DNA of 64,000 nucleotides from Lachnospiraceae bacterium (GTDB taxonomy: Bacteria > Bacillota > Clostridia > Lachnospirales > Lachnospiraceae). Below, in pieces: positions 1 through 64,000 of the stretch (within the stretch, counting starts at the first letter, position 1; each line of letters opens with the position of its first letter). The translations under genes were made by a program, and so were the position numbers. The DNA lies in NCBI GenBank assembly GCA_029054245.1, contig JAIDFQ010000061.1, positions 1-64,000 on the forward strand, read 5' to 3'. A model generated the notes under the pieces. The model was given only the letters and a program-made list of their open reading frames with translations. It made no database searches and was not told where the DNA came from.

Positions 1-72
1 TTCGTGCAAAATACGAATTCTTTCCTGTTTTGCTTCAAGATTGCGAACGAGCTTAGCGAGTTTCGCAATTAC
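1..72 (-). other. open frame after the PAPS-reductase gene, cut by window edge
   Basis: Directly after the stop of the PAPS-reductase gene, the minus strand stays open in the same frame to the window edge and would encode a charged, coiled-coil-like peptide (KLAKLVRNLEAKQERI). There is no ATG, GTG or well-placed TTG at its start; only an ATT codon follows an AGG-like stretch. An inverted repeat, ATTGCGAA (40-47) with TTCGCAAT (62-69), covers this junction. It may be the start of a fourth operon gene or simply non-coding DNA. The window ends too soon to decide. Confidence 0.25.
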
Positions 73-2373
73 CTAAAATAACCTAATCACATCATTAGCT
101 TTCTTGTCCAATATGGATATTTTATCCAAATCATTCGTAAATGTCGCATTAACAAATTCCGGATATTTTGCAGAAAGTCCCATTAGCGCCGACTTCATAT
201 CTTCATAGTCCAAGCCAAATATCCTAGAAGGGCTTACTCCTTTTCTTTCTATCCCCTCATCCATCAACCACGTCAGAGTAAATTCTTTAATATCCTCGTC
301 TTTTTCTGTAAAAAGAAGCAAACTATATAGAATAACTCTATTGTCTGAAATATTACATTTATTTCTATTCAACGAATCAATTTGTCTTCCCTTTTCGTAA
401 ACAGCTCCCCAGTTCAGCGAAGTCCCCAATGGCAATTCACAAAATCTCTTGAATGCATTTATGATAGATGTAGCATCATTCTTTTTCACTCCATCATTTA
501 TCAACATATCACTTATGGTATTCCTCTGATAAAATGTATCTATATCCATATTGTTGATATACCAGTTAAATTGCGGATTATATGCAAAGTTTGCAGCTAT
601 TAAGCCCCATGATGTATTATTTTCCCACCCCAAATTGGAAATAACATCAAAAAATTCTGTCACTTTTGTGTTTTTGTCAATCAATCCTGTATCTCGCAAA
701 AATCTTTTAAACATAGGTACTTGATTTGGACCCAAACTATTTAGTTCCCAATATGAATTCCCTAAATCAAAAAATTCTCTTACCCACTCGATTTTTGGTG
801 CATGATTTGCAAATGAATTTATACTTGCATTGTTCATTTTCCCATTTCCTCCTAATGATGTTCTTAGTGAATGATACGCCAAACAACCATCATCAATTTC
901 ATGACATTGTCCGCAATGAATACAGTTCCTTATTTCGAGTCCATTCTTAAATGAAATACATCCTGTTCGACAATTTGTTTCGCATACTCTGCACTCCACA
1001 CAATAAGCTGCTTTCTTAAATACTTGTTTAAACTTTTTTGCCTCTTTCGGAAATTTTTTCATAATGTAAACTGGCACTATTATTCGAAATCCACTATTAA
1101 TTTTCTCATATTGATAATCAAACGGCATTTCTCCCAGAGTTTTTATCCATTTTAACCAGTCTGTTTTTGGATTCATAATTGTAAGGATTAATTTGTCTCC
1201 CTTAATAATTTCTTCATAATGCTTTTCATTGATTGTGAGATCTCTTCCATTCTTTCTTGCATTCCATCCTCCATTTGTCAAATATGTGACCTGTGCAACT
1301 TCATCGTCTTTATTTCTTCCATTCATTTCCTTTATCATATCTATGTATGTTTGAATTTCCTTCGGATATGATTTGCGTTGAATATAATCTCCTTTTCCTC
1401 CTCCCATTGGGCAAAACAAGCATCCTGCCCTGGAATTTCCCTTCTTATATGCCTTATTAATTGGAAGATTATACATATACAAATAGAGCCATACTTCTGC
1501 CGAAGTCCAATCTAAAATGGAGTTATGGCTATATTGACCTTTTTGTTTTTTCCCAAAATTCTCGTATTCGTATTCACTCCTAGAAGTACTTTCATGTTTT
1601 CTTACTCCTACAAAATCCAATCCGACATAATCGTTCTTACCAGTTATTTCTCTTAATTTCATTGTTTGCGGTGCACTTTTATGAACGCTACAACACCACC
1701 TTAAAACTCTTGCAGGCGGGCCGAACAAATGCCATGATTCATTTGGTTGAAAATGACTATAAGCTGTATAAAACGGCACATCCTCTTTAGCACACATTTT
1801 CTTTGCTTCCTTAACAATTTCATATGTATCTGGAAATTCCATTCCTGTATCACCAAATACAACAACAAAGCTCTTCTTGGGTAATGTTTTTTTGACTAAA
1901 TCCAATAGGACTTCGCTATCTTTCCCTCCTGAAAAGGCAACATGAAAAATATCTAGCTTATACTTATATTTTTCATATATAGCCAATATCTTTTTTACCG
2001 TAGAACTTTCAATAATTTCCATCAATTCTCTGTTTTTTTCAATCATTAACGGAATATCAACAGAACGCAAATATGCCCCATTTGGTTCCGGCTCAATTAT
2101 CTTACCATCAGTATCTTCAGCAAGTATAATTTCTGGTGCATCATATAAACTGCCGCCTTTAAGTTTTGCAACAACTCGTCCTCTGTAAATATATTGAGAT
2201 GATTCTGCCCACATATATGGCACATCGGATTGTTTCACATAATTCCAATATTTATCAAACCCTAGTAAATCCAGTTCATCTGCGTATACTGGTCTGGGTT
2301 CTTTCGAAAAAACTGTAGGTGTTGTATTAAGAATAATTCCCCCAGTTTCCTCGTCATACGTGTAAGTGTACAT
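73..2373 (-). CDS. PAPS reductase / ferredoxin / DUF4007 fusion protein
   Basis: This 766-residue protein joins three parts. Residues about 140-330 are a PAPS-reductase-like PP-loop ATPase with SGGKDS at 148-153 and four likely Fe-S cysteines (CC at 227-228, CxxC at 318-321), as in DndC-type DNA phosphorothioation enzymes. Residues about 458-497 are a ferredoxin-like cysteine cluster (CxxCxxC, CxxGC, CxxCGxC). The last ~250 residues resemble DUF4007, a domain known beside PAPS-reductase proteins in DNA sulfur-modification loci. The start ATG at 2373 is preferred because GGGAG lies 11 bases upstream; an earlier ATG at 2415 overlaps the upstream gene more. Expected role: ATP-dependent sulfur activation on nucleic acid with electrons from the built-in ferredoxin. 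That role is inferred. It is the third gene of an AT-rich operon. Confidence 0.8.
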   Translation of the reverse strand: MYTYTYDEETGGIILNTTPTVFSKEPRPVYADELDLLGFDKYWNYVKQSDVPYMWAESSQYIYRGRVVAKLKGGSLYDAPEIILAEDTDGKIIEPEPNGAYLRSVDIPLMIEKNRELMEIIESSTVKKILAIYEKYKYKLDIFHVAFSGGKDSEVLLDLVKKTLPKKSFVVVFGDTGMEFPDTYEIVKEAKKMCAKEDVPFYTAYSHFQPNESWHLFGPPARVLRWCCSVHKSAPQTMKLREITGKNDYVGLDFVGVRKHESTSRSEYEYENFGKKQKGQYSHNSILDWTSAEVWLYLYMYNLPINKAYKKGNSRAGCLFCPMGGGKGDYIQRKSYPKEIQTYIDMIKEMNGRNKDDEVAQVTYLTNGGWNARKNGRDLTINEKHYEEIIKGDKLILTIMNPKTDWLKWIKTLGEMPFDYQYEKINSGFRIIVPVYIMKKFPKEAKKFKQVFKKAAYCVECRVCETNCRTGCISFKNGLEIRNCIHCGQCHEIDDGCLAYHSLRTSLGGNGKMNNASINSFANHAPKIEWVREFFDLGNSYWELNSLGPNQVPMFKRFLRDTGLIDKNTKVTEFFDVISNLGWENNTSWGLIAANFAYNPQFNWYINNMDIDTFYQRNTISDMLINDGVKKNDATSIINAFKRFCELPLGTSLNWGAVYEKGRQIDSLNRNKCNISDNRVILYSLLLFTEKDEDIKEFTLTWLMDEGIERKGVSPSRIFGLDYEDMKSALMGLSAKYPEFVNATFTNDLDKISILDKKANDVIRLF

Positions 2374-2380
2374 TTCGTTG

Positions 2381-3772
2381 CTATCTCCCTTCGCGTAACT
2401 TTTTTGACAGTTCAATTAATTCATTTATGTACTTATAGGAGCGACGGGCAACAAATCCATTTTCATATAAATAATTCATAATAACTTTTTCCTCTAATTC
2501 TATTTGTCTTTTTGCTAGCACATTTGCAAGTAATGTATGATAATCGAATTTACAATCTCTACGTACTATTGCACCAGCATTTCTTGAATTTGATGTAATT
2601 GCCATATATTTAAAGATTCTGCTTTTCCTTCGGCAAAAACTCTCAAGCAAAAATAAATTCCAAGGATAGTTGCAGCGAGGAAAGAGTGCAAAAGATACAA
2701 TCTCCTTCATTCCAGCAGCATCATCCGCTACTATCGTCTCAAGTGTCTTATCTACTTCTGACACATTATATTTCACTTTTTCATCTCTAACAAATGTGTT
2801 CATATCCACTCTGGTTAGAACCGAATATGCTATTTCGAGCGGCTCTGCCTGTCTTTGTGTTCCTGTTCTTAATTGCCATTGTTCCAATAATTCATCTAAA
2901 GATATTTCATCTTTAGAAAGGCAATATTCTTGTATCATTTTTGCAGCATCACTCTGTTGTCCTTTTAACATGACAATTCGGTTACATCTTTCATATTTAT
3001 GAGATAATACTATTTCAAAAATCAAAGTCAAAATAGCTGCTTTTGATAATTCAAAGTTCTCTTCATACACAGACTGGGCAGGAATGTCTTCTAATGACAC
3101 ACCATTTATATCCTTGCTTTTTTCGTCTACATATCGTAGTATTGAATCTTTTTCGCTATCTGAAATGACAAATCGCGAATCCAATGTATATGTCTCCGCC
3201 GAATTCCAAACAAAACATACATTATTGGTAAGTGCATATTTGATTTTTTCTATTGGAACATATTCCATTTTTTCTTCTAATGAATAATAATCATGCAAAA
3301 CATCAACTCCCCAGACATCTATAATATTTTCCTTAAGTAAAATATTTTCCGTACTATTTTCCCATGAAAAATAAGTTTTTTTACAAAAAACATCCGATGC
3401 ATATTTTTTAATAAAATTCTTCAACATTGTCTTCGAAAAAATCCGAACTTTATAAAACCATTCTTCATTTTTTTCAAAGAGAGAGCTATAATATACTATC
3501 CTTGCACCATTCATTTTCAGCTCATATATCTCATTCAAAATTGAGTCTACTGTATCTTCTTCCAATATAAATCCCTTTTCCTCATGGATAAAACAATTCT
3601 GTTGTATTTTATCCATAATTTCCTCATCAGTCCAAGAACAATCCATCCCATAATCATCTGAGTAAAATCTCTTAAATCTCATGATCTCTATAGGGGAGTT
3701 TATTCTTATGCCAAATGCAAAATGAGATTTCAAAACTGCTATGAAATTATCATTTGCACCTATACTATCCAT
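2381..3772 (-). CDS. unrecognised 463-residue protein, partner of the PAPS-reductase fusion
   Basis: I do not recognise this protein. It is acidic, without membrane segments or a signal peptide, and has no clear catalytic motif; the C-terminal ~120 residues are basic and helical. The start ATG at 3772 overlaps the stop of the XRE gene by 8 bases and has GGAGG eight bases upstream, so translation is probably coupled; in-frame ATGs further up lie inside the XRE gene. Its stop lies just before the ribosome binding site region of the downstream PAPS-reductase fusion. This tight packing between a small repressor and a DndC-like enzyme suggests a dedicated component of the same system, perhaps a target-recognition or regulatory subunit. 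No function is claimed. Confidence 0.75.
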   Translation of the reverse strand: MDSIGANDNFIAVLKSHFAFGIRINSPIEIMRFKRFYSDDYGMDCSWTDEEIMDKIQQNCFIHEEKGFILEEDTVDSILNEIYELKMNGARIVYYSSLFEKNEEWFYKVRIFSKTMLKNFIKKYASDVFCKKTYFSWENSTENILLKENIIDVWGVDVLHDYYSLEEKMEYVPIEKIKYALTNNVCFVWNSAETYTLDSRFVISDSEKDSILRYVDEKSKDINGVSLEDIPAQSVYEENFELSKAAILTLIFEIVLSHKYERCNRIVMLKGQQSDAAKMIQEYCLSKDEISLDELLEQWQLRTGTQRQAEPLEIAYSVLTRVDMNTFVRDEKVKYNVSEVDKTLETIVADDAAGMKEIVSFALFPRCNYPWNLFLLESFCRRKSRIFKYMAITSNSRNAGAIVRRDCKFDYHTLLANVLAKRQIELEEKVIMNYLYENGFVARRSYKYINELIELSKKLREGR

Positions 3773-4010
3773 TACTTTTGCCTCCATCAAATATATCCGG
3801 CTTATCATTTTTCTCGAAGCTCATAATATCCCCAACATTACAATCTAAGTATTCACACAATCTCATAAGAACATCCGTTGATACCGCTTCTCCTCTGCTC
3901 ATTTTTGCAAAGGTAGAAGAACTTATCTTTAATGCATGTTTCAAGTCTTTTCTTTGCAAATTTTTGTCAATCATAATTTTCCATAGACCGTTATATGAGA
4001 TATTCAACAT
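3765..4010 (-). CDS. XRE-family HTH regulator
   Basis: An 81-residue protein that is almost entirely a Cro/CI-type helix-turn-helix: a short lead, then a segment with QRKDLKHALKISSSTFAKM as the DNA-binding helices, then VLMRLCEYLDCNVGDIMSF, the usual end of the small single-domain XRE family. It is first in a three-gene operon with the unrecognised 463-residue protein and the PAPS-reductase fusion, and probably represses its own operon. Small XRE regulators commonly head defence operons. Confidence 0.85.
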   Translation of the reverse strand: MLNISYNGLWKIMIDKNLQRKDLKHALKISSSTFAKMSRGEAVSTDVLMRLCEYLDCNVGDIMSFEKNDKPDIFDGGKSNG

Positions 4011-4207
4011 AGTGCTTCCTCTCCTTAATCAACTACTTGTTACCAACACCTCATACTTTAACACAAAATTCCAAATTCCGCCACTTAAAGTTTTAAATTT
4101 TAAACTTAACTTGCAATTAATTAAACTTAGAAAACTTTTGAAAAATCTATATTCTACTAAAATATTTTCAAGACTCGTACTCATGAAATTTTTTAATAAC
4201 ATTGGCC

Positions 4208-4258
4208 AGATACGCACTTTGTAATACAAGTGCCTCTGGTTAGGGGACTGCCCCTACA
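4208..4258. promoter_or_regulatory. oriT-like hairpin module, copy 1
   Basis: AGATACGCA leads into a hairpin (GCACTT 4214-4219 with AAGTGC 4228-4233), then after nine bases a second small hairpin, GGGG-ACTG-CCCC (4243-4254), followed by TACAACCC. The same order, spacing and sequence logic recur at 4587-4645. A hairpin followed by a short nick-like stretch is the usual layout of an origin of transfer. No nick site can be assigned by eye. Confidence 0.35.
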
Positions 4259-4306
4259 ACCCACTGATATATGGTGAACCTAAAGTATGATAGAATTTTT
4301 TATTTT

Positions 4307-4331
4307 GATTGCACTTTTTGCAATCATTTTT
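4307..4331 (+). terminator. hairpin with T-run
   Basis: GATTGCA (4307-4313) pairs with TGCAATC (4319-4325) around a CTTTT loop and is followed by ATTTTTAT. It has the shape of a weak intrinsic terminator on the plus strand. A second hairpin, GTTCATTTT with AAAATGAAC (4354-4374), follows. No gene on the plus strand precedes them, so they may belong to the origin-like region instead. Confidence 0.3.
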
Positions 4332-4586
4332 ATGGAATGATTGTGCTTTTTCAGTTCATTTTCCGAAAATGAACTCATTTTGTGCAGAAATGTCAGCTTC
4401 TTATGCATTTTATTTTAGACTATCTTGTATTTTCAGTTCTGGCATTGTCTTCTCAACTATCCGTATCTGGTTCTTCCCATGAAGGATGCTGTTAATCAGA
4501 TTACTTCCGTATCACATTTTTGCCTTTTGGTCTTGCCATCCGAATCTCCTTTCTTTCGGGGAGAGGGCGTTCTATGGAACGCCGCA

Positions 4587-4645
4587 AGATACGCATTTCG
4601 TGGGCACGAAATGCTAAATCTTGTCGGGGAGTACCCCGAACCCCC
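4587..4645. promoter_or_regulatory. oriT-like hairpin module, copy 2
   Basis: AGATACGCA leads into a 10-bp perfect stem, GCATTTCGTG (4593-4602) with CACGAAATGC (4605-4614), then TAAATCTTGT, then CGGGG-AGTA-CCCCG (4625-4638) and AACCCCC. It repeats the design of 4208-4258 in the same orientation, with a stronger first stem. The stretch ATCTTG resembles the region before the nick in some MOBP-type origins of transfer. That comparison is from memory and is tentative. Confidence 0.4.
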
Positions 4646-4712
4646 TTATTTTTGCCATATTTTACTTATTGATATCAGTTCCGGCTCTTTTGATATATAA
4701 AACTGGAAAGAT

Positions 4713-4985
4713 GAAATCAAAACCTTCAAAAATGAAATCGCCTAAAAACAGGCGGATATCAAACCGCCAGTTTTTGAAATCGTCTCAAAATGCCTGGATA
4801 TCAATTCCCTGTTTTTTGAAATCGTCTAAAAATACCCGGATATCAATTTTCCAATTTTTGAAATCGCCTGAAAATGCCTGGATATCAAAATGCCGGCTTT
4901 TGAAATCGTCTCAAAACACCCGGACATCAAAACGCTGGTTTCTGAAATCATCCAAGGGTTTTCAGGTGGCGGTTCCACTTTTTTG
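4713..4985. repeat. 42-bp tandem repeat array, six units
   Basis: GAAATC recurs exactly every 42 bases at 4734, 4776, 4818, 4860, 4902 and 4944, and a related GATATCAA or GACATCAA lies about 22 bases into most units, so each unit looks like a diverged double 21-mer. A GAAATC at 4713, exactly 21 bases before the first full unit, fits that origin. Units differ by substitutions but not by length. Being a multiple of three, the array is open in more than one frame; I regard those frames as artefacts. Iteron-like binding sites beside the plasmid-type operon are plausible. Confidence 0.75.
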
Positions 4986-4994
4986 GCTATCCGT

Positions 4995-5120
4995 CCGCAT
5001 ACTTTGCCGCCTGCATTGTATTGGGGAGAACATCCGCTGTCAAGTATTTTAGTCCTAGCCGAAAATTCTTGACAGCGGCTGCCCTCCCCAATGAGAGGGT
5101 TGACAAGGCAAAGTATACGG
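4995..5120. repeat. nested inverted repeat (possible cruciform)
   Basis: Three pairs of arms are nested around one centre: CCG plus ATACTTTGCC (4995-5008) with GGCAAAGTAT plus CGG (5107-5120); TTGGGGAG (5021-5028) with CTCCCCAA (5084-5091); and CCGCTGTCAAG plus ATTTT (5034-5050) with AAAAT plus CTTGACAGCGG (5062-5078). The innermost loop is 11 bases. Such a structure fits a replication, transfer or terminus element. It lies just past the 3' end of the rep/par operon. Confidence 0.7.
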
Positions 5121-5155
5121 AGGTATCGGCTGTGCCGCACTTCCCCACACATCAG

Positions 5156-6382
5156 CTATCTGTCTCTCCCGGAATGGTAGGCTGCCCTTTCTGCCACTGC
5201 CATATGTTCCTGTGCCCCTACTTTATACAAATACTGGAAACCTTCCCTTTCCATGGCTGACAGGAAAGAAGGTATCTGGATGCTTCCATTGAGAAGGATA
5301 TCCCTGTCCTGTAAAAGATTGGACAATCCTTTTTTATCTACCGCTTCAAGGAAATAAGATATTTTTATTGCAATCCCTGCCAGCTCCGGCTTATCGGCTT
5401 GCTCCGCTTTATCGTATGCATCCCTTGCCGCATCCCTGAAACGGATCAGTGTATTCCGGGAGCATGGGATCTCTTTCTTATTGGCAAGGATATCCAGCAT
5501 CCCAAGCCAGTCTTTCTTCATAAAAACTGGTGCTTTCTTACCTGCTTCGTTAATATCCCTGATATAATCAATGCTCCCTTTTTGGGTCAGGGTAAAAACA
5601 GGGAGATTGAAGAAAGCCGCCTGCGCCGCCATCTGTTCCGTCACCTGCTGGTATCCTGCCTGTTTTATCTCCTGCCGGAAGGAATTAAGCCTTTCGCTGT
5701 CCGGTCTGCCCTTCTGGTAATTATGCTGATCCATCATCCGTAAGAATTGCAGTTCATTCCAATCCCCGCGGAATTGTTCCATGGATGCTGTTTCAAAAGT
5801 TTTCTCCCTCACTGCATGGACTTCCCTTACTGTTGCTGACAGTGAGCGTTCATTCTCTGCCTGGTAGGTGAATGGAAAGAAATCTCCCCTGCCGGAAAAC
5901 ATATCCTGCCGCATCCGCATCAGTGTATCTGCAAGGTAGGAATAGCAGATACAGTTGACCTTCTCCCCAAACGGTCCTCTGATATACTGCTCTGTGGAAA
6001 GGCAGGTGTTCTTGGTTTTCCCACTCCTGTAGCGGATGGTAAGGGATTTCCCCTTGACCTGCTTCTTTGCTATTTCTTTGGATAGCCTGCGGTTATCCAG
6101 AACCGCTATGTCTGCCTTTCCTGTCTTATCTTTTATATGTACAGAAAAGGAACCCCTCATATCTGAAAAGTATGGCAATGACCTTGCCATCAGGTTTTCC
6201 ATGCTGTCCTTCAGATAAATTTCACGCTCGTTTAAGCAGCATGCCTTTTCCCCATCCATATGGATGAGATAGTTTCCGCTCTTTTGTAACAGGTCAAAAT
6301 CTGCCGGGAGCTTTCCGCCATCTTCCATGATAAAATGCAGGAATTTGTGTATATCCACATCTTTGATCCTGTATTCCTTCAA
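5156..6382 (-). CDS. hypothetical protein in plasmid-like rep/par operon
   Basis: A 408-residue soluble protein that I do not recognise. It shows no membrane segment, signal peptide or nucleotide-binding loop; the middle (residues about 200-260) is helical and polar. It is the last gene of an operon with, in order of transcription, a 180-residue hypothetical protein, a rep-type winged-helix protein, ParM and ParR, which points to a plasmid or ICE maintenance or transfer role. Its GC content is clearly higher than that of the defence modules on both sides. The nested inverted repeat and 42-bp array follow right after its stop. Confidence 0.65.
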   Translation of the reverse strand: MKEYRIKDVDIHKFLHFIMEDGGKLPADFDLLQKSGNYLIHMDGEKACCLNEREIYLKDSMENLMARSLPYFSDMRGSFSVHIKDKTGKADIAVLDNRRLSKEIAKKQVKGKSLTIRYRSGKTKNTCLSTEQYIRGPFGEKVNCICYSYLADTLMRMRQDMFSGRGDFFPFTYQAENERSLSATVREVHAVREKTFETASMEQFRGDWNELQFLRMMDQHNYQKGRPDSERLNSFRQEIKQAGYQQVTEQMAAQAAFFNLPVFTLTQKGSIDYIRDINEAGKKAPVFMKKDWLGMLDILANKKEIPCSRNTLIRFRDAARDAYDKAEQADKPELAGIAIKISYFLEAVDKKGLSNLLQDRDILLNGSIQIPSFLSAMEREGFQYLYKVGAQEHMAVAERAAYHSGRDR

Positions 6383-6465
6383 TGATTTCTCCCTTACAAA
6401 TAAACTGCAAATACATTTCTATATTTTTTTACATTGCCAAAAAGCAGGATGCATAATGCACCCTG

Positions 6466-6858
6466 CTACATTCCCATGAAGCCATCCATAAATTCCAGGG
6501 CGGCTTCATTCAGTTCTTCGGTTTTTGGAGTTGCCTGTTCCTGTTGCCCTGTCTGCTGGGGCTGGGCTGCCGGATAGGGGTATGGTATCTGCAAAGGAAC
6601 GCCGGGGATCGCTGCCACTTCCTTATGTATGATTTCTTCCAGCCTTTCCAATAGTTCCTCGTGGCTCATAGTAACTTTATCGTAATACCCCACCACTGCC
6701 TCTGAAATGATGCTGTTATAGCTCCGGTTCTTCCCTTCCCCGTTCCCCTTGCTAAGCTGCTGGATGATCTGCCACGCCCTCCGCTCCGGCTCATCATCCA
6801 TATCAAACCGGCAGAACACCGGCTTGATGTTTTTGATTATCCCTCTCTTATCGCTCAT
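6466..6858 (-). CDS. ParR-like partition adaptor
   Basis: A 130-residue protein right after the ParM-like gene. The N-terminal part (PVFCRFDMDDEPERRAWQI and the following SYNSIISEAV) looks like a ribbon-helix-helix DNA-binding fold, followed by a helical segment, a proline- and glutamine-rich linker (residues ~90-110) and a short acidic tail (EAALEFMDGFMG). That is the pattern of ParR adaptors, which bind the centromere through the N-terminus and ParM filaments through the C-terminal tail. Gene order supports the call more than sequence does. Confidence 0.65.
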   Translation of the reverse strand: MSDKRGIIKNIKPVFCRFDMDDEPERRAWQIIQQLSKGNGEGKNRSYNSIISEAVVGYYDKVTMSHEELLERLEEIIHKEVAAIPGVPLQIPYPYPAAQPQQTGQQEQATPKTEELNEAALEFMDGFMGM

Positions 6859-6873
6859 CTGTTTTCCCCTCCC

Positions 6874-7791
6874 CTACTTCTGCCGGAGCTTCCTGATCCG
6901 GCGTTGGTGGGAGAGGTATTCATAGCCCTTTGCATTAGCGTTGATGTCCTCAATGAAACGCACCCTGTTCTTATCCAGCTTCCCAAAGTGCTTCATCAGC
7001 ATGGCTCCGCCTCCAAGGAAATGGAGCTTCGCCAGTTCTTCATTGTAGCCATACTCCCGTAACTTCCGCATGATCTTTTCGGTATATTCCGTAGCGCATT
7101 CCCCGATTGCTTTCAGGTACTTTTCTCCAATCTCCGCTGTTCCGTCTTTCAGGACTTTTTTCACGATAAGGTCATCCACCACTGAATGCACCTTGTTTGT
7201 CAGTTCGCTCCGCATCTCAATCACACAGCAGTCTACGCCGAAACGCTCCGTATAGTAGCGGGTGGAATCGGGGATGCCGTCCACCACAAAGATAACGTTC
7301 ATGGTCCCGTTCCCGATATCCGCCACGATATTGAATCCCTGATAATCCCTTAAATTCTCTGCAATGGCAGCAAACCCCTGTGCATAGATTTCCACGTCCT
7401 CAATCTTCACATGGTAGCGTGTGCCATTGCATTTAAAAACCACTTCCTTCTTCTGCATCAGGTACTTCCGGAATGCCCCTGCCTGCTCTTCCAGCCACTT
7501 GATGGGGAGCCCTGCCGCAAGGATGACAGACGCATTACAGATTCCCCTGCCCTGCAGTTCCTTCGCCAGTGCCGCAAGGGTAAGCACGTAATAATCTTCA
7601 TCCCATACCTTGTCCATCTGGTACTCCTTATGGGTGGAGCCGATCTCGTAAAATTTTCCTTCAAACTCAACCACCATGCCGGATAATTCTGTGATGCTCC
7701 CCTTCTGGATTACCCCTGACTGGAAAATATGGTGCGCTATCTTAATGTTCCCATACCCATGGTCAATGCCGATCCTGTAAATCTGTTCCAT
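6874..7791 (-). CDS. parM: ParM-like actin-family segregation ATPase
   Basis: A 305-residue actin/Hsp70-superfamily ATPase of the ParM/StbA type. The phosphate-1 motif is at residues 9-17 (IDHGYGNIK), the phosphate-2 motif DIGNGTMNV lies near residue 175, and the adenosine motif LGGGAML near residue 275. These proteins form filaments that push plasmid copies apart, working with a ParR adaptor, encoded 15 bases downstream. The spacer upstream (7792-7851) contains a small inverted repeat (TAGTTT 7811-7816 with AAACTA 7822-7827) and is the natural place for a parC centromere, though no clear repeat set is visible. The symbol is used in the family sense. Confidence 0.8.
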   Translation of the reverse strand: MEQIYRIGIDHGYGNIKIAHHIFQSGVIQKGSITELSGMVVEFEGKFYEIGSTHKEYQMDKVWDEDYYVLTLAALAKELQGRGICNASVILAAGLPIKWLEEQAGAFRKYLMQKKEVVFKCNGTRYHVKIEDVEIYAQGFAAIAENLRDYQGFNIVADIGNGTMNVIFVVDGIPDSTRYYTERFGVDCCVIEMRSELTNKVHSVVDDLIVKKVLKDGTAEIGEKYLKAIGECATEYTEKIMRKLREYGYNEELAKLHFLGGGAMLMKHFGKLDKNRVRFIEDINANAKGYEYLSHQRRIRKLRQK

Positions 7792-7851
7792 ACTCTTTTT
7801 CTCCTTTTTTTAGTTTTATGTAAACTATAAATTCTGTCCTAAACATTTTTC

Positions 7852-8694
7852 TTATGTGCCGTACAGATCGTGGTTAACCTCTGTCCGGTAATAGCTGTCC
7901 ATTGTCGCCGGGGCGTTATACAGTGCCGCCAGCAGGTACGCCTTGATATTCCCTACCTTTGTGGTGTTCCTGTCAATACAGCCAAAGACATACTCCAAGT
8001 GGCTGGAATTGATCTTTAAGAACCGGCTCCTCACAACCTCCTTTGGGAAATCATCGCCTGCTATGCGGATATAGGGGCGTTTTGACAAGACTACTTCCAG
8101 CATCAGTTCCACCGTCTCATCCATCCGCTGTTCTCCATACCGTTCCGCTAAGATACCGTACTCAACATTTTCACGAATGATCTCCCTGTATGCTTCTGCC
8201 AGTTCCATCTGATCCATCCCATCCCGGCGGTCTGCCGCCTCCGGCTCTGCCGGATAGATAGATTGATGTGTATTTGATCTGTCTGTGTTTAATTGATCAG
8301 TATTTAATTGTGCGTGTTTTCCCTGTCCTGGTTTTGCCTGTATTGGTTTTACCTGTTCTGGATTTTCCCGTTTAGGTGAATCCTCTTCTTTATCCCCGCT
8401 TACCGGCTTTTCATGTATCATGTATTCGATATCCCCCAGCCGCCCATTTTCAAAGCGGATGCGTTTCCTTGTGAGATACCCATGCTGCTCTAATTCCTTT
8501 AACGTACTTCCAATGGAATCCACACCGTCCTTACAGATGCAGGCAAGCCCCTTTGTTGTATAATCCCAATCCTCCGGAAGCGAAAGCATGAGGGATAAAA
8601 GCCCCTTTGCCTTCAGCGATAGCTTCCCGTTGCGTAAATGGTGGTTGCACATGACAGTGAAATCTTTTGTCTTCTCTACCCTGAATACAGCCAT
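7852..8694 (-). CDS. rep-type winged-helix protein (DUF6017-like)
   Basis: A 280-residue protein with an N-terminal helix-turn-helix of the replication-initiator type common on Firmicutes plasmids and ICEs. Residues ~20-95 contain LSLKAKGLLSLMLSLPEDW, the segment around ISTLKELEQHGYLTR-like helices, and a basic wing; the start MAVFRVEKTKDFTVMCNHHL is characteristic. A low-complexity linker rich in Q, N and T (residues ~125-150) leads to a helical C-terminal domain similar to DUF6017. Role: plasmid or ICE replication, or control of it. It is followed by the ParM/ParR genes, with a 60-base gap. Confidence 0.65.
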   Translation of the reverse strand: MAVFRVEKTKDFTVMCNHHLRNGKLSLKAKGLLSLMLSLPEDWDYTTKGLACICKDGVDSIGSTLKELEQHGYLTRKRIRFENGRLGDIEYMIHEKPVSGDKEEDSPKRENPEQVKPIQAKPGQGKHAQLNTDQLNTDRSNTHQSIYPAEPEAADRRDGMDQMELAEAYREIIRENVEYGILAERYGEQRMDETVELMLEVVLSKRPYIRIAGDDFPKEVVRSRFLKINSSHLEYVFGCIDRNTTKVGNIKAYLLAALYNAPATMDSYYRTEVNHDLYGT

Positions 8695-8715
8695 ATCAAA
8701 ATCCCCCTTCCCTGA

Positions 8716-9255
8716 CTACCGGCTGCGGTCTCTATCCTTACTATGGTCATAGTGCAGATAGCCTCCCGGCGCTACTTTTGCATGTTCCTCTATCCTGATC
8801 TCGCCCTGCCCCTGCCGGTCCTGAAATTTCTGATACCCTGCATCTGTCAGGAAAAGGCGCACCCGGTCTCCTTTATCGCCTGCAAAAGAATCGCCTGAAA
8901 CCACTTCAAAGATGACCATGTGGCGCACTTCCGGGTCAAACCGTTCCAGTGCCATGATGTCATGCCCTTTTAGCTGTTCGGCGCCGGATCTCTGCCTTGC
9001 CTCTGCCATCATCTCACCGACAGTCCTTGCACCTTTGGGCAACCGGTAATTTCTCCGAATGTCATGTACGATCTCCATACACCCGCTATCCGGCAAGGAG
9101 TTCAGCTTTCCTATAAGGCTGTCTGCCGCTTTCCTCCTATCCGGGTCTTTTGCATACCTTGAAGCCATAGCCAGCTCATGCAGGACGGCGTACCACTCAC
9201 TTCCTTCTGTCTGGTACAATACACGCTTTTCCATTTCGTTCAGTTTCAGTTCCAT
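8716..9255 (-). CDS. hypothetical protein, first gene of plasmid-like operon
   Basis: A protein of about 179 residues with no domain I recognise. It is soluble and charged, with a helical N-terminal half and a basic tail rich in D, R and S. The start ATG at 9255 follows GGAAGG at good spacing; a longer frame to 9306 lacks a ribosome binding site. It is first in the operon with the rep-type protein and ParM/ParR. Confidence 0.6.
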   Translation of the reverse strand: MELKLNEMEKRVLYQTEGSEWYAVLHELAMASRYAKDPDRRKAADSLIGKLNSLPDSGCMEIVHDIRRNYRLPKGARTVGEMMAEARQRSGAEQLKGHDIMALERFDPEVRHMVIFEVVSGDSFAGDKGDRVRLFLTDAGYQKFQDRQGQGEIRIEEHAKVAPGGYLHYDHSKDRDRSR

Positions 9256-9585
9256 ATATTTCCTTCCTTCAAATTTCCTCACAAAAAAAGAGCATCCACC
9301 CAGCACAAGATGAAATGCCCTTTAGCTTCTTTTTATTCAATTTGATACTCAAAGCAGTCTGCCGCTGTTATGCGCTTTCTGCTGGTGCAGTTTTACATTC
9401 CCATTTCTGAATGGTAATGTCCATATATTTTCTGTTTAAATTATCATGACAAGTCTATTTTCGCTGTTTTTCAAAATATGCAAATCATTAGTACGTTCCA
9501 ATAAAAAATTCCAAAAATCCCAGTAAATTCAATACTTTTTAAGAGTTTTTTCTTTTAACACAAGAACATATATTATTAGATTTGT
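9256..9585. other. spacer between plasmid-like operon and HNH gene
   Basis: About 330 bp with no gene. It contains the left copy of the ~57-bp repeat (9351-9408), next to which ACATTACCAT and ATGGGAATGT form a small imperfect hairpin on the minus strand. Composition shifts here from GC-richer (operon on the left) to AT-rich (HNH gene), so this is a likely element junction. Confidence 0.5.
9351..9408 (-). repeat. left copy of ~57-bp direct repeat flanking the Septu pair
   Basis: This stretch matches 12164-12220 over its whole length apart from a few substitutions and small gaps. The shared core is AAAGCAG, then TGCCGCTGTTATG, GCTTTCTG, TGGTG and TTACATT. Both copies are in the same orientation, and the DNA between them is the AT-rich ATPase/HNH pair. 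Confidence 0.7.
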
Positions 9586-10437
9586 TTATTGATTTGGTAA
9601 ATACTCATCCCAAAACCAATCACTTTGAATTATTGCATCATACATCGCAGCTTGCCAAGTATTCAAACGTATATGCTCTTTTTCCTCTATGCTTTCTTCT
9701 AAATGCTCAATAGCTAATTCTTTTCCCCCCTTTTCAACCAATCGTTTAAGCCTAAAGAAACATCCTTGAAATTCTTCACATGCCTGCAATTTATACAAAT
9801 CATTCAAGTTAAACTTCTCAAAGTGGTTTTTTGCTCTTTCATATTTTATGTATTCCCATTCTTTTGGGAAATCTACATAAAACTCAAAGGTAACGGGATC
9901 TTCTTCTATTAATTTAGCCTTTATCCAAACTGCATCTGTAAAATCATCATAATATGGATGAATAGTTTCTTCATTGTAGCTATTAAAAGTTTCACTCAAT
10001 TTATCATGATTACAATCGGAGCATGAAGGAACTAAATTAAATGGAGTTACAGCAAATACAGGAAATTTTGCTTTAGGCAAATAATGATCAAGTGTCTGAA
10101 CTCCCCTTTGCCCACAGAATGGACATCTACCAAAGGGTGCTAAAAGCTTAATTGCATCATAATATGGTCTGCCCCTTTCCCCCTTGCGTGCAAATTTATT
10201 ATCATACAGTTTAATCATATCATCCTTTGTTGCCCCACCTGCAATTTTCGTATTTAGAGTAAGTGTACTCAACCTTCCTTCTTCTGCTAGTTCATCATAT
10301 CCTTTACTTTTTCTGCATATTTCCGCTTTACTGGCGGAAATACGCTCTTTAGGTGATCCGGTTCCATCACGCATATTCAATATACAATCTTCTATAATTT
10401 TATCTTGATCAAACTGAGGTTTCTCTAATTTAATCAT
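9586..10437 (-). CDS. ptuB: HNH nuclease of a Septu-like defence pair
   Basis: A 283-residue protein with a zinc-bound HNH nuclease core: CPFC at residues ~105-108, DHYLPK at ~117-122 with the catalytic His, an Asn near 134, and CSDCNH at ~139-144. The DHYLPK...FP and CSDC...H pattern, and the ATPase gene directly upstream, match PtuB of Septu phage-defence systems. The start is set at 10437, where ATG overlaps the ATPase stop and GAGG lies nine bases upstream; two further in-frame ATGs up to 10452 are possible. PtuB is expected to cut DNA once its ATPase partner senses infection. No reverse transcriptase is nearby, so a retron version is unlikely. Confidence 0.8.
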   Translation of the reverse strand: MIKLEKPQFDQDKIIEDCILNMRDGTGSPKERISASKAEICRKSKGYDELAEEGRLSTLTLNTKIAGGATKDDMIKLYDNKFARKGERGRPYYDAIKLLAPFGRCPFCGQRGVQTLDHYLPKAKFPVFAVTPFNLVPSCSDCNHDKLSETFNSYNEETIHPYYDDFTDAVWIKAKLIEEDPVTFEFYVDFPKEWEYIKYERAKNHFEKFNLNDLYKLQACEEFQGCFFRLKRLVEKGGKELAIEHLEESIEEKEHIRLNTWQAAMYDAIIQSDWFWDEYLPNQ

Positions 10438-12004
10438 CTTCATCTTCCTCATTTGTTTCTTTGTCGTACATATACGCTTTTAATATAGCACGTGCTTCTT
10501 TTCCCAGTTCATTTCCAAAGTATTTTAAAGCTCTGCTATATGAACTTTTTTCTTTTGCCGCCTGCTGTAACATTTTATGAAATCCAGAATTTTCAACCTC
10601 ATATCCGAAAATCTCGCTTGTTAATTCTCCTAAATTTTCGCCAAATGTTTCTATTTGTGGACGTTCATTAATTAAATATTCTCCTGACCGCCTTAGTATC
10701 CATACACATTTTTTAGGCACTTCTTGTACAATAACAGGTGAATGTGTTGCAATGATGCCTACTCCGTTTCTATATATCAACAAATTAGACAATGCCCTAA
10801 TAAATGCCGACACTAATGGCGGATGTAGATGTTCTTCTGGTTCATCCAACAGAACTAACGTTTTCTCTTCAACTAAATCTATTAGCTTTGCTATTGTAAG
10901 CAAAATAACTTTATGCCCCGAACTCAAATTAATAAATTGAGGTTCTATTTTTTGTCTATAACACTCTCTGTCAATTCTATTTCTATACTGAATAACACTT
11001 TCGTTTTCTTCTCTCGGACATTCGGAACGAATTTGCTTTTTCATCATTTCATCATTACCAAGCGAAGTCCACCTCTTTATTTTTAAATCCTGAAAAGTAT
11101 TATCCGATTCCAAAACATCAATCATTTCATCCCACAATTTATGTTTTGCTCCTTTTACAATTTTATAAAAGCTGTCAAAGAAGTCTGATGCTAACTGAAT
11201 TCGGCTCTTTACCGACTTTTTCCCAACAAGACCTACAAATGTATAAGGAACTGGATAGTCCTCTTCAAAATCTGTCTCATTTATTGACATATCAAATGCA
11301 CTGAAAGAAACAAAAACAACATTAGCAAAATCATTTGTCCATTCTGTTTCAAAAATACCATATTGTTGCTCATGATCTGCTACCTCTAATGCCATTAGCA
11401 TTTGTTTTAAAATAGTTGTTTTACCAACACCATTTTTTCCTATTAATACATGAATATTGGTTGGCGGTACTTTTTTACATTCAACACTAAAACTCAATAC
11501 TATATTTTCATTAGTAATCGGACTTTTCTGAGGCAACGTATATGTAAAATCATAATCTGTTAATCTGGCACCCCCATTTGCTATACGATTAAACTGTCTC
11601 CTAACCATACTTATAGTAATATCTCTTAATAACGAAACTCGTGTTACATCGTACTCTCTTACTTCCTCAAATAGTTCCAAGTTAAATGCAATATCATTCA
11701 TTGCCTTTAAATACTCTTCACGAAAAGAATATTTTTTTAACTTTTCATAATATTCTTCATTTTCACCCAATGAGAAAAAATCTTCTTCCAATTCTGTAAA
11801 CTCTTCTGGCAATTCCGGTCGCCTTTCTTGCTGTTGTCTCCTTGCAATTTTAACCCCGCCAATACGTTGTTGCTTTCCATCTCTGAAATAAACAACTTGA
11901 AATAAAGTTTCATACGTAAACCAATCATCCCACTTATCATTTAATAAATATATGATTTTTCCTGATTCATTTATATCAATTTTATCTGCTACTCGGAAAC
12001 GCAT
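10430..12004 (-). CDS. ptuA: AAA/ABC-type ATPase of a Septu-like defence pair
   Basis: A 524-residue ABC/SMC-like ATPase. Walker A (IGKNGVGKTT) lies near residue 190, the signature-like LSSGHK near 360, and Walker B TLVLLDEPEEHLHP near 385, followed by the THSP switch region. This OLD/RecF-like layout with an HNH gene directly downstream is the PtuA/PtuB arrangement. ATG at 12004 is chosen because GGGGAG precedes it by 11 bases; an upstream ATG at 12037 has no such site. Role: nucleotide-dependent sensor that controls the HNH nuclease. The gene is AT-rich compared with the genes on both sides, which suggests recent transfer. Confidence 0.8.
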   Translation of the reverse strand: MRFRVADKIDINESGKIIYLLNDKWDDWFTYETLFQVVYFRDGKQQRIGGVKIARRQQQERRPELPEEFTELEEDFFSLGENEEYYEKLKKYSFREEYLKAMNDIAFNLELFEEVREYDVTRVSLLRDITISMVRRQFNRIANGGARLTDYDFTYTLPQKSPITNENIVLSFSVECKKVPPTNIHVLIGKNGVGKTTILKQMLMALEVADHEQQYGIFETEWTNDFANVVFVSFSAFDMSINETDFEEDYPVPYTFVGLVGKKSVKSRIQLASDFFDSFYKIVKGAKHKLWDEMIDVLESDNTFQDLKIKRWTSLGNDEMMKKQIRSECPREENESVIQYRNRIDRECYRQKIEPQFINLSSGHKVILLTIAKLIDLVEEKTLVLLDEPEEHLHPPLVSAFIRALSNLLIYRNGVGIIATHSPVIVQEVPKKCVWILRRSGEYLINERPQIETFGENLGELTSEIFGYEVENSGFHKMLQQAAKEKSSYSRALKYFGNELGKEARAILKAYMYDKETNEEDEDD

Positions 12005-12099
12005 AAGAATAGTTTCTCCCCACGTTATTTTTATCAATATTATATCATGATTTATTAAGTAAAAATAGATGCCTAAAACTTTTCCAAAATAATATAAGA

Positions 12100-12123
12100 A
12101 CTATCCAAACACACTTGAATAGT
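12100..12123 (-). terminator. possible hairpin upstream of ATPase gene
   Basis: ACTAT-CAA (12100 onward) pairs with TTG-ATAGT (to 12123) with one mismatch. On the minus strand it is followed by a T-rich stretch. It could terminate transcription from the truncated Fic gene before the ATPase gene. The stem is short, so confidence is low. Confidence 0.3.
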
Positions 12124-12163
12124 CCTTATCCTTCATTACGTAATTCCATTTTCTTTTACATAC

Positions 12164-12220
12164 AAAGCAGTTTGCCGCTGTTATGCTGCTTTCTGTTGGT
12201 GTCTCAATGTTACATTTCCA
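12164..12220 (-). repeat. right copy of ~57-bp direct repeat, overlapping the Fic 3' end
   Basis: This is the partner of 9351-9408. It supplies the last ten codons of the Fic gene (VTLRHQQKAA and stop), replacing the normal continuation of the catalytic motif. The opposite copy reads NVKLHQQKAH in the equivalent frame. Confidence 0.7.
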
Positions 12221-12903
12221 TCAATAAAAGGGTGAATCCCCTCGAATTCAATATGGAACCGTGCAAGCCTGGTAATGATATGCTCCGCACTATTTCTATA
12301 AGCCTCCAGCAACTGTTCCATCTTAGGCTGAATCAGATATGGCTGTACCGGTTCATGTTTCGCACCCATAATTCTGACAGGAACTTTTCTGTAAACCCCA
12401 CGATCCTCCCGTTTATCCGCCAATACAAGATAATGAATCTGCTTGATGATACTCTCTGATAAAGGTACCTGCTCTTTTACCAAATCCCGCACAAAATCAA
12501 ATGCCTCTTTATGCCCGACTGCCTCCATATGGTCTTTTAACGGCTTCCTGTCAATCGTCAGACCACGCAAAACCATATCCGTCTCACGCAGGGTCAGAGT
12601 ATTTCCCTCAATTGCATTGGAATTATAGGTGTACTCAACAATAAACTCCTCTGTCAGACGTTCCAATTCTCCCTCTGTCAGCGGGCGTCTGGTATCCAGT
12701 TCTCTTTTCTTCCTTTCTATAGCCGTCAGTAAACTTTCTGTCGCTTTAAACCGTCCATCCTCTGGTTTTCTTGCATCTGCTGGAATCATCCAATTGCGTC
12801 CTTCATGGGTGACACCGGATACTTTTCCTTCTGCGCATAATATACGCACACGCCTGTCAGAAATCCCCCATTTCTCTGCAGCCTGTTTTACTGTCATATA
12901 CAT
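12181..12903 (-). pseudogene. Fic-family protein truncated in the catalytic motif
   Basis: The first 45 residues form an excisionase-type helix-turn-helix (MTVKQAAEKWGISDRRVRI). The Fic region follows, with an N-terminal inhibitory-like motif (SNAIEGN near residue 95) and the start of the catalytic loop, IHPFIDGN, near residue 225. Family members continue GNGRTGRLL; here the frame instead reads VTLRHQQKAA and stops, because foreign repeat sequence begins at this point. The Arg residues needed for nucleotide binding are therefore missing, and AMP transfer should be lost. The N-terminal DNA-binding part could still be made. The truncation coincides with the right boundary of the Septu-carrying insert. 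Confidence 0.75.
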
Positions 12904-13324
12904 AAATAGCAGCCCTCGCTTTCCAAAACATTATATCCCCTTTTCGGAACAATATCAATCAAATAGGAACAATATTCATTGTTTTACGGAATAAAACAGA
13001 TTCGAAAATACAATTTATGTTTTCCGAATCTTGATTCCTACTTTTTAATAGAGGATAGCCTATTTATCAGCTTCATTTTACTATTTGCTGTATCTTTTTT
13101 CAAATACTTACACCGTATGGATAGCACATGCCTGCAGAGCATATAATCCATTATTTCTTTTCTTCTATAAAATTATTAAAACTCCTGTAATAACGAAAGT
13201 CTCAAATTGTCTTCATGTATATATAAAAAGGTTATAACTACGAAGAACCAACAAATTTTTATCTGCTGGCTCTATGTACATTCATATTTCACTGTTACAC
13301 TTACTTTTTTTAATTTACAATATC
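12904..13324. other. spacer, nothing recognised
   Basis: About 420 AT-rich bases between the Fic gene and the kinase relic. I see no coding frame with a recognisable product and no strong repeat. The part next to 12903 must hold the Fic promoter; GAGGG lies upstream of its ATG. Confidence 0.4.
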
Positions 13325-13743
13325 CTATATTTCTTCACTTTCTACAATATCTCTTGCAATTTTCATAATTGCTGTAGTAATCGAGGAAAAACCATCCCAA
13401 CTGCTAACAACCGCTTTTCTTTCATGAGCATATCGTAAAAAAACAAATGCATCACTAATTTCTTCTAGCACGAATTCAAAATTATCTTTTTTATATTTCC
13501 CAAATGCAAATCCCTATGGATAATACCTGCATCATGAACATCTTTCATCCCTAAAAGCAATTCATTAATTAAATGCAAAAACATATCATCTGTCACAAAA
13601 GGATTGTTGTCAGCCAAAAAAGTTATCACTGACAGCTTTTCGATATATATGAGAAAGCAACAGGGACATAAAGAAACTAAATCATCCAGTCTGCTTCTTA
13701 TGATTTGTTCTTGATTATCCTGCTCTTTAAATACTTTTCCAAA
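13325..13743 (-). pseudogene. protein kinase-like relic
   Basis: Read on the minus strand, one frame gives GKVFKEQDNQ, then a stretch ending VHDAGIIHRDLHLGNI, which is the catalytic loop (HRDLxxxN) of a eukaryotic-type Ser/Thr kinase or related phosphotransferase. Right after it a frameshift at an A-run is needed to go on into KDNFEFVLEEISD and a helical tail ending at the stop at 13325-13327. The DFG region and most of the C-lobe are absent, and the 5' end is lost at the flavodoxin gene. It is a dead gene with both a truncation and an internal deletion. Confidence 0.6.
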
Positions 13744-14400
13744 CTATTTAATCCCCATACTTCCAAGCCACTCTTCTATCGCATCTCTGGAAGTTCCAGC
13801 TTCAAAACGCCGCCCATCCATCCACCTGGCCGAGTCAGAACAAAGTTCATGAAGATTCGTTGCACTGGAGCCAATCCCGCTGCTATGGGAGGTACAGAAC
13901 GGAACGATTGTCTTACCGGAAAAATCATAGCTTTCCAAAAAGGTACTGATAATTCTGGGAGCCTGCCCATGCCATATGGGATAGCCGATCAGTATGGTAT
14001 CATAGGAATCCATATTTTCCACACTGCCTGATATGGCAGGACGGGAACTAGGATCCTCCTGCTCTTTATCAGCACGGCCGCCCGTATAATATGCCAGATC
14101 TGCCTCTGTGTAAGGATCTTCTGCCACAATCTCATAGAGATCTGCCCCCAGAATCTCTGCTGCGTATTCCGCCAACGGCTGCGTTGTTCCGGTACATGAA
14201 AAATATGCAACCAAAGTTCTTGTTCCCATTTCTGCCTCCTGTAACACCGCAGATTGCTCCACTGTTTCCTGCGTAATATCCTGTACTTCTTCAGACTGGA
14301 CAGCTGCCAAATCCTGCCTTTCTGATGCAGCAGAATTACTGCAGGCAACTAAGCTAAAAACCATTACAAAAGAAAGCAGCAAACTGACTACTCTTTTCAT
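13744..14400 (-). CDS. lipoprotein flavodoxin
   Basis: A 218-residue protein with a lipoprotein signal peptide (MKRVVSLLLSFVMVFSLVAC, lipobox ending at Cys20), a polar linker and a flavodoxin fold. LVAYFSCTGTT near residue 70 is the phosphate-binding loop for FMN, and a GYPIWHG segment forms the second flavin contact. It should be an electron carrier anchored outside the membrane, which is unusual for flavodoxins but known in clostridia. Its ATG overlaps the stop of the iron-sulfur flavoprotein gene (TAATG). It is last in a four-gene operon with an acetyltransferase and a lipoprotein aldo/keto reductase, driven by the conserved promoter at 16603-16669. Confidence 0.8.
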   Translation of the reverse strand: MKRVVSLLLSFVMVFSLVACSNSAASERQDLAAVQSEEVQDITQETVEQSAVLQEAEMGTRTLVAYFSCTGTTQPLAEYAAEILGADLYEIVAEDPYTEADLAYYTGGRADKEQEDPSSRPAISGSVENMDSYDTILIGYPIWHGQAPRIISTFLESYDFSGKTIVPFCTSHSSGIGSSATNLHELCSDSARWMDGRRFEAGTSRDAIEEWLGSMGIK

Positions 14401-14987
14401 TATCCATTCCGCCTTTCTTCCAGAGCCTTAAGCAAATATGCCATATTCCGCCCCAGACTTCTCATAGTTTCCATACCTTCCTGATCCTCCGAAACCTCCC
14501 CCGGCATCCGTCCGTATGCCATGGGCCAGTAGGAAGAGCCAACGATAAACATATCCTGCAGCATGAAAAAATGGTTCATGGCATCCAAAGTGTTCAATGC
14601 CCCGCCACGGCGTCCCGCCGTCACCGCCGCACCTACTTTATGCCGAAGCAGATTTTCACTCCGGTTCATATCCGCCACAACCGATGCCCGCTCCAGAAAC
14701 GCCTGCATATTTGCGGAAATATTGGCGGTATATACCGGCGAGCCCAAAAGGATTCCGTCCGCCTGTACCATCTTTTCATAGATTTCCTGAAACATATCCT
14801 TTTTATGGACACAGTTCTTTTTCCCGCCACAGGCCCAGCAGGCTTTACAGGGTTCTATAATCTTACCGGCGAGCTGTACCATCTCTGTTTCTATTCCCTC
14901 TTTATTCAGTTCCTCAAATACCGCACCTATAAGAAGCGCTGTGTTTCCATCCTTTCTCGCACTGCTGTTAATTGCTAAAACCTTCAT
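14400..14987 (-). CDS. iron-sulfur flavoprotein / NADPH-dependent FMN reductase family
   Basis: A 195-residue flavodoxin-fold protein. MKVLAINSSARKDGNT is the FMN phosphate loop; CKACWACGGKKNC near residue 50 is a cysteine cluster of the type that binds a 4Fe-4S centre in iron-sulfur flavoproteins; GSPVYTANISANMQAF follows. The start ATG at 14987 has GGAGG at good spacing; an upstream frame is open to 15062 without a site. Likely a cytoplasmic flavin-based electron carrier. It sits between the broken aldo/keto reductase gene and the flavodoxin lipoprotein gene in the same operon. Confidence 0.8.
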   Translation of the reverse strand: MKVLAINSSARKDGNTALLIGAVFEELNKEGIETEMVQLAGKIIEPCKACWACGGKKNCVHKKDMFQEIYEKMVQADGILLGSPVYTANISANMQAFLERASVVADMNRSENLLRHKVGAAVTAGRRGGALNTLDAMNHFFMLQDMFIVGSSYWPMAYGRMPGEVSEDQEGMETMRSLGRNMAYLLKALEERRNG

Positions 14988-15024
14988 ATTCGTTTCCTCC
15001 ATTTCTCTCTCATACAAATTATTT

Positions 15025-15978
15025 TTAGTACCAGTCATGTTTTTCGTTCCGATCCAGACCACCTATACGGTCCATTTCCTCTTCTGTCAGTTCAAAATCA
15101 AACAATTCTGTATTCTCCTTTATATGGTCAGGGTTGCCAGACCCCGGTATTACCACCACCCCTTTTTGCAGATTCCAGCGTAAGATAACCTGTGCGGAAG
15201 ATTTTCCGTGAGCCTATGCAATTTCCGTTATCACCTCGTTGTTCAGAAGTTCTGCTGTATATCCTCTGCCGCCCAGGGGATACCATCCCTGCACCACAAT
15301 GCCAAGACCATGAATATAGGGGATTACATCATTCTCTTGATAATAGGGATGAATCTCATTCTGAACCAGCGCCGGGGTAATATTTACCTGGGGCAGAAAT
15401 TCCTCCAGTTCTTCCACATACCAGTTTGACAAACCAAGGGAACGGATTTTTCCGTCCTCCACTGCTTTTTCCATAGCAAGATAAGCATCTACATCGCCTG
15501 TGCCCGGATGGTGGAGCAGCATCATATCTATATATTCGATATCCAGCTTTGCAAGAGCTTCTTCAATGGCAGCTTCCGGGTTGGAAAACTGATTGGGGTA
15601 CAGCTTTGTAATGACAAAGATTTCCTCCCTGGGAATGCCGGAATTTCTCACTGCCTCCCCTACACTTTCTTCATTGTGGTACATGTACGCGGTGTCAATC
15701 AGGCGGACACCGCTGTTTAAAGCCGCTGTAACCGAATCCACACATACCTCACCTGTCAGACTGTAAGTACCGAGTCCGTATATAGGCATTTCGTATCCAC
15801 TATTAAGCATTACTCTCTTTGATTCAAAATCAAAAGAAATACTCTCTTCCACTGTTTCACTCCTTCCTGAGTCCATATGTCCATTGTCTTCTGTCATCTT
15901 CTGATTCTCTGATCGACCGCATCCAGATACAGCCAAAACAAAAGCACAAGACAGTGCCATGCAAATCCATTTTTTCAT
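15025..15978 (-). pseudogene. lipoprotein aldo/keto reductase with an in-frame amber stop
   Basis: The first 254 codons encode a lipoprotein signal (VSGC lipobox) and an aldo/keto reductase barrel with the expected catalytic residues: DTAYMY (Asp and Tyr), ITKLYP (Lys) and LLHHPG (His). At 15214-15216 a TAG stop interrupts the gene, but the same frame continues without shift for about 62 codons ([18 protein letters not shown], then [10 protein letters not shown], ending HDWY and TAA at 15025-15027). The missing part holds the NADPH-binding RWNLQ...IPGS region. Most simply one AAG or CAG codon became TAG, so this is a single-nonsense pseudogene unless the codon is read through. Gene order is kept: the acetyltransferase stop is two bases upstream. 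Confidence 0.8.
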
Positions 15979-15979
15979 T

Positions 15980-16567
15980 TCAAACCTCCTTAGAAACTTT
16001 TTTTATAACCTTTGCAGGGACACCGCCCACCACAGTCAACTCCGCAACATCACATGTCACTACAGCACCAGCCGCTACCACAGCCCAGTCTCCAATTGTC
16101 ACTCCGGGCAGAATGGTGGCATTGGAACCAATCCACACATGATTTCCGATTGTAATTGGTGCATAATGATTTTTACGATTTTTGTCAGGATGAAGATCAT
16201 GGTTAATTGTTGCCAGCACTACATTGTGTCCGATCAGCACTCCATTCCCAATTGTAATTCCTCCTTGATCCTGAAAATGACAGCCGGAATTGATAAAAAC
16301 ATCTTTTCCGATGCTGATATTCTTTCCAAAGTCCGTATAAAACGGAGGAAACAGCCGGAAAGTATCATCAATTTTCTTTCCTGTCAGCCGCCCCATAATC
16401 TCTCGGATTTCCTCTGGAGTATGATATTGATTGTTTATTTCCATCTCAATCCGAATTGCTTCCTGACAAAGTGAATCAAAAAACATCTGCCAGTCTGGCC
16501 TGCATGCAGCATCTCCTTCTTCACCCTGAAACGCTTCTATTATGTCCTCTATAATCACACCAATCAC
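15980..16567 (-). CDS. sugar O-acetyltransferase-like (left-handed beta-helix)
   Basis: A 195-residue hexapeptide-repeat acetyltransferase of the maltose/galactoside acetyltransferase type. The hexapeptide repeats run from residue ~80 ([13 protein letters not shown]) through [22 protein letters not shown], with His in the NHDLHPD loop as the catalytic base. The N-terminal helix pair carries family features around [14 protein letters not shown]. It is the first gene of the four-gene redox operon, directly under a promoter that matches those of two other units in this region. An acetyl acceptor cannot be told from sequence. Confidence 0.85.
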
Positions 16568-16602
16568 TCCTTGTAAACTGCTGTTGTGTTTTTTGTTATT
16601 TC

Positions 16603-16669
16603 ATTATAAATACTTTTAGATTAGATATCAAATACATATATAATATTGAAATCAATACCAAAAAAGTAT
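16603..16669 (-). promoter_or_regulatory. LysR-type promoter a (acetyltransferase operon)
   Basis: On the minus strand: a 15-bp dyad (ATAC-N7-GTAT, plus coordinates 16655-16669), 23 bases, TTGATA (16626-16631), 17 bases, TATAAT (16603-16608). The same four parts with the same three spacings occur before the 85-residue gene and the HgdB-like operon. A T-N11-A dyad upstream of -35 is the usual LysR activator site. Confidence 0.75.
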
Positions 16670-16716
16670 TCAATTTGCACACAATGTTCCAATCTCCTTT
16701 ACATTAAATTTTACTA

Positions 16717-16770
16717 AAATAGGCATATTGCGGCGTTTTCATTCAAAACCGATCACAATATGCCTATTTC
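16717..16770 (-). terminator. intrinsic terminator after the 85-residue protein gene
   Basis: A 14-bp perfect stem, AAATAGGCATATTG (16717-16730) with CAATATGCCTATTT (16756-16769), has an inner GTTTT/AAAAC stem. On the minus strand it is followed by TTTTAG. It ends the transcript of the gene at 16789-17046 and separates it from promoter a. Confidence 0.8.
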
Positions 16771-16788
16771 TTATTGTCGCCATCTGAC

Positions 16789-17046
16789 TTAAGTGCTGCT
16801 TTTCGATTCCCTAACTGCTTTTCTCACTTTTATTTTATAGAGCAGATAATCAAGGCAGTCTATCTGTTTCTGACCTTTATGGACAGAGCCAAGCAAAGCC
16901 TTCCTATGTCTTGTGAGTACCGGCACAATATCCGAAAACTGACCTTCCTTTACAAATGCCATACACAGTTCTGTCATCTGCTGGTCACAACCGGCATCAA
17001 TCAAGTTTTGGTAAATGCTTCCGTATATATCTTTTGCCTCTGCCAT
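16789..17046 (-). CDS. small helical protein in LysR-type regulon
   Basis: An 85-residue, probably all-helical, soluble protein that I do not recognise. It has a GCDQQMTEL segment with two cysteines (C20 and C28), a central VLTRHRKALLGSVHKGQKQIDCLDYLLY helix pair and a basic tail. GGAGG precedes its ATG. It forms its own transcription unit, with a promoter matching those of the flanking operons and a strong terminator, so it is probably part of the same response. A small regulator or assembly factor would fit. No function is claimed. Confidence 0.75.
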   Translation of the reverse strand: MAEAKDIYGSIYQNLIDAGCDQQMTELCMAFVKEGQFSDIVPVLTRHRKALLGSVHKGQKQIDCLDYLLYKIKVRKAVRESKSST

Positions 17047-17069
17047 CTTCCTTCCTCCTTCTGAATTTT

Positions 17070-17136
17070 ATTATAAATCTCCATTAGCAAAATATCAAAT
17101 TCATATATAATATCACGTTCCATACCTAAAAGATAT
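17070..17136 (-). promoter_or_regulatory. LysR-type promoter b (85-residue protein gene)
   Basis: On the minus strand: dyad ATATCTTTTAGGTAT (17122-17136), 23 bases, TTGATA (17093-17098), 17 bases, TATAAT (17070-17075). The layout matches promoters a and c base for base in spacing. Confidence 0.75.
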
Positions 17137-17164
17137 TTAATTATGCATATAAAAACAATCCTGC

Positions 17165-17839
17165 TTAATAATTAGATGTCAGGAGAAATGGCATAACCAT
17201 TAGCAGAAAATATGAAGCCAGACGGAACCATCTTACCGCATCTGGTATCTCCCTGCCCATTTTCTTTGAAAGCGCTCCTGTCACTACGACCAGAAGCAGG
17301 ATGGGACTGACCATGCTGGAAAGACTGAATGCAACACCTGTCATCCCCGCCAAAGGAACCGACAGTGTGAAGCAGTAGCCAATCATCAGCAAAAGAGGGG
17401 CGCATGGCGTCATACCATAAGTCAGTCCAGCCATCAGCATCGGAATAAAACCCGACTTTCCTTTCCGTTCCCCACACCCTTTACAGCTACCGCAAGCTTT
17501 CTGCTTTTTTAACTCTAAAAACCATCGAATAACCATGACTGCACCAATCACGCTCATTGCAGTCTGTGAGAACAGCCGCAGATTAAAGGAACCGATATAC
17601 CCACTCTCACTGATAAACTGCCTGGCTGTCAGTGCAGAGACCATACAAAGCAATGAGACACTGACCATCTTCCCAAAGAAAAAGCTCACAAAAGATAAAA
17701 TCCCTTTTTTCACACCATTAGAATGGGACACCACATAGGTGGAGAGAAATGTGCTGATAATCGGGCTGCAGCAAGTCCCGCATCCAAGCCCGATGGAAAC
17801 AGCAGTCGTAATAGCAGGAATCATCAATAATGTATTCAT
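17165..17839 (-). CDS. CcdA/DsbD-like membrane protein
   Basis: A 224-residue protein with about six membrane segments. Segment 1 carries GCGTCCSPI and segment 4 carries GMTPCAPL, matching the paired Cys-Pro motifs by which CcdA/DsbD proteins pass thiol electrons across the membrane. A cytoplasmic loop between them has a cysteine-rich stretch (CGSCKGCGERK near residue 117). UreH/TauE-like annotation would be the alternative. It is the last gene of the HgdB-like operon, and its start overlaps the activase stop by four bases. It may carry reducing power to or from the polyferredoxin encoded in the same operon, which is inference. Confidence 0.7.
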   Translation of the reverse strand: MNTLLMIPAITTAVSIGLGCGTCCSPIISTFLSTYVVSHSNGVKKGILSFVSFFFGKMVSVSLLCMVSALTARQFISESGYIGSFNLRLFSQTAMSVIGAVMVIRWFLELKKQKACGSCKGCGERKGKSGFIPMLMAGLTYGMTPCAPLLLMIGYCFTLSVPLAGMTGVAFSLSSMVSPILLLVVVTGALSKKMGREIPDAVRWFRLASYFLLMVMPFLLTSNY

Positions 17840-18627
17840 ATTCCACCTCTCTTACTGGCAATCAAAGCTGCGCCCACTGCACCGTTAAACTGCGGATATT
17901 TTGCGACATATACATCCTTCATCATTTCTTCCTCAAAGGCTCTGTGAATGCCGGTATTTAACGCACCGCCTCCCGTCATCAGGATATCTCCTCCCTTTTC
18001 GGATTTCTTCATCATCTTAATGATCCGCTTCGCCATTGACAGATGCATCCCCGCCAGAATATCCCGTCTGTCAAATTTCCTCGCCACAAGAGAGATCACT
18101 TCCGACTGTGCAAACACCACGCAGGTGCTGTTGATGTCACACGGAGCAGTGCTTTCCAACGAAAGCGGCCCTACCTGGTCAATGGTCGTTTCCAAAATCT
18201 GTGCAATGACTTCCATAAACTTCCCCGTCCCTGCAGCACATTTGTCATTCATGGTAAAGTATTTCACATTATAATTTGCATCCAAATAAATGATCTTGCT
18301 GTCCTGCCCGCCAATATCCACCACCATGCCGGGACGGTATCCTTCCGGCGCCGTCACCCGCACACCATAAGCATGGGCGGTAATTTCTGAAATATCATCA
18401 TCAGCCACCTCCAGAATCTTACGGCTGTAACCCGTAGCCATAATATAACCAATATCGCTGCGGGTGAGCCCATATTTTTTACACAAGGCAGCCACGATTT
18501 TTTTTGCAGTCGAATTATTATCAATACCCGTAGGCAACACTACCGTATTGATCACCTTCCCTTCTTTCATCAGGGCAGCCTTCAGATAAGTGGAACCACC
18601 ATCCAATCCAAGATAATATTTGCCCAT
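17836..18627 (-). CDS. HgdC/BadF-type activase (dehydratase activator ATPase)
   Basis: A 263-residue ASKHA-fold ATPase. LGLDGGSTYLKAALM is the first phosphate loop, VVDIGGQDSKII the second, NDKCAAGTGKF holds a cysteine for the dimer-bridging 4Fe-4S cluster, and the second ligand is in STCVVFAQSEV; GGGALN is the adenosine motif. These activators use ATP to push one electron at very low potential onto a partner of the HgdB/BcrB/double-cubane family. ATG at 18627 has a better-spaced ribosome site than the GTG nine bases earlier. The partner gene lies just upstream in the operon. Confidence 0.9.
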   Translation of the reverse strand: MGKYYLGLDGGSTYLKAALMKEGKVINTVVLPTGIDNNSTAKKIVAALCKKYGLTRSDIGYIMATGYSRKILEVADDDISEITAHAYGVRVTAPEGYRPGMVVDIGGQDSKIIYLDANYNVKYFTMNDKCAAGTGKFMEVIAQILETTIDQVGPLSLESTAPCDINSTCVVFAQSEVISLVARKFDRRDILAGMHLSMAKRIIKMMKKSEKGGDILMTGGGALNTGIHRAFEEEMMKDVYVAKYPQFNGAVGAALIASKRGGI

Positions 18628-18644
18628 CGCTGTCACACCCTTTC

Positions 18645-19928
18645 CTATTTTTGCTTTGCATATTCTTTCAGCTTAATCAACTCAATAAACGCTTCCATGC
18701 GGATACGGAGCTGTTCCACATCTTCTTCGTTATAGTCGCTCTCCACACGGATAATCGGAATATCCAGTTTCCCAAGTTCATCCTCCATAATCTGGTATTC
18801 ATAATCATAAACCAGACATCCCCGCAGCACATGGTAGACCACTCCCTGGATTTTGTGTTCTTTTATCATCTGCCTGATCCGGTAAACCCTCTGGCTGTTA
18901 TCCACAAACACCGGGCAGGTACAGGGCTTTGTATATCGGGAAGCAAGCGCCCTCATCATCCCATCAAAGCCAGGATCAATGACCGATACGGGATCATACA
19001 GCCCCCGCTCTCCCATGCAGGTCTCATCTGCTGCAAGAATGCCTCCCATTTCCTCAATCAGAAGTGGAATCTTAATATTAGGAAATGCGATTGGGGAACC
19101 CGTTATAAGGATGCGGGGCTGATTTTTTCTCCCCACAAAACGCTCCTGCTCCATCCGCAGCCTCATTTCAAGATTCAGCTTATGCATCTGCCCTGCCCAC
19201 ATTTTTACCGGCATATAGGAATAAGCATTCATGATTGCCATCACCTGGGTTCCATGTAACAGCGCAGGGTCATGCTTGCGGTACCTTAGAAATTCTGACA
19301 TTTCATACTGTGCTTCCCCGACCATGTTGATTCCCTCTGCCAAAGATTGCGCCGTAATCTCCCTTCCCGTTTCCTTTTCCAGAATTGGTATCAGACGGTA
19401 CAATTCCCGCAGGAACACTTCCGTATCCGCATCCTCTTTTTTCAAGGGCGGAATATGGAGCGGCACCGTATTCTTTACCGAATCGATCACTCCCGCAAGT
19501 TTCTTTTTGCAGTCACAAGTCACAGGCGCCACAAGAAGGGAACAATGATCAAATGCCGGAAGCGCCCCTATCTGGCCAAAACCCATTACTGCTTTTACTA
19601 ACGGGCAAGCATCACGGGGAATGTAATCATCCCCTATGGAATATGCGGTATAGCTGCCGGAACACAGGCGCACAGGCATGGCTCCTGCAGCATAGACCAA
19701 CTCTGCGGGAACCATGACGCACAATGTCCCGATACATTTCCTATGCCCATCTTTTGGTATATCCATCAGTTTTACATAGGTATTTTCCAGCACATCAAAA
19801 AAAGGCTTTGCCGCATCCGGCATTTCGGATAGTGCCTTTGCGCGGCTTAAATAGGATGCCGCCACTCTTGTAGACTTTTTTATAAATAATTCACGCTGCC
19901 TCTTACCTGCCTGTATCTGTTCAGCCAT
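18645..19928 (-). CDS. HgdB-family (2-hydroxyacyl-CoA dehydratase / double-cubane cluster protein) subunit
   Basis: A 427-residue protein of the HgdB/BcrB/YjiM superfamily. Cysteines sit at family-like places: KCIGTLC near residue 65, LCSGS near 93, DACPLVK near 107, TCDCKKK near 137, DETCMGE near 300, CTCP near 338 and RGCLVYDYE near 368. It keeps enough cysteines for one 4Fe-4S or a double-cubane cluster. With the activase gene downstream it should form an ATP-driven low-potential reductase. No CoA-transferase or acyl-CoA gene is nearby, so a YjiM/double-cubane-like role is more likely than amino-acid fermentation. The substrate is unknown. Confidence 0.85.
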   Translation of the reverse strand: MAEQIQAGKRQRELFIKKSTRVAASYLSRAKALSEMPDAAKPFFDVLENTYVKLMDIPKDGHRKCIGTLCVMVPAELVYAAGAMPVRLCSGSYTAYSIGDDYIPRDACPLVKAVMGFGQIGALPAFDHCSLLVAPVTCDCKKKLAGVIDSVKNTVPLHIPPLKKEDADTEVFLRELYRLIPILEKETGREITAQSLAEGINMVGEAQYEMSEFLRYRKHDPALLHGTQVMAIMNAYSYMPVKMWAGQMHKLNLEMRLRMEQERFVGRKNQPRILITGSPIAFPNIKIPLLIEEMGGILAADETCMGERGLYDPVSVIDPGFDGMMRALASRYTKPCTCPVFVDNSQRVYRIRQMIKEHKIQGVVYHVLRGCLVYDYEYQIMEDELGKLDIPIIRVESDYNEEDVEQLRIRMEAFIELIKLKEYAKQK

Positions 19929-19931
19929 AGC

Positions 19932-21731
19932 CTATTCCTCCTCTTTTTTATCTGCCCTTTTCCCTTTCCCGGAGAACTTCGACATAAATGTCTTTCGGGA
20001 AGATTTATAAATTGCTTTCCCGCAAAAAGTCATAGATAATGCATTGTCCTCCGGACATTTATGTATGCACTCGCCACACATCATGCAGTCAACCGTCTGC
20101 ACGTTTTCTTTCTCTCTTTCTGTATAAATGCTTTTAATCCTCATAGGGCAGGCATGGTAGCAGGCTCCGCATTCCGTGCAGGAAGTACAATCCTTTTTCA
20201 ATTGAAACAGGTTAAACCTTTTGAAAAGCCCCATGAGATACCCCATCGGACAGATAATGCACCAAAACCGCCTGATATAAAAACTGCCTACCAAGATTAC
20301 CACGGCAAAAAAGCCGCCAAGATACAGATTCGTCCAATATCCACCCTGCGCAGTTGTAAAACCTTTCAATGGGCAGATGTCGCAGAAATCCCCGCCTGTA
20401 AAAGCAAACCCTAAAAATAAAACAATCCATACCCATTTAATTGGCTGCAGGAACCGGTTCATCCTGTCTGTAACAACAATCGGACGGATATGCAGTGCCT
20501 GCCGCAGCTTATCCATCAAATCCTGCAGCAATCCTGCCGGACATAAGAATCCGCAAAGAATACGCCCAAGGAATATAAAACATAAAAGTGTAGTTATGAT
20601 AAACATGATCGCATATACCATGTTGCGTACAGGAAAATCTGTGCCGAACCGTCCAAATAAAGCAGGAAGATGTGATAAATAATAGCAGGGCACTTCTGCC
20701 ACCTGATCCAGATTAAACGGGCAACTGAACACAGGAATTGAAATCTCATTCAATATCTGCCCCTGATGGATCAGTTTTCCGGCATATGTCCATAAGAACA
20801 TCCCGGCAAACAGGCATAACCAGCGGACCAGTAAAAACTTTGATTCTGTTTTCCGCTGCAGCGTACCCGAATAAATACCCATCCGTTCCCTGGAATATAC
20901 CGCATAAGCCGGATCATTCTTGTGCATCCGGTTCCGTATCAGATAAACTGCTGCAATTCCAATCACAGTCAGGATAAAAATAACCAGCAGAGGAATATGT
21001 GCCGCAAAAAAATGCGACGAAAAATATGGGTAATCTTCCAATGCATAATGCATACGGTACACAATATTTCCGTCCGGAGAATAGGAGGCGGTAAATCCTT
21101 CCCGTATATCCCTGTTCGTAAGCCCTTTAATCCACCCATGTTCATCTGTCCTATAAGCCTTCCGTTCCCCGTCATAGGAGGTCACAAGAATTTCCGCATC
21201 GGTCAGGATTTCGTTTTCATAATACACCATGATATATTTGCGCTCCGCAAAGACCAGCTCAAATGGAATCTCCTGTGTTAAAAACCTCTGTGGAGCAGGA
21301 TGAAAGGCATTAAGCCCCAAATCAGCACGGGCATAGTCATGAACTTCTTCCAGCGTCCCGTCTCCATCAATATCCTGATCCTTAGCAGGGAGTGCGGCAA
21401 TGAAATGCCCTAGGGAATCCTGCCTGATTGGTGTTTCACTTCCCTTAGCGACAGAAACCTCTCCCGTCTGTGTAAGGCTATAAACCGTCAAGCTCTCTAA
21501 TTTGGTTCCTCCATCCAGACCATATTGGAGCATCCGGCCCAAAGAGCCATAAGCAAACCACACTGATGTATCTGCCGACTGTGGTTTTTCACCTTCCATC
21601 AAGGAATAGCTGTAATCCGTAACATTCATATGAAAATCATACAACACAAAATCTTTTGCAAAAAAGGCAGACACCAATAAGAACACGCACACGGCACACA
21701 CGACTGCCGTACCAATTTTTCTTCCTTTCAT
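19932..21731 (-). CDS. membrane polyferredoxin (NapH/NosR/CcoG-like)
   Basis: A 599-residue protein. An N-terminal anchor is followed by an exported domain (residues ~30-235) that includes an EF-hand-like acidic loop (DQDIDGDGTLEE near 130). About five membrane segments follow, with CGFLCPAG, CDICPLKG and CIICPMG motifs typical of NapH/NosR proteins. A cytoplasmic tail carries two 4Fe-4S motifs, CTSCTECGACYHACP and CMMCGECIHKCP. It likely moves electrons across or along the membrane. It lies between the two HgdB-like genes, with a 4-base ATGA overlap with the upstream one, so it probably serves this reductase system. Confidence 0.85.
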   Translation of the reverse strand: MKGRKIGTAVVCAVCVFLLVSAFFAKDFVLYDFHMNVTDYSYSLMEGEKPQSADTSVWFAYGSLGRMLQYGLDGGTKLESLTVYSLTQTGEVSVAKGSETPIRQDSLGHFIAALPAKDQDIDGDGTLEEVHDYARADLGLNAFHPAPQRFLTQEIPFELVFAERKYIMVYYENEILTDAEILVTSYDGERKAYRTDEHGWIKGLTNRDIREGFTASYSPDGNIVYRMHYALEDYPYFSSHFFAAHIPLLVIFILTVIGIAAVYLIRNRMHKNDPAYAVYSRERMGIYSGTLQRKTESKFLLVRWLCLFAGMFLWTYAGKLIHQGQILNEISIPVFSCPFNLDQVAEVPCYYLSHLPALFGRFGTDFPVRNMVYAIMFIITTLLCFIFLGRILCGFLCPAGLLQDLMDKLRQALHIRPIVVTDRMNRFLQPIKWVWIVLFLGFAFTGGDFCDICPLKGFTTAQGGYWTNLYLGGFFAVVILVGSFYIRRFWCIICPMGYLMGLFKRFNLFQLKKDCTSCTECGACYHACPMRIKSIYTEREKENVQTVDCMMCGECIHKCPEDNALSMTFCGKAIYKSSRKTFMSKFSGKGKRADKKEEE

Positions 21732-22945
21732 ATTGCAGCAGCCCCCTTTCCATACTTTCTCTGATCCAGAACTTCCGAAAATGCCTCCAGCCGGATGCGG
21801 AGCTGTTCCACATCCTGATAATTGTAATCCGTTTCCAACCGGAACACAGGAATATCCATCCTTTCAAATAGTTTTTCAAAACGTCCCAATTCAAAATCAT
21901 ACTCAATCTGGCCTTTCAGAACATGGTAAACAATCCCATCTATTCCTTTTTCCGAAATTAGTTTTACAATCTGTTCATATAATGAATCATTTTTGACATA
22001 TGCCGGAGAAGCGTCACTTGTAAAAAAAGCAGCTATGGAATCTGTTTTTTTCGTCTTTGCCATGCAGCCACCATATTGAAGGGAAAGCGCAGTATAATCC
22101 ACCTGCAGACAGACCTCAGCCCCGGTTTCCTCGATCAGAAACGGCACCTTAAAATTAGGGAAATAAACAGGTGAGCCAAGCAGCAGGACTTTACTTTTAC
22201 CACTTTTACCAGCAGCCTTCTCCTTTCGGAGCCTTGCTGTCAGACATTCTAATTGATGACTCCATTCAGAAAGATTTTCGGCGCAGTAATAACTGCCTAA
22301 AATAAACATCCTGCTGGTTCCGTTTATAACGCCTTCGGATATTTCAAGAAAATCCCGGATATCAGCCTTTGCCCGCCTAATCTGTTCCTGAGACTTTTGC
22401 AGGGCGCGTTTCGTCAGTGGCTTTGTCAAATGATATGCAACCGCAGACCTGCAGGCTTCATACTGCCGGTTCCACTCTTCTATTGAATCTGCATTTTTAA
22501 CTGGTGGGAAATGAACCGTATGTACTTTAAATCCCTCTGATTTTAGAATATATGCCAGTTTTCTCGCACTATCGTTTACCAAAGGCACTAAAATCAATGT
22601 CCTTTCTGTAAAGCATGATTTCAAATAACCAAGGCTTGATCTGCTGACTGGATCAGTATCCCGCGGCACAGCATCATCTGCCCACATGGAGCTAACCCTG
22701 CTGCCGCCCAAAATCCAGTATGGTCTTTTTCCTGATGCAAGAACTAATTCCTCCGGAATGCCAGAACCAATCACGGCAATATCCGGTCCGCCTTTTTTTA
22801 AATCTGCTAAATAGTAATCACTGACACATTTCACGAAAAAAACAAATTCCTTATAAGCAGGCATTCCTTTTACAAGTTTCTGCAATGTATCTATCATCTC
22901 TTTTTGATATGGACCCGATTTTATTCCGTTGATAATTTCAGACAT
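21728..22945 (-). CDS. HgdB-family paralog lacking cluster cysteines
   Basis: A 405-residue paralog of the protein at 18645-19928; both end with the same pattern (PVFRLETDYNYQDVEQLRIR here, PIIRVESDYNEEDVEQLRIR there). At aligned places the likely cluster ligands are gone: DACPLVK is DTDPVSR here, TCDCKKK is VNDSARK, RGCLVYDY is KGQIEYDF, and the N-terminal CIGTLC motif is absent. It could be a structural or regulatory half of a heterodimer whose other half holds the metal cluster. It is the first gene of the five-gene operon, under promoter c, next to the divergent LysR gene. Confidence 0.8.
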   Translation of the reverse strand: MSEIINGIKSGPYQKEMIDTLQKLVKGMPAYKEFVFFVKCVSDYYLADLKKGGPDIAVIGSGIPEELVLASGKRPYWILGGSRVSSMWADDAVPRDTDPVSRSSLGYLKSCFTERTLILVPLVNDSARKLAYILKSEGFKVHTVHFPPVKNADSIEEWNRQYEACRSAVAYHLTKPLTKRALQKSQEQIRRAKADIRDFLEISEGVINGTSRMFILGSYYCAENLSEWSHQLECLTARLRKEKAAGKSGKSKVLLLGSPVYFPNFKVPFLIEETGAEVCLQVDYTALSLQYGGCMAKTKKTDSIAAFFTSDASPAYVKNDSLYEQIVKLISEKGIDGIVYHVLKGQIEYDFELGRFEKLFERMDIPVFRLETDYNYQDVEQLRIRLEAFSEVLDQRKYGKGAAAI

Positions 22946-22968
22946 ATTGAATCACCTCCACAGGAATC

Positions 22969-23035
22969 ATTTTAAATCTGCCTTTCACGAATATCAAATA
23001 CATATACAGAATGTGTTCGCATACTTGAAAGGTAT
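22969..23035 (-). promoter_or_regulatory. LysR-type promoter c (HgdB-like operon)
   Basis: On the minus strand: dyad ATACCTTTCAAGTAT (23021-23035), 23 bases, TTGATA (22992-22997), 17 bases, TAAAAT (22969-22974). It lies between the divergent HgdB-like operon and the lysR gene, the classic place for a LysR binding site, and matches promoters a and b in every spacing. Confidence 0.8.
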
Positions 23036-23087
23036 AGATTCTTCTGTTATATTAAAAAGGACTCATAAAGATAAGGAGGATTTTCAT

Positions 23088-23972
23088 TTGGATATTCGAG
23101 TATTACAATATTTTCTTGCAGTAGCAAGGGAAGAAAGCATAACAAAAGCGGCAGAAGCGCTCCGCATGACTCAGCCGCCGCTTTCAAGGCAATTAAAGGA
23201 TTTAGAGGATGAATTGGGAAAACAGCTGCTTATCCGGGGGAGTAAAAAAGTCACGCTGACGGAAGATGGTATGCTGCTGCGCAAACGAGCGGAAGAATTA
23301 GTTGATTTAATGGAAAAGACAAAAGCGGAACTGACTTCTTCCAATGAAAACATCAACGGGGAAATCCATATTGGCTGCGGGGAAACAGAAGCAATTTCTT
23401 TTCTTGCACAGGCAGCCCAGAATTTACAGAAAAAACATCCGCTGATCCATTACCATATTTACAGCGGTGACGCAGAACGTGTCATGGAAAAGCTGGATAA
23501 AGGCCTGATTGATTTTGGGCTTTTGGTAGGCCCGACAGATATAAGCAAATACGATTACATCCGGCTTCCTATGAAAGACCTATGGGGTGTGCTTATGCGA
23601 AAAGACAGCTCGTTGGCTGAAAAGGAGGTAATTTCGGCAGAAGATTTATGGGATAAACCGCTGATCATCTCACATCAGACTTCCATCAATAGCGAGATGT
23701 TCTCATGGCTGAAAACAGATCTTTCAAAATTAAATATTGTCGCCACTTATGATCTGGTCTATAATGCGGCTCAATTTGTAAAAAAAGGATTTGGATATGT
23801 GATTGCATTAGATAAACTCATCAATACAACAGGTAACAGCAACCTATGTTTTAGACCGCTTTCCCCCACTCTGGAAGCAGAACTTTGCATCGTATGGAAA
23901 AAATACCAGGTTCTTTCAAGAGCTTCCAATACTTTTCTCCAACAACTACAACAAGAAATGGAAAATCTGTAA
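23088..23972 (+). CDS. LysR-family regulator
   Basis: A 294-residue LysR protein starting at TTG (23088), with AAGGAGGA seven bases upstream; an open frame upstream to 22929 lacks such a site and overlaps the divergent gene. The N-terminal winged helix is LDIRVLQYFLAVAREESITKA-like through the PPLSRQLKDLE recognition helix, and the effector domain follows from residue ~90. It is divergent from the HgdB-like operon. The dyad in that gap recurs before two other transcription units, so it is the best candidate regulator of all three. A 140-bp piece of a closely related LysR gene lies at 43872-44013. Confidence 0.9.
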   Translation: MDIRVLQYFLAVAREESITKAAEALRMTQPPLSRQLKDLEDELGKQLLIRGSKKVTLTEDGMLLRKRAEELVDLMEKTKAELTSSNENINGEIHIGCGETEAISFLAQAAQNLQKKHPLIHYHIYSGDAERVMEKLDKGLIDFGLLVGPTDISKYDYIRLPMKDLWGVLMRKDSSLAEKEVISAEDLWDKPLIISHQTSINSEMFSWLKTDLSKLNIVATYDLVYNAAQFVKKGFGYVIALDKLINTTGNSNLCFRPLSPTLEAELCIVWKKYQVLSRASNTFLQQLQQEMENL

Positions 23973-24133
23973 CCAATTTATACATTTTTCTTCATTTTGA
24001 CTTTGCCTTGAGGGGGTTCAGTTGTGGGTGGGTGCTGTCGGGTGGCTCTATGTTATGTGTTGCTGTCTTTGCTCATAAATCTGCTCCTTTACATAAAAAT
24101 AGAGCGTATAGACAAACTGAAAGTTGCCTATTG

Positions 24134-24757
24134 TCAAATGGCATTGATTTGAGATTGTATATCATTTATGAAGCGGCAGACATGAAAGCCGTCACAAACG
24201 GCATGATGTACTTGAACAGCTAATGGCAAATAAAAACATCTATTGTATTCAACAAATTTTCCGATTGTGAAAATAGGGACTAAATATTTATAGTTTGGCG
24301 TATTTAGATTAAAAGCGTCAAATGTTGTCCACGGGATCATAGAAACTGTGAAGCTGTTTTCGGGTATATTAGGTTTTCCTATAAACTGCTTAACATTTCC
24401 ATAGCGTTCAATGTCTTTTTTGTAACGATTACAAAATGTTTCATAGTCATCTGAATAACTTGTCCAAATATTGGAGAATGTTTCTGTTTCTTTATGAAAA
24501 ACCGTATAGCACGGTTCCATAGTGGCATACAGAACTAACTCATCACGACTATTCAAAGCCATTCGGAACTGCTCGTGTCGATTTACAACCGTTGTCAAAA
24601 GATACAACATTGTCGGATATAATTTTAATCCTTTTTGTCTAAGGTTTGTAATGTCAAGTTTTGCCGTCATACTATATGTGCAGGGAACGGAAGAAAGGTA
24701 ATGTTCAAAATATTCTTTCCGTTCCCATGTATCTTGATTAATAATCGTATAGTCCAT
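24134..24757 (-). CDS. cat: chloramphenicol O-acetyltransferase (type A, CatP-like)
   Basis: A 207-residue protein, the same length as clostridial CatP/CatD. The start (WERKEYFEHYLSSVPCTYSM) and the active-site motif HHAVCDGFH near residue 187 are diagnostic; the first-domain features RMALN and ENSFTVSMIPWTTFDAFNL also match. It transfers acetyl from acetyl-CoA to chloramphenicol in the cytoplasm. GGAGCG precedes the ATG. It lies alone, between the LysR gene and a ruined MATE gene, and the short stretch downstream (23973-24133) holds nothing recognisable. The exact subtype cannot be told by eye. Confidence 0.88.
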   Translation of the reverse strand: MDYTIINQDTWERKEYFEHYLSSVPCTYSMTAKLDITNLRQKGLKLYPTMLYLLTTVVNRHEQFRMALNSRDELVLYATMEPCYTVFHKETETFSNIWTSYSDDYETFCNRYKKDIERYGNVKQFIGKPNIPENSFTVSMIPWTTFDAFNLNTPNYKYLVPIFTIGKFVEYNRCFYLPLAVQVHHAVCDGFHVCRFINDIQSQINAI

Positions 24758-24863
24758 AATAATATCGCTCCTATGAATACTGACTTGTTGATTTGCGCCT
24801 ACCTTGATTTGCGCTCTGTGTCTTTTTTGTCACCACTTTCCCAAAGATACAGAGTTTTCTTTT

Positions 24864-25260
24864 TTATAGCAGTAATTTTCTCGTCTTCCACCTTCCGCTC
24901 AGGAAATATACAAAGCATAAAATTCCTGGCAGAATCCGTGAGCAACCAATACCCAGAAAGTATCCGGTATATTCCATGCTAAAGACACTTACAAAAATCA
25001 GGCTCAAACCAATTTTACAAATTACGCCGTCCAAAATGCCGATGGCAAATCCCAACTCCACAAAGCCGCTGCAATTGTAGCGCAAACCATTGTCATGCAC
25101 AAGGTAGGCCAAGTAACCCTGGCTGCCCGATCTGTCTTTTTTGCTCCTAGGTTCTGCCCGATCATTCCCACAATGCCTGTCATGCCTTGTAGATTGCCCA
25201 TTGCACCTTACAAGGCACGACAAAGAAAGTTCGCCTTTGTTGCAAAGCATACTCAACAAC
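24864..25260 (-). pseudogene. MATE efflux pump, C-terminal relic
   Basis: Two minus-strand frames together read as the end of a MATE multidrug transporter: GNLQGMTGIVGMIGQNLGAKK and a helix in one frame, then after a frameshift and probable deletion GFAIGILDGVICKIGLSLIF and FLSGRWKTRKLL in the other, ending at 24864. The first two thirds of the gene are missing. It is a decayed gene and unlikely to be made. Confidence 0.6.
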
Positions 25261-25271
25261 TTCCGATTCCT

Positions 25272-25976
25272 TTATAACAAATCTTTGGTTTCCGCATGCA
25301 AAATGGACAACACAGCAAACGCAAACGATGCAATTGTCAAGATTACAGGAAATACCAGATTACCGGCTAATGAAAAATCCCCGATATTTGCCTGTGTGAG
25401 AAAAATCAGGATAAAAGAAACAACAATGGTTGCCTTGGATGACTTCATTGTCATTCCAACAAACAATGCGATGAAACTCATGCTTACGATTACCATCGAC
25501 TTTATCAGAAGCTGGATGTAAAAAGACAGGCTTCCCATATGAAAATCTATGACAAAGGATGACTCCATACTTTGGGATCCTATATAAACAAAGCCATAAA
25601 TAAAAAGCTTCGTCACCATCAACGCAGTCAGATTGAAAAGCCACACTGCTATCATTTGGGAGGCTAAAATCTTTTGCCTTTTAATGGGATAGGAAAACAT
25701 CAGATTCATTGTCTTATTCTTATATGCACTTACGATAAAAGAAGAGAGCATGACGCTTGTAAAAATCAAAAAAGACATACTTGTAAATAACTCAATGGGC
25801 GCTGAAATCACGTTCATTCCCTCCGCCGCATCCAATGTACCGTCCGGGTCTTCTGCAATCCCCAAAAAAGCCAGCGCAAATATAAACAGGCACAGAACTG
25901 CTGCTAGAATCAGCGCATTGCGGATATATTTTCCAATATTATTTTTCTTCCATTCAAGTTTGATCAACTTTAACAT
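25272..25976 (-). CDS. ABC-2 transporter permease
   Basis: A 234-residue membrane protein with about six segments, of the ABC-2 type used for lantibiotic or bacitracin immunity and peptide export. It starts MLKLIKLEWKKNN, a typical beginning for this family. It follows the ATPase gene (25981-26898) with a 4-base gap and is last in an operon with a response regulator, a sensor kinase and the ATPase. Export of an antimicrobial peptide or cell-wall antibiotic is the likely role. Confidence 0.85.
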   Translation of the reverse strand: MLKLIKLEWKKNNIGKYIRNALILAAVLCLFIFALAFLGIAEDPDGTLDAAEGMNVISAPIELFTSMSFLIFTSVMLSSFIVSAYKNKTMNLMFSYPIKRQKILASQMIAVWLFNLTALMVTKLFIYGFVYIGSQSMESSFVIDFHMGSLSFYIQLLIKSMVIVSMSFIALFVGMTMKSSKATIVVSFILIFLTQANIGDFSLAGNLVFPVILTIASFAFAVLSILHAETKDLL

Positions 25977-25980
25977 AATC

Positions 25981-26898
25981 CTACGCCTCCCTCGTCAGCT
26001 TCAGGAAATAATCCTCAAGGCTTTCTGATTTCTTACCAATAGAGCTGATCCCCACCTGGTTCATAGCTAATGCCTTTGCAATCTCATTTGTGTCAACCTG
26101 GGCATCATAAATACGGATGCCAACTCCATCTATCACCTTAAATTGATCCAGTCCCATTTTATCCGCCAGAACATACGCTGCCTTTTTGGAATCACTGACT
26201 GCAAGTTCTATATAGGCGGTGTTCCGCTCGGAAATCTCTTTCATGGAAATTTCATTCATCATCTTTCCATGGTGAATGATGCCAATGGTATCTGCAATGC
26301 TTTCCACCTCGGAAAGCATATGGCTGGATAGAATGATCGTAATTCCATATTCGGCACGCAGCATCTTAAACAAATCCCTAAGCTGCTTCATTCCGACTGG
26401 ATCAAGTCCATTGGTGGGCTCATCAAGCACCAAAAGTTCCGGCTTACAGAGAATCGCCCGGGCAATTCCCAGACGCTGCTTCATTCCCAATGAGTAGCTT
26501 TTTACCGGCTTTTCCGCTGCTTCTGACAATCCCAGCATATCCATTGTATTCTCTACACTGCCGGGCATATAATATCCCATATACTCTGTATGAAGCTTCA
26601 GATTATCTTTCCCGCTCATATGGTCGTAAAAGCTGGGGAATTCAATCATACTTCCCATCCTCTTTAGTACCTCATAAGAGGTCGGCGTAAGTTTTTCTCC
26701 AAACAGCATTACCTCCCCTTCCGTCGGCTTCCAAAGGTTTGTAATCATTTTCATCACTGTCGTTTTTCCGGCCCCATTGGGTCCTAAAAATCCATAAATT
26801 TCCCCCTTTTTCACATGAATACTTACGTTTTTAACCAAATCCCTTCCATCAATGGTTTTTGTTAATTGGTTCGTCTGTAAAATATCTGGCATATCCAC
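25981..26898 (-). CDS. ABC transporter ATPase (BcrA-like)
   Basis: A 305-residue ABC ATPase. Walker A is GPNGAGKTT (residues ~39-47), the signature is YSLGMKQRLGIARA, Walker B is LLVLDEPTNGLDP, and the switch His follows in ILSSHMLSEV. The C-terminal ~90 residues are the extra domain seen in BcrA/immunity ATPases. It pairs with the permease downstream and with the BceRS/VanRS-like two-component system upstream. Confidence 0.9.
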   Translation of the reverse strand: MDMPDILQTNQLTKTIDGRDLVKNVSIHVKKGEIYGFLGPNGAGKTTVMKMITNLWKPTEGEVMLFGEKLTPTSYEVLKRMGSMIEFPSFYDHMSGKDNLKLHTEYMGYYMPGSVENTMDMLGLSEAAEKPVKSYSLGMKQRLGIARAILCKPELLVLDEPTNGLDPVGMKQLRDLFKMLRAEYGITIILSSHMLSEVESIADTIGIIHHGKMMNEISMKEISERNTAYIELAVSDSKKAAYVLADKMGLDQFKVIDGVGIRIYDAQVDTNEIAKALAMNQVGISSIGKKSESLEDYFLKLTREA

Positions 26899-26979
26899 TG
26901 CCTCCTTTCAAAAACCATTATAGTGGTCTCGTTTTTCAAAACTCTTGCATAATTCTTACAAATTCCTTTCGCGACGAAT

Positions 26980-27918
26980 TTAATATAATATTTTTTTCAA
27001 TTTTACTGTAAACACCGTCTTTATATGGGGCTCACTTTCCAGCAGGATATCGCCTCCCATCTGTCTCGCAAGATTCCTGGCAATGGTCAGCCCTAATCCA
27101 TTTCCCTGTATCTGCCGGTTTCTGGAATCATCCATTGTATAGAGCCTTTCAAACACACTTGCCGCAAACTCCTTTTCAATCCCCTTGCCTTTATCCACGA
27201 TATCTATATAAATGAAGCCCTTTTCTTCCCACAGAAATAATCCTATATAGTTTCCGTCACTGCCATAGCGTATCGCATTGGACAACAGATTATTTAAAAT
27301 TCTGTCTATCGACTCCTTATCTCCCTGCACAAAAAAGTCCTGCTCCGGAATGGATATATCCACAGTAAATTCCTTTTGGAGCAGTAATTGGTAAAAATCA
27401 AGTATTCTTTCCCTACACAATTCATTGATATTGATTTTTGTTATTTCAATATTGACATCTCCGGCTTCCAGCTTTGCAAGAGTAAAAAACTGGTTTATCA
27501 ATTCCATAACCTGTTTTGCTTTTGCTTCCACCTTTTGCAGGGTTTCATCCTCTTCATTTCCCATGCGCATAATCTCAAGATATCCTAAAATAACGGTCAA
27601 CGGCGTTTTGATATCATGGGAGATATTGGCAAGCATCTTTTTAGAAACGTTCTCCTGCTTCCTGTAATCTGCTTTTATTTTTTGCCTGTCTAAAAGCATA
27701 CGGTTGATCTGTCCGCTCAAATCCATCAGAATCTTATTATCCGTAAAAACCATAACTTTTTCATCGTTGTCTTTTTCTAAAATATCCCGCAGTTTTTCGC
27801 TGATTCTTTTCAATTTCGTCTGTATTCCTTTGTTAAAAATAAACTGCTGATAAAATACAACTGCAAGCAGCAGGATTATCATGCAGACCAGAAAAAATAT
27901 AATCGAACGATCGCTCAT
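26980..27918 (-). CDS. sensor histidine kinase
   Basis: A 312-residue kinase with one N-terminal membrane segment (residues ~7-27) and no extracellular domain to speak of. The H-box is ANISHDIKTPLTVILG, the N-box NLLSNAIRYG, then DKGKGIEKE and GLGLTIARNLA. Short-input kinases like this usually sense through a membrane partner, here probably the ABC exporter genes downstream. The response-regulator gene is immediately upstream. Confidence 0.9.
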   Translation of the reverse strand: MSDRSIIFFLVCMIILLLAVVFYQQFIFNKGIQTKLKRISEKLRDILEKDNDEKVMVFTDNKILMDLSGQINRMLLDRQKIKADYRKQENVSKKMLANISHDIKTPLTVILGYLEIMRMGNEEDETLQKVEAKAKQVMELINQFFTLAKLEAGDVNIEITKININELCRERILDFYQLLLQKEFTVDISIPEQDFFVQGDKESIDRILNNLLSNAIRYGSDGNYIGLFLWEEKGFIYIDIVDKGKGIEKEFAASVFERLYTMDDSRNRQIQGNGLGLTIARNLARQMGGDILLESEPHIKTVFTVKLKKILY

Positions 27919-28608
27919 TTAAGCCTCCCCTAGCTTATAGCCAATCCCCCATACCGTAACAATGTACTTTGGATTGCGGGGATTATCCTCTATTTTATTC
28001 CGTAGTCTGCTGATATGGACATTGACTGCATTTTCATCCCCAACATAAATATCTTTCCACACGGAAGAATAAATCTGTTCCTTCGTATAGACCCTTTGAG
28101 GGTTTTTCATAAGCATCTTTAATATTTCAAACTCTTTTGCTGTCAGTTCTATTTTCTCTCCCTTTTTCAGCACAGTATAATCATTCGTGTTGATTACAAG
28201 CGTTCCCCTTGTTATATTGTGTTCCTCACTAGCTGCCCCTGCCGCATACTGTGTGCTCCTTCTGATATTTGCTTTCATTCTTGCCAGTACCTCTGTCACT
28301 GAAAAGGGCTTTGTAACATAATCATCTGCACCAAGACCTAAGCCCAACGACTTGTCGGAATCTGTATCTTTTGCAGAAATTATAATGATCGGCACCATGC
28401 TTTTTTCCCTTATAATGTTCATTACCTTCATCCCGTCTATTTTGGGAATCATAAGGTCGAGCAGTACCAGACTGTATTCATCTTCAAAAAACTTCTTGCA
28501 GGCGCTTTCCCCATCATAGGCGGTTACTACCTCAAAACCTTCCGTTCCAAGAAACCTTTTCAGCATATCGCTGATCTCTATATCATCCTCAATTAGTAAT
28601 ATCTTCAT
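27919..28608 (-). CDS. response regulator (OmpR/PhoB type)
   Basis: A 229-residue regulator. The receiver domain has DD near residues 8-9, the phospho-acceptor in LVLLDLMIPKIDG, and Lys in YVTKPF; the C-terminal winged helix ends DNPRNPKYIVTVWGIGYKL. ATG at 28608 follows GGGGGAAAT; an open extension to 28635 is not needed. First gene of the four-gene RR/HK/ABC operon. Confidence 0.92.
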   Translation of the reverse strand: MKILLIEDDIEISDMLKRFLGTEGFEVVTAYDGESACKKFFEDEYSLVLLDLMIPKIDGMKVMNIIREKSMVPIIIISAKDTDSDKSLGLGLGADDYVTKPFSVTEVLARMKANIRRSTQYAAGAASEEHNITRGTLVINTNDYTVLKKGEKIELTAKEFEILKMLMKNPQRVYTKEQIYSSVWKDIYVGDENAVNVHISRLRNKIEDNPRNPKYIVTVWGIGYKLGEA

Positions 28609-28848
28609 ATTTCCCCCATGCATTAAATGCACCAATCGTTCAACTATATCCCAGCCGAAAAAACAATGTTTAACATCAACCCAACAAATTATCTGTCTCT
28701 ATCCTATTTTGTCAGTCTTTACCGATTATAGCAGAAAGGATCTGACCAATCAACAAAAATACATTAGAAGAAGGCAGTACCATCTATGTCCAATATAAAA
28801 TCCAATGTGGACAATCGCTTTTACCTCTGCACAAGTTTTGTCCTGTCA

Positions 28849-30348
28849 TCAAACATTATATTTCTTTCGGTATTCTTTTGGTGTTACTCCGTAAAAACGA
28901 CGGAAAGTCTGTGTAAAATGCGATGGATCATTATAGCCAACGTATACGGCAATATCACTAATGTCCATCTGACTGCATTCCAGAAAACATTTTGCCTTTT
29001 TCATACGAAAACTAATGAGATATTTCATAAATGTCTGCCCTGTATAGGATTTAAACTTTCTACTTAAATAACTGCTACTGACAAAATATTTCCGCTTCGC
29101 AAGTTCATCAAGAGAAATATCATAAGAATAGTTCCGTTCCAAATAGTCCAACAGATCTTCAATCATCGAACTATCCTCTCTCTCCGTATTTTTTTGACAC
29201 ACCTCTTTTAACAACATGCTTACGTACTGCCTGATATCGTTCAAATCATAAAACCGATACAAATCCATTTTAAAATCAAACAACAAATATTCTGCCGATA
29301 TTTTCTGGTTGCACTGCCCCTCTTTTAGACAAAGTACTTTGTTCAATACAAAAAATATTTGCATGAGCGCTACAAAAAAGCTATAGATACTTATATCTCC
29401 TTTACCAGCTTTCAAAAAAATCTCCTGTATCACACTATCTGCTTCTTCTTCGCACCCTCTTTGTGCGGCATTGTAAAGCCTTAGTTCCTGTTCCCCTGTG
29501 ACCACCTCACGGAAATCCTCATTCTGACTGTAGAAAAAGACCGAACCCTGTTTCAAAATCCGTTCATTCATGCTGTAGACACATTCTCTGTATGACTGTT
29601 CCAATTCTTTTTCCCCACTGTGCCAACAGCTAAAACTAATCCAAATTTTTTCTGCCTGTTGATATGCCATGTCCACCCCTGTGCTTCTTCCAAAATACTT
29701 GGATAAATCAAATCTCTCCTCTGAAAATACAAGAAAAATACATTCTTTCTTCTCCTTAAAGAAAAATCCCCTTATCTGTTCAAATTTCCCATTTCTATTA
29801 AGCCATTCTTCCATAAATGTCTTATGGCAGATTTTTTCTTTTCCATTCACCAAAACCATACAGTAATGTTTTTTCTCCTGTTCCCTGTTCCATCCGAACA
29901 TCTGTCTGCAAAGTTTAGTATTCTGAACAATATAGGAAAAATCCAATAGTTCCCACATTTCCTGTCCCTTTCTTTTTGAATGTTCCCGCATTACATTTTC
30001 AATACTTGCCCGTAACTCATTTTCATTGACAGGTTTCATCAGATATTCTTTTACCCCATAGCGAATTGCAGATCTGGCATACTCAAAATCTGCATATCCC
30101 GTTTCAATCATAAGTTCCGTATCCAGTTCATGTATCCGAACATACTCTGCCAACTGCAGTCCATCCATCCCAGGCATCTTGATATCCGTAATGATCAAAT
30201 CTGCCGGACATATTTCAAGTAACTCCACTACATCCTGTCCGTTTTCACAGTCACCGCATATTTCAATAGGGAGTTCCATCTCTTCCAACATCTTAATCAA
30301 TGCTTTTCTTGCAAAATATTCATCATCTGCCACAATTACTTTCATCAT
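28849..30348 (-). CDS. YesN-type AraC response regulator
   Basis: A 499-residue protein with an N-terminal receiver domain (KVIVADDEYFARKAL, acceptor in DLIITDIKMPGMDG), a long middle region, and a C-terminal AraC-type double helix-turn-helix (LDELAKRKYFVSSSYLSRKF and ISDIAVYVGYNDPSHFTQTF). It is the partner of the YesM-like kinase directly upstream, whose stop abuts its start. Such pairs control carbohydrate uptake and use in Firmicutes. Confidence 0.92.
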   Translation of the reverse strand: MMKVIVADDEYFARKALIKMLEEMELPIEICGDCENGQDVVELLEICPADLIITDIKMPGMDGLQLAEYVRIHELDTELMIETGYADFEYARSAIRYGVKEYLMKPVNENELRASIENVMREHSKRKGQEMWELLDFSYIVQNTKLCRQMFGWNREQEKKHYCMVLVNGKEKICHKTFMEEWLNRNGKFEQIRGFFFKEKKECIFLVFSEERFDLSKYFGRSTGVDMAYQQAEKIWISFSCWHSGEKELEQSYRECVYSMNERILKQGSVFFYSQNEDFREVVTGEQELRLYNAAQRGCEEEADSVIQEIFLKAGKGDISIYSFFVALMQIFFVLNKVLCLKEGQCNQKISAEYLLFDFKMDLYRFYDLNDIRQYVSMLLKEVCQKNTEREDSSMIEDLLDYLERNYSYDISLDELAKRKYFVSSSYLSRKFKSYTGQTFMKYLISFRMKKAKCFLECSQMDISDIAVYVGYNDPSHFTQTFRRFYGVTPKEYRKKYNV

Positions 30349-32142
30349 CTACTCTTCCCCTTTCAACACCGGAAGTATAATTCTTATTTTTGTGCCATAT
30401 CCCTCTTTACTTTCCAATAAAATGCCATACGATGAACCATAATAGTTCCGTATACGCATCTGAACATTTCTAATTCCAATCCCTCCCTTGTCTTTCTCCT
30501 GGATAGTCTCCATTTCCTCATTTAACATATTTTGAAGCATTTTCAGTTTTTCTTTTGCGATCCCCACTCCATTATCCTCAATAACAATCTCTGCTTTTTC
30601 CTCATCAGTCCGATTTGCTCTTATAACAATCCGCCCCTTTCTGCGTTTCTCTCCAATCCCATGATCAATCGCATTTTCTACCAAAGGCTGCAACAGGAAT
30701 TTTAAAATCCGACATTTTTCCAGCTCTGGTTCAATCTCATATGATACCTCAAATTTTTCCGGAAAACGTATCCTCTGTATTCGGATATAGTTTTGCAGAT
30801 TGTCCAGTTCATCCTGCAGTGATACCACCTGTCCCCCCTTTACATTGTAGAAAAAGATTCTGGACAGACTTTCTGAAATATCAGATATATATGGAATCTC
30901 ATGCAGTCTTGCTATCGAACTCATTATATTTAAAGTATTATAAAGAAAATGAGGATTAATCTGATACTGTAGCATTTGAAGCTCCGTCTTTTTTTGAATC
31001 AATTCATTCTCATATTCCCGAATAATATTTTCATGAATTCGTTTAATCATTGCATTATATCCAAACGCAATCTCCTGCACTTCTCTCGGGTATTCTTCCC
31101 GACACTCCATATAATTTAATTCTTTTCTCTCTTTTGTCGCCGCTTGGCTCATGACAAGCGACATCGTTTTAATCGGAGCACTGATCCGTTTCATCAAAAG
31201 TGTTCCAACATAAATCTGCCCACACAATAACAAAATCACCCAAAACGCAAGTAGATTAATCCTACGCATTTCTCCTGAAATAAAGGAACTTCGTTTAACG
31301 CACTGAATCAGACACCAATCCAGTGCTTCCAAATATTTCACATGCACTGCATAAGTCTCACCATTGATTTTCAGTCTCCCTGCCCCACCTCCCGTCTTTG
31401 CAAACTCCATAATTTTTTCCTGTTCCTGCGCCCCAATTGCCGCACCAAACTCCTGATCAGACGCATAAATCACTCCATTTCCATTTAGGATATATTTTGA
31501 CCAGCCATCCTGATTCTCCAACGCATCAAAACGTTCCCGCATTGCTCCGAAATTCATATCTATATACACTGTCCCCAGGCTTTCTCCACGTGCGACCTCA
31601 TAAAGCGGATACTGAAATGTCAACAGGGAATATGGTACAAGATTGATTGTCCCTTCGTAAACATCTGTAACAAACATCCTGCTTTTACTGTTCTCATCTC
31701 CATAAAGAAGATGTTCCCTTGCAAGTGTCACGCTAGTCTCAGAGTCCTCCACATAATTCCCGTAAATATCTCCCGAAGATGTCACCACCGTAATACGCAG
31801 CACATCGGAATTGGTCGTACATAAAACATTCAGAAGCCGGCTCATATATTGTTCGTCTGCAATTTTAAAATCCTGTCTCTGATTTTTTCCCTCTGTTACA
31901 ATCCGCTCCACTTCATCATCCGCCAAATGTAAAAAGCGCATTTTATCAATAGCTGCCATCATAAAATCCAAGTCTGTTGCCCACTGCTCATCCTGTCGTT
32001 CGATATATATCTGATTGCTCCGCTCTGTTTCCCGTATATTTAGCATCAAGCAAACCAAAATAATAGCAACGGAAACAAACAGACAGCCCAACAAGCTGAC
32101 CGTAAGCTGCATTTGAAATGACATTTTCCCCATTTTATTCAT
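30349..32142 (-). CDS. YesM-type sensor histidine kinase
   Basis: A protein of about 597 residues with two membrane segments flanking a Cache-like extracellular domain (residues ~30-290), a HAMP-like linker, the His-kinase box QINPHFLYNTLN near residue 400 and an ATPase domain with DNGVGI. ATG at 32142 is preferred: GGGAG lies eight bases upstream, overlapping the end of the solute-binding protein gene, so the two are coupled. It pairs with the YesN regulator and probably senses sugar with the binding protein encoded first in the operon. Confidence 0.9.
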   Translation of the reverse strand: MNKMGKMSFQMQLTVSLLGCLFVSVAIILVCLMLNIRETERSNQIYIERQDEQWATDLDFMMAAIDKMRFLHLADDEVERIVTEGKNQRQDFKIADEQYMSRLLNVLCTTNSDVLRITVVTSSGDIYGNYVEDSETSVTLAREHLLYGDENSKSRMFVTDVYEGTINLVPYSLLTFQYPLYEVARGESLGTVYIDMNFGAMRERFDALENQDGWSKYILNGNGVIYASDQEFGAAIGAQEQEKIMEFAKTGGGAGRLKINGETYAVHVKYLEALDWCLIQCVKRSSFISGEMRRINLLAFWVILLLCGQIYVGTLLMKRISAPIKTMSLVMSQAATKERKELNYMECREEYPREVQEIAFGYNAMIKRIHENIIREYENELIQKKTELQMLQYQINPHFLYNTLNIMSSIARLHEIPYISDISESLSRIFFYNVKGGQVVSLQDELDNLQNYIRIQRIRFPEKFEVSYEIEPELEKCRILKFLLQPLVENAIDHGIGEKRRKGRIVIRANRTDEEKAEIVIEDNGVGIAKEKLKMLQNMLNEEMETIQEKDKGGIGIRNVQMRIRNYYGSSYGILLESKEGYGTKIRIILPVLKGEE

Positions 32143-32147
32143 CTTGA

Positions 32148-33449
32148 CTACTCCCATTTCATATCATCCAGAATTTCATCTTTCCGCATTCGAATTGCTT
32201 CATCAAGTTCTTCCAGAAATTCCCTGACATCATACGTTTCATCCTGTCCAAGAATCAACCTTAACAGCCCCCGGTCTCTCACATCATTGACCTGCCCCGG
32301 TACTGTTACCATTTCTAGCACAAACTCATTTTTTTTAAGCTTATCCACAAATCTTTGTGCAAAAGAAAGATCACCGTTTCCGCCTTTGATACAGGAATAC
32401 GCCCCTGTACTCTCCGTATAGTACTTCATTACATCTTCCGACAAAAGATATTCCAGGAACTCCAGCACCGCTTCCGGATGTGCACATGTTGCAGATATTG
32501 CAATGCTTGAATCCAATTTCACAAATACATCTGAATCATCTTCTCCATCCGTTGGGAAAGGAATAAACGCCATGTCTATGTCCGGATTTTGTTTTTTAAT
32601 TGCAGAGTAAGCCCAATTTCCCTGAAGAAACATATAAGCTTTTTCTTGTGCAAATACGCTGATTGCTTCGTCATAACCGGTTTCCCATGACTTTTCCTGA
32701 CCAAACTCCCGCAGTTTCAGATATTTTTCAAGTGAACTTGACATGCCAATATTTTCCTGAAGTGGTCTTGTACCTTCTGCCGCCATACAATACGCGTCTC
32801 TTCTGCTCCCCCATTCGACCGTATATACAGCATCCCATCCCTGGTGAAATGTCCAATCATCCTTATCCGCAAATACCATCGCCTGCTCACCGTCCGCTTT
32901 GATTTCTTCCAACAAATTATGCAACTCATCATAACTCTCTGGCACCCCCCAGCCTCTACGTTCTAGTAAATCACAATTCAAAAACAGACCACGGAAATTC
33001 ACAGACAGCGGAAGAATATAAACTTTTTCATCCATCATCAGATATTCCTCATATCCCTCCATTATTCGATCTAAGAATCCAGTGTCATCAAGCGGCATAA
33101 GGTATCCTCCCAGTGCATATTGTCTGATGCTTTCATCAGAAGAGCCAATCATTTCAACAATATCAGGAAATTCTTCATTAAGAGCACGCATCTTCAATTC
33201 AGTATCCGGATTTGGCACGATGACAGTCCTTACCACAATCTCATCTTGAGACTGATTAAATTTATCTACAATGGTTTCAAAAATATGTGTCGTCTCCCGT
33301 TTTCTTAGAAAGAAAGATAATTCAATCGGTTCCTGGCTGTAGTTTTTTTTGCAGCTGCCACGCATCGGTTTTCCAGCTATAAATATTAAAGTAAGCAGCA
33401 TTGCTCCGGCAAACACAGTAAACCATTTCCTACTTTTTCTTTTCTTCAT
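32148..33449 (-). CDS. extracellular solute-binding protein (family 1), orphan
   Basis: A 433-residue periplasmic-type binding protein with an N-terminal membrane anchor (residues ~8-28) instead of a clear lipobox, then a sugar-binding-protein fold: ETIVDKFNQSQDEIVV, LYLNCDLLERRGWGVPESYDEL-like hinge region and SSIAISATCAHPEAVLEFLEYLL near the end. No ABC permease or ATPase of sugar type is encoded next to it; its operon partners are the YesM/YesN sensor pair. It may deliver ligand to the sensor instead of to a transporter. The promoter is at 33470-33498. Confidence 0.88.
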   Translation of the reverse strand: MKKRKSRKWFTVFAGAMLLTLIFIAGKPMRGSCKKNYSQEPIELSFFLRKRETTHIFETIVDKFNQSQDEIVVRTVIVPNPDTELKMRALNEEFPDIVEMIGSSDESIRQYALGGYLMPLDDTGFLDRIMEGYEEYLMMDEKVYILPLSVNFRGLFLNCDLLERRGWGVPESYDELHNLLEEIKADGEQAMVFADKDDWTFHQGWDAVYTVEWGSRRDAYCMAAEGTRPLQENIGMSSSLEKYLKLREFGQEKSWETGYDEAISVFAQEKAYMFLQGNWAYSAIKKQNPDIDMAFIPFPTDGEDDSDVFVKLDSSIAISATCAHPEAVLEFLEYLLSEDVMKYYTESTGAYSCIKGGNGDLSFAQRFVDKLKKNEFVLEMVTVPGQVNDVRDRGLLRLILGQDETYDVREFLEELDEAIRMRKDEILDDMKWE

Positions 33450-33469
33450 TTAACCACCCCTAGTTTTTT

Positions 33470-33498
33470 ATTATAAAGTCGGTCCCTCTATTGTTCAA
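33470..33498 (-). promoter_or_regulatory. sigma-A-type promoter of the SBP/YesMN operon
   Basis: On the minus strand TTGAAC (33493-33498), 17 bases, TATAAT (33470-33475), with the ATG at 33449 and GGGGTGG as ribosome site. The -10 is a perfect consensus match. Confidence 0.75.
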
Positions 33499-33533
33499 AC
33501 ACTCTTATCTTTATATACACAAATAAGCATCCC

Positions 33534-33573
33534 CCGGGAGCAGCACCTCAAATCAGATGCGGTACTCCCGTGA
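33534..33573 (-). terminator. hairpin between esterase and SBP genes
   Basis: CGGGAG and CTCCCG form the outer stem with an inner GCA/TGC pairing across a ~25-base loop region, downstream of the esterase stop. It lacks a long T-run, so it may be a weak terminator or a 3'-end stabilising structure. Confidence 0.4.
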
Positions 33574-33611
33574 AATGCCTTTGGGCTTTTACATACTTAA
33601 TTATCCACGTT

Positions 33612-35345
33612 CTATTTCATTAAATCCTGCAGTTCTTTATCAAAAGCAACTCTCTCTGCGCTCTCCGTATCAAAGACCATAGTCGCTTCTTTTTCTGATG
33701 TATAAGTGCTCCACTCCAGCACATTTTCTCCATTTGGATCACCGTTTCGTGCAAAATTAACCCATGCACTGCACATTTCATCTTGCAGCTTATACGCTTC
33801 CGGTGTATTGCCATAGGAAGCTCCAACGCCCAGCAAATCAAGATTATGGAAAACAAATGGTATTTCCCCGCAATGCCACATACTCACCCCACCTTCAACC
33901 GGAGATTCATAAGAAAGCAGGAAAATATAGTTATTCTTAGCTCCGGATTCGTTCCTCTTCTCTACAACCTGGAATGCCGCTCGGCGCTTGCTGTCATCTA
34001 CATAGTATGCATTTGCATCTTTTTTCTCAGGCCATGCTTTGCGGAAAGCTTCTAGGACTGCATCTGCATTTTCTCCAAATTTTTCTGTCAGCTTTTCACT
34101 AACCTCTTCTTTTGTCCAATCATTCTTGTTCACTGCATTCGGATCTACCTCGGCAAAAGAATTACTCTCACCAAACACACTTCCAATCATCAGCGGTACA
34201 TCCTTCGTCCATTCCTGCAAGCCACCATCCAAAGGAGTTGCAGGCAGATAATCACCATCTATAACTGGCATCCAGCTTCCGCCAGTACCCAATTCTTCTT
34301 TCACCCTCTTTTGTGCTTGCGAAGCTGCTTCATCCAGCGTATCATACGGAACATTTTCCAATTCTTCTACTTGATCTTCTGTCAGTCCCAGAATTTCCAA
34401 CGTATAAGCTGCCACAAGCTGTGCCGCTTCCTGAGACTGGTAGGAAGTATTGGTACTCTGAACAATTGCCCTGTCAAAAAGTCCTTCTGCTTCCGGTGTC
34501 ATCATCATACTGAGAACCTTACGTCCGCCTCCTGACTGTCCAAAAATCGTCACATTATCCGGATCTCCGCCAAAATTTGCAATATTTTCCTGCACCCATT
34601 TCAGAGAAGCCACCAAATCTGCCGTACCTGCATTTCCAGAATACTTATATTCCTCGCCATACTGGGACAAATCCAGATATCCCAAAACATTCAGGCGATG
34701 ATTCACTGTTACCACTACAACATCACCATATTCGCTCAGATTTTTTCCATCATAAGCTACACCTTCAATCGCAGAACCATTGGTAAAACCACCACCGTGA
34801 AACCAAACCATAACAGGTTTTTTTGCCTCCGGATCTACACTTTGTGTCCAGATATTCAAATTCTGACAATCCTCATTCTGTGCCCAGTAGCGATGTGGTA
34901 TCAAAAAGTCCCCACCATCCGGACTTGTCATTTTGGTAATCGGGGCTGTCGGTCCATAAACAATGCAGTTCCGTACACCGTCCCATGAGTCTGGCGCTTC
35001 GGGCATCTGGAATCTTTCTGCTTTCGCATAGGGTATTCCCCGAAATGTATATGTGCCTCCATCAATAAATCCGCGAACCTTTCCGTATGCCGTATCTACT
35101 ACACCTTCTGTTTTACTAAGTAGTACGCTTCCCTGCATTTCTGTTACAACATTCATCTGCTCATCCGCCGGAGTGTCTGTTTCCTGTTTACTATCTACAG
35201 ATATCTCATCCCCCTCCACAGATGCCTGTTCCTGATTCTGATCTGTCTGTCCGCCTCCTTCCAGTCCTCCAGAATTCCCACAGCCTGCAACAAATGACAT
35301 TACCAGTGCTGCACACGTCAATATTGTAACCAGTTTTTTCTTCAT
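33612..35345 (-). CDS. type-B carboxylesterase lipoprotein
   Basis: A 577-residue exported lipoprotein: signal peptide with lipobox ending VAGC (Cys ~22), acidic linker to residue ~75, then a carboxylesterase type B alpha/beta-hydrolase. The oxyanion-hole HGGGFTNGS is followed by the nucleophile elbow GQSGGG; the catalytic His lies in MWHCGEIPFVFHN near residue 500, matching the family's GxEIPFVF block. It should cleave esters, such as acetylated sugars or bile-type substrates, at the cell surface. It is monocistronic; neighbours on both sides are sugar-type regulators. Confidence 0.9.
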   Translation of the reverse strand: MKKKLVTILTCAALVMSFVAGCGNSGGLEGGGQTDQNQEQASVEGDEISVDSKQETDTPADEQMNVVTEMQGSVLLSKTEGVVDTAYGKVRGFIDGGTYTFRGIPYAKAERFQMPEAPDSWDGVRNCIVYGPTAPITKMTSPDGGDFLIPHRYWAQNEDCQNLNIWTQSVDPEAKKPVMVWFHGGGFTNGSAIEGVAYDGKNLSEYGDVVVVTVNHRLNVLGYLDLSQYGEEYKYSGNAGTADLVASLKWVQENIANFGGDPDNVTIFGQSGGGRKVLSMMMTPEAEGLFDRAIVQSTNTSYQSQEAAQLVAAYTLEILGLTEDQVEELENVPYDTLDEAASQAQKRVKEELGTGGSWMPVIDGDYLPATPLDGGLQEWTKDVPLMIGSVFGESNSFAEVDPNAVNKNDWTKEEVSEKLTEKFGENADAVLEAFRKAWPEKKDANAYYVDDSKRRAAFQVVEKRNESGAKNNYIFLLSYESPVEGGVSMWHCGEIPFVFHNLDLLGVGASYGNTPEAYKLQDEMCSAWVNFARNGDPNGENVLEWSTYTSEKEATMVFDTESAERVAFDKELQDLMK

Positions 35346-35579
35346 CTTTTTTCCTCCCTTCTTTTGTTACCACTATTTTAGGGAAAATGTTGAAAGAAAA
35401 CTATAACTTTTCAAGCTGTCAGACTATCATTTTTTTGACCTTATAACAACAAATGAATAAAATAGGCGTTTGCGAAACGCCAGAACCCGCATAATTACAG
35501 GGTAATAAAAATTTTCTGGCATCTCATCCTGACATTGTTCTTAAAAGAAATCCGATTCTCCTAACGAAGGTAAAAGTGT

Positions 35580-35880
35580 ACATGACTCAAAACTCTTGAT
35601 TCCAACGCTTAAAGATTTCTTCTCGAAACACTCCCCCATTAATCCAAAAACATTCTTCTGAATTCGAGATCTCATCTTAAAAATGTAGATTATACTATCA
35701 ACAAAAACTAAATTCCCTGCTATCCGCACGGTTCTTCTCTTCCTATGAAGTATGAATGCACATCTAAACTGAAAAGTGGTGTTACCAGATTTAAATTTGT
35801 CTGTCCCAAAAAGAAATGGCTTTATGATAAAACCTCTCAAAAGAAGCCCCTACATGCCGATCTGATTCATCCTTCGTTTT
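35580..35880 (+). pseudogene. IS1182-family transposase relic
   Basis: Plus-strand reading gives pieces of the same transposase in more than one frame: DSKLLIPTLKDFFSKHSPIN followed by PKTFF and stop, then LKNVDYTINKN stop IPCYPHGSS, LPMKYECTSKLKSGVTRFKF and VCPKKKWLYDK, and finally KPLHADLI. These follow the order seen in IS1182-type transposases, with internal deletions and stops. An open frame on the opposite strand (35541-35840) is an artefact of this relic. Confidence 0.6.
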
Positions 35881-35886
35881 TCTCCG

Positions 35887-36663
35887 TCAGATTTCTCTGT
35901 TTTGTTCTCTATATTCACTAGGAGACATTCCCATTTTTTGATGAAATAATTTGGAAAAATATAATGGATCGGCATAACTTACGGTATGTGCAATAGATCG
36001 AACGGATAATGTTGTATTTTGTAAAAGAATACACGCCTGCCGAATACGATAGTCCAACAAGTAAGCCTGAACGGAAACACCAGTAAATTTCTTGAACAGA
36101 CGATGGAGATAGGAACGATTGATACTGAGGTAATCTGCAATTTCCTGAATAGTGATCGGGTCGCAGTAATGACCTTCAATATATTTCAATGCTTCTTCCA
36201 CATAATCAGATTTTTTCTCATCTTTAGAAAGACCCGCACCAGGAAATTTACGTGCCAGAAGAAAAAGATATTCATACATGATGCTGTTCATGATTAGATC
36301 ACGGTTTTGCGGCAGTTTGTCCGCCTCAAACATTTTTTCATGGCAAAGCCGCATCTGGTCATCCCGCCCATAGTGAACCACCAGGCTGTCCCAAAGGGAT
36401 GTCCTCTCTAAATAACCTTTTACTTTGATTCCCTGCATACCAATCCATGTATAACTCCATGGATTTTGTCTGTCTGCCTCATAATAAATCAACTCGCCAG
36501 GACAAATGAGGAAAGCATCGCCCTCCCCTAAACGAAACAATTTTCCTCTTGCCTTGTATATTCCACAGCCTTCCAATACATAATGAATGAGATACCCATT
36601 GCGAAGTATGGGACCATAGCTGTGACCTGCGGCACATTTTTCATATCCGCAGGTATATATCAT
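35887..36663 (-). CDS. AraC-family regulator with cupin sensor domain
   Basis: A 258-residue protein. Residues ~1-140 form an AraC-type cupin sugar-sensing domain (GYLIHYVLEGCGIYKARGK) and the C-terminal ~100 carry two helix-turn-helix motifs (TIQEIADYLSINRSYLHRLF and SVRSIAHTVSYADPLYFSKLF). It is divergent from the PTS gene 285 bp away and is the probable regulator of that operon. Confidence 0.9.
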   Translation of the reverse strand: MIYTCGYEKCAAGHSYGPILRNGYLIHYVLEGCGIYKARGKLFRLGEGDAFLICPGELIYYEADRQNPWSYTWIGMQGIKVKGYLERTSLWDSLVVHYGRDDQMRLCHEKMFEADKLPQNRDLIMNSIMYEYLFLLARKFPGAGLSKDEKKSDYVEEALKYIEGHYCDPITIQEIADYLSINRSYLHRLFKKFTGVSVQAYLLDYRIRQACILLQNTTLSVRSIAHTVSYADPLYFSKLFHQKMGMSPSEYREQNREI

Positions 36664-36884
36664 TGCGTCAATATTCTTAAAAAATCATTTGAAAAATTGT
36701 AATCCTGCATAAAAATATTCCTTTTCCTTGTAAAATCCAAGCATACCAAACTCTTTTTTAGATTAACTGCAAACAAGTCATAATATTCAATATATAAGTC
36801 ACATATCTCCATATAAATTGTATTATACCGAGCTACAATATTAATTACAAGAATAAATCGAGAAGCTAAGAAGGGTTTCTATTA

Positions 36885-36896
36885 CTGTGGCCACAG
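36885..36896. promoter_or_regulatory. 12-bp perfect palindrome in the PTS leader
   Basis: CTGTGGCCACAG lies 53 bases before the PTS start codon, within the AraC/PTS divergent region. TTACTG and CAGG-AAAA around it loosely recall BglG-type antiterminator sites, but no terminator with a T-run overlaps, so an operator is as likely. Confidence 0.3.
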
Positions 36897-36948
36897 GAAA
36901 AATGGAGAAGCAAATTCTTCTGCAAAGCAAAAAAAGGAGGAACAATAA

Positions 36949-38913
36949 ATGGATGCAAATAAACGACAGCGATACGAAAAAATCTCCATAGAGCTTACCA
37001 GGCTGGTCGGCGGCAGAGAAAATATTCAAGGAGTAGCTCATTGTGCAACACGCCTGAGAATTGTTTTGAACGATAATGATCTGGCTGACCTAAAGGCTAT
37101 TGAAGATGTCGAACTCGCTAAAGGCGTTTTTGTAGCCGGTGATCAGGTTCAGATTATATTTGGTGCGGGGCTGGTAAACGATATATATGAAGTGTTTGCG
37201 GAACACAACAATATGAAGAATATGAGTCTTAGTGACTTAAAAACTGTAGCAAATAAAAAAATGAATCCTCTCCAAAGAATTATTAAAGCATTGTCGGATG
37301 TATTCGTGGATATTATGCCTGGCATTCTTGCAGCAGCGCTTCTGACAGGTCTATCAGGCGTACTTGGAAATCTGGAATTTGTGCAGGCGAATGATACCCT
37401 GTTTGGAATCAACCGACTAATCAATATTGCTTCCGGAGCGATTTTTGGCTTTCTACCACTTGCCGTCGCATACAGTGCCTGTAAACGATTTGGCGGAAGA
37501 CCAATTCTGGGAATTGTTATGGGATGCATCATGCTCAGTGACAGTCTGGCAAACGCATATTCTGCCGCCCAAGGGACGGTGGAAGTCACGACTCTGCATA
37601 TTTTTGGTCTGGGTGTAGATCTGGTTGGCTTTCAAGGCGGAATTATCGTAGCGCTGCTAATGGGATTTGTGACAGCAAAGCTGGATATTTTCTTTGAGAA
37701 AAAAGTACCGGAAGTGATTCGTTTACTACTCTCTCCCCTGCTTACTACATTGACGGGAGCGCTGCTTTTGTTTACCGTGATCGGCCCAGTGGGAAGGGGG
37801 CTTTCATCTGGAATCACGAATGCACTCGTGTGGATGACGCAGAATCTGGGTGTATTTGGTTATGCAATATTCTCTGGTCTGCAACAGCTGGTCGTAATAA
37901 TTGGTCTGCACCATATTTTTGGTGCAATTGAAGCACAGCTTTTAGCAGATACAGGCAGAAATTTCCTAAACCCCCTTATGTCCGTGGCAATAATTGCACA
38001 GGGTGGCGCCGTTTTGGGATACTTAGTAAGACATAGAAGAAACGTAAAGACCAGAGAGTTATGTATACCAAGTTTCATTTCTGTATTATTCGGAATCACA
38101 GAACCTGCACTATTCGGAATCAACTTAAGATATCGTTTTCCCATTATTGGAGGCTGTATTGGAGGTGCATTAGGCGGAATTGTTGTTTATTTTACCAAAC
38201 TTACTGCAGTTGGTTTTGGAACGACAGTACTTCCGGGAATTGCCATTGCCGACCCGGCTGGCAATGGATATGTCAATTACATTATAGCCCATGGCGTTGC
38301 CATTGTCGGCGGATTTGTAATGACACTTATTTTAGGGAAATTTATGGATAAAGTATCGGATGATGTTTCAAATAAAATGCCTGTTTCGGGCTTGAATCTC
38401 GAGCCCAAGGCAGATGAAAAGCAGACAGCAGACGTGAAGGAGCCTATGGAAGAAGTGTTCTTCGGATATGCCGACGGACAAATGATTGCAATGGAAGATG
38501 TCAAGGATGACACCTTTTCAAACAAAGTACTAGGGGATGGAATTGCGGTAATACCTGCATCTGGAAAAGTATATGCTCCTACGGACGGTACAATCATAAG
38601 TGTATTTGACACAAAGCATGCCCTTTGCTTTTCCAGCAGATATGGGACAGAAATTCTGATTCATATAGGTGTGGATACCGTAAATTTAAAGGGAAAATAC
38701 TTTAAAGCTCATGTAAAAGACAACGATTCTGTAAAAAAGGGACAGTTATTAGTAGAATTTGATAAGGATCAGATTGAGAGAGAAGGATACGATACCGTCA
38801 TTCCAATGATATTCACTGACCTACCGGATGAAAAAGTCCTTGAAAAATCAGCTCCCGGCCCCATGACTGCAGAAACAAAATCAGTAATTGTCCGTTCACA
38901 TATTGAACGTTAA
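36949..38913 (+). CDS. PTS beta-glucoside/sucrose-type transporter IIBCA
   Basis: A 654-residue PTS permease of the glucose/beta-glucoside superfamily, with all three parts fused. IIB: residues 1-90, with phospho-Cys32 in HCATRLR. IIC: residues ~105-460, about ten membrane segments, with GITEPALFGINLRYRFP. IIA: residues ~515-650, phospho-His572 in LIHIGVDTVNLKG. It takes up and phosphorylates a disaccharide or glucoside. AAGGAGG precedes its ATG. The downstream HAD phosphatase gene is co-directional. The substrate cannot be set by sequence alone. Confidence 0.92.
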   Translation: MDANKRQRYEKISIELTRLVGGRENIQGVAHCATRLRIVLNDNDLADLKAIEDVELAKGVFVAGDQVQIIFGAGLVNDIYEVFAEHNNMKNMSLSDLKTVANKKMNPLQRIIKALSDVFVDIMPGILAAALLTGLSGVLGNLEFVQANDTLFGINRLINIASGAIFGFLPLAVAYSACKRFGGRPILGIVMGCIMLSDSLANAYSAAQGTVEVTTLHIFGLGVDLVGFQGGIIVALLMGFVTAKLDIFFEKKVPEVIRLLLSPLLTTLTGALLLFTVIGPVGRGLSSGITNALVWMTQNLGVFGYAIFSGLQQLVVIIGLHHIFGAIEAQLLADTGRNFLNPLMSVAIIAQGGAVLGYLVRHRRNVKTRELCIPSFISVLFGITEPALFGINLRYRFPIIGGCIGGALGGIVVYFTKLTAVGFGTTVLPGIAIADPAGNGYVNYIIAHGVAIVGGFVMTLILGKFMDKVSDDVSNKMPVSGLNLEPKADEKQTADVKEPMEEVFFGYADGQMIAMEDVKDDTFSNKVLGDGIAVIPASGKVYAPTDGTIISVFDTKHALCFSSRYGTEILIHIGVDTVNLKGKYFKAHVKDNDSVKKGQLLVEFDKDQIEREGYDTVIPMIFTDLPDEKVLEKSAPGPMTAETKSVIVRSHIER

Positions 38914-38970
38914 GATTTCATGATGGAAAGACGAAAAAGGAAAGAACCAGCGTGGCAAAGGAGAATCGAT

Positions 38971-39804
38971 ATGGATCAGAAATTTATTTTTTTGGATATA
39001 GACGGAACTTTAGTTTCTGCCATGAAGGCACCCTCAGTACTTGTGACAGAAGCAGTGCGTCAAGCCAGAAAAAACGGGCATAAGGTGTTTTTGTGTACCG
39101 GAAGAAATATGCCTATCATAGGCACGGACATCCGCAGCGTGGGATTTGACGGAATTATAGCCAGTGCAGGCGGGCATGTGGAAACAGACGGCAAAATACT
39201 TTTTGACAATATTCTTCCAGAAGAGACGATACAGGAATGCCTGTCCGTATTCCATGCACACGGAATATATTGCCGAATAGAGGATGCAGAGGGGATTTAC
39301 ACAGATCCACAGATGGAAGAACTTTTGCGGACGGCAAAACCGGATAAGACCAATTCTGAACTGATCCGTATGCAGAAAGAAATTGAAGCAGGAATTACCA
39401 TACGGTCATACGATCAATATCCTGGAAACGGAGCATACAAGATATGCTTTACAGCTACAAGTCTGGACAACATTGAAAAGACGAAGAAATACCTTGGTGA
39501 CAGATTCAATTATGCCGTACATCCATATGTAAACAGCAGCACCTGTTTCAATGGAGAAATCATCCTTAAAGGAATCGATAAAGGCAGGGGAATGGCGCTA
39601 ATATGTCAGTACTATGGTGCGGACCAAAAAGATACGGTAGCTTTCGGAGACAGCATGAATGACTATGAGATGATGGAAACAGCAAAAGTTTCTGTCGCCA
39701 TGGGGAATGCCTGTGAGGAATTAAAAAGCATGGCGGATCATGTGTGTGGAAATGTGTGGGATGATGGTATTTACTATGGTTTCCAAGAATTAGGATTAAT
39801 ATAA
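38971..39804 (+). CDS. HAD-superfamily (Cof-type) phosphatase
   Basis: A 277-residue Cof-type phosphatase: FLDIDGTLV (nucleophile Asp9, acid Asp11), a C2 cap, Lys in the GIDKGRGM block and AFGDSMNDYEM as motif IV. ATG at 38971 follows GGAG; an earlier in-frame ATG at 38920 is less likely. It follows the PTS gene on the same strand and may dephosphorylate sugar phosphates, easing phosphosugar stress. Confidence 0.9.
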   Translation: MDQKFIFLDIDGTLVSAMKAPSVLVTEAVRQARKNGHKVFLCTGRNMPIIGTDIRSVGFDGIIASAGGHVETDGKILFDNILPEETIQECLSVFHAHGIYCRIEDAEGIYTDPQMEELLRTAKPDKTNSELIRMQKEIEAGITIRSYDQYPGNGAYKICFTATSLDNIEKTKKYLGDRFNYAVHPYVNSSTCFNGEIILKGIDKGRGMALICQYYGADQKDTVAFGDSMNDYEMMETAKVSVAMGNACEELKSMADHVCGNVWDDGIYYGFQELGLI

Positions 39805-39890
39805 AGCCAAGACGATACTGCCCTCTCCTTCCCGTCAGATAAATCACGCCATTTTTCCTGAAAAAGACACCTCATCCGTCTTTTCCGCTA

Positions 39891-39944
39891 AAAAAACGGC
39901 TCCTAAAAACTCTCTATAAAATCATCAAAAGTTTTTAGGAGCCG
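39891..39944. terminator. shared bidirectional terminator (HAD and GNAT genes)
   Basis: A 15-bp perfect stem, CGGCTCCTAAAAACT (39897-39911) with AGTTTTTAGGAGCCG (39930-39944), flanked by T-runs: seven T on the minus strand. The GNAT stop codon lies inside the stem. It ends transcription of the convergent HAD and GNAT genes. Confidence 0.85.
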
Positions 39945-40453
39945 CAACTTTTAAGCGTTTTGTGATAAATTTCCAATTCATAAGGCTTCCCATTTCGCTG
40001 GTCTATTTTATGCTCCGAATACTGATAAACAAATCCACTAGATACAGCCAGTGCCTTTGACGCAAGATTGCCTGCACGCGTGGAATAATAAAACTCCCTC
40101 CCGCCTAAAGAAATACAATATTCCATCAATAACCGCAGGATTTGTTTTCCATATCCCCTGCCCACATACTCTGGCCCCAGGGCAATACTGGCATCCTGAT
40201 AACTATACGGTCCTATTTTCTCTACTCCCGCAAAACCGATAGCCTGTCCGCTGCTCTTCTCATAGACCAACCAGACATCATGGGCTTTCTGCCATGCAAT
40301 TGTCCTCTGTATCCGCTCTTTTGCTTCCTCCTCGTCAGCAGTCACCTTCCACATCATATGTTCTGCCGTTTCCGGTCTTGACCAGACATTATCGTACATG
40401 GATTTCCAATCTTCATATTTTGCTTTTTCTAGAATAAGCTCCTTTGTCTCCAT
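39935..40453 (-). CDS. GNAT acetyltransferase
   Basis: A 172-residue N-acetyltransferase of the RimJ/RimL-like type: METKELILEKAKYEDWKSMY start, AIGFAGVEKIGPY core strand and EYVGRGYGKQILRLLMEYC, the acetyl-CoA binding loop. The stop codon is embedded in the shared terminator stem. GGAAATGG precedes the start. Acceptor unknown. Confidence 0.88.
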   Translation of the reverse strand: METKELILEKAKYEDWKSMYDNVWSRPETAEHMMWKVTADEEEAKERIQRTIAWQKAHDVWLVYEKSSGQAIGFAGVEKIGPYSYQDASIALGPEYVGRGYGKQILRLLMEYCISLGGREFYYSTRAGNLASKALAVSSGFVYQYSEHKIDQRNGKPYELEIYHKTLKSCGS

Positions 40454-40465
40454 TTCCCTTCTGCT

Positions 40466-40978
40466 TCACCTTCGTTTATCCTTAAAAAGCAGGGCAATTG
40501 CCTCTTTCATACTATCTCGCTCCATGTTCAGGAGCCGTTCCAGATTATAAGCAAATGCTGCTATTTTTCTTCGTCTTTCTTCTTCGCTATGCTCCATCAG
40601 GTCATCAAATACTGTATTAGCGTACAAAAATGTCATTTCTGCAACTTCTTCCGGATAATCTGTCTGGCATATTCCCTGTGTAATTCCTTCTTTTATCAAA
40701 TCAGTAATAATCGGATTGATACCAGATAGAAGACTCTTCTCTATTTTCTGATGCATAAGGGCATTCTGCGGCTTATGTACATGATCCAAAAGTTCCTGAC
40801 CCAAATTGCCGCCGCTTACATTGAGTGCAAGTATCATCATTGTAAGTCGCTGCAATACAGGTACATCTTTCCTGGCTACTATCTCTTTCGCTTTCTCAAG
40901 CTGCCGCTCCATCATACGGTCAATCATAGCATCCAGAATTTCATTTTTCCGTTCTTCCGCTTCCTTTACCACACGCAT
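40466..40978 (-). CDS. TetR-like regulator lacking its helix-turn-helix
   Basis: A 170-residue protein with the ligand/dimer domain of the TetR family but almost no DNA-binding part. The N-terminus reads EERKNEILDA and continues at once with MIDRMMERQLEKAKEI. In full-length relatives about 35-40 residues containing the helix-turn-helix (typically ending GTLYYHFKSKEEIMDA) lie between these two blocks. The join keeps the frame, and ATGCT/GGATGC-like repeats at the edges fit a slip-type deletion. Promoter and dyad upstream are intact. It cannot bind DNA in the usual way, so the divergent ABC operon may be derepressed. It may also act as a dominant partner. Confidence 0.75.
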   Translation of the reverse strand: MRVVKEAEERKNEILDAMIDRMMERQLEKAKEIVARKDVPVLQRLTMMILALNVSGGNLGQELLDHVHKPQNALMHQKIEKSLLSGINPIITDLIKEGITQGICQTDYPEEVAEMTFLYANTVFDDLMEHSEEERRRKIAAFAYNLERLLNMERDSMKEAIALLFKDKRR

Positions 40979-41008
40979 TGGCTCTACGCACTCCTACAAA
41001 ACTCAATC

Positions 41009-41054
41009 GACAGTCTGTCAGTCCAATGCTAACACTTAAGGCTTGTGTTGTCAA
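41009..41054 (-). promoter_or_regulatory. promoter of the TetR-like gene with operator-like dyad
   Basis: On the minus strand: TTGACA (41049-41054), 17 bases, TAGCAT (41026-41031). Just downstream lies GACAGTCTGTC (41009-41019), a perfect dyad around a central T, suited to a TetR operator. The site overlaps where polymerase would start. Confidence 0.65.
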
Positions 41055-41100
41055 TCCCCATTTCGCCTATATCCAAGGAACCTAATCTAGAAAAAATATA

Positions 41101-41129
41101 TTGAACTATAAACAGATATGGAATATAAT
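41101..41129 (+). promoter_or_regulatory. promoter of ABC-2 exporter operon
   Basis: TTGAAC (41101-41106), 17 bases, TATAAT (41124-41129), 75 bases before the first permease start. The -10 is a consensus match. Confidence 0.75.
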
Positions 41130-41204
41130 ACAAACGGCTGCCTTGAAACGTTTCATTGCCATGTGGATCAAAATAATCTAAAATGATGGGAGGTTTGCAT
41201 TTTT

Positions 41205-41996
41205 ATGAAAGCATACTTATTTGTTACAAAGATCCGGATACAGTCTGCCCTAGCTTATCGGTTCAATGTCATCTCCACCATACTGATTCAATGCCTGCTC
41301 ATGTTTGCTATGGCATGTTTCTGGAGAGCTGCTTATAGCGGAACAGAAGCCGTTTCAGGAGTCGGTAAACAGGATATGCTCACCTATACGATGATATCTG
41401 TCATCATGGGAAATCTAATGACCATGGGGGTAGAAGGGCGGATTCAGAGCAGTGTCCATTCCGGCAGTGTAGCCCTTGATATGTTAAAACCGGTAAGTAT
41501 CTATGGTATTTATCTGGCGGAGGATCTAGGTGACATGGTTGTTGCTTTCTTTCAGATTGCAGTTCCATTGTTCCTTCTTGGCACTGCGATGTTTGGTTTT
41601 CCTATACCTGCATCAACCGGTCACTTCATACTTTTCCTCCTAACCTTTTGTATCGGCTATCTGATCAACTGGATGCTGGCGGCGCTCTTGGGAATGTGCG
41701 CCTTTAAGATAATCAGCATGGGACCTATAAGAAATGTAAAGGGGGCTATTATGAAACTGCTCTCCGGCAGCATCATTCCCCTTTGGTTTTTCCCGGCAGG
41801 ATTTCGGACATTCCTTGAGTTTTTACCTTTTGTAAATATCTATCAGCTTCCCCTTGGGATTTACATAGGTCGGTATACGTATGGGGAGATGCTGCAGCGC
41901 ACAGGTCTCCAGTTGTTCTGGTGTATGGCACTGTGGTTGATATTCAATATTGCACAGAAAAAGGCGGCTGCCGTTGTCCTGATTCAAGGAGGGTGA
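41205..41996 (+). CDS. ABC-2 permease A (daunorubicin-type, COG4587-like)
   Basis: A 263-residue membrane protein with six segments and the COG4587/COG3694-type layout. GGAGG precedes its ATG. It is first in a three-gene export operon with a second permease and the ATPase, transcribed away from the TetR-like gene. Such systems export drugs or peptides; the cargo is unknown. Confidence 0.88.
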   Translation: MKAYLFVTKIRIQSALAYRFNVISTILIQCLLMFAMACFWRAAYSGTEAVSGVGKQDMLTYTMISVIMGNLMTMGVEGRIQSSVHSGSVALDMLKPVSIYGIYLAEDLGDMVVAFFQIAVPLFLLGTAMFGFPIPASTGHFILFLLTFCIGYLINWMLAALLGMCAFKIISMGPIRNVKGAIMKLLSGSIIPLWFFPAGFRTFLEFLPFVNIYQLPLGIYIGRYTYGEMLQRTGLQLFWCMALWLIFNIAQKKAAAVVLIQGG

Positions 41997-41999
41997 CTT

Positions 42000-42812
42000 A
42001 TGATTAAAAAGATTAAATATTACGTATCAGTAGCAGCTACCCTTATAAGACTTTCCATCCAATCCAGGCTGGAATATCCGTACATGCTGATCGGTTATGT
42101 ACTTGCCAACTTCATCCAATGGGTGGTGGGGTTTGCCACCATAAAGTTTGTGGTAGATTCCTTCGGCAGTCTGGGCGGATGGGGGTATGAAAGTCTTGCG
42201 TTTTTATATGGTATGTCTGTCTTGAGTCATGGGCTGTCAGTGGTGCTCTTTATCCAGACTTGGTACATGGCCTATTGTGTCGTCGAGGGGGATTATGATA
42301 TGTTTCTATTGCGTCCCATGGGGGTTTTATTCCAATTTCTGTTTGATGATTTCAACTTGATTGGCATTACCGATATAATTCCCGGACTGATGGTATTCTT
42401 CTATGGCTGTGCAAAAGTACATATAGCAATGAATTTCACAAATGTCTTCCTAATCCTGTTTATCCTGATTGGCGGAACTCTGATCAGAGGCTCAGTATGG
42501 ATTTTCTGTGGAACTTTATCTTTCTGGACGAAGAACACGGCAAATTTCACGGACATGGTTGGCGCTCTTTTTGAGAGGGTATCCATGTATCCCCTTACAA
42601 TATACCCCAAATGGGTACAGGTGCTGTTCACATTCCTCCTGCCTCTGGCTTGGATTACCTTTTATCCCGTAAAGGGCATTTTAGGAATGGAGGGAAACAT
42701 TGTGCCGATTCCTATGGCAGTCATCAGCCTGGGCGTTGGCGTGACTATGTTCGTACTAAGCTGCGGATTTTTTCGCATTGGAATGCACCGGTATGAAAGC
42801 GCGGGAAGTTGA
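42000..42812 (+). CDS. ABC-2 permease B
   Basis: A 270-residue membrane protein of about six segments, related to the first permease but distinct (COG3694-like). It begins MIKKIKYYVSVAATLIRLSI. The gene starts 3 bases after the first permease stop and ends 33 bases before the ATPase start, so the three should form one transporter. Confidence 0.88.
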   Translation: MIKKIKYYVSVAATLIRLSIQSRLEYPYMLIGYVLANFIQWVVGFATIKFVVDSFGSLGGWGYESLAFLYGMSVLSHGLSVVLFIQTWYMAYCVVEGDYDMFLLRPMGVLFQFLFDDFNLIGITDIIPGLMVFFYGCAKVHIAMNFTNVFLILFILIGGTLIRGSVWIFCGTLSFWTKNTANFTDMVGALFERVSMYPLTIYPKWVQVLFTFLLPLAWITFYPVKGILGMEGNIVPIPMAVISLGVGVTMFVLSCGFFRIGMHRYESAGS

Positions 42813-42845
42813 TTTTTGAAAAAGAAAAAGGCAGGAGAATCTTTT

Positions 42846-43835
42846 ATGAATATTATAAAAGTCAATCATTTGGTGAAGGAATATAAAAAAATAAAAAAAG
42901 AAAAAGGACTTAAGGGTGCGGTAAAAAACCTTTTTGTGCAGAACGCAGAATATATCAGGGCCGTAGATGATATCTCATTTGAGATTGAGAAAGGGGATAT
43001 CGTAGCCTATATCGGTCCCAATGGCGCCGGAAAAAGTACTACGGTCAAGATGCTCTCCGGCATTATGCAACCCACCAGCGGTGAGATTCTGATTAACGGC
43101 ATATCACCGCAAAAGGAACGCAAGCGGGTGGTAAGGAATCTAGGAGTTGTATTCGGACAGCGCAGCCAGCTGAATTGGAATCTGCGCTTGGGCGAAACTT
43201 TCGACCTTTTAAAGCGGATTTACCAAATTGAAGATACCCTCTATGAAAAGAATGTGAAAATGCTGGATGAAATTTTTGGCATCAGTGAATTCATTGATAC
43301 TCCGGTTCGCCAGCTCTCCTTAGGTCAGCGAATGCGGGGTGACTTGATGGCAGCTATGCTCCACTCTCCCGAAATTCTCTTTCTCGACGAGCCCACTATC
43401 GGTCTTGATGTGGAGGCAAAATATTCCGTCCGGAAATTTATTAAAGAAATCAATGCGCGCCGCCAAACAACAATCATCCTGACCACCCATGATTTGGGTG
43501 ATGTTCAGGAACTATGCAGGCGGTTAATCATAATAAATGATGGAAAGATTATTGAGGACGGCTCGCTGGACGATCTGGTGGACAGAATCGCACCTTACCG
43601 CAACCTTATCATTGATTTTTATCACCCCACTATTATCCAGCATCCTAAAGCAGAGTTGATTTCTGTAGATGAAGCCAGATCCGTTTATAAATTCAGAAAG
43701 GATGAAATAACCGCAGCTAGGCTGATCGAGGACATTTCCCGCACTGCTCCCATTAAAGAAGTGGGGCTTTTGGAAGCTAAAATTGACGATATCATAAGAA
43801 CAGCCTACCATCAAGGCAGTCAGAACGACCACTGA
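42846..43835 (+). CDS. ABC transporter ATPase of ABC-2 exporter
   Basis: A 329-residue ATPase: Walker A GPNGAGKST, signature LSLGQRMRGDLMAAM, Walker B ILFLDEPTIGLD, with an extra C-terminal domain as in COG4586. ATG at 42846 has AGGAG upstream; a TTG at 42816 is less likely. It energises the two permeases upstream. Confidence 0.92.
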   Translation: MNIIKVNHLVKEYKKIKKEKGLKGAVKNLFVQNAEYIRAVDDISFEIEKGDIVAYIGPNGAGKSTTVKMLSGIMQPTSGEILINGISPQKERKRVVRNLGVVFGQRSQLNWNLRLGETFDLLKRIYQIEDTLYEKNVKMLDEIFGISEFIDTPVRQLSLGQRMRGDLMAAMLHSPEILFLDEPTIGLDVEAKYSVRKFIKEINARRQTTIILTTHDLGDVQELCRRLIIINDGKIIEDGSLDDLVDRIAPYRNLIIDFYHPTIIQHPKAELISVDEARSVYKFRKDEITAARLIEDISRTAPIKEVGLLEAKIDDIIRTAYHQGSQNDH

Positions 43836-43871
43836 AACCGTATAGACAATCCCATCCTATGAATCGACGTT

Positions 43872-44013
43872 GCAACTTATGATTTGATTTATAACGCAGC
43901 GCAGTTTGTTAAGAAAGGCTTTGGATATGTCATTGCATTAGATAAATTGATTAACACGACAGGGGACAGCAATCTGTGTTTTAAACCTCTTTCCCCTATA
44001 TTTGGAAGCAGAA
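43872..44013 (+). pseudogene. LysR C-terminal fragment, paralogous to the LysR at 23088-23972
   Basis: Plus-strand reading gives ATYDLIYNAAQFVKKGFGYV then IALDKLINTTGDSNLCFKPL and SPIFGSR, which matches residues of the LysR gene about 20 kb to the left almost position by position. The DNA around it has no LysR sequence on either side. It is a leftover of a duplicated or translocated copy that was broken by recombination next to the ABC operon. Confidence 0.75.
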
Positions 44014-44137
44014 ACATAATCTTCCTTGACGGAGTCATTTCCCTGTTTTCCAAATACACTGCAACTGTTCCCTGCGTGACCACTGATATGACATAATGCC
44101 CTGCATGGTTATGGGAATCAAAATGCTTATCAATAAG

Positions 44138-44989
44138 TCAAAGAACTTGAAACAATTTATTATATTCTTCTTTAAATCTCTTTGAAAAAATACAATATAA
44201 CGCAAGGCAGCCGCAAAAGAACATTTTAGTATATCGAATTGTCATGCTGATTTCAGTGGAATATGGAGAAAGAAGTTGACTTCCCAACAAATTACTGCAC
44301 ATATGTACTAATGCTCCTGCTAAAATACTTCTTTTGGTCTTGATGTAGACATACGAAACAGCAAAGTTAAAAATCATAACACTTGGTATATACATAATGG
44401 CATTAAATAAAGAATTTTGAAGCAAATCGTATTGTGCCTGTCCCGGCGTAAAATACCATGCCAAATGCCAAATCCCCCAAATAAAACCTAAAAGCAAAGT
44501 AGCCTTTGTAAACCCGTATCTGACAAACAATCTATCCAAAGCATAACCTCTCCAACCAAATTCTTCATTTAGCGGACCGGAAATAATAGAAATGAACAAT
44601 ACAAAAAACAGGTTAAACGGATTTTGTACAATCGCGTGAACATAATTCATTCCCGGCATTTCATAAGCTAATATACACACACCTATCCAAATTGCTACAA
44701 TTGACATCAATGTGAAGAATAAAACTGTTAAGACAATCCATTTTATCCCCATATACCGAAAACTAAAGCAACGCATAAAATAATCTTTTCGCTGTTCTTT
44801 TGAGTATGTTAAAAATACAATAAACAGCGCTGTAACAGACGGTGCACCGCCGCCAAAATAGAATAAGAATGTTCCTTGCAAAGTTCCCTCGATTCCCATA
44901 AAAACAGGGGCAAAACCAAATCCCCATGTCCATGCAAGCGTGATGATAAAAAACAGAATTAACTGCTTTCCGTCATTAGATTTTTTCAT
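44138..44989 (-). CDS. CPBP intramembrane metalloprotease
   Basis: A 283-residue membrane protein of the CPBP (Abi/CAAX) family. The signature EEFGWRGYALDRL with two glutamates is near residue 155, IWGIWHLAWYF gives the His, and LVHMCSN the last zinc-site His. ATG at 44989 overlaps the upstream gene's end by 14 bases. CPBP proteins process prenylated or peptide substrates and often protect bacteriocin producers. The order with DUF3021-like and LytTR genes suggests a small bacteriocin or immunity locus. Confidence 0.85.
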   Translation of the reverse strand: MKKSNDGKQLILFFIITLAWTWGFGFAPVFMGIEGTLQGTFLFYFGGGAPSVTALFIVFLTYSKEQRKDYFMRCFSFRYMGIKWIVLTVLFFTLMSIVAIWIGVCILAYEMPGMNYVHAIVQNPFNLFFVLFISIISGPLNEEFGWRGYALDRLFVRYGFTKATLLLGFIWGIWHLAWYFTPGQAQYDLLQNSLFNAIMYIPSVMIFNFAVSYVYIKTKRSILAGALVHMCSNLLGSQLLSPYSTEISMTIRYTKMFFCGCLALYCIFSKRFKEEYNKLFQVL

Positions 44990-45383
44990 TGTTTTTACGT
45001 ATCCTTTCCAGTTGTGCATTTATATAATTAATATCCCTTTTAACAACTGCCATATCAAGAAAGTAAGCCGGAACATATACGATTGCCACATACACAAACG
45101 CCATCCACCAATTTGATCTAAAAAACCATTCAACAAAATATCCGTATAAGAAAACAAAAATAGAAACAGAAAAATATTCAATCATAATATTTATAAAAAA
45201 ATAAGTGCATATGACTTGCTTTACAAAATGCTGAATAACAGTAACAAAAAAGGACAAGATAAAAATCTCAAACACAAGCATTATCTCCGATTTCATCCCC
45301 CCCAACAAAAGTGAAAAGGAAAATACCACTAAAATTATGATTGCTGTGAATATAAATGTTTTTTTCAGAATTTCTTTTAACAC
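44976..45383 (-). CDS. DUF3021-like membrane protein
   Basis: A 135-residue protein with four membrane segments (starts near residues 10, 33, 65 and 90) and a basic tail. This is the layout of DUF3021 proteins, which are usually encoded beside LytTR regulators and hold them at the membrane. The remnant of such a regulator is directly upstream (45377-45526). The downstream gene is a CPBP protease. Confidence 0.7.
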   Translation of the reverse strand: MLKEILKKTFIFTAIIILVVFSFSLLLGGMKSEIMLVFEIFILSFFVTVIQHFVKQVICTYFFINIMIEYFSVSIFVFLYGYFVEWFFRSNWWMAFVYVAIVYVPAYFLDMAVVKRDINYINAQLERIRKNNEKI

Positions 45384-45526
45384 CTTACATCCTCCGTTAA
45401 AATATTCTTAATACTTTTCAAATAAGTCCTTGCAACAATCAGTTTTTTGGTTTTCGTGTCTAATATGGGATATTCAATAATTATAGTTAATGGTTTATCA
45501 TCTATTTGTCTTGTCTTTATCTCCAT
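45377..45526 (-). pseudogene. LytTR-type regulator with internal deletion
   Basis: A 49-codon gene beginning MEIKTRQIDDKPLTIIIEYP, like the start of DUF3021-linked LytTR regulators, and ending LIVARTYLKSIKNILTED, like their C-terminus, but the whole LytTR DNA-binding core (about 90 residues) between them is gone. GGAGGG precedes the ATG. It is the second regulator in this window to have lost its DNA-binding core by an in-frame-like deletion. Confidence 0.6.
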
Positions 45527-45985
45527 TATCTTCCCTCCATATGGTATCTTAGCATAAAAAGAAATAAATAGAAGGTTTGTAAACATAATCTGCAAATATG
45601 GTAACATCAATTACAATTTTTGATCAAATTTTGCGGTTCTTATGTTTTTTAGATTATAAAACAAATATTGTTAGTGTTGGCATTATGTATTGCACCATAT
45701 TTTATATAACGCGCAATATCTTTATTATTTTCCCCTTTTTTTGGGGAGTTGGTGCAACTTGGGACGTTTTAATTAACTCAACCGCAGAGCAATCACTCCA
45801 AAAATCCAAGAACAGCTTAACCAGCAGGCTTAAAATATGTTACGAATGATTATAGAAAATATCCGCAAGAGTGTTACCCATTTGTCGTAGCGCTTAATCC
45901 GTCACTTTGTGAAGCCTGATTTCAAACCGCCTCATTTTTTTAATGTATGCATACCCCTGTATATCCACATTCATAAGCAGTTTCT
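45527..45985. other. gene-poor spacer
   Basis: About 460 AT-rich bases. Short frames on both strands show no recognisable domain. The part near 45850-45930 looks like fragments of older coding DNA but I could not assign it. Confidence 0.4.
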
Positions 45986-46774
45986 CTATATCTTCAAATC
46001 CAGATTCGCACCAACCTGTGCCTGCTCTTTTACAGTGGGTTTGTCGGCGTCATCTTCCCGGGCAGCTTTGATAATTGCCCGAATATCTTCGTCATTTAGA
46101 AAAATTGTTCCGTCTTTGGAAGCAGCCATCTTTTCCTTTATGAGCTGCTCGGTCTTGTTATGGGCTGATCCATCTTCTGCCTTTTCCTCAGTTCCTTCCT
46201 CTATCTTTGCCGCCTTCTTATCTTCTAAGGTTTCCTCTAACTTTTCTTTCTTTTCTGCTGCCTTTTCCTTCGTTTTTTCAATCAGTTTCTCAGAATTTTT
46301 CCGTCTTTCTTCTCGGAGCTTGTCGCTCATGTTCAACATAAAATCATTTCTAAGATAAGCAATGGAACGAAATTCCCCATTTTCATCTATGTAACAATGC
46401 TTGTATACAACCGTCCAGCCACTGGCTTTATTTACACTTTCCAACATATTCACCGCTGATTCAACCCCTTTAATCAGCTCTTTCATTTCTTTTTCCTGCT
46501 CCGGGTCAATCTGCATCTTTTCCAAAAGCTGTGGATTGATCGTCAAAGTTTTACCGCTTTTTGCTGTTGAAAAAGAATTTCCAACCTTAAACTCTACGCT
46601 TGGCGCAAGTTTTGACAGTTCGCTCACATAATCCGATGTACTCTTTGCCTTACTGCTCCCTGTTGTTTCTGATGTGTTCTCTGCTTCTTTCTTTTTCGTG
46701 CTGTTTGCCACAGTGTTTCCCATCATACTATGTGCTGCATAGCTGCTATAATTGTTTGTAATCTCCATTGCCAT
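45986..46774 (-). CDS. DUF6033-like protein
   Basis: A 262-residue protein without signal peptide or membrane segment. Residues 1-50 are polar and serine/threonine-rich, ~51-150 form a folded domain (LSKLAPSVEFKVGNSF and NMLESVNKASGWTVVYKHC), ~150-220 are a charged coiled coil rich in K and E, and the tail is helical. The N-terminal Asn/Tyr/Ser-rich start is like DUF6033 proteins of Lachnospiraceae. Function unknown. GGAGG precedes its ATG. Confidence 0.6.
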   Translation of the reverse strand: MAMEITNNYSSYAAHSMMGNTVANSTKKKEAENTSETTGSSKAKSTSDYVSELSKLAPSVEFKVGNSFSTAKSGKTLTINPQLLEKMQIDPEQEKEMKELIKGVESAVNMLESVNKASGWTVVYKHCYIDENGEFRSIAYLRNDFMLNMSDKLREERRKNSEKLIEKTKEKAAEKKEKLEETLEDKKAAKIEEGTEEKAEDGSAHNKTEQLIKEKMAASKDGTIFLNDEDIRAIIKAAREDDADKPTVKEQAQVGANLDLKI

Positions 46775-46832
46775 AATTGTTTCCTCCTTGATAATAAATT
46801 AGTTTGAAATCCTTTTCTTATGCTCGATACAC

Positions 46833-48077
46833 TTATAGCATTTTAAGTAATTTTAAATACCAGTCATCTGTAATGCTTTCATAGGGAATCCGCACTATCC
46901 TGCCTCTTGGATTGCTTTCGTAAACACAACTTTCTGCTACGCCAGTTAAACCTGGCAGCTTATAAAATCCGCCAAAAACAATCCATATTTCCCCTTCTGC
47001 ATTGTTTTCTTCTAAAAAATCCTCAAAGGCTTGCCTCTCAACATAAACATATCTGTCATCATATGAAATCATCTGGCTTAATTCCTCGGTGTCATAGGAA
47101 ATAATCTGGGGTCTCCCGTCATAATTTCCAATCATAATATCTTTGCTTTCATTGCACCGGGCATAGGAATGGGTATGTACCTCCAGCAAAATGGCACCAA
47201 TCACCAGAAAGGCTGCTGCTGTCATTCCCACACACATCCTTCTTTTGTATGGGCAGAAACCTGCAATTTTTTCCATCCGCCTTTTCATATCCGCAAAGCC
47301 CTTTTCCCCTGCATAAGTAGCGGAAGAAGGTATATCTCTCTGACCGGAACGTAACAACTTCAAAGTCTTCAGCAATACCAGCCCATATTCATGTGACGTC
47401 TTCCCACTGTTCTGTATGCACACCCTGTCACAGATATCTTCCATATCCGCCCTGAAATGTTTCTGGAAAAGTGTTAGGAACGGGTTGACCCACAAAAGGC
47501 ACCGCAGTATATCCCATGCAATCCCTAGCCATAAATGCCCTAACCGGATATGTGTCTGCTCATGTTGTATAATGGCTTTTAATTCCTCCCGGCTGTAACT
47601 GTTCACCATTTCTTTGGGCAGGACAATCTTCGGTTTCAGTAAACCAATTGTAAATGGCGTAACATTCATGTCAGTAACGCTGATTCTGATGTTATCAAAA
47701 AAAACTTTTTCCATTCTGGCAACCAACCTGCGAAGGCGCAGCCGCTTCCCAGATATACAAATAGAAGACACCAAAATACCCACAATATAAATGCGGTCCC
47801 CCCACAGACAGGACATAGTTCCCTTTGTCATCCACCATGTTACCTTCCATATGGCGATATTTTCATAAAACAGCTTCAACTTCCCAAGAAAGGGAGTAAT
47901 CAGAAGTACTGCCCATAACATCCCCTTCAAAAATATCCATTCTGAAAAAAGCATTTTTCGGAGAAGCATCACAAGCCCAATCAGTACAAAAGAAAAAGCC
48001 GCGCATCGCACAAGCTGGGTAGTGTAATATGCCACACTAAAGTCCATAAAGTGTCCAACCCATGACCAATCAGGCAT
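46833..48077 (-). CDS. BlaR1/MecR1-type M56 metallopeptidase
   Basis: A 414-residue membrane protein: four segments with the zinc motif HEQTH (near residue 178) and the following helix, then a further segment and a ~90-residue exported domain in place of a penicillin-sensing one. ATG at 48077 overlaps the BlaI stop and has GAGGG upstream. It forms a pair with the BlaI-like repressor and should relay an outside signal by cutting or releasing it. No beta-lactamase gene is adjacent. Confidence 0.88.
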   Translation of the reverse strand: MPDWSWVGHFMDFSVAYYTTQLVRCAAFSFVLIGLVMLLRKMLFSEWIFLKGMLWAVLLITPFLGKLKLFYENIAIWKVTWWMTKGTMSCLWGDRIYIVGILVSSICISGKRLRLRRLVARMEKVFFDNIRISVTDMNVTPFTIGLLKPKIVLPKEMVNSYSREELKAIIQHEQTHIRLGHLWLGIAWDILRCLLWVNPFLTLFQKHFRADMEDICDRVCIQNSGKTSHEYGLVLLKTLKLLRSGQRDIPSSATYAGEKGFADMKRRMEKIAGFCPYKRRMCVGMTAAAFLVIGAILLEVHTHSYARCNESKDIMIGNYDGRPQIISYDTEELSQMISYDDRYVYVERQAFEDFLEENNAEGEIWIVFGGFYKLPGLTGVAESCVYESNPRGRIVRIPYESITDDWYLKLLKML

Positions 48078-48495
48078 AAGTCCCGCCCTCTTTGTCCGAG
48101 GATTGCGCATTCTGTCCCTTGCTTTTTACCAGAATCTCCTCCAATTCCTTTATCTGTTCGTCCGTCAACGCGAAGCTCTGCAGCAGCGCCGCCATTGCAT
48201 TTGTCCCACTGCCGGAAAAATAGCTGTCTACAAACTTTCTGCTTTTTTCTTTCACGCATTCCTCCTTTTGCTTCAGCACATAGTAGTGGTAAACCCTCGA
48301 ATCATGCTCATCTACGATGTAGCCAAGAATATCCTTCTGGTTCAGGCGGTTCATCAGAACCCGTACCATCCTCTGCGACATATCCACATTCCCCTGCATT
48401 CTTTTGTATACCTCGGAGGATGTCAGCGGTGTGTCGCTCGCCCAGAGGACTTCCATGATCTGCCATTCGCTCGGTGTAATCTCTTCCTTTGCCAT
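48070..48495 (-). CDS. BlaI/MecI-family repressor
   Basis: A 141-residue repressor: EITPSEWQIMEVLWASDTPL leads the winged helix, TSSEVYKRMQGN and MVRVLMNRLNQKDILGY follow, with a C-terminal dimer region. It heads the two-gene operon with the M56 peptidase, eight bases overlapping. What it controls besides its own operon is unknown. Confidence 0.9.
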   Translation of the reverse strand: MAKEEITPSEWQIMEVLWASDTPLTSSEVYKRMQGNVDMSQRMVRVLMNRLNQKDILGYIVDEHDSRVYHYYVLKQKEECVKEKSRKFVDSYFSGSGTNAMAALLQSFALTDEQIKELEEILVKSKGQNAQSSDKEGGTYA

Positions 48496-48670
48496 AGCTC
48501 TGCCTTCCTTTCGTTCTATTTTGTCACTTTATATATCGGTTAATCTCTGTTAATCATTAATAGTCATTGACGCTTTTGTATGAATAATAGCCTCTTTTCG
48601 ATATTTTTTATTCTCACTCAGAGTGACAACACCTGTTGCTGCTTGTCAAGGACGTATTCATCATTTTTCA

Positions 48671-48871
48671 TCATTTTTCATCACTTTTTCTTGATTTTCC
48701 CTGTTTTCCATGCTCTAAGTCATGGAGAATGACACGCTTTAACTTATCCTTTACGCTTTGGGTACTCGTATCAGAAAAATGTATCTCAACTAAATACCTT
48801 GTCCTGTCAATTTTCTGTTGTAAACAGGGCGTTAATCGCCCTGTGGTATTGGTCTGAATGTTGTCGCCCAT
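48671..48871 (-). CDS. tnpW: TnpW-like transposon protein
   Basis: A 66-residue protein, starting MGDNIQTNTTGRLTPCLQQK and continuing with IDRTRYLVEIHFS, matching the small TnpW product of Tn4451/Tn4453-type mobilizable transposons. Its function is unknown. A short 10-bp T-rich tandem repeat overlaps its end. It marks the left part of the Tn4451-like element that ends with the large recombinase at 56550. Confidence 0.8.
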   Translation of the reverse strand: MGDNIQTNTTGRLTPCLQQKIDRTRYLVEIHFSDTSTQSVKDKLKRVILHDLEHGKQGKSRKSDEK

Positions 48872-48895
48872 TGTTCCTCCTTAATGGCAAAAAAA

Positions 48896-48929
48896 TAGAG
48901 CATATAGATTTCAGTTCCTATATGCTCTA
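48896..48929 (-). terminator. terminator of Rpn gene
   Basis: A 12-bp perfect stem, TAGAGCATATAG (48896-48907) with CTATATGCTCTA (48918-48929), followed on the minus strand by seven T. It lies 39 bases past the Rpn gene stop. Confidence 0.85.
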
Positions 48930-48967
48930 ACGCTGTTACTATATTTGATTTTGATTGATATGATTGA

Positions 48968-49828
48968 TTACGCTAATTGCATAACCTCCGCTTCAAGTTC
49001 CTTTAATTCGTCTAATGATAATGAGGGAACACATAGTGCGATTTCATCAAGTGATAGCTTTCCCATTTTTATCATTCTTTCCGCTGTTTCTCTAGCTTCA
49101 TCATGCCTTTCACTTCTGATAAACGACTTCATAATCTGTTCTTCATCAAACAAACTCATCATAATCGTCACAACCTCCTTTTCTCTCTGCGCTAAATATT
49201 CCCTTAAAACATTCCTGTCCTTGCATATACGAATCGTTTCCGTAACTGCCTTTTGTGTCATTCCATGCTGTTTTGTTTGCTCGTTAAAAACTTTGCAGAA
49301 AATAATGTACTGATTGATAATGTCATCTGTATCGCTTTCATAGATAATCTTTGCTTTTACCTCAATATCTATATCTGCGCCCTCAAAAAATTCTTTAGAC
49401 AGAGATATTTTATCGGGTTTCCGCCCTTTGTTTCCCGTAAAAATCACATAAAGTTCAGGCTTTGGCATTTTTACTTTCTTGCTTTTGTAATAGTCTTGGC
49501 TGGTACGCTGAAAATATTCGTGATAGCTTTGCGCCAGATACAGCAAAATTCTTACTAAAATATTCACTGTCCATGTTGACTGTGCCTCAACAAGTATCAT
49601 CAACTTATTATTGACAATAAAGCCTAAGTCGTTATACAGATTATCAGTCAGCACATTTGTGATTGTTACATCTGTAAGTGAGTCCTCTGTCGCTGTGGAG
49701 TCCTCCGGGTGGAGTGTTTTATACAGTTTCAGCAGATAACTCTTATTTTGAAAAAGGTCAAGGAATACGCTGTTTTTTGCGGTACGCTTTGCCATGACTT
49801 CCTCTATCTGTTTTGTATCGTCCGACAC
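48968..49828 (-). CDS. Rpn-family recombination-promoting nuclease
   Basis: A 286-residue protein of the Rpn/PD-(D/E)XK nuclease family: NSVFLDLFQNKSYLLKLYKT start, NDLGFIVNNKLMILVEAQSTW as the core strand with the catalytic Glu, and a helical C-terminus that may bind DNA. Rpn proteins promote RecA-independent recombination. It is encoded within the mobile element and followed by a strong terminator. Confidence 0.85.
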   Translation of the reverse strand: MSDDTKQIEEVMAKRTAKNSVFLDLFQNKSYLLKLYKTLHPEDSTATEDSLTDVTITNVLTDNLYNDLGFIVNNKLMILVEAQSTWTVNILVRILLYLAQSYHEYFQRTSQDYYKSKKVKMPKPELYVIFTGNKGRKPDKISLSKEFFEGADIDIEVKAKIIYESDTDDIINQYIIFCKVFNEQTKQHGMTQKAVTETIRICKDRNVLREYLAQREKEVVTIMMSLFDEEQIMKSFIRSERHDEARETAERMIKMGKLSLDEIALCVPSLSLDELKELEAEVMQLA

Positions 49829-49935
49829 CTTATCACCTCAATTTCTAAAAATCTGTGACATAAGATACGATATATCCTGCTCCTGTCACACTTCAATTAT
49901 ACAAAAAAACGCCTGTCTTTACAATAAAATTCACA

Positions 49936-51510
49936 TTAAATTTCTTCCTCCCTCCGCTTAGCCTTGCTCTGCTGTCTGTTATGCTGTCGGCTCTCGTTCT
50001 GAAGCTCCCTCTCAAGGTTCTTCTTGTTGTAACTGATTACCTCGGCATAAGCTAATTCTGTGGCGGTCTTGGTCTGCTCCCTGCCGATACTGTCGTACTC
50101 GGCTTGCAAGGACTGTATCTCGGCTTTCCACTGTTTCGGCGTTACCTTTTCGCCATTCTGTAAAAGGCTCTGCATACGCTCCCTTAATTCGGGGTACTTC
50201 AATAAGCTATCCTTATGCTCCTTATCATACCGCATTTTTGCAAGCCCTTTAAGCGACTGGCTCTCCTTATAGGTGGCTTGGATTGGCGCAAAGAGGGCAT
50301 ACATTTTTGACAGTTCCTTTAATCGGCTTAGTTTCTGCCCCTTTGAAAGATGTACCGTTTCCAACTGCTGGTATTTCTGCTCCCTGTCCTCTGTAAATTT
50401 CGCAAGGCTCTCAAAGCTGTCCATCTTCCTTGTCGTGATGAATTTCTCCACATTGTCGGCTGACTGCAAGGCAGTTCTGTCGGATATTTTTCTTAGGTGC
50501 TTTCCGCTGACAATCGGCAGGTCTAATCTGCCTTTGCGCTCCCTTACCTTTGCAATCATCTCCATGACTTCATTCTTCACGCTGACCGCCGTATTTTTAA
50601 TCTTTTCATACTGTGCGCTGTGTACTTCCTGCTTGGCAAGCATGAGCATTTCTTTTGCCTGTTCCAACAGCATATTGTTCTTGATGATTTCACGATTGAT
50701 GTTGCCCCTCTCGGTCAGTATTCCCTTGCGTTCTAAAGCGTTGGCAACCGCCCCGATATGGATTGTCGGCTCTCTGTCAATGCCTTGTTCCTTAAAGGAA
50801 CGGTGTTCCCAATGTAGCGCAATCCCCAACTGCTCATTAGTGGCATTGATTGTGTCGGCTAAATCTTTTCGCCACATCTTGGCGTTTTCTCTGCTGTTCC
50901 AGTCGGTGCTGTCTGCGGTGTGGCATTTCCATTGTTTGCGGTTGCGCTTATCAACTTTCTGCTGTCCTGTCTTTTTGTCAATGACGGGAATACGCTCCCC
51001 GTTTTCATCAAGGTCATACACTTTCTTCTGTTTCGCTCCCCATTCCCCTTTTTCCGTAAGAGGACGCAAGGTAAGCATTACATGGATATGAAGATTGTGC
51101 TGTCCTTTGTCATTCTCGCTGTCATGGATTGCCCAGTCTGCACACATTCCCCTGTCCACAAAATTTCTCTGAACGTAATCCCTCACGACTTCCTCCGCAA
51201 GTTCGTAACTCCATTCGTTGGGGAGTGATGCTTTTAACATTCTCGCAAGCTGTGCGTCCTGCCTTTTCTCTGCCAGCTCAACAGAGTTCCATAAAGCGGC
51301 TCGGTCTGCATATTCTTTGGGTGCGTTAGGTGGCAGGGAGATTTCACTGTGGACTAAATCTTCATGGTATTTTGGACGGTATGTCTGCCCGTCATACTCG
51401 CTCACAAGAATACTCCTGCTGATATATGATGCTTTTTCAACTGCCGACTGCCCTTTGCTCCGCCTGACTATGGAAAAACGTGTGCTTGCCTGTTTCGTGA
51501 CACTACCCAT
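49936..51510 (-). CDS. mobA: MobA/MobL relaxase
   Basis: A 524-residue relaxase. The start MGSVTKQASTRFSIVRRSKG leads to the first catalytic region, and HNLHIHVMLTLRPL near residue 145 is the three-histidine metal motif. The middle and end are helical and charged, which fits accessory or primase-like parts. ATG at 51510 has AGGTG upstream; a GTG at 51519 is possible. It nicks oriT and pilots the strand in conjugal mobilization. Symbol is family-level. Confidence 0.88.
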   Translation of the reverse strand: MGSVTKQASTRFSIVRRSKGQSAVEKASYISRSILVSEYDGQTYRPKYHEDLVHSEISLPPNAPKEYADRAALWNSVELAEKRQDAQLARMLKASLPNEWSYELAEEVVRDYVQRNFVDRGMCADWAIHDSENDKGQHNLHIHVMLTLRPLTEKGEWGAKQKKVYDLDENGERIPVIDKKTGQQKVDKRNRKQWKCHTADSTDWNSRENAKMWRKDLADTINATNEQLGIALHWEHRSFKEQGIDREPTIHIGAVANALERKGILTERGNINREIIKNNMLLEQAKEMLMLAKQEVHSAQYEKIKNTAVSVKNEVMEMIAKVRERKGRLDLPIVSGKHLRKISDRTALQSADNVEKFITTRKMDSFESLAKFTEDREQKYQQLETVHLSKGQKLSRLKELSKMYALFAPIQATYKESQSLKGLAKMRYDKEHKDSLLKYPELRERMQSLLQNGEKVTPKQWKAEIQSLQAEYDSIGREQTKTATELAYAEVISYNKKNLERELQNESRQHNRQQSKAKRREEEI

Positions 51511-51816
51511 AGACAACACCTACATTCTGCCAACAGGGTAGTGGGGCACACCCATAGACTTTGTGGGCAGATAAAAGCCGCACTTTGGCTTTTGTCTGAA
51601 CGCAAAGTTCACTAAAGGGTAGCAAGCGCAGCTTGCGAAGGGGAATTGTCGTTTCCCCTTTTGGCTGCCGCAAGGCAGACAACGCCCTCCGCAGGAGTTC
51701 ATGCAAGTGAAACTTGCCCCTCGGAGAGCGCACATACCACCTCTGGTGGTATATCTGTGCGCACCCTGTAAACAGGGTGAATACGTTACCTCGGCTTTCC
51801 AGTTCCGTTGCCCTCG
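51511..51816. promoter_or_regulatory. oriT/leader region of hairpins upstream of mobA
   Basis: About 300 bp with no gene and at least six hairpins: GCAAGC/GCTTGC (51622-51636), AAGGGGAA/TTCCCCTT (51638-51660), CTGCC/GGCAG (51665-51678), GCAAGT/ACTTGC (51703-51717), ATACCACC/GGTGGTAT (51734-51752) and CACCCTG/CAGGGTG (51762-51779). Near the relaxase start, TGGGGCACACCC (within 51540-51560) resembles the nick region of MOBQ-type origins such as RSF1010. It is the natural place for this element's oriT. An open frame here (to 51820) has no recognisable product. Confidence 0.6.
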
Positions 51817-52158
51817 TCATTCCGTACCGCCCTCGCTTTCATTTTCGGCATTGGGGAGAGTAGATTGCAGGAGAGTACTTTCTTTGCCTTCCGCTTTAAT
51901 TTTAGAGATAATCTGCTGACACTCCCTTGTCTGCAACGCAACCGACAAGATACGGTTTAACTCGCCCTCGTCATAGCGGTAGCAGTCAGGGAAATACTTC
52001 ACGACAATACCGCCCATGATGTACTTGTGGTGGTTCTCGGCTTTGCGTTTCTTCTCGTTCTGCTTTTTCTTCTCATTAGCTACACGCTGTTTCGCCTGTT
52101 CTAGTGCCTGCAATGCCTTTTCTAAATTTCTGCTTGCTTCATTTTTGCTCTCAATCAT
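51817..52158 (-). CDS. DUF3847 protein
   Basis: A 113-residue protein with a coiled-coil first half rich in K, E and Q (residues ~10-55) and the conserved HHKYIMGGIVVKYFPDCYRY block of DUF3847. It is common beside MobA/MobL genes in Firmicutes mobile elements and may be an accessory mobilization factor. ATG at 52158 follows GAGG; the open frame upstream to 52332 has no site. Confidence 0.8.
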   Translation of the reverse strand: MIESKNEASRNLEKALQALEQAKQRVANEKKKQNEKKRKAENHHKYIMGGIVVKYFPDCYRYDEGELNRILSVALQTRECQQIISKIKAEGKESTLLQSTLPNAENESEGGTE

Positions 52159-52371
52159 TTCTGATACCTCGTTCTTTCTGCGCTGTGTTGGTGGCTTCTG
52201 AAAATAAAAAGGTAGCTGATTGTCTGTTAAGATAATCGCTACCCGAAAATAAACAATATTCAGTTTTATATCGTTTTTCTGTCTTGGTTTTCCCTGCAAA
52301 TGGGAAGTTTCGGATGTGTTATTGAGTAACATTTTTCCTTTTTATAAACTAACACCCAAAGTTTATATTTT

Positions 52372-53244
52372 TTACAGTATCTCACTTGTGTCCTTTGGCA
52401 AATTTTTTACTGTTTTTAAGAAGTACATACTATTATTTGCTTCTGTATCGTTATATTTATAGTTGAGTTCTTCCGCAACCCATGTAGCAGTTTCTTCAAA
52501 TAGAGAACACATAAACTCCACTGACTGCCAAATGGAATAGACATCTGCTCCACAATAAGTGTGTAAATATTTTTCCCATTCCTGCGCAGAAAGCCATTTA
52601 TACATATACTTTGCTGACTTACCGACGCTAACTGAAAAATTCGTAATTATACCTACTTTCCAAGAAAGCATTTTTTCCAACTGTTTTCTCACAACAAAAT
52701 TCAACATATCTTGTACATAAGGGATTTCTTCACGCCACAGACCTTTTGCTACACTATTTAAGCACCACCAAAACTCACTACAAGTACATAGATACTGTTC
52801 TAATGTAGGATTATGTATCCAATAATTTTTATCAGATGAAGGCGGAAGCTCCGGCAAGCAATTGTCTTTGTCCAAGAGAACTTTACATAGACTATCGTTC
52901 ATAACATTTTCTTGTGCGTGACTGATTGTTTCAACATGCAAATCAATACGATTTCCGTCTGTAAACTGCATTAACCAACCATAAAAATTTTCTTTATCAC
53001 TCGGATAATCGGGATGTTCATCCGGGTATTGCATATACAAAATTTCTCCGAATCGCTTAATCCAAGCCTTATCATCAATAAAGGCAGTCGTTTCAGTTAC
53101 TACATAAACCACATCATAGTCTTGAAAAATGTCTTTCGGTACATTCGGATTCGTCCTAGAGCCATTAATATACACCGCTCTGATTCTTTCGTCATTCTTT
53201 GCAATATTTAAAAATAAATTATACATCTCTTTTTCTGTCCGCAT
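52372..53244 (-). CDS. ant(6): aminoglycoside 6-nucleotidyltransferase (ANT(6) family)
   Basis: A 290-residue protein of the ANT(6)/AadE family, which adenylylates streptomycin at position 6. The nucleotidyltransferase core is VYINGSRTNPNV followed by DIFQDYDVVYVV (the two metal-binding Asp), and WWCLNSVAKGLWREEIPY is a family block. Length is close to ANT(6)-Ia and -Ib. Its ATG follows the nucleoside phosphorylase stop by 2 bases, so the two are one operon, a cargo of the Tn4451-like element. Confidence 0.88.
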   Translation of the reverse strand: MRTEKEMYNLFLNIAKNDERIRAVYINGSRTNPNVPKDIFQDYDVVYVVTETTAFIDDKAWIKRFGEILYMQYPDEHPDYPSDKENFYGWLMQFTDGNRIDLHVETISHAQENVMNDSLCKVLLDKDNCLPELPPSSDKNYWIHNPTLEQYLCTCSEFWWCLNSVAKGLWREEIPYVQDMLNFVVRKQLEKMLSWKVGIITNFSVSVGKSAKYMYKWLSAQEWEKYLHTYCGADVYSIWQSVEFMCSLFEETATWVAEELNYKYNDTEANNSMYFLKTVKNLPKDTSEIL

Positions 53245-53246
53245 TA

Positions 53247-54011
53247 CTACACCTCCGTTACAGCATCCATTGCCAAATTCATAGCTAACGCAAAAGTATC
53301 ATTCCCCCAATTTCTAGTATCATGTGATTCTATATTTGCAAGTGAATCTGCCGTAAATAATAACTGACCGAATACTATATTTCGGAATTCGGCGCAAGCA
53401 GCTAGGGAGGCACACTCCATTTCTACAACAAAATAACCTTCCTCTTTACGATATTCCACCATTTCTTTTGTTTCACGATAAAACCCGTCTGTCGTCCAAG
53501 TTTTACATTTTTGATAGTTGTATTTGTGGCTAATTAAGATTTTCTCAATCGCATTTATGGCTAATTGGTTAAGCTTAACTTCTCGTGATGGTGGCAGATA
53601 ATGATAAGATGTTCCTTCTTGCCTTAGTGCTGAGGTAGGGATATAAAAATCTCCTTCGTTATCTGCAACTAATGCTCCACAGCAACCTGTGGCAACAATC
53701 TTTTTAACACCGCCCGCAATCAACTGTTCCATAATTTGTGTTGCAGCAGCTCCGCCTAAAGGAGCCTGACAAATTGCCAACTCAACACCATTATGTACCG
53801 TTTTATACACACGAAATACTTTTGTGATACTAATAAACTGTCCAATAATCTCACATTCATTTGTCATAGCATAATCGTCAATTTCTTTCTCCATAAACAG
53901 CATTACAGCTCTCGCCGGAAAATGAAAATTCGTACTGTGTTCTGGCATAATAATTGCCTTGTTGTTGGTGTCATATTCTAAAATTGGTATATCATTTTTT
54001 TTAAGGCTCAT
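53247..54011 (-). CDS. nucleoside phosphorylase
   Basis: A 254-residue protein of the PNP/UDP family: GGVKKIVATGCCGAL near residue 98, VVEMECASLAACAEF as the substrate-binding block near 185, and the catalytic Asp in LLFTADSLAN. It would release base from a nucleoside using phosphate. It is the first gene of an operon with ANT(6), an unusual partner for a resistance gene. Confidence 0.85.
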   Translation of the reverse strand: MSLKKNDIPILEYDTNNKAIIMPEHSTNFHFPARAVMLFMEKEIDDYAMTNECEIIGQFISITKVFRVYKTVHNGVELAICQAPLGGAAATQIMEQLIAGGVKKIVATGCCGALVADNEGDFYIPTSALRQEGTSYHYLPPSREVKLNQLAINAIEKILISHKYNYQKCKTWTTDGFYRETKEMVEYRKEEGYFVVEMECASLAACAEFRNIVFGQLLFTADSLANIESHDTRNWGNDTFALAMNLAMDAVTEV

Positions 54012-54148
54012 TCTATCTATTTCCTTTTTGATTATTACTCTTTCAACTTTTGACTTGTTTATTTGTTCAACATCATTATTTTAGCACAACCACACACACA
54101 ATTCTATAAAATTTTGCTTAATCTTTTTTACCTTATTTTTTGCAATCA

Positions 54149-54418
54149 TCATCTGCCAAAGCGATGGAACATCACTTTCCCTGTATCCCTCTGCTCGGTG
54201 CTGACTGTCCTCGGTTTGTGGTAGCTGACGTATGACTTCGGAAACGAATAGGTCTTAGATATCTCGTCCTGCCCTGTCAATTTATATGTACCGGGAAAGT
54301 CGGCAACAAGCGTATCAATTTTTCGCATGACTGCCTTATCTCTTGTATAGAGGGTGGCGGTCTGTTCTCCTACGTTATAATTGAGAATACTTTCCTGCTC
54401 ATATCGTGAAAGTTTCAT
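54149..54418 (-). CDS. small transposon-associated protein
   Basis: An 89-residue protein, start MKLSRYEQESILNYNVGEQT, with a beta-rich YTRDKAVMRKID core. Similar short genes sit next to large serine recombinases in clostridial transposons, but I know no function. It overlaps the gene upstream by four bases (ATGA). Confidence 0.65.
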   Translation of the reverse strand: MKLSRYEQESILNYNVGEQTATLYTRDKAVMRKIDTLVADFPGTYKLTGQDEISKTYSFPKSYVSYHKPRTVSTEQRDTGKVMFHRFGR

Positions 54419-54606
54419 AACTCATTCCTGCCTTTCCTATTGAATATATCAGTTTGATTGATATGATTGATTTTGGGTACTGTCAAAGATTTTTCGCCCG
54501 TTAATTGTCGGGTATTTAGATTGTATAGTGCTATGTGCGGGTATTTCTCCACTTGACGGAATATGCTTTCACTTCCTACGGTAATATACCGCAGATTTTG
54601 TTCCAA
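54415..54606 (-). CDS. small transposon-associated protein
   Basis: A 63-residue protein without a recognised domain. It lies between the recombinase gene and the 89-residue protein gene and overlaps the latter by four bases, so it is probably co-transcribed and translated. A real role is likely but unknown. Confidence 0.5.
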   Translation of the reverse strand: MEQNLRYITVGSESIFRQVEKYPHIALYNLNTRQLTGEKSLTVPKINHINQTDIFNRKGRNEL

Positions 54607-54663
54607 AATCGAAAAAAGACTATAACTGTTAATGTCATAGTCCTTTTCCGCCGAAATTTGTAT

Positions 54664-56550
54664 TTATATTACCGCCTGTTTGACATTCAGCAGAGCTGAG
54701 TTTGCCCTCGGTATATTGGGCACTCCAGCATGGAAATATATGCCGTTCTTCCTGTCCTCGGCTCTTATCTGCTCCTTTTGGCTGTCAATCTGTGCCTTTT
54801 TCTTCGCTTTGGTGCGTTCCTCATATTCTTTCTGCTTGCCATTGGCTTTCCGTTTCAGATAATTTTGATGCAGTTTATCCTTTCTTGCTTCTCTTTTTTG
54901 CATTTCTTCCAGTTCTTCGGGTGTCAGCTCTTTTTCTGCCATAGTCGGCGGTATGTATTCCCCGATAAAGTTAAAATAAATCTCTATCTTCTGTGTGGTG
55001 TCCGCACTTCCTTTTCGGTCACGCTCATGGACAATTATTTTCTCCACAAACTCATTCAGCATGAGCGTTGTCATTTCCTCTGCGTTACTGTACCTCTCAA
55101 CCAGTTTCAGAAAACGTGCGGCAGATTTACGGTCTTTCTCATACTGCGTCTGCTCTGCCTTGTAACTGTCCAATTCTGTCTGTAACTGTTCCTGCTCGCC
55201 CTCATATTGGTTGTAGAGCATGGTATAACGCTTGTCTGACAGTTTCCCCAATGCGTTGTCCTCATAAATCTTTGCAATCAGCATTTCCAGCTCCCCGATA
55301 CGCTTTTCGCATACGGTCATGCGTTTTCTCTGTTCAGTAAAATCTACGGTCTGCCTATCCTCAATATGCGACTGTATTTCTTCCGCAAAACGCTCTTTAT
55401 CAAAACTGGCATACTGTATAACCTCTTTTATGGTCTTTGCCGCTATCTCCATGACGTGATCCGCTTTGATGCGGTGCGCCGACTGGCACAATGTCCCGAC
55501 TGGCTGTTTCGCATAATTACCACATACATACATGGGAACACGCTTTCCGTTGTTTACCCTGTGGACATACATTTTACCGCCACAATCAGCGCAATACATC
55601 AGTCCTGTGAGTGGGTGCGCTTCGCCCCAACCGTCGGGATAGCGTCTTACCTGCCCTCTGATGCGCTGTACGTTGTCAAAAGTTTTTTGGTCGATAATCG
55701 GCTCGTGGGTGTCCTCAAAGATTAACCACTGGTCTTTATTCACATAATGGCTCTTTTTATCCTTGAAATGTTTGCGTGTCTTGAAATTTACCGTATGCCC
55801 TAAATATTCATGTTTCTGCAAAATGTGCGCTATGGTGGAACTTCCCCATTTATAGGGGTTTTTAATTTCTCTGTTTTGCCACAATCCCACGCCTAACTGT
55901 GCTTGGTGATAGGCAGGTACGGGGATATGTTCATCTGATAGCTGTTTTGCAATCTGAAATGGACCATAACCCTCAAGCGTCATTCTGAATATCCGTCTGA
56001 CAATGGGAGCTGCCACTTCATCAATCACCCATTTATTTTTGTCCTCGCTGTCTTTCAGATAACCATAAGGCGGGCTGCTCGCAACGTGCTTTCCGCTTTC
56101 ACCTTTTGCCTTAAATGTGGACTTGATTTTCTTGCTGATGTCCTTTGCATAGTATTCGTTGATTACATCTCGGAACGGAAGGAAATCATCATCAAATCCC
56201 GAACCAGTGTCAACACCCTCGTTGACTGCAATCAGTCTTACATTCGCCCTGCGTAGCTGTTCCCGCAACATTCCCATTTGTACATAATTTCTTCCCAGTC
56301 GGCTCATATCTTTCACAATGATAGTTCCGATATTGCCTTTCTCCACTTCGGCAAGCATGGCTTGCAATCCCTCACGCTCAAAGGTAGTACCGGAAATTCC
56401 GTCATCGGTAAAGTGGCGTATGCCTGTAAAACCGTTCTTTTCCGCATAATCCTCTAACATCGCTTTTTGGTTTGATATGCTGTTGCTCTCGCCTTGCAAC
56501 TCATCATCATGGCTCAACCTCTCGTATAATGCTGTTAAATCGTGACTCAT
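54664..56550 (-). CDS. large serine recombinase (TnpX/TndX type)
   Basis: A 628-residue large serine recombinase. Residues ~1-150 are the resolvase catalytic domain (TALYERLSHDDELQGESNSI with Ser near 20, DMSRLGRNYVQMG and FLPFRDVINEYYAKD), followed by the recombinase domain, a zinc ribbon (MYCADCGGKMYV and the later C-x-C pairs), a coiled coil and a DUF4368-like C-terminus. It excises and inserts the element. ATG at 56550 has GGAGGG upstream; an open frame to 56613 has none. The right end of the element should lie between ~56613 and 56658. Confidence 0.9.
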   Translation of the reverse strand: MSHDLTALYERLSHDDELQGESNSISNQKAMLEDYAEKNGFTGIRHFTDDGISGTTFEREGLQAMLAEVEKGNIGTIIVKDMSRLGRNYVQMGMLREQLRRANVRLIAVNEGVDTGSGFDDDFLPFRDVINEYYAKDISKKIKSTFKAKGESGKHVASSPPYGYLKDSEDKNKWVIDEVAAPIVRRIFRMTLEGYGPFQIAKQLSDEHIPVPAYHQAQLGVGLWQNREIKNPYKWGSSTIAHILQKHEYLGHTVNFKTRKHFKDKKSHYVNKDQWLIFEDTHEPIIDQKTFDNVQRIRGQVRRYPDGWGEAHPLTGLMYCADCGGKMYVHRVNNGKRVPMYVCGNYAKQPVGTLCQSAHRIKADHVMEIAAKTIKEVIQYASFDKERFAEEIQSHIEDRQTVDFTEQRKRMTVCEKRIGELEMLIAKIYEDNALGKLSDKRYTMLYNQYEGEQEQLQTELDSYKAEQTQYEKDRKSAARFLKLVERYSNAEEMTTLMLNEFVEKIIVHERDRKGSADTTQKIEIYFNFIGEYIPPTMAEKELTPEELEEMQKREARKDKLHQNYLKRKANGKQKEYEERTKAKKKAQIDSQKEQIRAEDRKNGIYFHAGVPNIPRANSALLNVKQAVI

Positions 56551-56657
56551 AATCAATTCCCTCCTTTCCGCCAGTACCGCATAAATGCTATACTGTGGCT
56601 CTTTTGTATTCATTTTGATTAAGAAGTCTTTTATATTTTATAACTCCATAGCTTCAT

Positions 56658-57299
56658 TTAAATTTTCCCCTGCTTCTTTTTGTATCCGCAGTCGCAGTAC
56701 GGTCCGCCGGAAGCCAGTGTGTACTCCCGGACAAAATCCGATGCACCGCCCGCCTCGCTCATCGTGTAATCCAGCCGGCACATGGCAGGAACAAGGTCGT
56801 ACAGCCCCAGCTTCCTCATCAGGGTGCAGATGCCGCAGGCGGTAAAGCGGGCTTCATATCCGCTGCCATCCGTATAAAGAAGAAACTCCATGTTCCACGA
56901 ATAGGGATTCCTGTCAGCAGCTTTCATCCGCTCCGTGGCTTTCATGGAAGAGATGTCCTTGTCAGAAAACCTGGATTTCCCACTCTCACGGCAGAACCAC
57001 TTCATGGCAGGAGTCATCATGGAACCGGCATAATACGCCGTCAGCCGCTTGACATCGGGACGCTTTGGCATACTCAGCACAAAGGCAGCAAGCAGGGCAC
57101 AGTTGACGATATTCATTTTGAAACGGTCTCCCTTTTCAAATTCCGGCAGTCCATCAATGATCTCTTTATACCGCGGTTTTGCTTTTACAGCGGCTGTTTT
57201 TGCCGTGTTCCTGTCCAGCCCGAACTCCGTGATCAGATTCCGTTCAAAGGATCTTCCAAACAGCACCCACATCCCCATGGGCATTCCGATGTATTTCAT
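56658..57299 (-). CDS. L-2-amino-thiazoline-4-carboxylic acid hydrolase-like protein
   Basis: A 213-residue protein resembling the ATC hydrolase family, which helps turn 2-aminothiazoline-4-carboxylate into cysteine in some bacteria. The family ends with a FTACGICTLMRKLG block and the DCGYKKKQGKI tail (C-x-C...K), both present. ATG at 57299 follows GGGAGG. Function in this host is uncertain. It is complete even though the transposon's right end lies within ~50 bases. Confidence 0.75.
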   Translation of the reverse strand: MKYIGMPMGMWVLFGRSFERNLITEFGLDRNTAKTAAVKAKPRYKEIIDGLPEFEKGDRFKMNIVNCALLAAFVLSMPKRPDVKRLTAYYAGSMMTPAMKWFCRESGKSRFSDKDISSMKATERMKAADRNPYSWNMEFLLYTDGSGYEARFTACGICTLMRKLGLYDLVPAMCRLDYTMSEAGGASDFVREYTLASGGPYCDCGYKKKQGKI

Positions 57300-57449
57300 A
57301 TACAGATTACCTCCCGCTTCTTGGCAGCCTATTCTCTGCAATATGGCTGTCTATCTTTGACCGGAACAATGCCCCTGCCCTGTAGAAATAGTCGGTCATT
57401 ATTTCAAAGGCTTTGACTGCCTGCCGTTTCATAAGGCGGCGTAAAGAAT

Positions 57450-57655
57450 CCTTTTTTCTGCCCGCCGCCTGGCCCGCTCCATCATATCCGTAGAATAATC
57501 CATGCAGGTGATATCTGCTCTGCCAAGCGTCCCATACACCGGCATGGTCAGCACGCCCGTCCCCCATCGGCACTTCCAGCATCCGACCGGAAAAATTCTC
57601 TGGGATGCCGGAGAGTGCCAGCCTGAGATAGCAGTCGTTTTTCTTCTTATCCTCT
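57450..57655 (-). pseudogene. SAM methyltransferase relic
   Basis: Minus-strand reading gives DCYLRLALSGIPENFSGRML then EVPMGDG, and in a second frame VLTMPVYGTLGRADITCMDY and STDMMERARRRAEKR. Together they are the N-terminal half of a class I methyltransferase (motif I and the acidic DYSxxM end of strand 2) broken by a frameshift at the glycine motif. The rest of the gene is missing; the sequence after it (57307-57449) carries a helical segment (AVKAFEIMTDYFYRAGALF) I cannot place. Confidence 0.55.
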
Positions 57656-57999
57656 CATTGCAAATTCAGCAACAGGACACCTCAAAAACCGATAGCGGAT
57701 TCCGTTTCCCCTTTGTATGTGAGCTTGTCACCTTTTTCCTTCCTGACAGAAGTTAGTAAAAACTAACTTATATTTTTTATGAAAGCGACTGTTTTGTGTT
57801 AGTAGCCGCTAACTTAATTCCAAGTATACCTCTTATGCGTTATTTATGTCAATAGACCGGAAAACTGTTTGCAGATTTTTCAAAAAACACTTCCGCTTTG
57901 CCCCTGTTTTCTCCTATCAGTGAAAGGGCAAAGCATAGCTTGAGTCATGTGCATACGAAGAAACAATTTAAGAAAATTCAGACAGCGGTTTCTGCTTGA

Positions 58000-58029
58000 A
58001 AATGGCTATGCGTTTCCACATAGCCATTT
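58000..58029 (-). terminator. terminator of DUF1062 gene
   Basis: AAATGGCTATG (58000-58010) pairs with CATAGCCATTT (58019-58029), and the minus strand continues with a short T-run. It lies directly past the DUF1062 stop. Confidence 0.65.
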
Positions 58030-58039
58030 CTGAAAATAA

Positions 58040-58624
58040 TCAATCTGTTTTGGGAAATTTCTCAACATTGACACTAACAGAAAGAAATTGTGGCAGTTTC
58101 GTCTTTAATTTCATTTCTCCCTTTTCCAACAATTTTTTCACTTGACTTCTGGACACTCCCAAAATTTCAGCAATTTGTTTTTCCGGGCGAATTTTCAGTT
58201 GATAAGGATTATTTATTGCAATTACAATCTGCTCATCGAAATCACCATATTCCATAGTTTCATTCAGTTTTATAAAGTCATAATTTACCTTTTCAAAATC
58301 AATGGTCGCTTTGTTCTTCCGAAATAACTGCATATTTTTACCATGTATTTCCGCAAACTGTTCATCGTTGTTCAAAAAACACTGATATTCTTCCTTTGGT
58401 ATAAAAGAAATTTTCGCCCGTTCATAAATTGATATATTAAGGGTATTTTTACATTCCTCACATTGATAAATCAGCCAGACATCCAGTTTATTGCCATTGG
58501 TATTGACACGGAACTTCCTTGTGTTTTTAAAATATGTTTTCCTGCCGCATTTGGAGCAGTTCCGAATGACCCAAAATGAATCTTTCAGGACAATTTCATA
58601 TTCCATTTTCTTTAAATAGCTCAT
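58040..58624 (-). CDS. DUF1062 protein
   Basis: A 194-residue DUF1062 protein: two CxxC pairs (NCSKCGRKTYF and YQCEECKNTL) likely bind zinc, KFRVNTNGNKLDVWLIYQC is the family core, and a helix-turn-helix-like end (EKQIAEILGVSRSQVKKLL) sits near residue 155. It is probably a small DNA-binding regulator. ATG at 58624 follows AGGAG. A palindrome upstream (58687-58708) is shared with the next gene to the right. Confidence 0.8.
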   Translation of the reverse strand: MSYLKKMEYEIVLKDSFWVIRNCSKCGRKTYFKNTRKFRVNTNGNKLDVWLIYQCEECKNTLNISIYERAKISFIPKEEYQCFLNNDEQFAEIHGKNMQLFRKNKATIDFEKVNYDFIKLNETMEYGDFDEQIVIAINNPYQLKIRPEKQIAEILGVSRSQVKKLLEKGEMKLKTKLPQFLSVSVNVEKFPKTD

Positions 58625-58686
58625 TTGCATCTCCTGTTCATTTCGCGGTATGATGCGCAGGCTATTACATTATTTGTTTATTGTAT

Positions 58687-58708
58687 TTGCAATAGCCACG
58701 CTATGCAA
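58687..58708. promoter_or_regulatory. shared dyad upstream of DUF1062 gene
   Basis: A 22-bp dyad with arms TTGCAATAGC and GCTATGCAA around CA. A nearly identical 22-bp copy lies at 59297-59318, upstream of the CD3324-like gene. Two copies in matching positions suggest a common regulator, perhaps of MerR type. Confidence 0.55.
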
Positions 58709-58892
58709 AGTAAACAGGTGTAGTCATAAAACATGATTCTCCTCTCTTGATATTTTTAGAAGATCCCTTGAATCCCTCATAATTTTTACAAGTGTTCGTT
58801 TTTCACCTCATATATTTTTTTGCATCTCAACTTCTGTGGTTTAGAATAACATACTTTAATATCACATGCCACCTTACACATTTTTATAAAAA

Positions 58893-58926
58893 AGAATGAG
58901 CCAATACCAAGTATCAGCTCATATTC
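58893..58926 (-). terminator. terminator of CD3324-like gene
   Basis: GAAT and GAGC arms (GAATGAGCC / GGCTCATTC-type stem with an inner ATAC/GTAT pairing) overlap the gene's end, and six T follow on the minus strand. Confidence 0.7.
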
Positions 58927-59196
58927 TTACTCGCCCATTTGCTTTAGGATACGCTGTATGCTCTTTTTTGATAGATAATATTTGCAGGCTAATTCTGAAG
59001 TTTTGCTTCCAGCAAGATAATCCTTGTAAATTTTTTGGTTACGCATCAAAAGTTCCTGCTTGATTTGTGTGCCTGTGCCCCATGCTTGTCTATGCGCCGA
59101 CTTGCGTGGAATATAAATATTTTCTCCATCAACATACTGTTGTATCAGCTCTATTACTTCAATGGGCAGAATTTCTTCTGCTCTTATATAGCCCAT
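58927..59196 (-). CDS. CD3324-like HTH protein
   Basis: An 89-residue protein with LPIEVIELIQQYVDGENIYI and KTSELACKYYLSKKSIQRIL, a Mor-type helix-turn-helix seen in clostridial CD3324-family proteins. Probably a small transcription regulator. GGAGG precedes the ATG. Its upstream region (59297-59318) has the dyad shared with the DUF1062 gene. Confidence 0.75.
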   Translation of the reverse strand: MGYIRAEEILPIEVIELIQQYVDGENIYIPRKSAHRQAWGTGTQIKQELLMRNQKIYKDYLAGSKTSELACKYYLSKKSIQRILKQMGE

Positions 59197-59548
59197 GTCT
59201 GCCTCCTAAACTAATATTTCTTAGGAATAGCATTGACTATAACAATTTAGTGAACATAAAGATGAGCCGTCATGCGGCAGCATCCGTTGTTTTTTATTGC
59301 AATAGCCAGTGCTATGCAGACATAACATATCGTCTCATATACAAATCCCCTTTCTCCCTAAAATCTCTTTTGTATAATACCATTATTCTTCGCACAATGA
59401 AAGGTTTTATAAAAATCGTGTACTGTATGAAACCCATACCGTTACCCTTGAAGGCGGCAAAGAAAATCAGATGAAAGGTATGGGGGAAGGTATTACAGCG
59501 GGAATACCAGATTGCCTGCAAAAACTCCTTTCCGCATAGTAGGATATC
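59197..59548. other. spacer with second dyad copy
   Basis: About 350 bases between two divergent regulator genes. It contains the 22-bp dyad copy at 59297-59318 (TTGCAATAGC ... GCTATGCA) and no other feature I can support. Confidence 0.45.
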
Positions 59549-59998
59549 ATGAAGTTTGCAGAATGCAAAAACCATAAAGAAAGTATTGGACTACTCTTTT
59601 GGCAATCATCTATGCTTTGGCAGAGAAAAATTAAGCAGATACTACAGTCATACAATTTAACACATACACAGTTTGTAATTTTAGCTGTAATTGAAGAGCT
59701 TTCTGAACAAAATGTATGTATTACACAAAAAAGGATCTCTGACTTTTCTATGATTGATGTTATGACTGTATCTTCTACCGTTAGACTGCTCGAGAAAAAA
59801 GGGCTGATTTATCGTTTACCACATAAGACAGATACACGGGCCAATTCCATCTCTAATACTGAAAAAGGAAAAAGTTGCTTGAAACAAGCAGTTATAGATG
59901 TTGAAGGGATTGATAAAACTTTTTTCTTTAGCAGTAATGAGGAAAATGCTCAATTTCAAAATATGTTGTCACAATTATTGAGTAAAAACTTGGAATGA
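59549..59998 (+). CDS. MarR-family regulator
   Basis: A 149-residue MarR protein: LTHTQFVILAVIEELSE and the winged helix MIDVMTVSSTVRLLEKKGLI, with the wing RLPHKTDTRANSI. Likely a repressor sensing small molecules. Relic recombinase sequence follows directly, so its original target gene may be gone. Confidence 0.88.
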   Translation: MKFAECKNHKESIGLLFWQSSMLWQRKIKQILQSYNLTHTQFVILAVIEELSEQNVCITQKRISDFSMIDVMTVSSTVRLLEKKGLIYRLPHKTDTRANSISNTEKGKSCLKQAVIDVEGIDKTFFFSSNEENAQFQNMLSQLLSKNLE

Positions 59999-60022
59999 AC
60001 ATAAACCGCCCAATTAATTCAA

Positions 60023-60290
60023 GTGTACGGGAAAACACTGAAACGGGGATTTGTGGCACAGCTTTTGAGAAACCCGGTTTGCGTCCAGGTCGATATGGAT
60101 ATTTACGAACACTTCAAGACCCAGGGCGCAAAAATCGAAAGTCACCCGGAATTGTTCACGGCAATTATAACTGTTACTTGTATCAAGACCGAGCTGGTAA
60201 AGAAAACATTTTGGTGATTGCGCCCCACAAGGACCGTATCCCCTCGGCACTCTGACTGGCTGCAAGGCGGAGGGCGCAATCCAAAGCTGA
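60023..60290 (+). pseudogene. serine recombinase relic
   Basis: Two plus-strand frames carry parts of one recombinase: LLRNPVCVQVDMDIYEHFKT then QGAKIESHPELF, and NYNCYLYQDRAGKENILVIA with APHKDRIPSAL. The NPVCVQ...DIYEHF region is where large serine recombinases begin their recombinase domain. The catalytic domain is missing and a frameshift separates the halves. Confidence 0.5.
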
Positions 60291-60492
60291 CCGCTGCCCG
60301 TAGCTAATGTAATCTGCATAGTCGTATGGTTAGAAAAGAGAAGCATTAGGATTCCTATTATCCAGGCAGATATTTTTCCAAGTTCCGCAGTCTCCTATGC
60401 TGCCTATTCGCATGAAACCAACTGCGCCAATTTTGCCCTTTCACATAGAATAATCCCTTTTGTCTCTTGTTTTTCTCCCTGTGCCGATTCTC

Positions 60493-60810
60493 CTATGTTA
60501 AAAACTCATAATCCGAATAATCCACCATACCGTTTATATGAAGCAAAGCTCCTTCAACAAGTTCCTTTACCATCAGGCACTCCGGCGAAGGCAGCGACAC
60601 AGTCCTACCTGCCATAATGCCCAAATCAGCAGATGTCTGAAAACCTCTCGGTCTGTAATTTTGTGGATTCCCCTCTACAATAACAGCTTTATATCCCATT
60701 TGCGCTGCTCTTTCAAAACCGTACTCAATAAGTTCTTTAGATATATGCTGTCTTTGAAACTCTGTTTTTACTGCAACAGGGGAAAGCAGGAGCAGTTCCA
60801 ATTCCGGCAA
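60493..60810 (-). pseudogene. GNAT acetyltransferase, 5'-truncated
   Basis: About 105 codons showing LLLLSPVAVKTEFQRQHISK and ELIEYGFERAAQMGYKAVIV as acetyl-CoA binding loop and helix, then GNPQNYRPRGF. The first half of the fold is missing and the frame begins with TTG. It is a decayed acetyltransferase unless an earlier, shifted start makes a product. Confidence 0.55.
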
Positions 60811-60977
60811 ATAGAACCGCTTGCTCCGAATTTCAAGGACAAGCTGCTGTCCTGTGGTTTACGCTTACCATATCCTAGCGGACAAAAGCCTTTTTAATCT
60901 GTGCATCATATGAGGGAAGATTCCCTGTCAGCAGGCGTAAATTTTTATTGATAATATTGTCCTACCAATGGAACAGT

Positions 60978-61340
60978 TTATCCTTCCACATAGATTTCTA
61001 AGAACGATGTGATTTTCCCATATGTATACTCGCCCTCAATCAGACCAAACTCCGGATCATAATACTTATTATCATAAAGCAGCGTCCAATGTGTATATCC
61101 CGCATCTGTATGGACTGTCAGAATCGAATACTTGTAGGGAACAGGATTTTTCTTGGAAATCCGCTTATTTTTTTCTGCGTGTCTAATACCGTAAAAATCA
61201 AGCATTTCTATCAGTTGACCGATACTTGTAGCTCCATCTGTTTTCATATCTTTAATCACTTCTTCAACACTTTTTCCTGCAATCATGGCAATACACGCCT
61301 GTCCACACGTTGAAAAAGTAGGCTGCATAATCAATTCCAT
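60978..61340 (-). CDS. C39-like papain-fold protein
   Basis: A 120-residue protein with FSTCGQACIAMIAG (Cys12), GYTHWTLLYD (His84) and DPEFG (Asp95), the triad layout of peptidase family C39. It lacks a signal peptide and a transporter part. It could be a stand-alone peptidase or an inactive relative. GGAGG precedes the ATG. Confidence 0.7.
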   Translation of the reverse strand: MELIMQPTFSTCGQACIAMIAGKSVEEVIKDMKTDGATSIGQLIEMLDFYGIRHAEKNKRISKKNPVPYKYSILTVHTDAGYTHWTLLYDNKYYDPEFGLIEGEYTYGKITSFLEIYVEG

Positions 61341-61471
61341 ATATTTTTTCCTCCATTAGATTTTCATCTTTCAGCTATTTGCATTCTCTCTAAAAATTCA
61401 ATATTCATAGTAAAAGCTGTAAATATCTGATTTAAGAAAGCCATGTATAAGGTTTTACATTTAATTTTTCT

Positions 61472-61663
61472 TTACAGCCAAGCCGTTTCGCAATCCAATT
61501 CATAAACCATTTTTGTTCCCAGTTTCACCCCAAGAAGTGCAACGCCAAACATATCCCCTCGAATGAAGGTTCCACCGTACTTGCAGCCTAATTTACCCGG
61601 TAAAGTTTTTAGAAAATTTTCACAACACTGGCTTTGGGACGCTTCCGGGAAACCTCCCTGCAT
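61472..61663 (-). pseudogene. flavodoxin-fold oxidoreductase C-terminal relic
   Basis: A 63-codon piece reading EASQSQCCENFLKTLPGKLG then CKYGGTFIRGDMFGVALLG, which matches the middle of NADPH-dependent FMN reductase-like proteins. An in-frame stop lies just before its start codon and the flavin-binding N-terminus is absent. The unassigned frame at 61667-61852 upstream may be older debris. Confidence 0.45.
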
Positions 61664-61841
61664 CTTTCAATAGGAAAACCCCCTATACTTACTCCGTTGA
61701 AATTCAATGCAACCCGTCCTAACCATTGCTCCTATACTCATGTTTCCCTCCAACTCTACAATTTTGATTTTCCGTATTACTTCGTGACATTGCACATCTG
61801 GTTCTTTGGCGATATACATGTTTTTCCCGATAGTCGAGTTT

Positions 61842-62660
61842 TTATAGCGCATCCTTTGGACAATTTTTTACACACTCAAAACAAAGAATACACTCTGTGC
61901 CATTTTTTCGTGTTCGAGAATTATCTGTAATATCTACTTCCATTGGACACACATTTTTGCATTTCCCACAAGTTATACATTTGCTTTTATCACATTTAAT
62001 TCGGAGTAGTGAAAAATAGCTCATAGGTTTCAAAAATATTGTAATAGGACATATGTATTTGCAAAATGCACGATTATCCTTGAAAACAAAAGCTAATATT
62101 ATTCCAACAGCATAGTATATGACATTCCCTATAATAAACGCCCAAAACATGATTTCTTCAATGTTACCAGCATGAGAAAGGAATAGTCCCGAAACAAATA
62201 TAAAAGAAATTGCAAATGTAATATACCTTATCCACCCAATCTTTTTCCTCGGTGTTTCAGCAACTTTGTATGGGAGAAAATCAAGCACCATTGCCGTCCA
62301 ACAAGCATACCCACACCAACCTCTGCCAAAAAGCAGCGGTCCAAAAATTTTTGCCACCGCATAATGAATTGTTGCAGCTTCAAACACACCCGTGAAAAGA
62401 TAATACCAAAATCCCTCAATCTGCATATTTTCGCCGCAGATAAACCCCAAATAAACCAACATATAAAGTCCAACTAAAAGCTGCGCAACTCTGCGGGCAT
62501 ATTTGTATTTTTTGACATAAAGAAACATCCCTAAAGAAATTGATATTCCGATATAGCTGAAGTTAAATAAATAAAATGTATTGTTCTGTGTCAGCCATAA
62601 TGTTACTGCAACAGTTTCAAATATTGCAAACATAATAAGTGGTAGCATGTATTTTTTCAT
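61842..62660 (-). CDS. 4Fe-4S membrane protein (NapH-like)
   Basis: A 272-residue protein with about six membrane segments and the RGWCGYACWTAMV motif, then two 4Fe-4S clusters at the end (CDKSKCITCGKCKNVCPMEV and CILCFECVKNCPKD). It resembles NapH/CcoG-like electron-transfer proteins, like the polyferredoxin at 19932-21731 but with no large exported domain. ATG at 62660 has GGAGGG upstream. It sits next to the serine hydrolase gene. Confidence 0.85.
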   Translation of the reverse strand: MKKYMLPLIMFAIFETVAVTLWLTQNNTFYLFNFSYIGISISLGMFLYVKKYKYARRVAQLLVGLYMLVYLGFICGENMQIEGFWYYLFTGVFEAATIHYAVAKIFGPLLFGRGWCGYACWTAMVLDFLPYKVAETPRKKIGWIRYITFAISFIFVSGLFLSHAGNIEEIMFWAFIIGNVIYYAVGIILAFVFKDNRAFCKYICPITIFLKPMSYFSLLRIKCDKSKCITCGKCKNVCPMEVDITDNSRTRKNGTECILCFECVKNCPKDAL

Positions 62661-62733
62661 TCTGTTCCCTCCAAATTCAACTTTTGAGTTGCGCTCTAAA
62701 CTACTTCCCAATAAGTGGAATGTTTGTATTTAC

Positions 62734-64000
62734 TCAGCATCCCCAAAATTGATAAAAACGCCAATATAAAACACTTGCTATCAAAACAATGCCGCTTATC
62801 CTCGTAACAATAAGCCCTGTTCTTTGCCGCAGCCCCTTTTTAGTAAGTTTCTTATCCCTGCTGCCAAATATGCCAAGTACCAATACTGCTGCTTCTGCAA
62901 GCGATAAAATAATTATCATCATACACTTCACAATAACCTGTTCTTTGGCTAAACTTGCTCCCATCAACGGCGGCAAAATAAGCCAGTAAATCAATATAGA
63001 CGCAAGCACCATGAACAGCTCCGCCAATAGCTGATACACCTTATTTTTCCATATACCCGTCTGCTTAAACTTGTGCAACGTAATTCCATGTACAATAAGC
63101 ATAGGAAACATCCAAAGCGAGGACAATACAAACAAGAAGAAGAAAATAATCTTAATAACAAAGAGCATCAAATTTTCTTTTTGAAAATCCATTCCTGTCA
63201 TGTGTTGCAAAGCAACCACATTTCCATTATCGTCCCTTTGTATGGAAAGATAAGTTTTTAACCCGTTCCCATCGTCCATGACGCAGGCATCCTTTGAAAT
63301 CTGTGTTACTGTACCAACCATAGCCGCCGTAAAACTGCCCTCGGTTTCTCCCTTTGAAATTGGGAGCAGACCACTAATCATACTATACAGTTTGGTAAAG
63401 CTATTCTTGAAATTCGCCCTGCTGTTAAGGTAAATCCCCGACAAGTCATCATATGTAAATTCTGTTTCCGCTTTGCAGTCCCCATATACAAGGCTTACAA
63501 GTCCATAATTATAGGCAGTTTCACCCACTTCATTTGTCATTACAACTATGCCCGTCCCTCCCTCTGTGTCAATCACAAGATTAGCGGAAAAACCTGTCGT
63601 GTTGCCTGCATGACCGATAAGGGAGACGCCGTATCTTTGTGAAAACAGACCGTGACATATCCGAGGGGTATCCGTTCCGCTAAAATTAAGCGTGGGGGAT
63701 AGCATTTCAGCAAGGGTATCTGGCTGCGTGAACAGCGGACATTCCGAGCTGTCTTGCAAAAAGGCTTTTGCAAACCGTACAAGGTCACTCATCGTGCCCG
63801 CAGCCGAGCCTGCAGGATAGAGCAGGATGTACCGCCTGCACTCTCCGTAATCTTCATATTCACCCTGCACATTATAGTAAGCATTTGTCTTTTCCCTTTG
63901 GCTTTCTACCCATGTGTTATCGCTGCAATCCGGTCTGATAGCGGTTCGTTCCATGCCAAGCGGTTCAAAGATATTTTTACGCACATAGTCCGCATAGTCC
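62734..64000 (-). CDS. serine hydrolase (beta-lactamase class C family), 5' end outside window
   Basis: The last ~420 residues of a penicillin-binding-protein-like hydrolase. NIFEPLGMERTAIR and LLYPAGSAAGTMSDLVRFAK belong to the conserved middle, and GHAGNTTGFSANLVID gives the KTG-like HxG motif. About four membrane segments follow at the C-terminus, an arrangement seen in Firmicutes EstB-type enzymes. The catalytic SxxK lies beyond the right edge. The frame is open to position 64000. Confidence 0.85.
   Translation of the reverse strand, partial: DYADYVRKNIFEPLGMERTAIRPDCSDNTWVESQREKTNAYYNVQGEYEDYGECRRYILLYPAGSAAGTMSDLVRFAKAFLQDSSECPLFTQPDTLAEMLSPTLNFSGTDTPRICHGLFSQRYGVSLIGHAGNTTGFSANLVIDTEGGTGIVVMTNEVGETAYNYGLVSLVYGDCKAETEFTYDDLSGIYLNSRANFKNSFTKLYSMISGLLPISKGETEGSFTAAMVGTVTQISKDACVMDDGNGLKTYLSIQRDDNGNVVALQHMTGMDFQKENLMLFVIKIIFFFLFVLSSLWMFPMLIVHGITLHKFKQTGIWKNKVYQLLAELFMVLASILIYWLILPPLMGASLAKEQVIVKCMMIIILSLAEAAVLVLGIFGSRDKKLTKKGLRQRTGLIVTRISGIVLIASVLYWRFYQFWGC

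Follow-up and report, generated by a model that had tools for sequence, protein, structure and literature searches.

Within a stretch of 64,000 nucleotides from a Lachnospiraceae bacterium (the window), an acetyltransferase operon, a gene for an 85-residue protein and an operon with HgdB-like genes are preceded by promoters of the same build, and the last of these lies next to a divergent lysR gene. This raises the question of whether the three units answer to one regulator. A sequence-only reading had claimed that they define a LysR regulon of ten genes with redox roles. From the evidence given below, we consider it very probable that one LysR-type activator (23088-23972, plus strand) governs the three promoters through one composite operator.

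Two dyads before each promoter

We observed that the three composites lay on the minus strand at 16669-16603 (acetyltransferase operon), 17136-17070 (85-residue gene) and 23035-22969 (the HgdB-like operon, here the DCCP operon, after its double-cubane cluster protein-like reductase), at the places and with the identical spacing that had been claimed. The pattern ATAC-N7-GTAT-N23-TTGATA-N17-TATAAT fitted them with 0, 1 and 1 mismatches, respectively, the deviations being ATAT instead of ATAC at the 85-residue gene and TAAAAT at the DCCP operon. The composite of the earlier reading thus stood, while its plain "23 bases" was incomplete, since the last 15 of them are a second dyad that had been overlooked. 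This second dyad, ATWY-N7-GWAT, is also 15 bp long, begins 8 bases past dyad 1 and abuts TTGATA at all three sites.

At the DCCP operon, dyad 1, the putative recognition site (ATAC-CTTTCAA-GTAT, 23021-23035), is followed by dyad 2, the putative activation site (ATTC-N7-GTAT, 22998-23012), which abuts the -35 box of the promoter TTGATA-17-TAAAAT (22969-22997). The same elements at the 85-residue gene are ATAT-N7-GTAT (17122-17136), ATAT-N7-GAAT (17099-17113) and TTGATA-17-TATAAT (17070-17098), and at the acetyltransferase operon ATAC-N7-GTAT (16655-16669), ATAT-N7-GTAT (16632-16646) and TTGATA-17-TATAAT (16603-16631), all on the minus strand. Two dyads and a promoter in this order would correspond to the recognition-plus-activation layout of LysR activators. 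They resemble the operators of BenM and CatM at benA and catB of Acinetobacter baylyi, for which the published Site 1 is ATAC-N7-GTAT, Sites 2 and 3 are imperfect, and Site 2 is followed by a -35-like hexamer, TTGAAC (PMC6628147). In the window, the T-N11-A dyad ATAC-N7-GTAT lies upstream of each promoter (two exact, one with ATAT), an imperfect second dyad lies at the -35 box of all three, and a divergent regulator gene has a promoter that overlaps the operator.

This overlap was also missing from the earlier reading, which had correctly placed the divergent lysR beside the HgdB-like operon. The lysR promoter (TTGAAA-17-TATATT, 23025-23053, plus strand) has its -35 box inside dyad 1 of the DCCP operon, the centre of which reads TTGAAA on the plus strand. 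TTGAAA was found in dyad 1 at 28 of 30 lysR-divergent sites as against 1 of 21 other sites, when one contig-edge site (L049; TTGAAA, lysR cut off) and seven sites near LysR genes of less than 68% identity were excluded. A -10-like hexamer lay exactly 17 bp past the TTGAAA position at all 30 divergent sites, including L074 and L075, which have no TTGAAA. The lone TTGAAA among the 21 others (L065) also faces lysR, 834 bp across.

We estimated how often such an arrangement would arise by chance. With ATAY and TAWAAT allowed and at most one mismatch, the window held exactly these three composites, against a mean of 0.00 and a largest count of 0 in 100 dinucleotide shuffles, which bears out the claim that the exact spacing is unlikely to be accidental. 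A scan of the genome (3,850,990 bases) with the 44-base two-dyad operator gave three matches without mismatch, all at these sites, and ATATGNATTTGATAT likewise had three exact matches, at the same three sites. At up to three mismatches there were five matches as against three for the reversed pattern, so the weaker matches mean little, and the two extra sites, fewer than the three of the reversed control, were rejected as further members of the regulon. One weak extra match (C29:12634) faces a LysR paralog. The -35 and -10 elements by themselves were likewise rejected as the source of the match: promoter-like pairs numbered 26 in the region 13400-24200, where shuffles gave 23.1, and it is therefore the complete composite alone that carries information.

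Operator and regulator across the family

The lysR product (294 aa, TTG start) has the two domains of a LysR-type regulator, HTH_1 (PF00126, 79.4 bits) and LysR_substrate (PF03466, 99.6 bits), both above cut-off. A LysR of at least 68% identity was found in 14 of 299 family genomes, and the operator was present in all 14; in one of them (G281) the LysR copy is without the first 37 residues. The operator at up to three mismatches, searched with a pattern drawn from sites already seen, occurred in 18 of the 299 genomes (26 matches, none for the reversed pattern); in the survey of 28 HgdB-like relatives and in the comparisons of divergent and non-divergent sites, the half-sites were fixed by the search pattern (up to three mismatches). 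In all 18 genomes at least one copy was near a LysR-family gene, and in the four outside the 14 the operator adjoins a LysR-family gene of 58, 59, 48 and 27% identity. The operator was not found within three mismatches in 9 of 28 HgdB-like relatives, nor in the relative L037, whose lysR is broken.

The link between LysR and the operator might extend to the divergent partner only, with the other two promoters under, for example, a MerR regulator, or constitutive. These two sites do lie away from lysR, and TTGATA-17-TATAAT could fire alone. However, 19 unique non-divergent sites show both dyads again with their spacings (a comparison made without L113, L065 and the L049 contig-edge site), and in G158 and G108 second operators precede an aldo/keto reductase gene and a flavodoxin plus aldo/keto reductase unit. 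This explanation is therefore an unlikely one.

The three sites could also be one promoter that was recently copied, by duplication or gene conversion, with no regulation in common. The sites of the 85-residue gene and the acetyltransferase operon are similar and only 467 bp apart, and among DCCP-type loci only this genome has an operator before the acetyltransferase (none was found there in 12 relatives of like layout). The three-unit regulon itself is thus not conserved. Against copying, 13 of 28 relatives have retained the lysR/DCCP operator together with the second operator while the intervening bases vary, and each class of site, divergent or other, maintains its own dyad centre. Variation between sites affects the bases between the dyads and those between -35 and -10. 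We regard mere copying as highly improbable, the least probable of the alternatives.

Recognition helix and half-site among LysR paralogs

Governance by this LysR is also suggested by its DNA-binding domain, for which that of BenM is the nearest solved one (64.9 bits), with the recognition helix QPPLSRQ in both. The targets of BenM and CatM are others, and here several separate units would be governed. The NCBIfam models for BenM/CatM identity (NF040709/NF040710) gave 76.2 bits (cut-off 600) and 77.5 bits (cut-off 580) and covered only residues 1-145. The top NCBIfam score for the whole protein was for CidR (147.4 bits, cut-off 415), with AlsR at 112.8 (cut-off 430); by family matches, the ten targets are not cid or als genes.

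When helices and half-sites were compared, QPPLSRQ went with an exact upstream ATAC-N7-GTAT in 30 of 33 regulators, mostly close orthologs and hence not independent. QPT[LVI]STQ went with ATAG-N7-[CT]TAT in 6 of 9, and QPTLSKQ with ATTC-N7-GAAT in 2 of 4. The nine QPTLSRQ regulators were mixed (two ATGC-N7-GCAT, one ATGC-GTAT, one ATAC-GCAT, one ATAC-GTAT in L086, and four with none found), so the rule is a rough one.

These paralogs bear on whether another regulator, such as a LysR paralog of the same genome, uses the operators, the adjoining lysR being incidental. The genome does hold several LysR genes (8 matches scored, this LysR included) and at least two paralogous modules with related operators. 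But the paralog in L138 has the half-site ATAGG..TTAT and the helix QPTVSTQ, and the one in L137 has only a three-mismatch site, while the operator goes with this LysR in 14 of 14 genomes and the lysR -35 box lies within it. We therefore find this very unlikely. Control by the adjoining LysR is the reading favoured by this co-occurrence, by the recurrence of the operator between lysR and its divergent target, by the BenM recognition helix, and by the changed helix with a changed half-site in several paralogs.

Under such control, one dimer of a LysR tetramer would sit on dyad 1, centred at about -66 from the inferred start site, and the other would reach dyad 2, centred 23 bp onward at about -43 and touching the -35 box. 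LysR at dyad 1 would cover the -35 box (TTGAAA) of its own gene and may in this way hold down its own production. In the presence of inducer, the second dimer would settle on dyad 2 and aid RNA polymerase at TTGATA-17-TATAAT, so that the DCCP operon, the 85-residue gene and the acetyltransferase/aldo-keto reductase/flavin reductase/flavodoxin operon would be switched on together.

Probable target genes and a headless MerR relative

The count of ten genes was right, and redox roles for all ten were an overstatement, as the ten include an acetyltransferase, a MerR relative without a DNA-binding domain, an unassigned hydrophobic protein and an aldo/keto reductase with an in-frame stop. All are on the minus strand. 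The DCCP operon encodes DCCP_B (HGD-D family, 405 aa, 21728-22945), a 599-aa protein with NapH/NosR-like C-terminal ferredoxin domains (19932-21731), DCCP_A (double-cubane-cluster-protein-like reductase, 427 aa, 18645-19928), an acyl-CoA dehydratase activase-type ATPase (266 aa, 17836-18636; TIGR00241 232.5 bits, cut-off 125.4) and the hydrophobic protein (224 aa, 17165-17839), for which neither Pfam nor NCBIfam gave a match at E 0.001. The 85-residue gene (16789-17046) is followed by the hexapeptide-repeat acetyltransferase (195 aa, 15980-16567), the aldo/keto reductase with a lipoprotein-like N terminus (254 aa, as against 356-359 aa in three relatives read; 15214-15978), an NADPH-dependent FMN reductase family protein (14400-15062) and a flavodoxin (Flavodoxin_4, lipoprotein-like N terminus, 13744-14400).

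DCCP_A scored 216-218 bits to both 6eno and 7yyl (the Carboxydothermus hydrogenoformans double-cubane cluster protein and its reductase), and the activase adjoins DCCP_A. Unlike that system, the gene run here also holds DCCP_B, the NapH/NosR-like protein and the 224-aa protein. The scores for NF040772 (double-cubane anaerobic reductase, cut-off 350) were 323.3 bits for DCCP_A and 129.9 for DCCP_B. The DCCP_A cysteines that align with those of the solved protein (7yyl), among them the presumed cluster ligands, were present in all of the 22 true A proteins, after 7 of the 29 collected had been set aside as B proteins caught by the A query, judged by residue counts. The same cysteines were lost in about 30 of 31 DCCP_B proteins. 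In Calderihabitans maritimus, the transcription unit of the DCCP includes a LysR gene, which is reported to have decreased together with the DCCP under CO (PMC7306483).

Among the targets here and in the paralogous modules are aldo/keto reductases, flavodoxins, flavin reductases and, in one such LysR module of this genome, an iron alcohol dehydrogenase. They lead us to the tentative guess that the inducer is a reactive carbonyl, a quinone or a similar electrophile. YqhC belongs to the AraC family. Its aldehyde response in E. coli (yqhD-dkgA) is alike by target type only, with the DkgA-like aldo/keto reductase here and the alcohol dehydrogenase in the paralogous module. Among open-licence papers, one combined the double-cubane cluster with LysR. 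We found none that combines at least four of LysR, MerR, aldo/keto reductase, flavodoxin and Lachnospiraceae, and by the titles among the matches listed, none on divergent LysR/MerR/AdhR in aldehyde response dealt with this arrangement. The LysR switch is otherwise textbook, a known kind of system of which this regulon is a newly described case.

The most novel part is the 85-residue protein, which remains a probable unit of the regulon while the redox role assigned to it did not stand. We observed that it consists of three helices only (2-17, 22-33 and 37-83), has no winged-helix DNA-binding domain, and carries conserved cysteines in DAGC and DCLDY. Pfam and NCBIfam gave nothing for it at E 0.001, and when 28 relatives were scanned at E 1, the families that came up were weak and scattered, with no MerR model among them. 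However, a profile built from the family without full MerR proteins matched PF13411 MerR (47 bits, E 2.2e-13) and also reached 17 HTH-bearing relatives in the stretches read, which establishes homology to the helical region after the MerR DNA-binding domain. These counts leave out broken or doubtful copies (L122, L125, L126:10123, L181 and L182), and "no HTH" means none by a purpose-built HTH profile, by which L187 and L192 may hold remnants. The two cysteines were missing from the full-length MerR relatives, in a comparison that also left out matches below 36 bits. L181 carries an HTH, together with a LysR gene in the same direction.

In a profile search of solved structures, designed helical repeats came out best, through repeated short matches, ahead of MerR 3gp4 (E 0.028) and 3gpv (E 0.34), so that this search by itself would not settle the assignment. 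The 85-residue model could be aligned over its length with residues 57-143 of 3gp4 (Listeria MerR), and it has no winged helix. It is possible, though rather doubtful, that this headless family, with MerR dimerisation helices, a lost DNA-binding domain and two gained cysteines, serves as thiol sensor or partner and passes redox or electrophile signals on to the neighbouring LysR or to the remaining full-length MerRs, and that LysR-MerR pairs are ancestral. The open-licence literature gave nothing linking a MerR without DNA-binding domain to a LysR and, by titles and the starts of abstracts, nothing on headless or truncated MerR proteins of this kind.

Together, these results develop a motif spotted by eye into a regulon that is defined, can be tested and is common to a group of Lachnospiraceae. 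To our knowledge, double-cubane-type reductases have no established role, and they are here connected with one particular LysR as well as with reductases of the flavin and aldehyde type. The paralogs, of which several have a helix and a half-site of their own, lend themselves as a group to the study of LysR specificity, and the headless MerR provides a handle on the possible trimming of regulators into small partner proteins.

The three promoters and their operator

We observed composite promoters of the same architecture on the minus strand at 16669-16603, before the acetyltransferase operon; at 17136-17070, before the 85-residue gene; and at 23035-22969, before the DCCP (HgdB-like) operon. 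The sequence-only reading had described this architecture and judged the shared spacing unlikely by chance. Counted as a dyad, 23 bases, TTGATA, 17 bases and TATAAT or TAAAAT, the composite has three occurrences in the window and was absent from all 100 dinucleotide shuffles, in agreement with that judgement. The architecture stands as described but was incomplete, since alignment revealed further sequence common to all three promoters, TATATG(T/A)ATTTGATAT. We read this block as a putative second 15-bp dyad of the LysR operator, ATWY-N7-GWAT. It starts 8 bases past the first dyad and ends directly at TTGATA, with 23 bp between the dyad centres. A genome scan for the 44-base operator returned three perfect matches, which were the three promoters themselves. 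With the start site placed about 7 bases past the -10 box, the dyad centres would fall at about -66 and -43. LysR regulators usually have their recognition and activation sites at these positions.

The DNA-binding domain of the LysR protein is nearest to that of BenM (3m1e, 4ihs, 4iht; 64.9 bits), and both carry the helix QPPLSRQ. The BenM/CatM promoters are described in PMC6628147 with ATAC-N7-GTAT as Site 1, slightly deviating Sites 2 and 3 and, at benA, a -35-like TTGAAC after Site 2. The layout so described is comparable to ours (an ATAC-N7-GTAT site, then imperfect site(s), then a -35-like hexamer).

We compared helices with half-sites in 59 LysR homologs and their upstream DNA. Exact ATAC-N7-GTAT was upstream of 30 of the 33 QPPLSRQ proteins, including those of the distant loci L087 (58-59% identity) and L134 (27-28%); L074 had it with one mismatch, and L120 and L037 lacked it within 150 bp upstream. 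QPT[LVI]STQ proteins had ATAG-N7-[CT]TAT (6/9) and QPTLSKQ proteins ATTC-N7-GAAT (2/4), while the nine QPTLSRQ proteins were mixed (ATGC, ATAC or none) and one of two QPNLSRQ proteins had ATAC. As orthologs are not independent, the weight of this link lies in the few distant cases.

Operator and lysR in relatives

We found 28 relatives of the HgdB-like protein in the genome collection, 16 with Lachnospiraceae in their titles; the window itself was assigned to this family by its closest relatives. Within 3 mismatches, the operator was double at 13 of these loci, single at 6 and absent from 9. At the double loci the first copy lies before the HgdB-like gene, facing lysR or a contig edge, and the second after the operon, with the 85-residue gene as the next recognised gene in 10 of 13. 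Four of the six single-operator loci (L044, L048, L050, L053) end short of the second place. As for the operator-less loci, L037 has a broken lysR, L055, L058 and L061 a different LysR (43-45%), and in the stretches of L056, L059, L060, L062 and L063 no LysR was found.

LysR at 68% identity or more was present in 14 of 299 family genomes, a set that partly overlaps with the loci above (L046 and G273 are one genome); the 14 include the G281 copy, whose first 37 residues are missing, and leave out G001, whose 83% fragment is cut by the contig end and which has no operator within 3 mismatches. All 14 carried the operator, which was found in 18 family genomes overall (26 matches, versus 0 for the reversed pattern). 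In the remaining four it adjoins LysR genes of 58, 59, 48 and 27% identity. The search pattern derives from previously observed sites, so this co-occurrence tests linkage and not discovery. The anatomy, conservation and linkage of the operator make it very likely that LysR controls the three units.

The lysR promoter (TTGAAA-17-TATATT, 23025-23053) has its -35 box inside dyad 1. The dyad 1 centre is TTGAAA on the lysR strand at 28 of 30 sites with a divergent lysR (68% identity or more; exceptions L074 and L075). Exactly 17 bases downstream of the centre hexamer, all 30 have a -10-like hexamer with at least 4 of 6 positions matching; these sites are non-identical, yet several come from close relatives. 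Only one of 21 other sites had TTGAAA (L065, also facing lysR, 834 bp away). Because this -35 box is the dyad centre, LysR on dyad 1 should shade it, and would thereby repress its own gene. At L120:9230-10064 the gap between lysR and operator is about 780 bp longer than usual; the extra segment, likely an insertion, contains a 168-aa frame without a Pfam match.

Content of the proposed regulon

The acetyltransferase unit, usually with aldo/keto reductase and flavodoxin, was near lysR in 14/14 genomes (window and L120-L132; L120 a partial match), and is the stable target of the regulon. The DCCP operon, whole or partial, adjoins lysR in G000, G273, G176 and G076, and G276 retains broken remains of its last gene there; this operon is an addition to the regulon. 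Of the DCCP-type loci, only the window carries an operator of its own upstream of the acetyltransferase; in 12/12 relatives, no match within 400 bp has fewer than 10 mismatches. In the relative G273, a hydrolase-like gene and an aldo/keto reductase separate the 85-residue gene from the acetyltransferase, and the window lacks both at this place. Instead, the stretch that leads from its 85-residue gene to the acetyltransferase operator contains a 14-bp perfect inverted repeat (16717-16730/16756-16769, 25-base loop), which may be a weak terminator and is not among the hits of the terminator scan. The window's aldo/keto reductase (15214-15978) ends at an in-frame stop, with same-frame homology running on to 15028; three relatives have 356-359 aa.

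DCCP_A aligns to the solved double-cubane protein at 218 bits, cysteines included, and these are retained in 22/22 true A rows. DCCP_B (21728-22945) is also a relative (64 bits); at the cysteine positions, about 30 of its 31 rows have other residues, with one row varying by column. It is a conserved partner, probably without a cluster. Our guess is that the system takes electrons from the NapH-like protein to reduce a small oxidised compound. The five-gene module (DCCP_A, DCCP_B, activase, NapH-like protein, 224-aa protein) also occurs, at about 30-71% identity, in L059, L060 and L063 (Pseudobacteroides cellulosolvens, Anaerosacchariphilus and another Lachnospiraceae genome), in stretches where no relative of the window's LysR was found.

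The 85-residue protein (16789-17046) shares homology with the helical region of MerR regulators and has no DNA-binding domain. A cysteine pair is present in most of the headless copies and absent from the full-length MerR relatives read. Another copy lies at L136:14279-14653, and in L122, L125 and L126 (G276, G152, G264) the gene is shortened or shifted, with the preceding operator intact. Further modules that pair a LysR paralog with a headless MerR gene occur on contigs C29 and C44 of the same genome (L137, L138, L144); both C29 modules show operator variants (3 mismatches) together with matches to aldo/keto reductase, and one of them also has iron alcohol dehydrogenase and flavodoxin matches.

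The LysR/operator device resembles known LysR regulation; the parts that a specialist may not expect are the cysteine-less DCCP_B and the headless, cysteine-bearing MerR relative.
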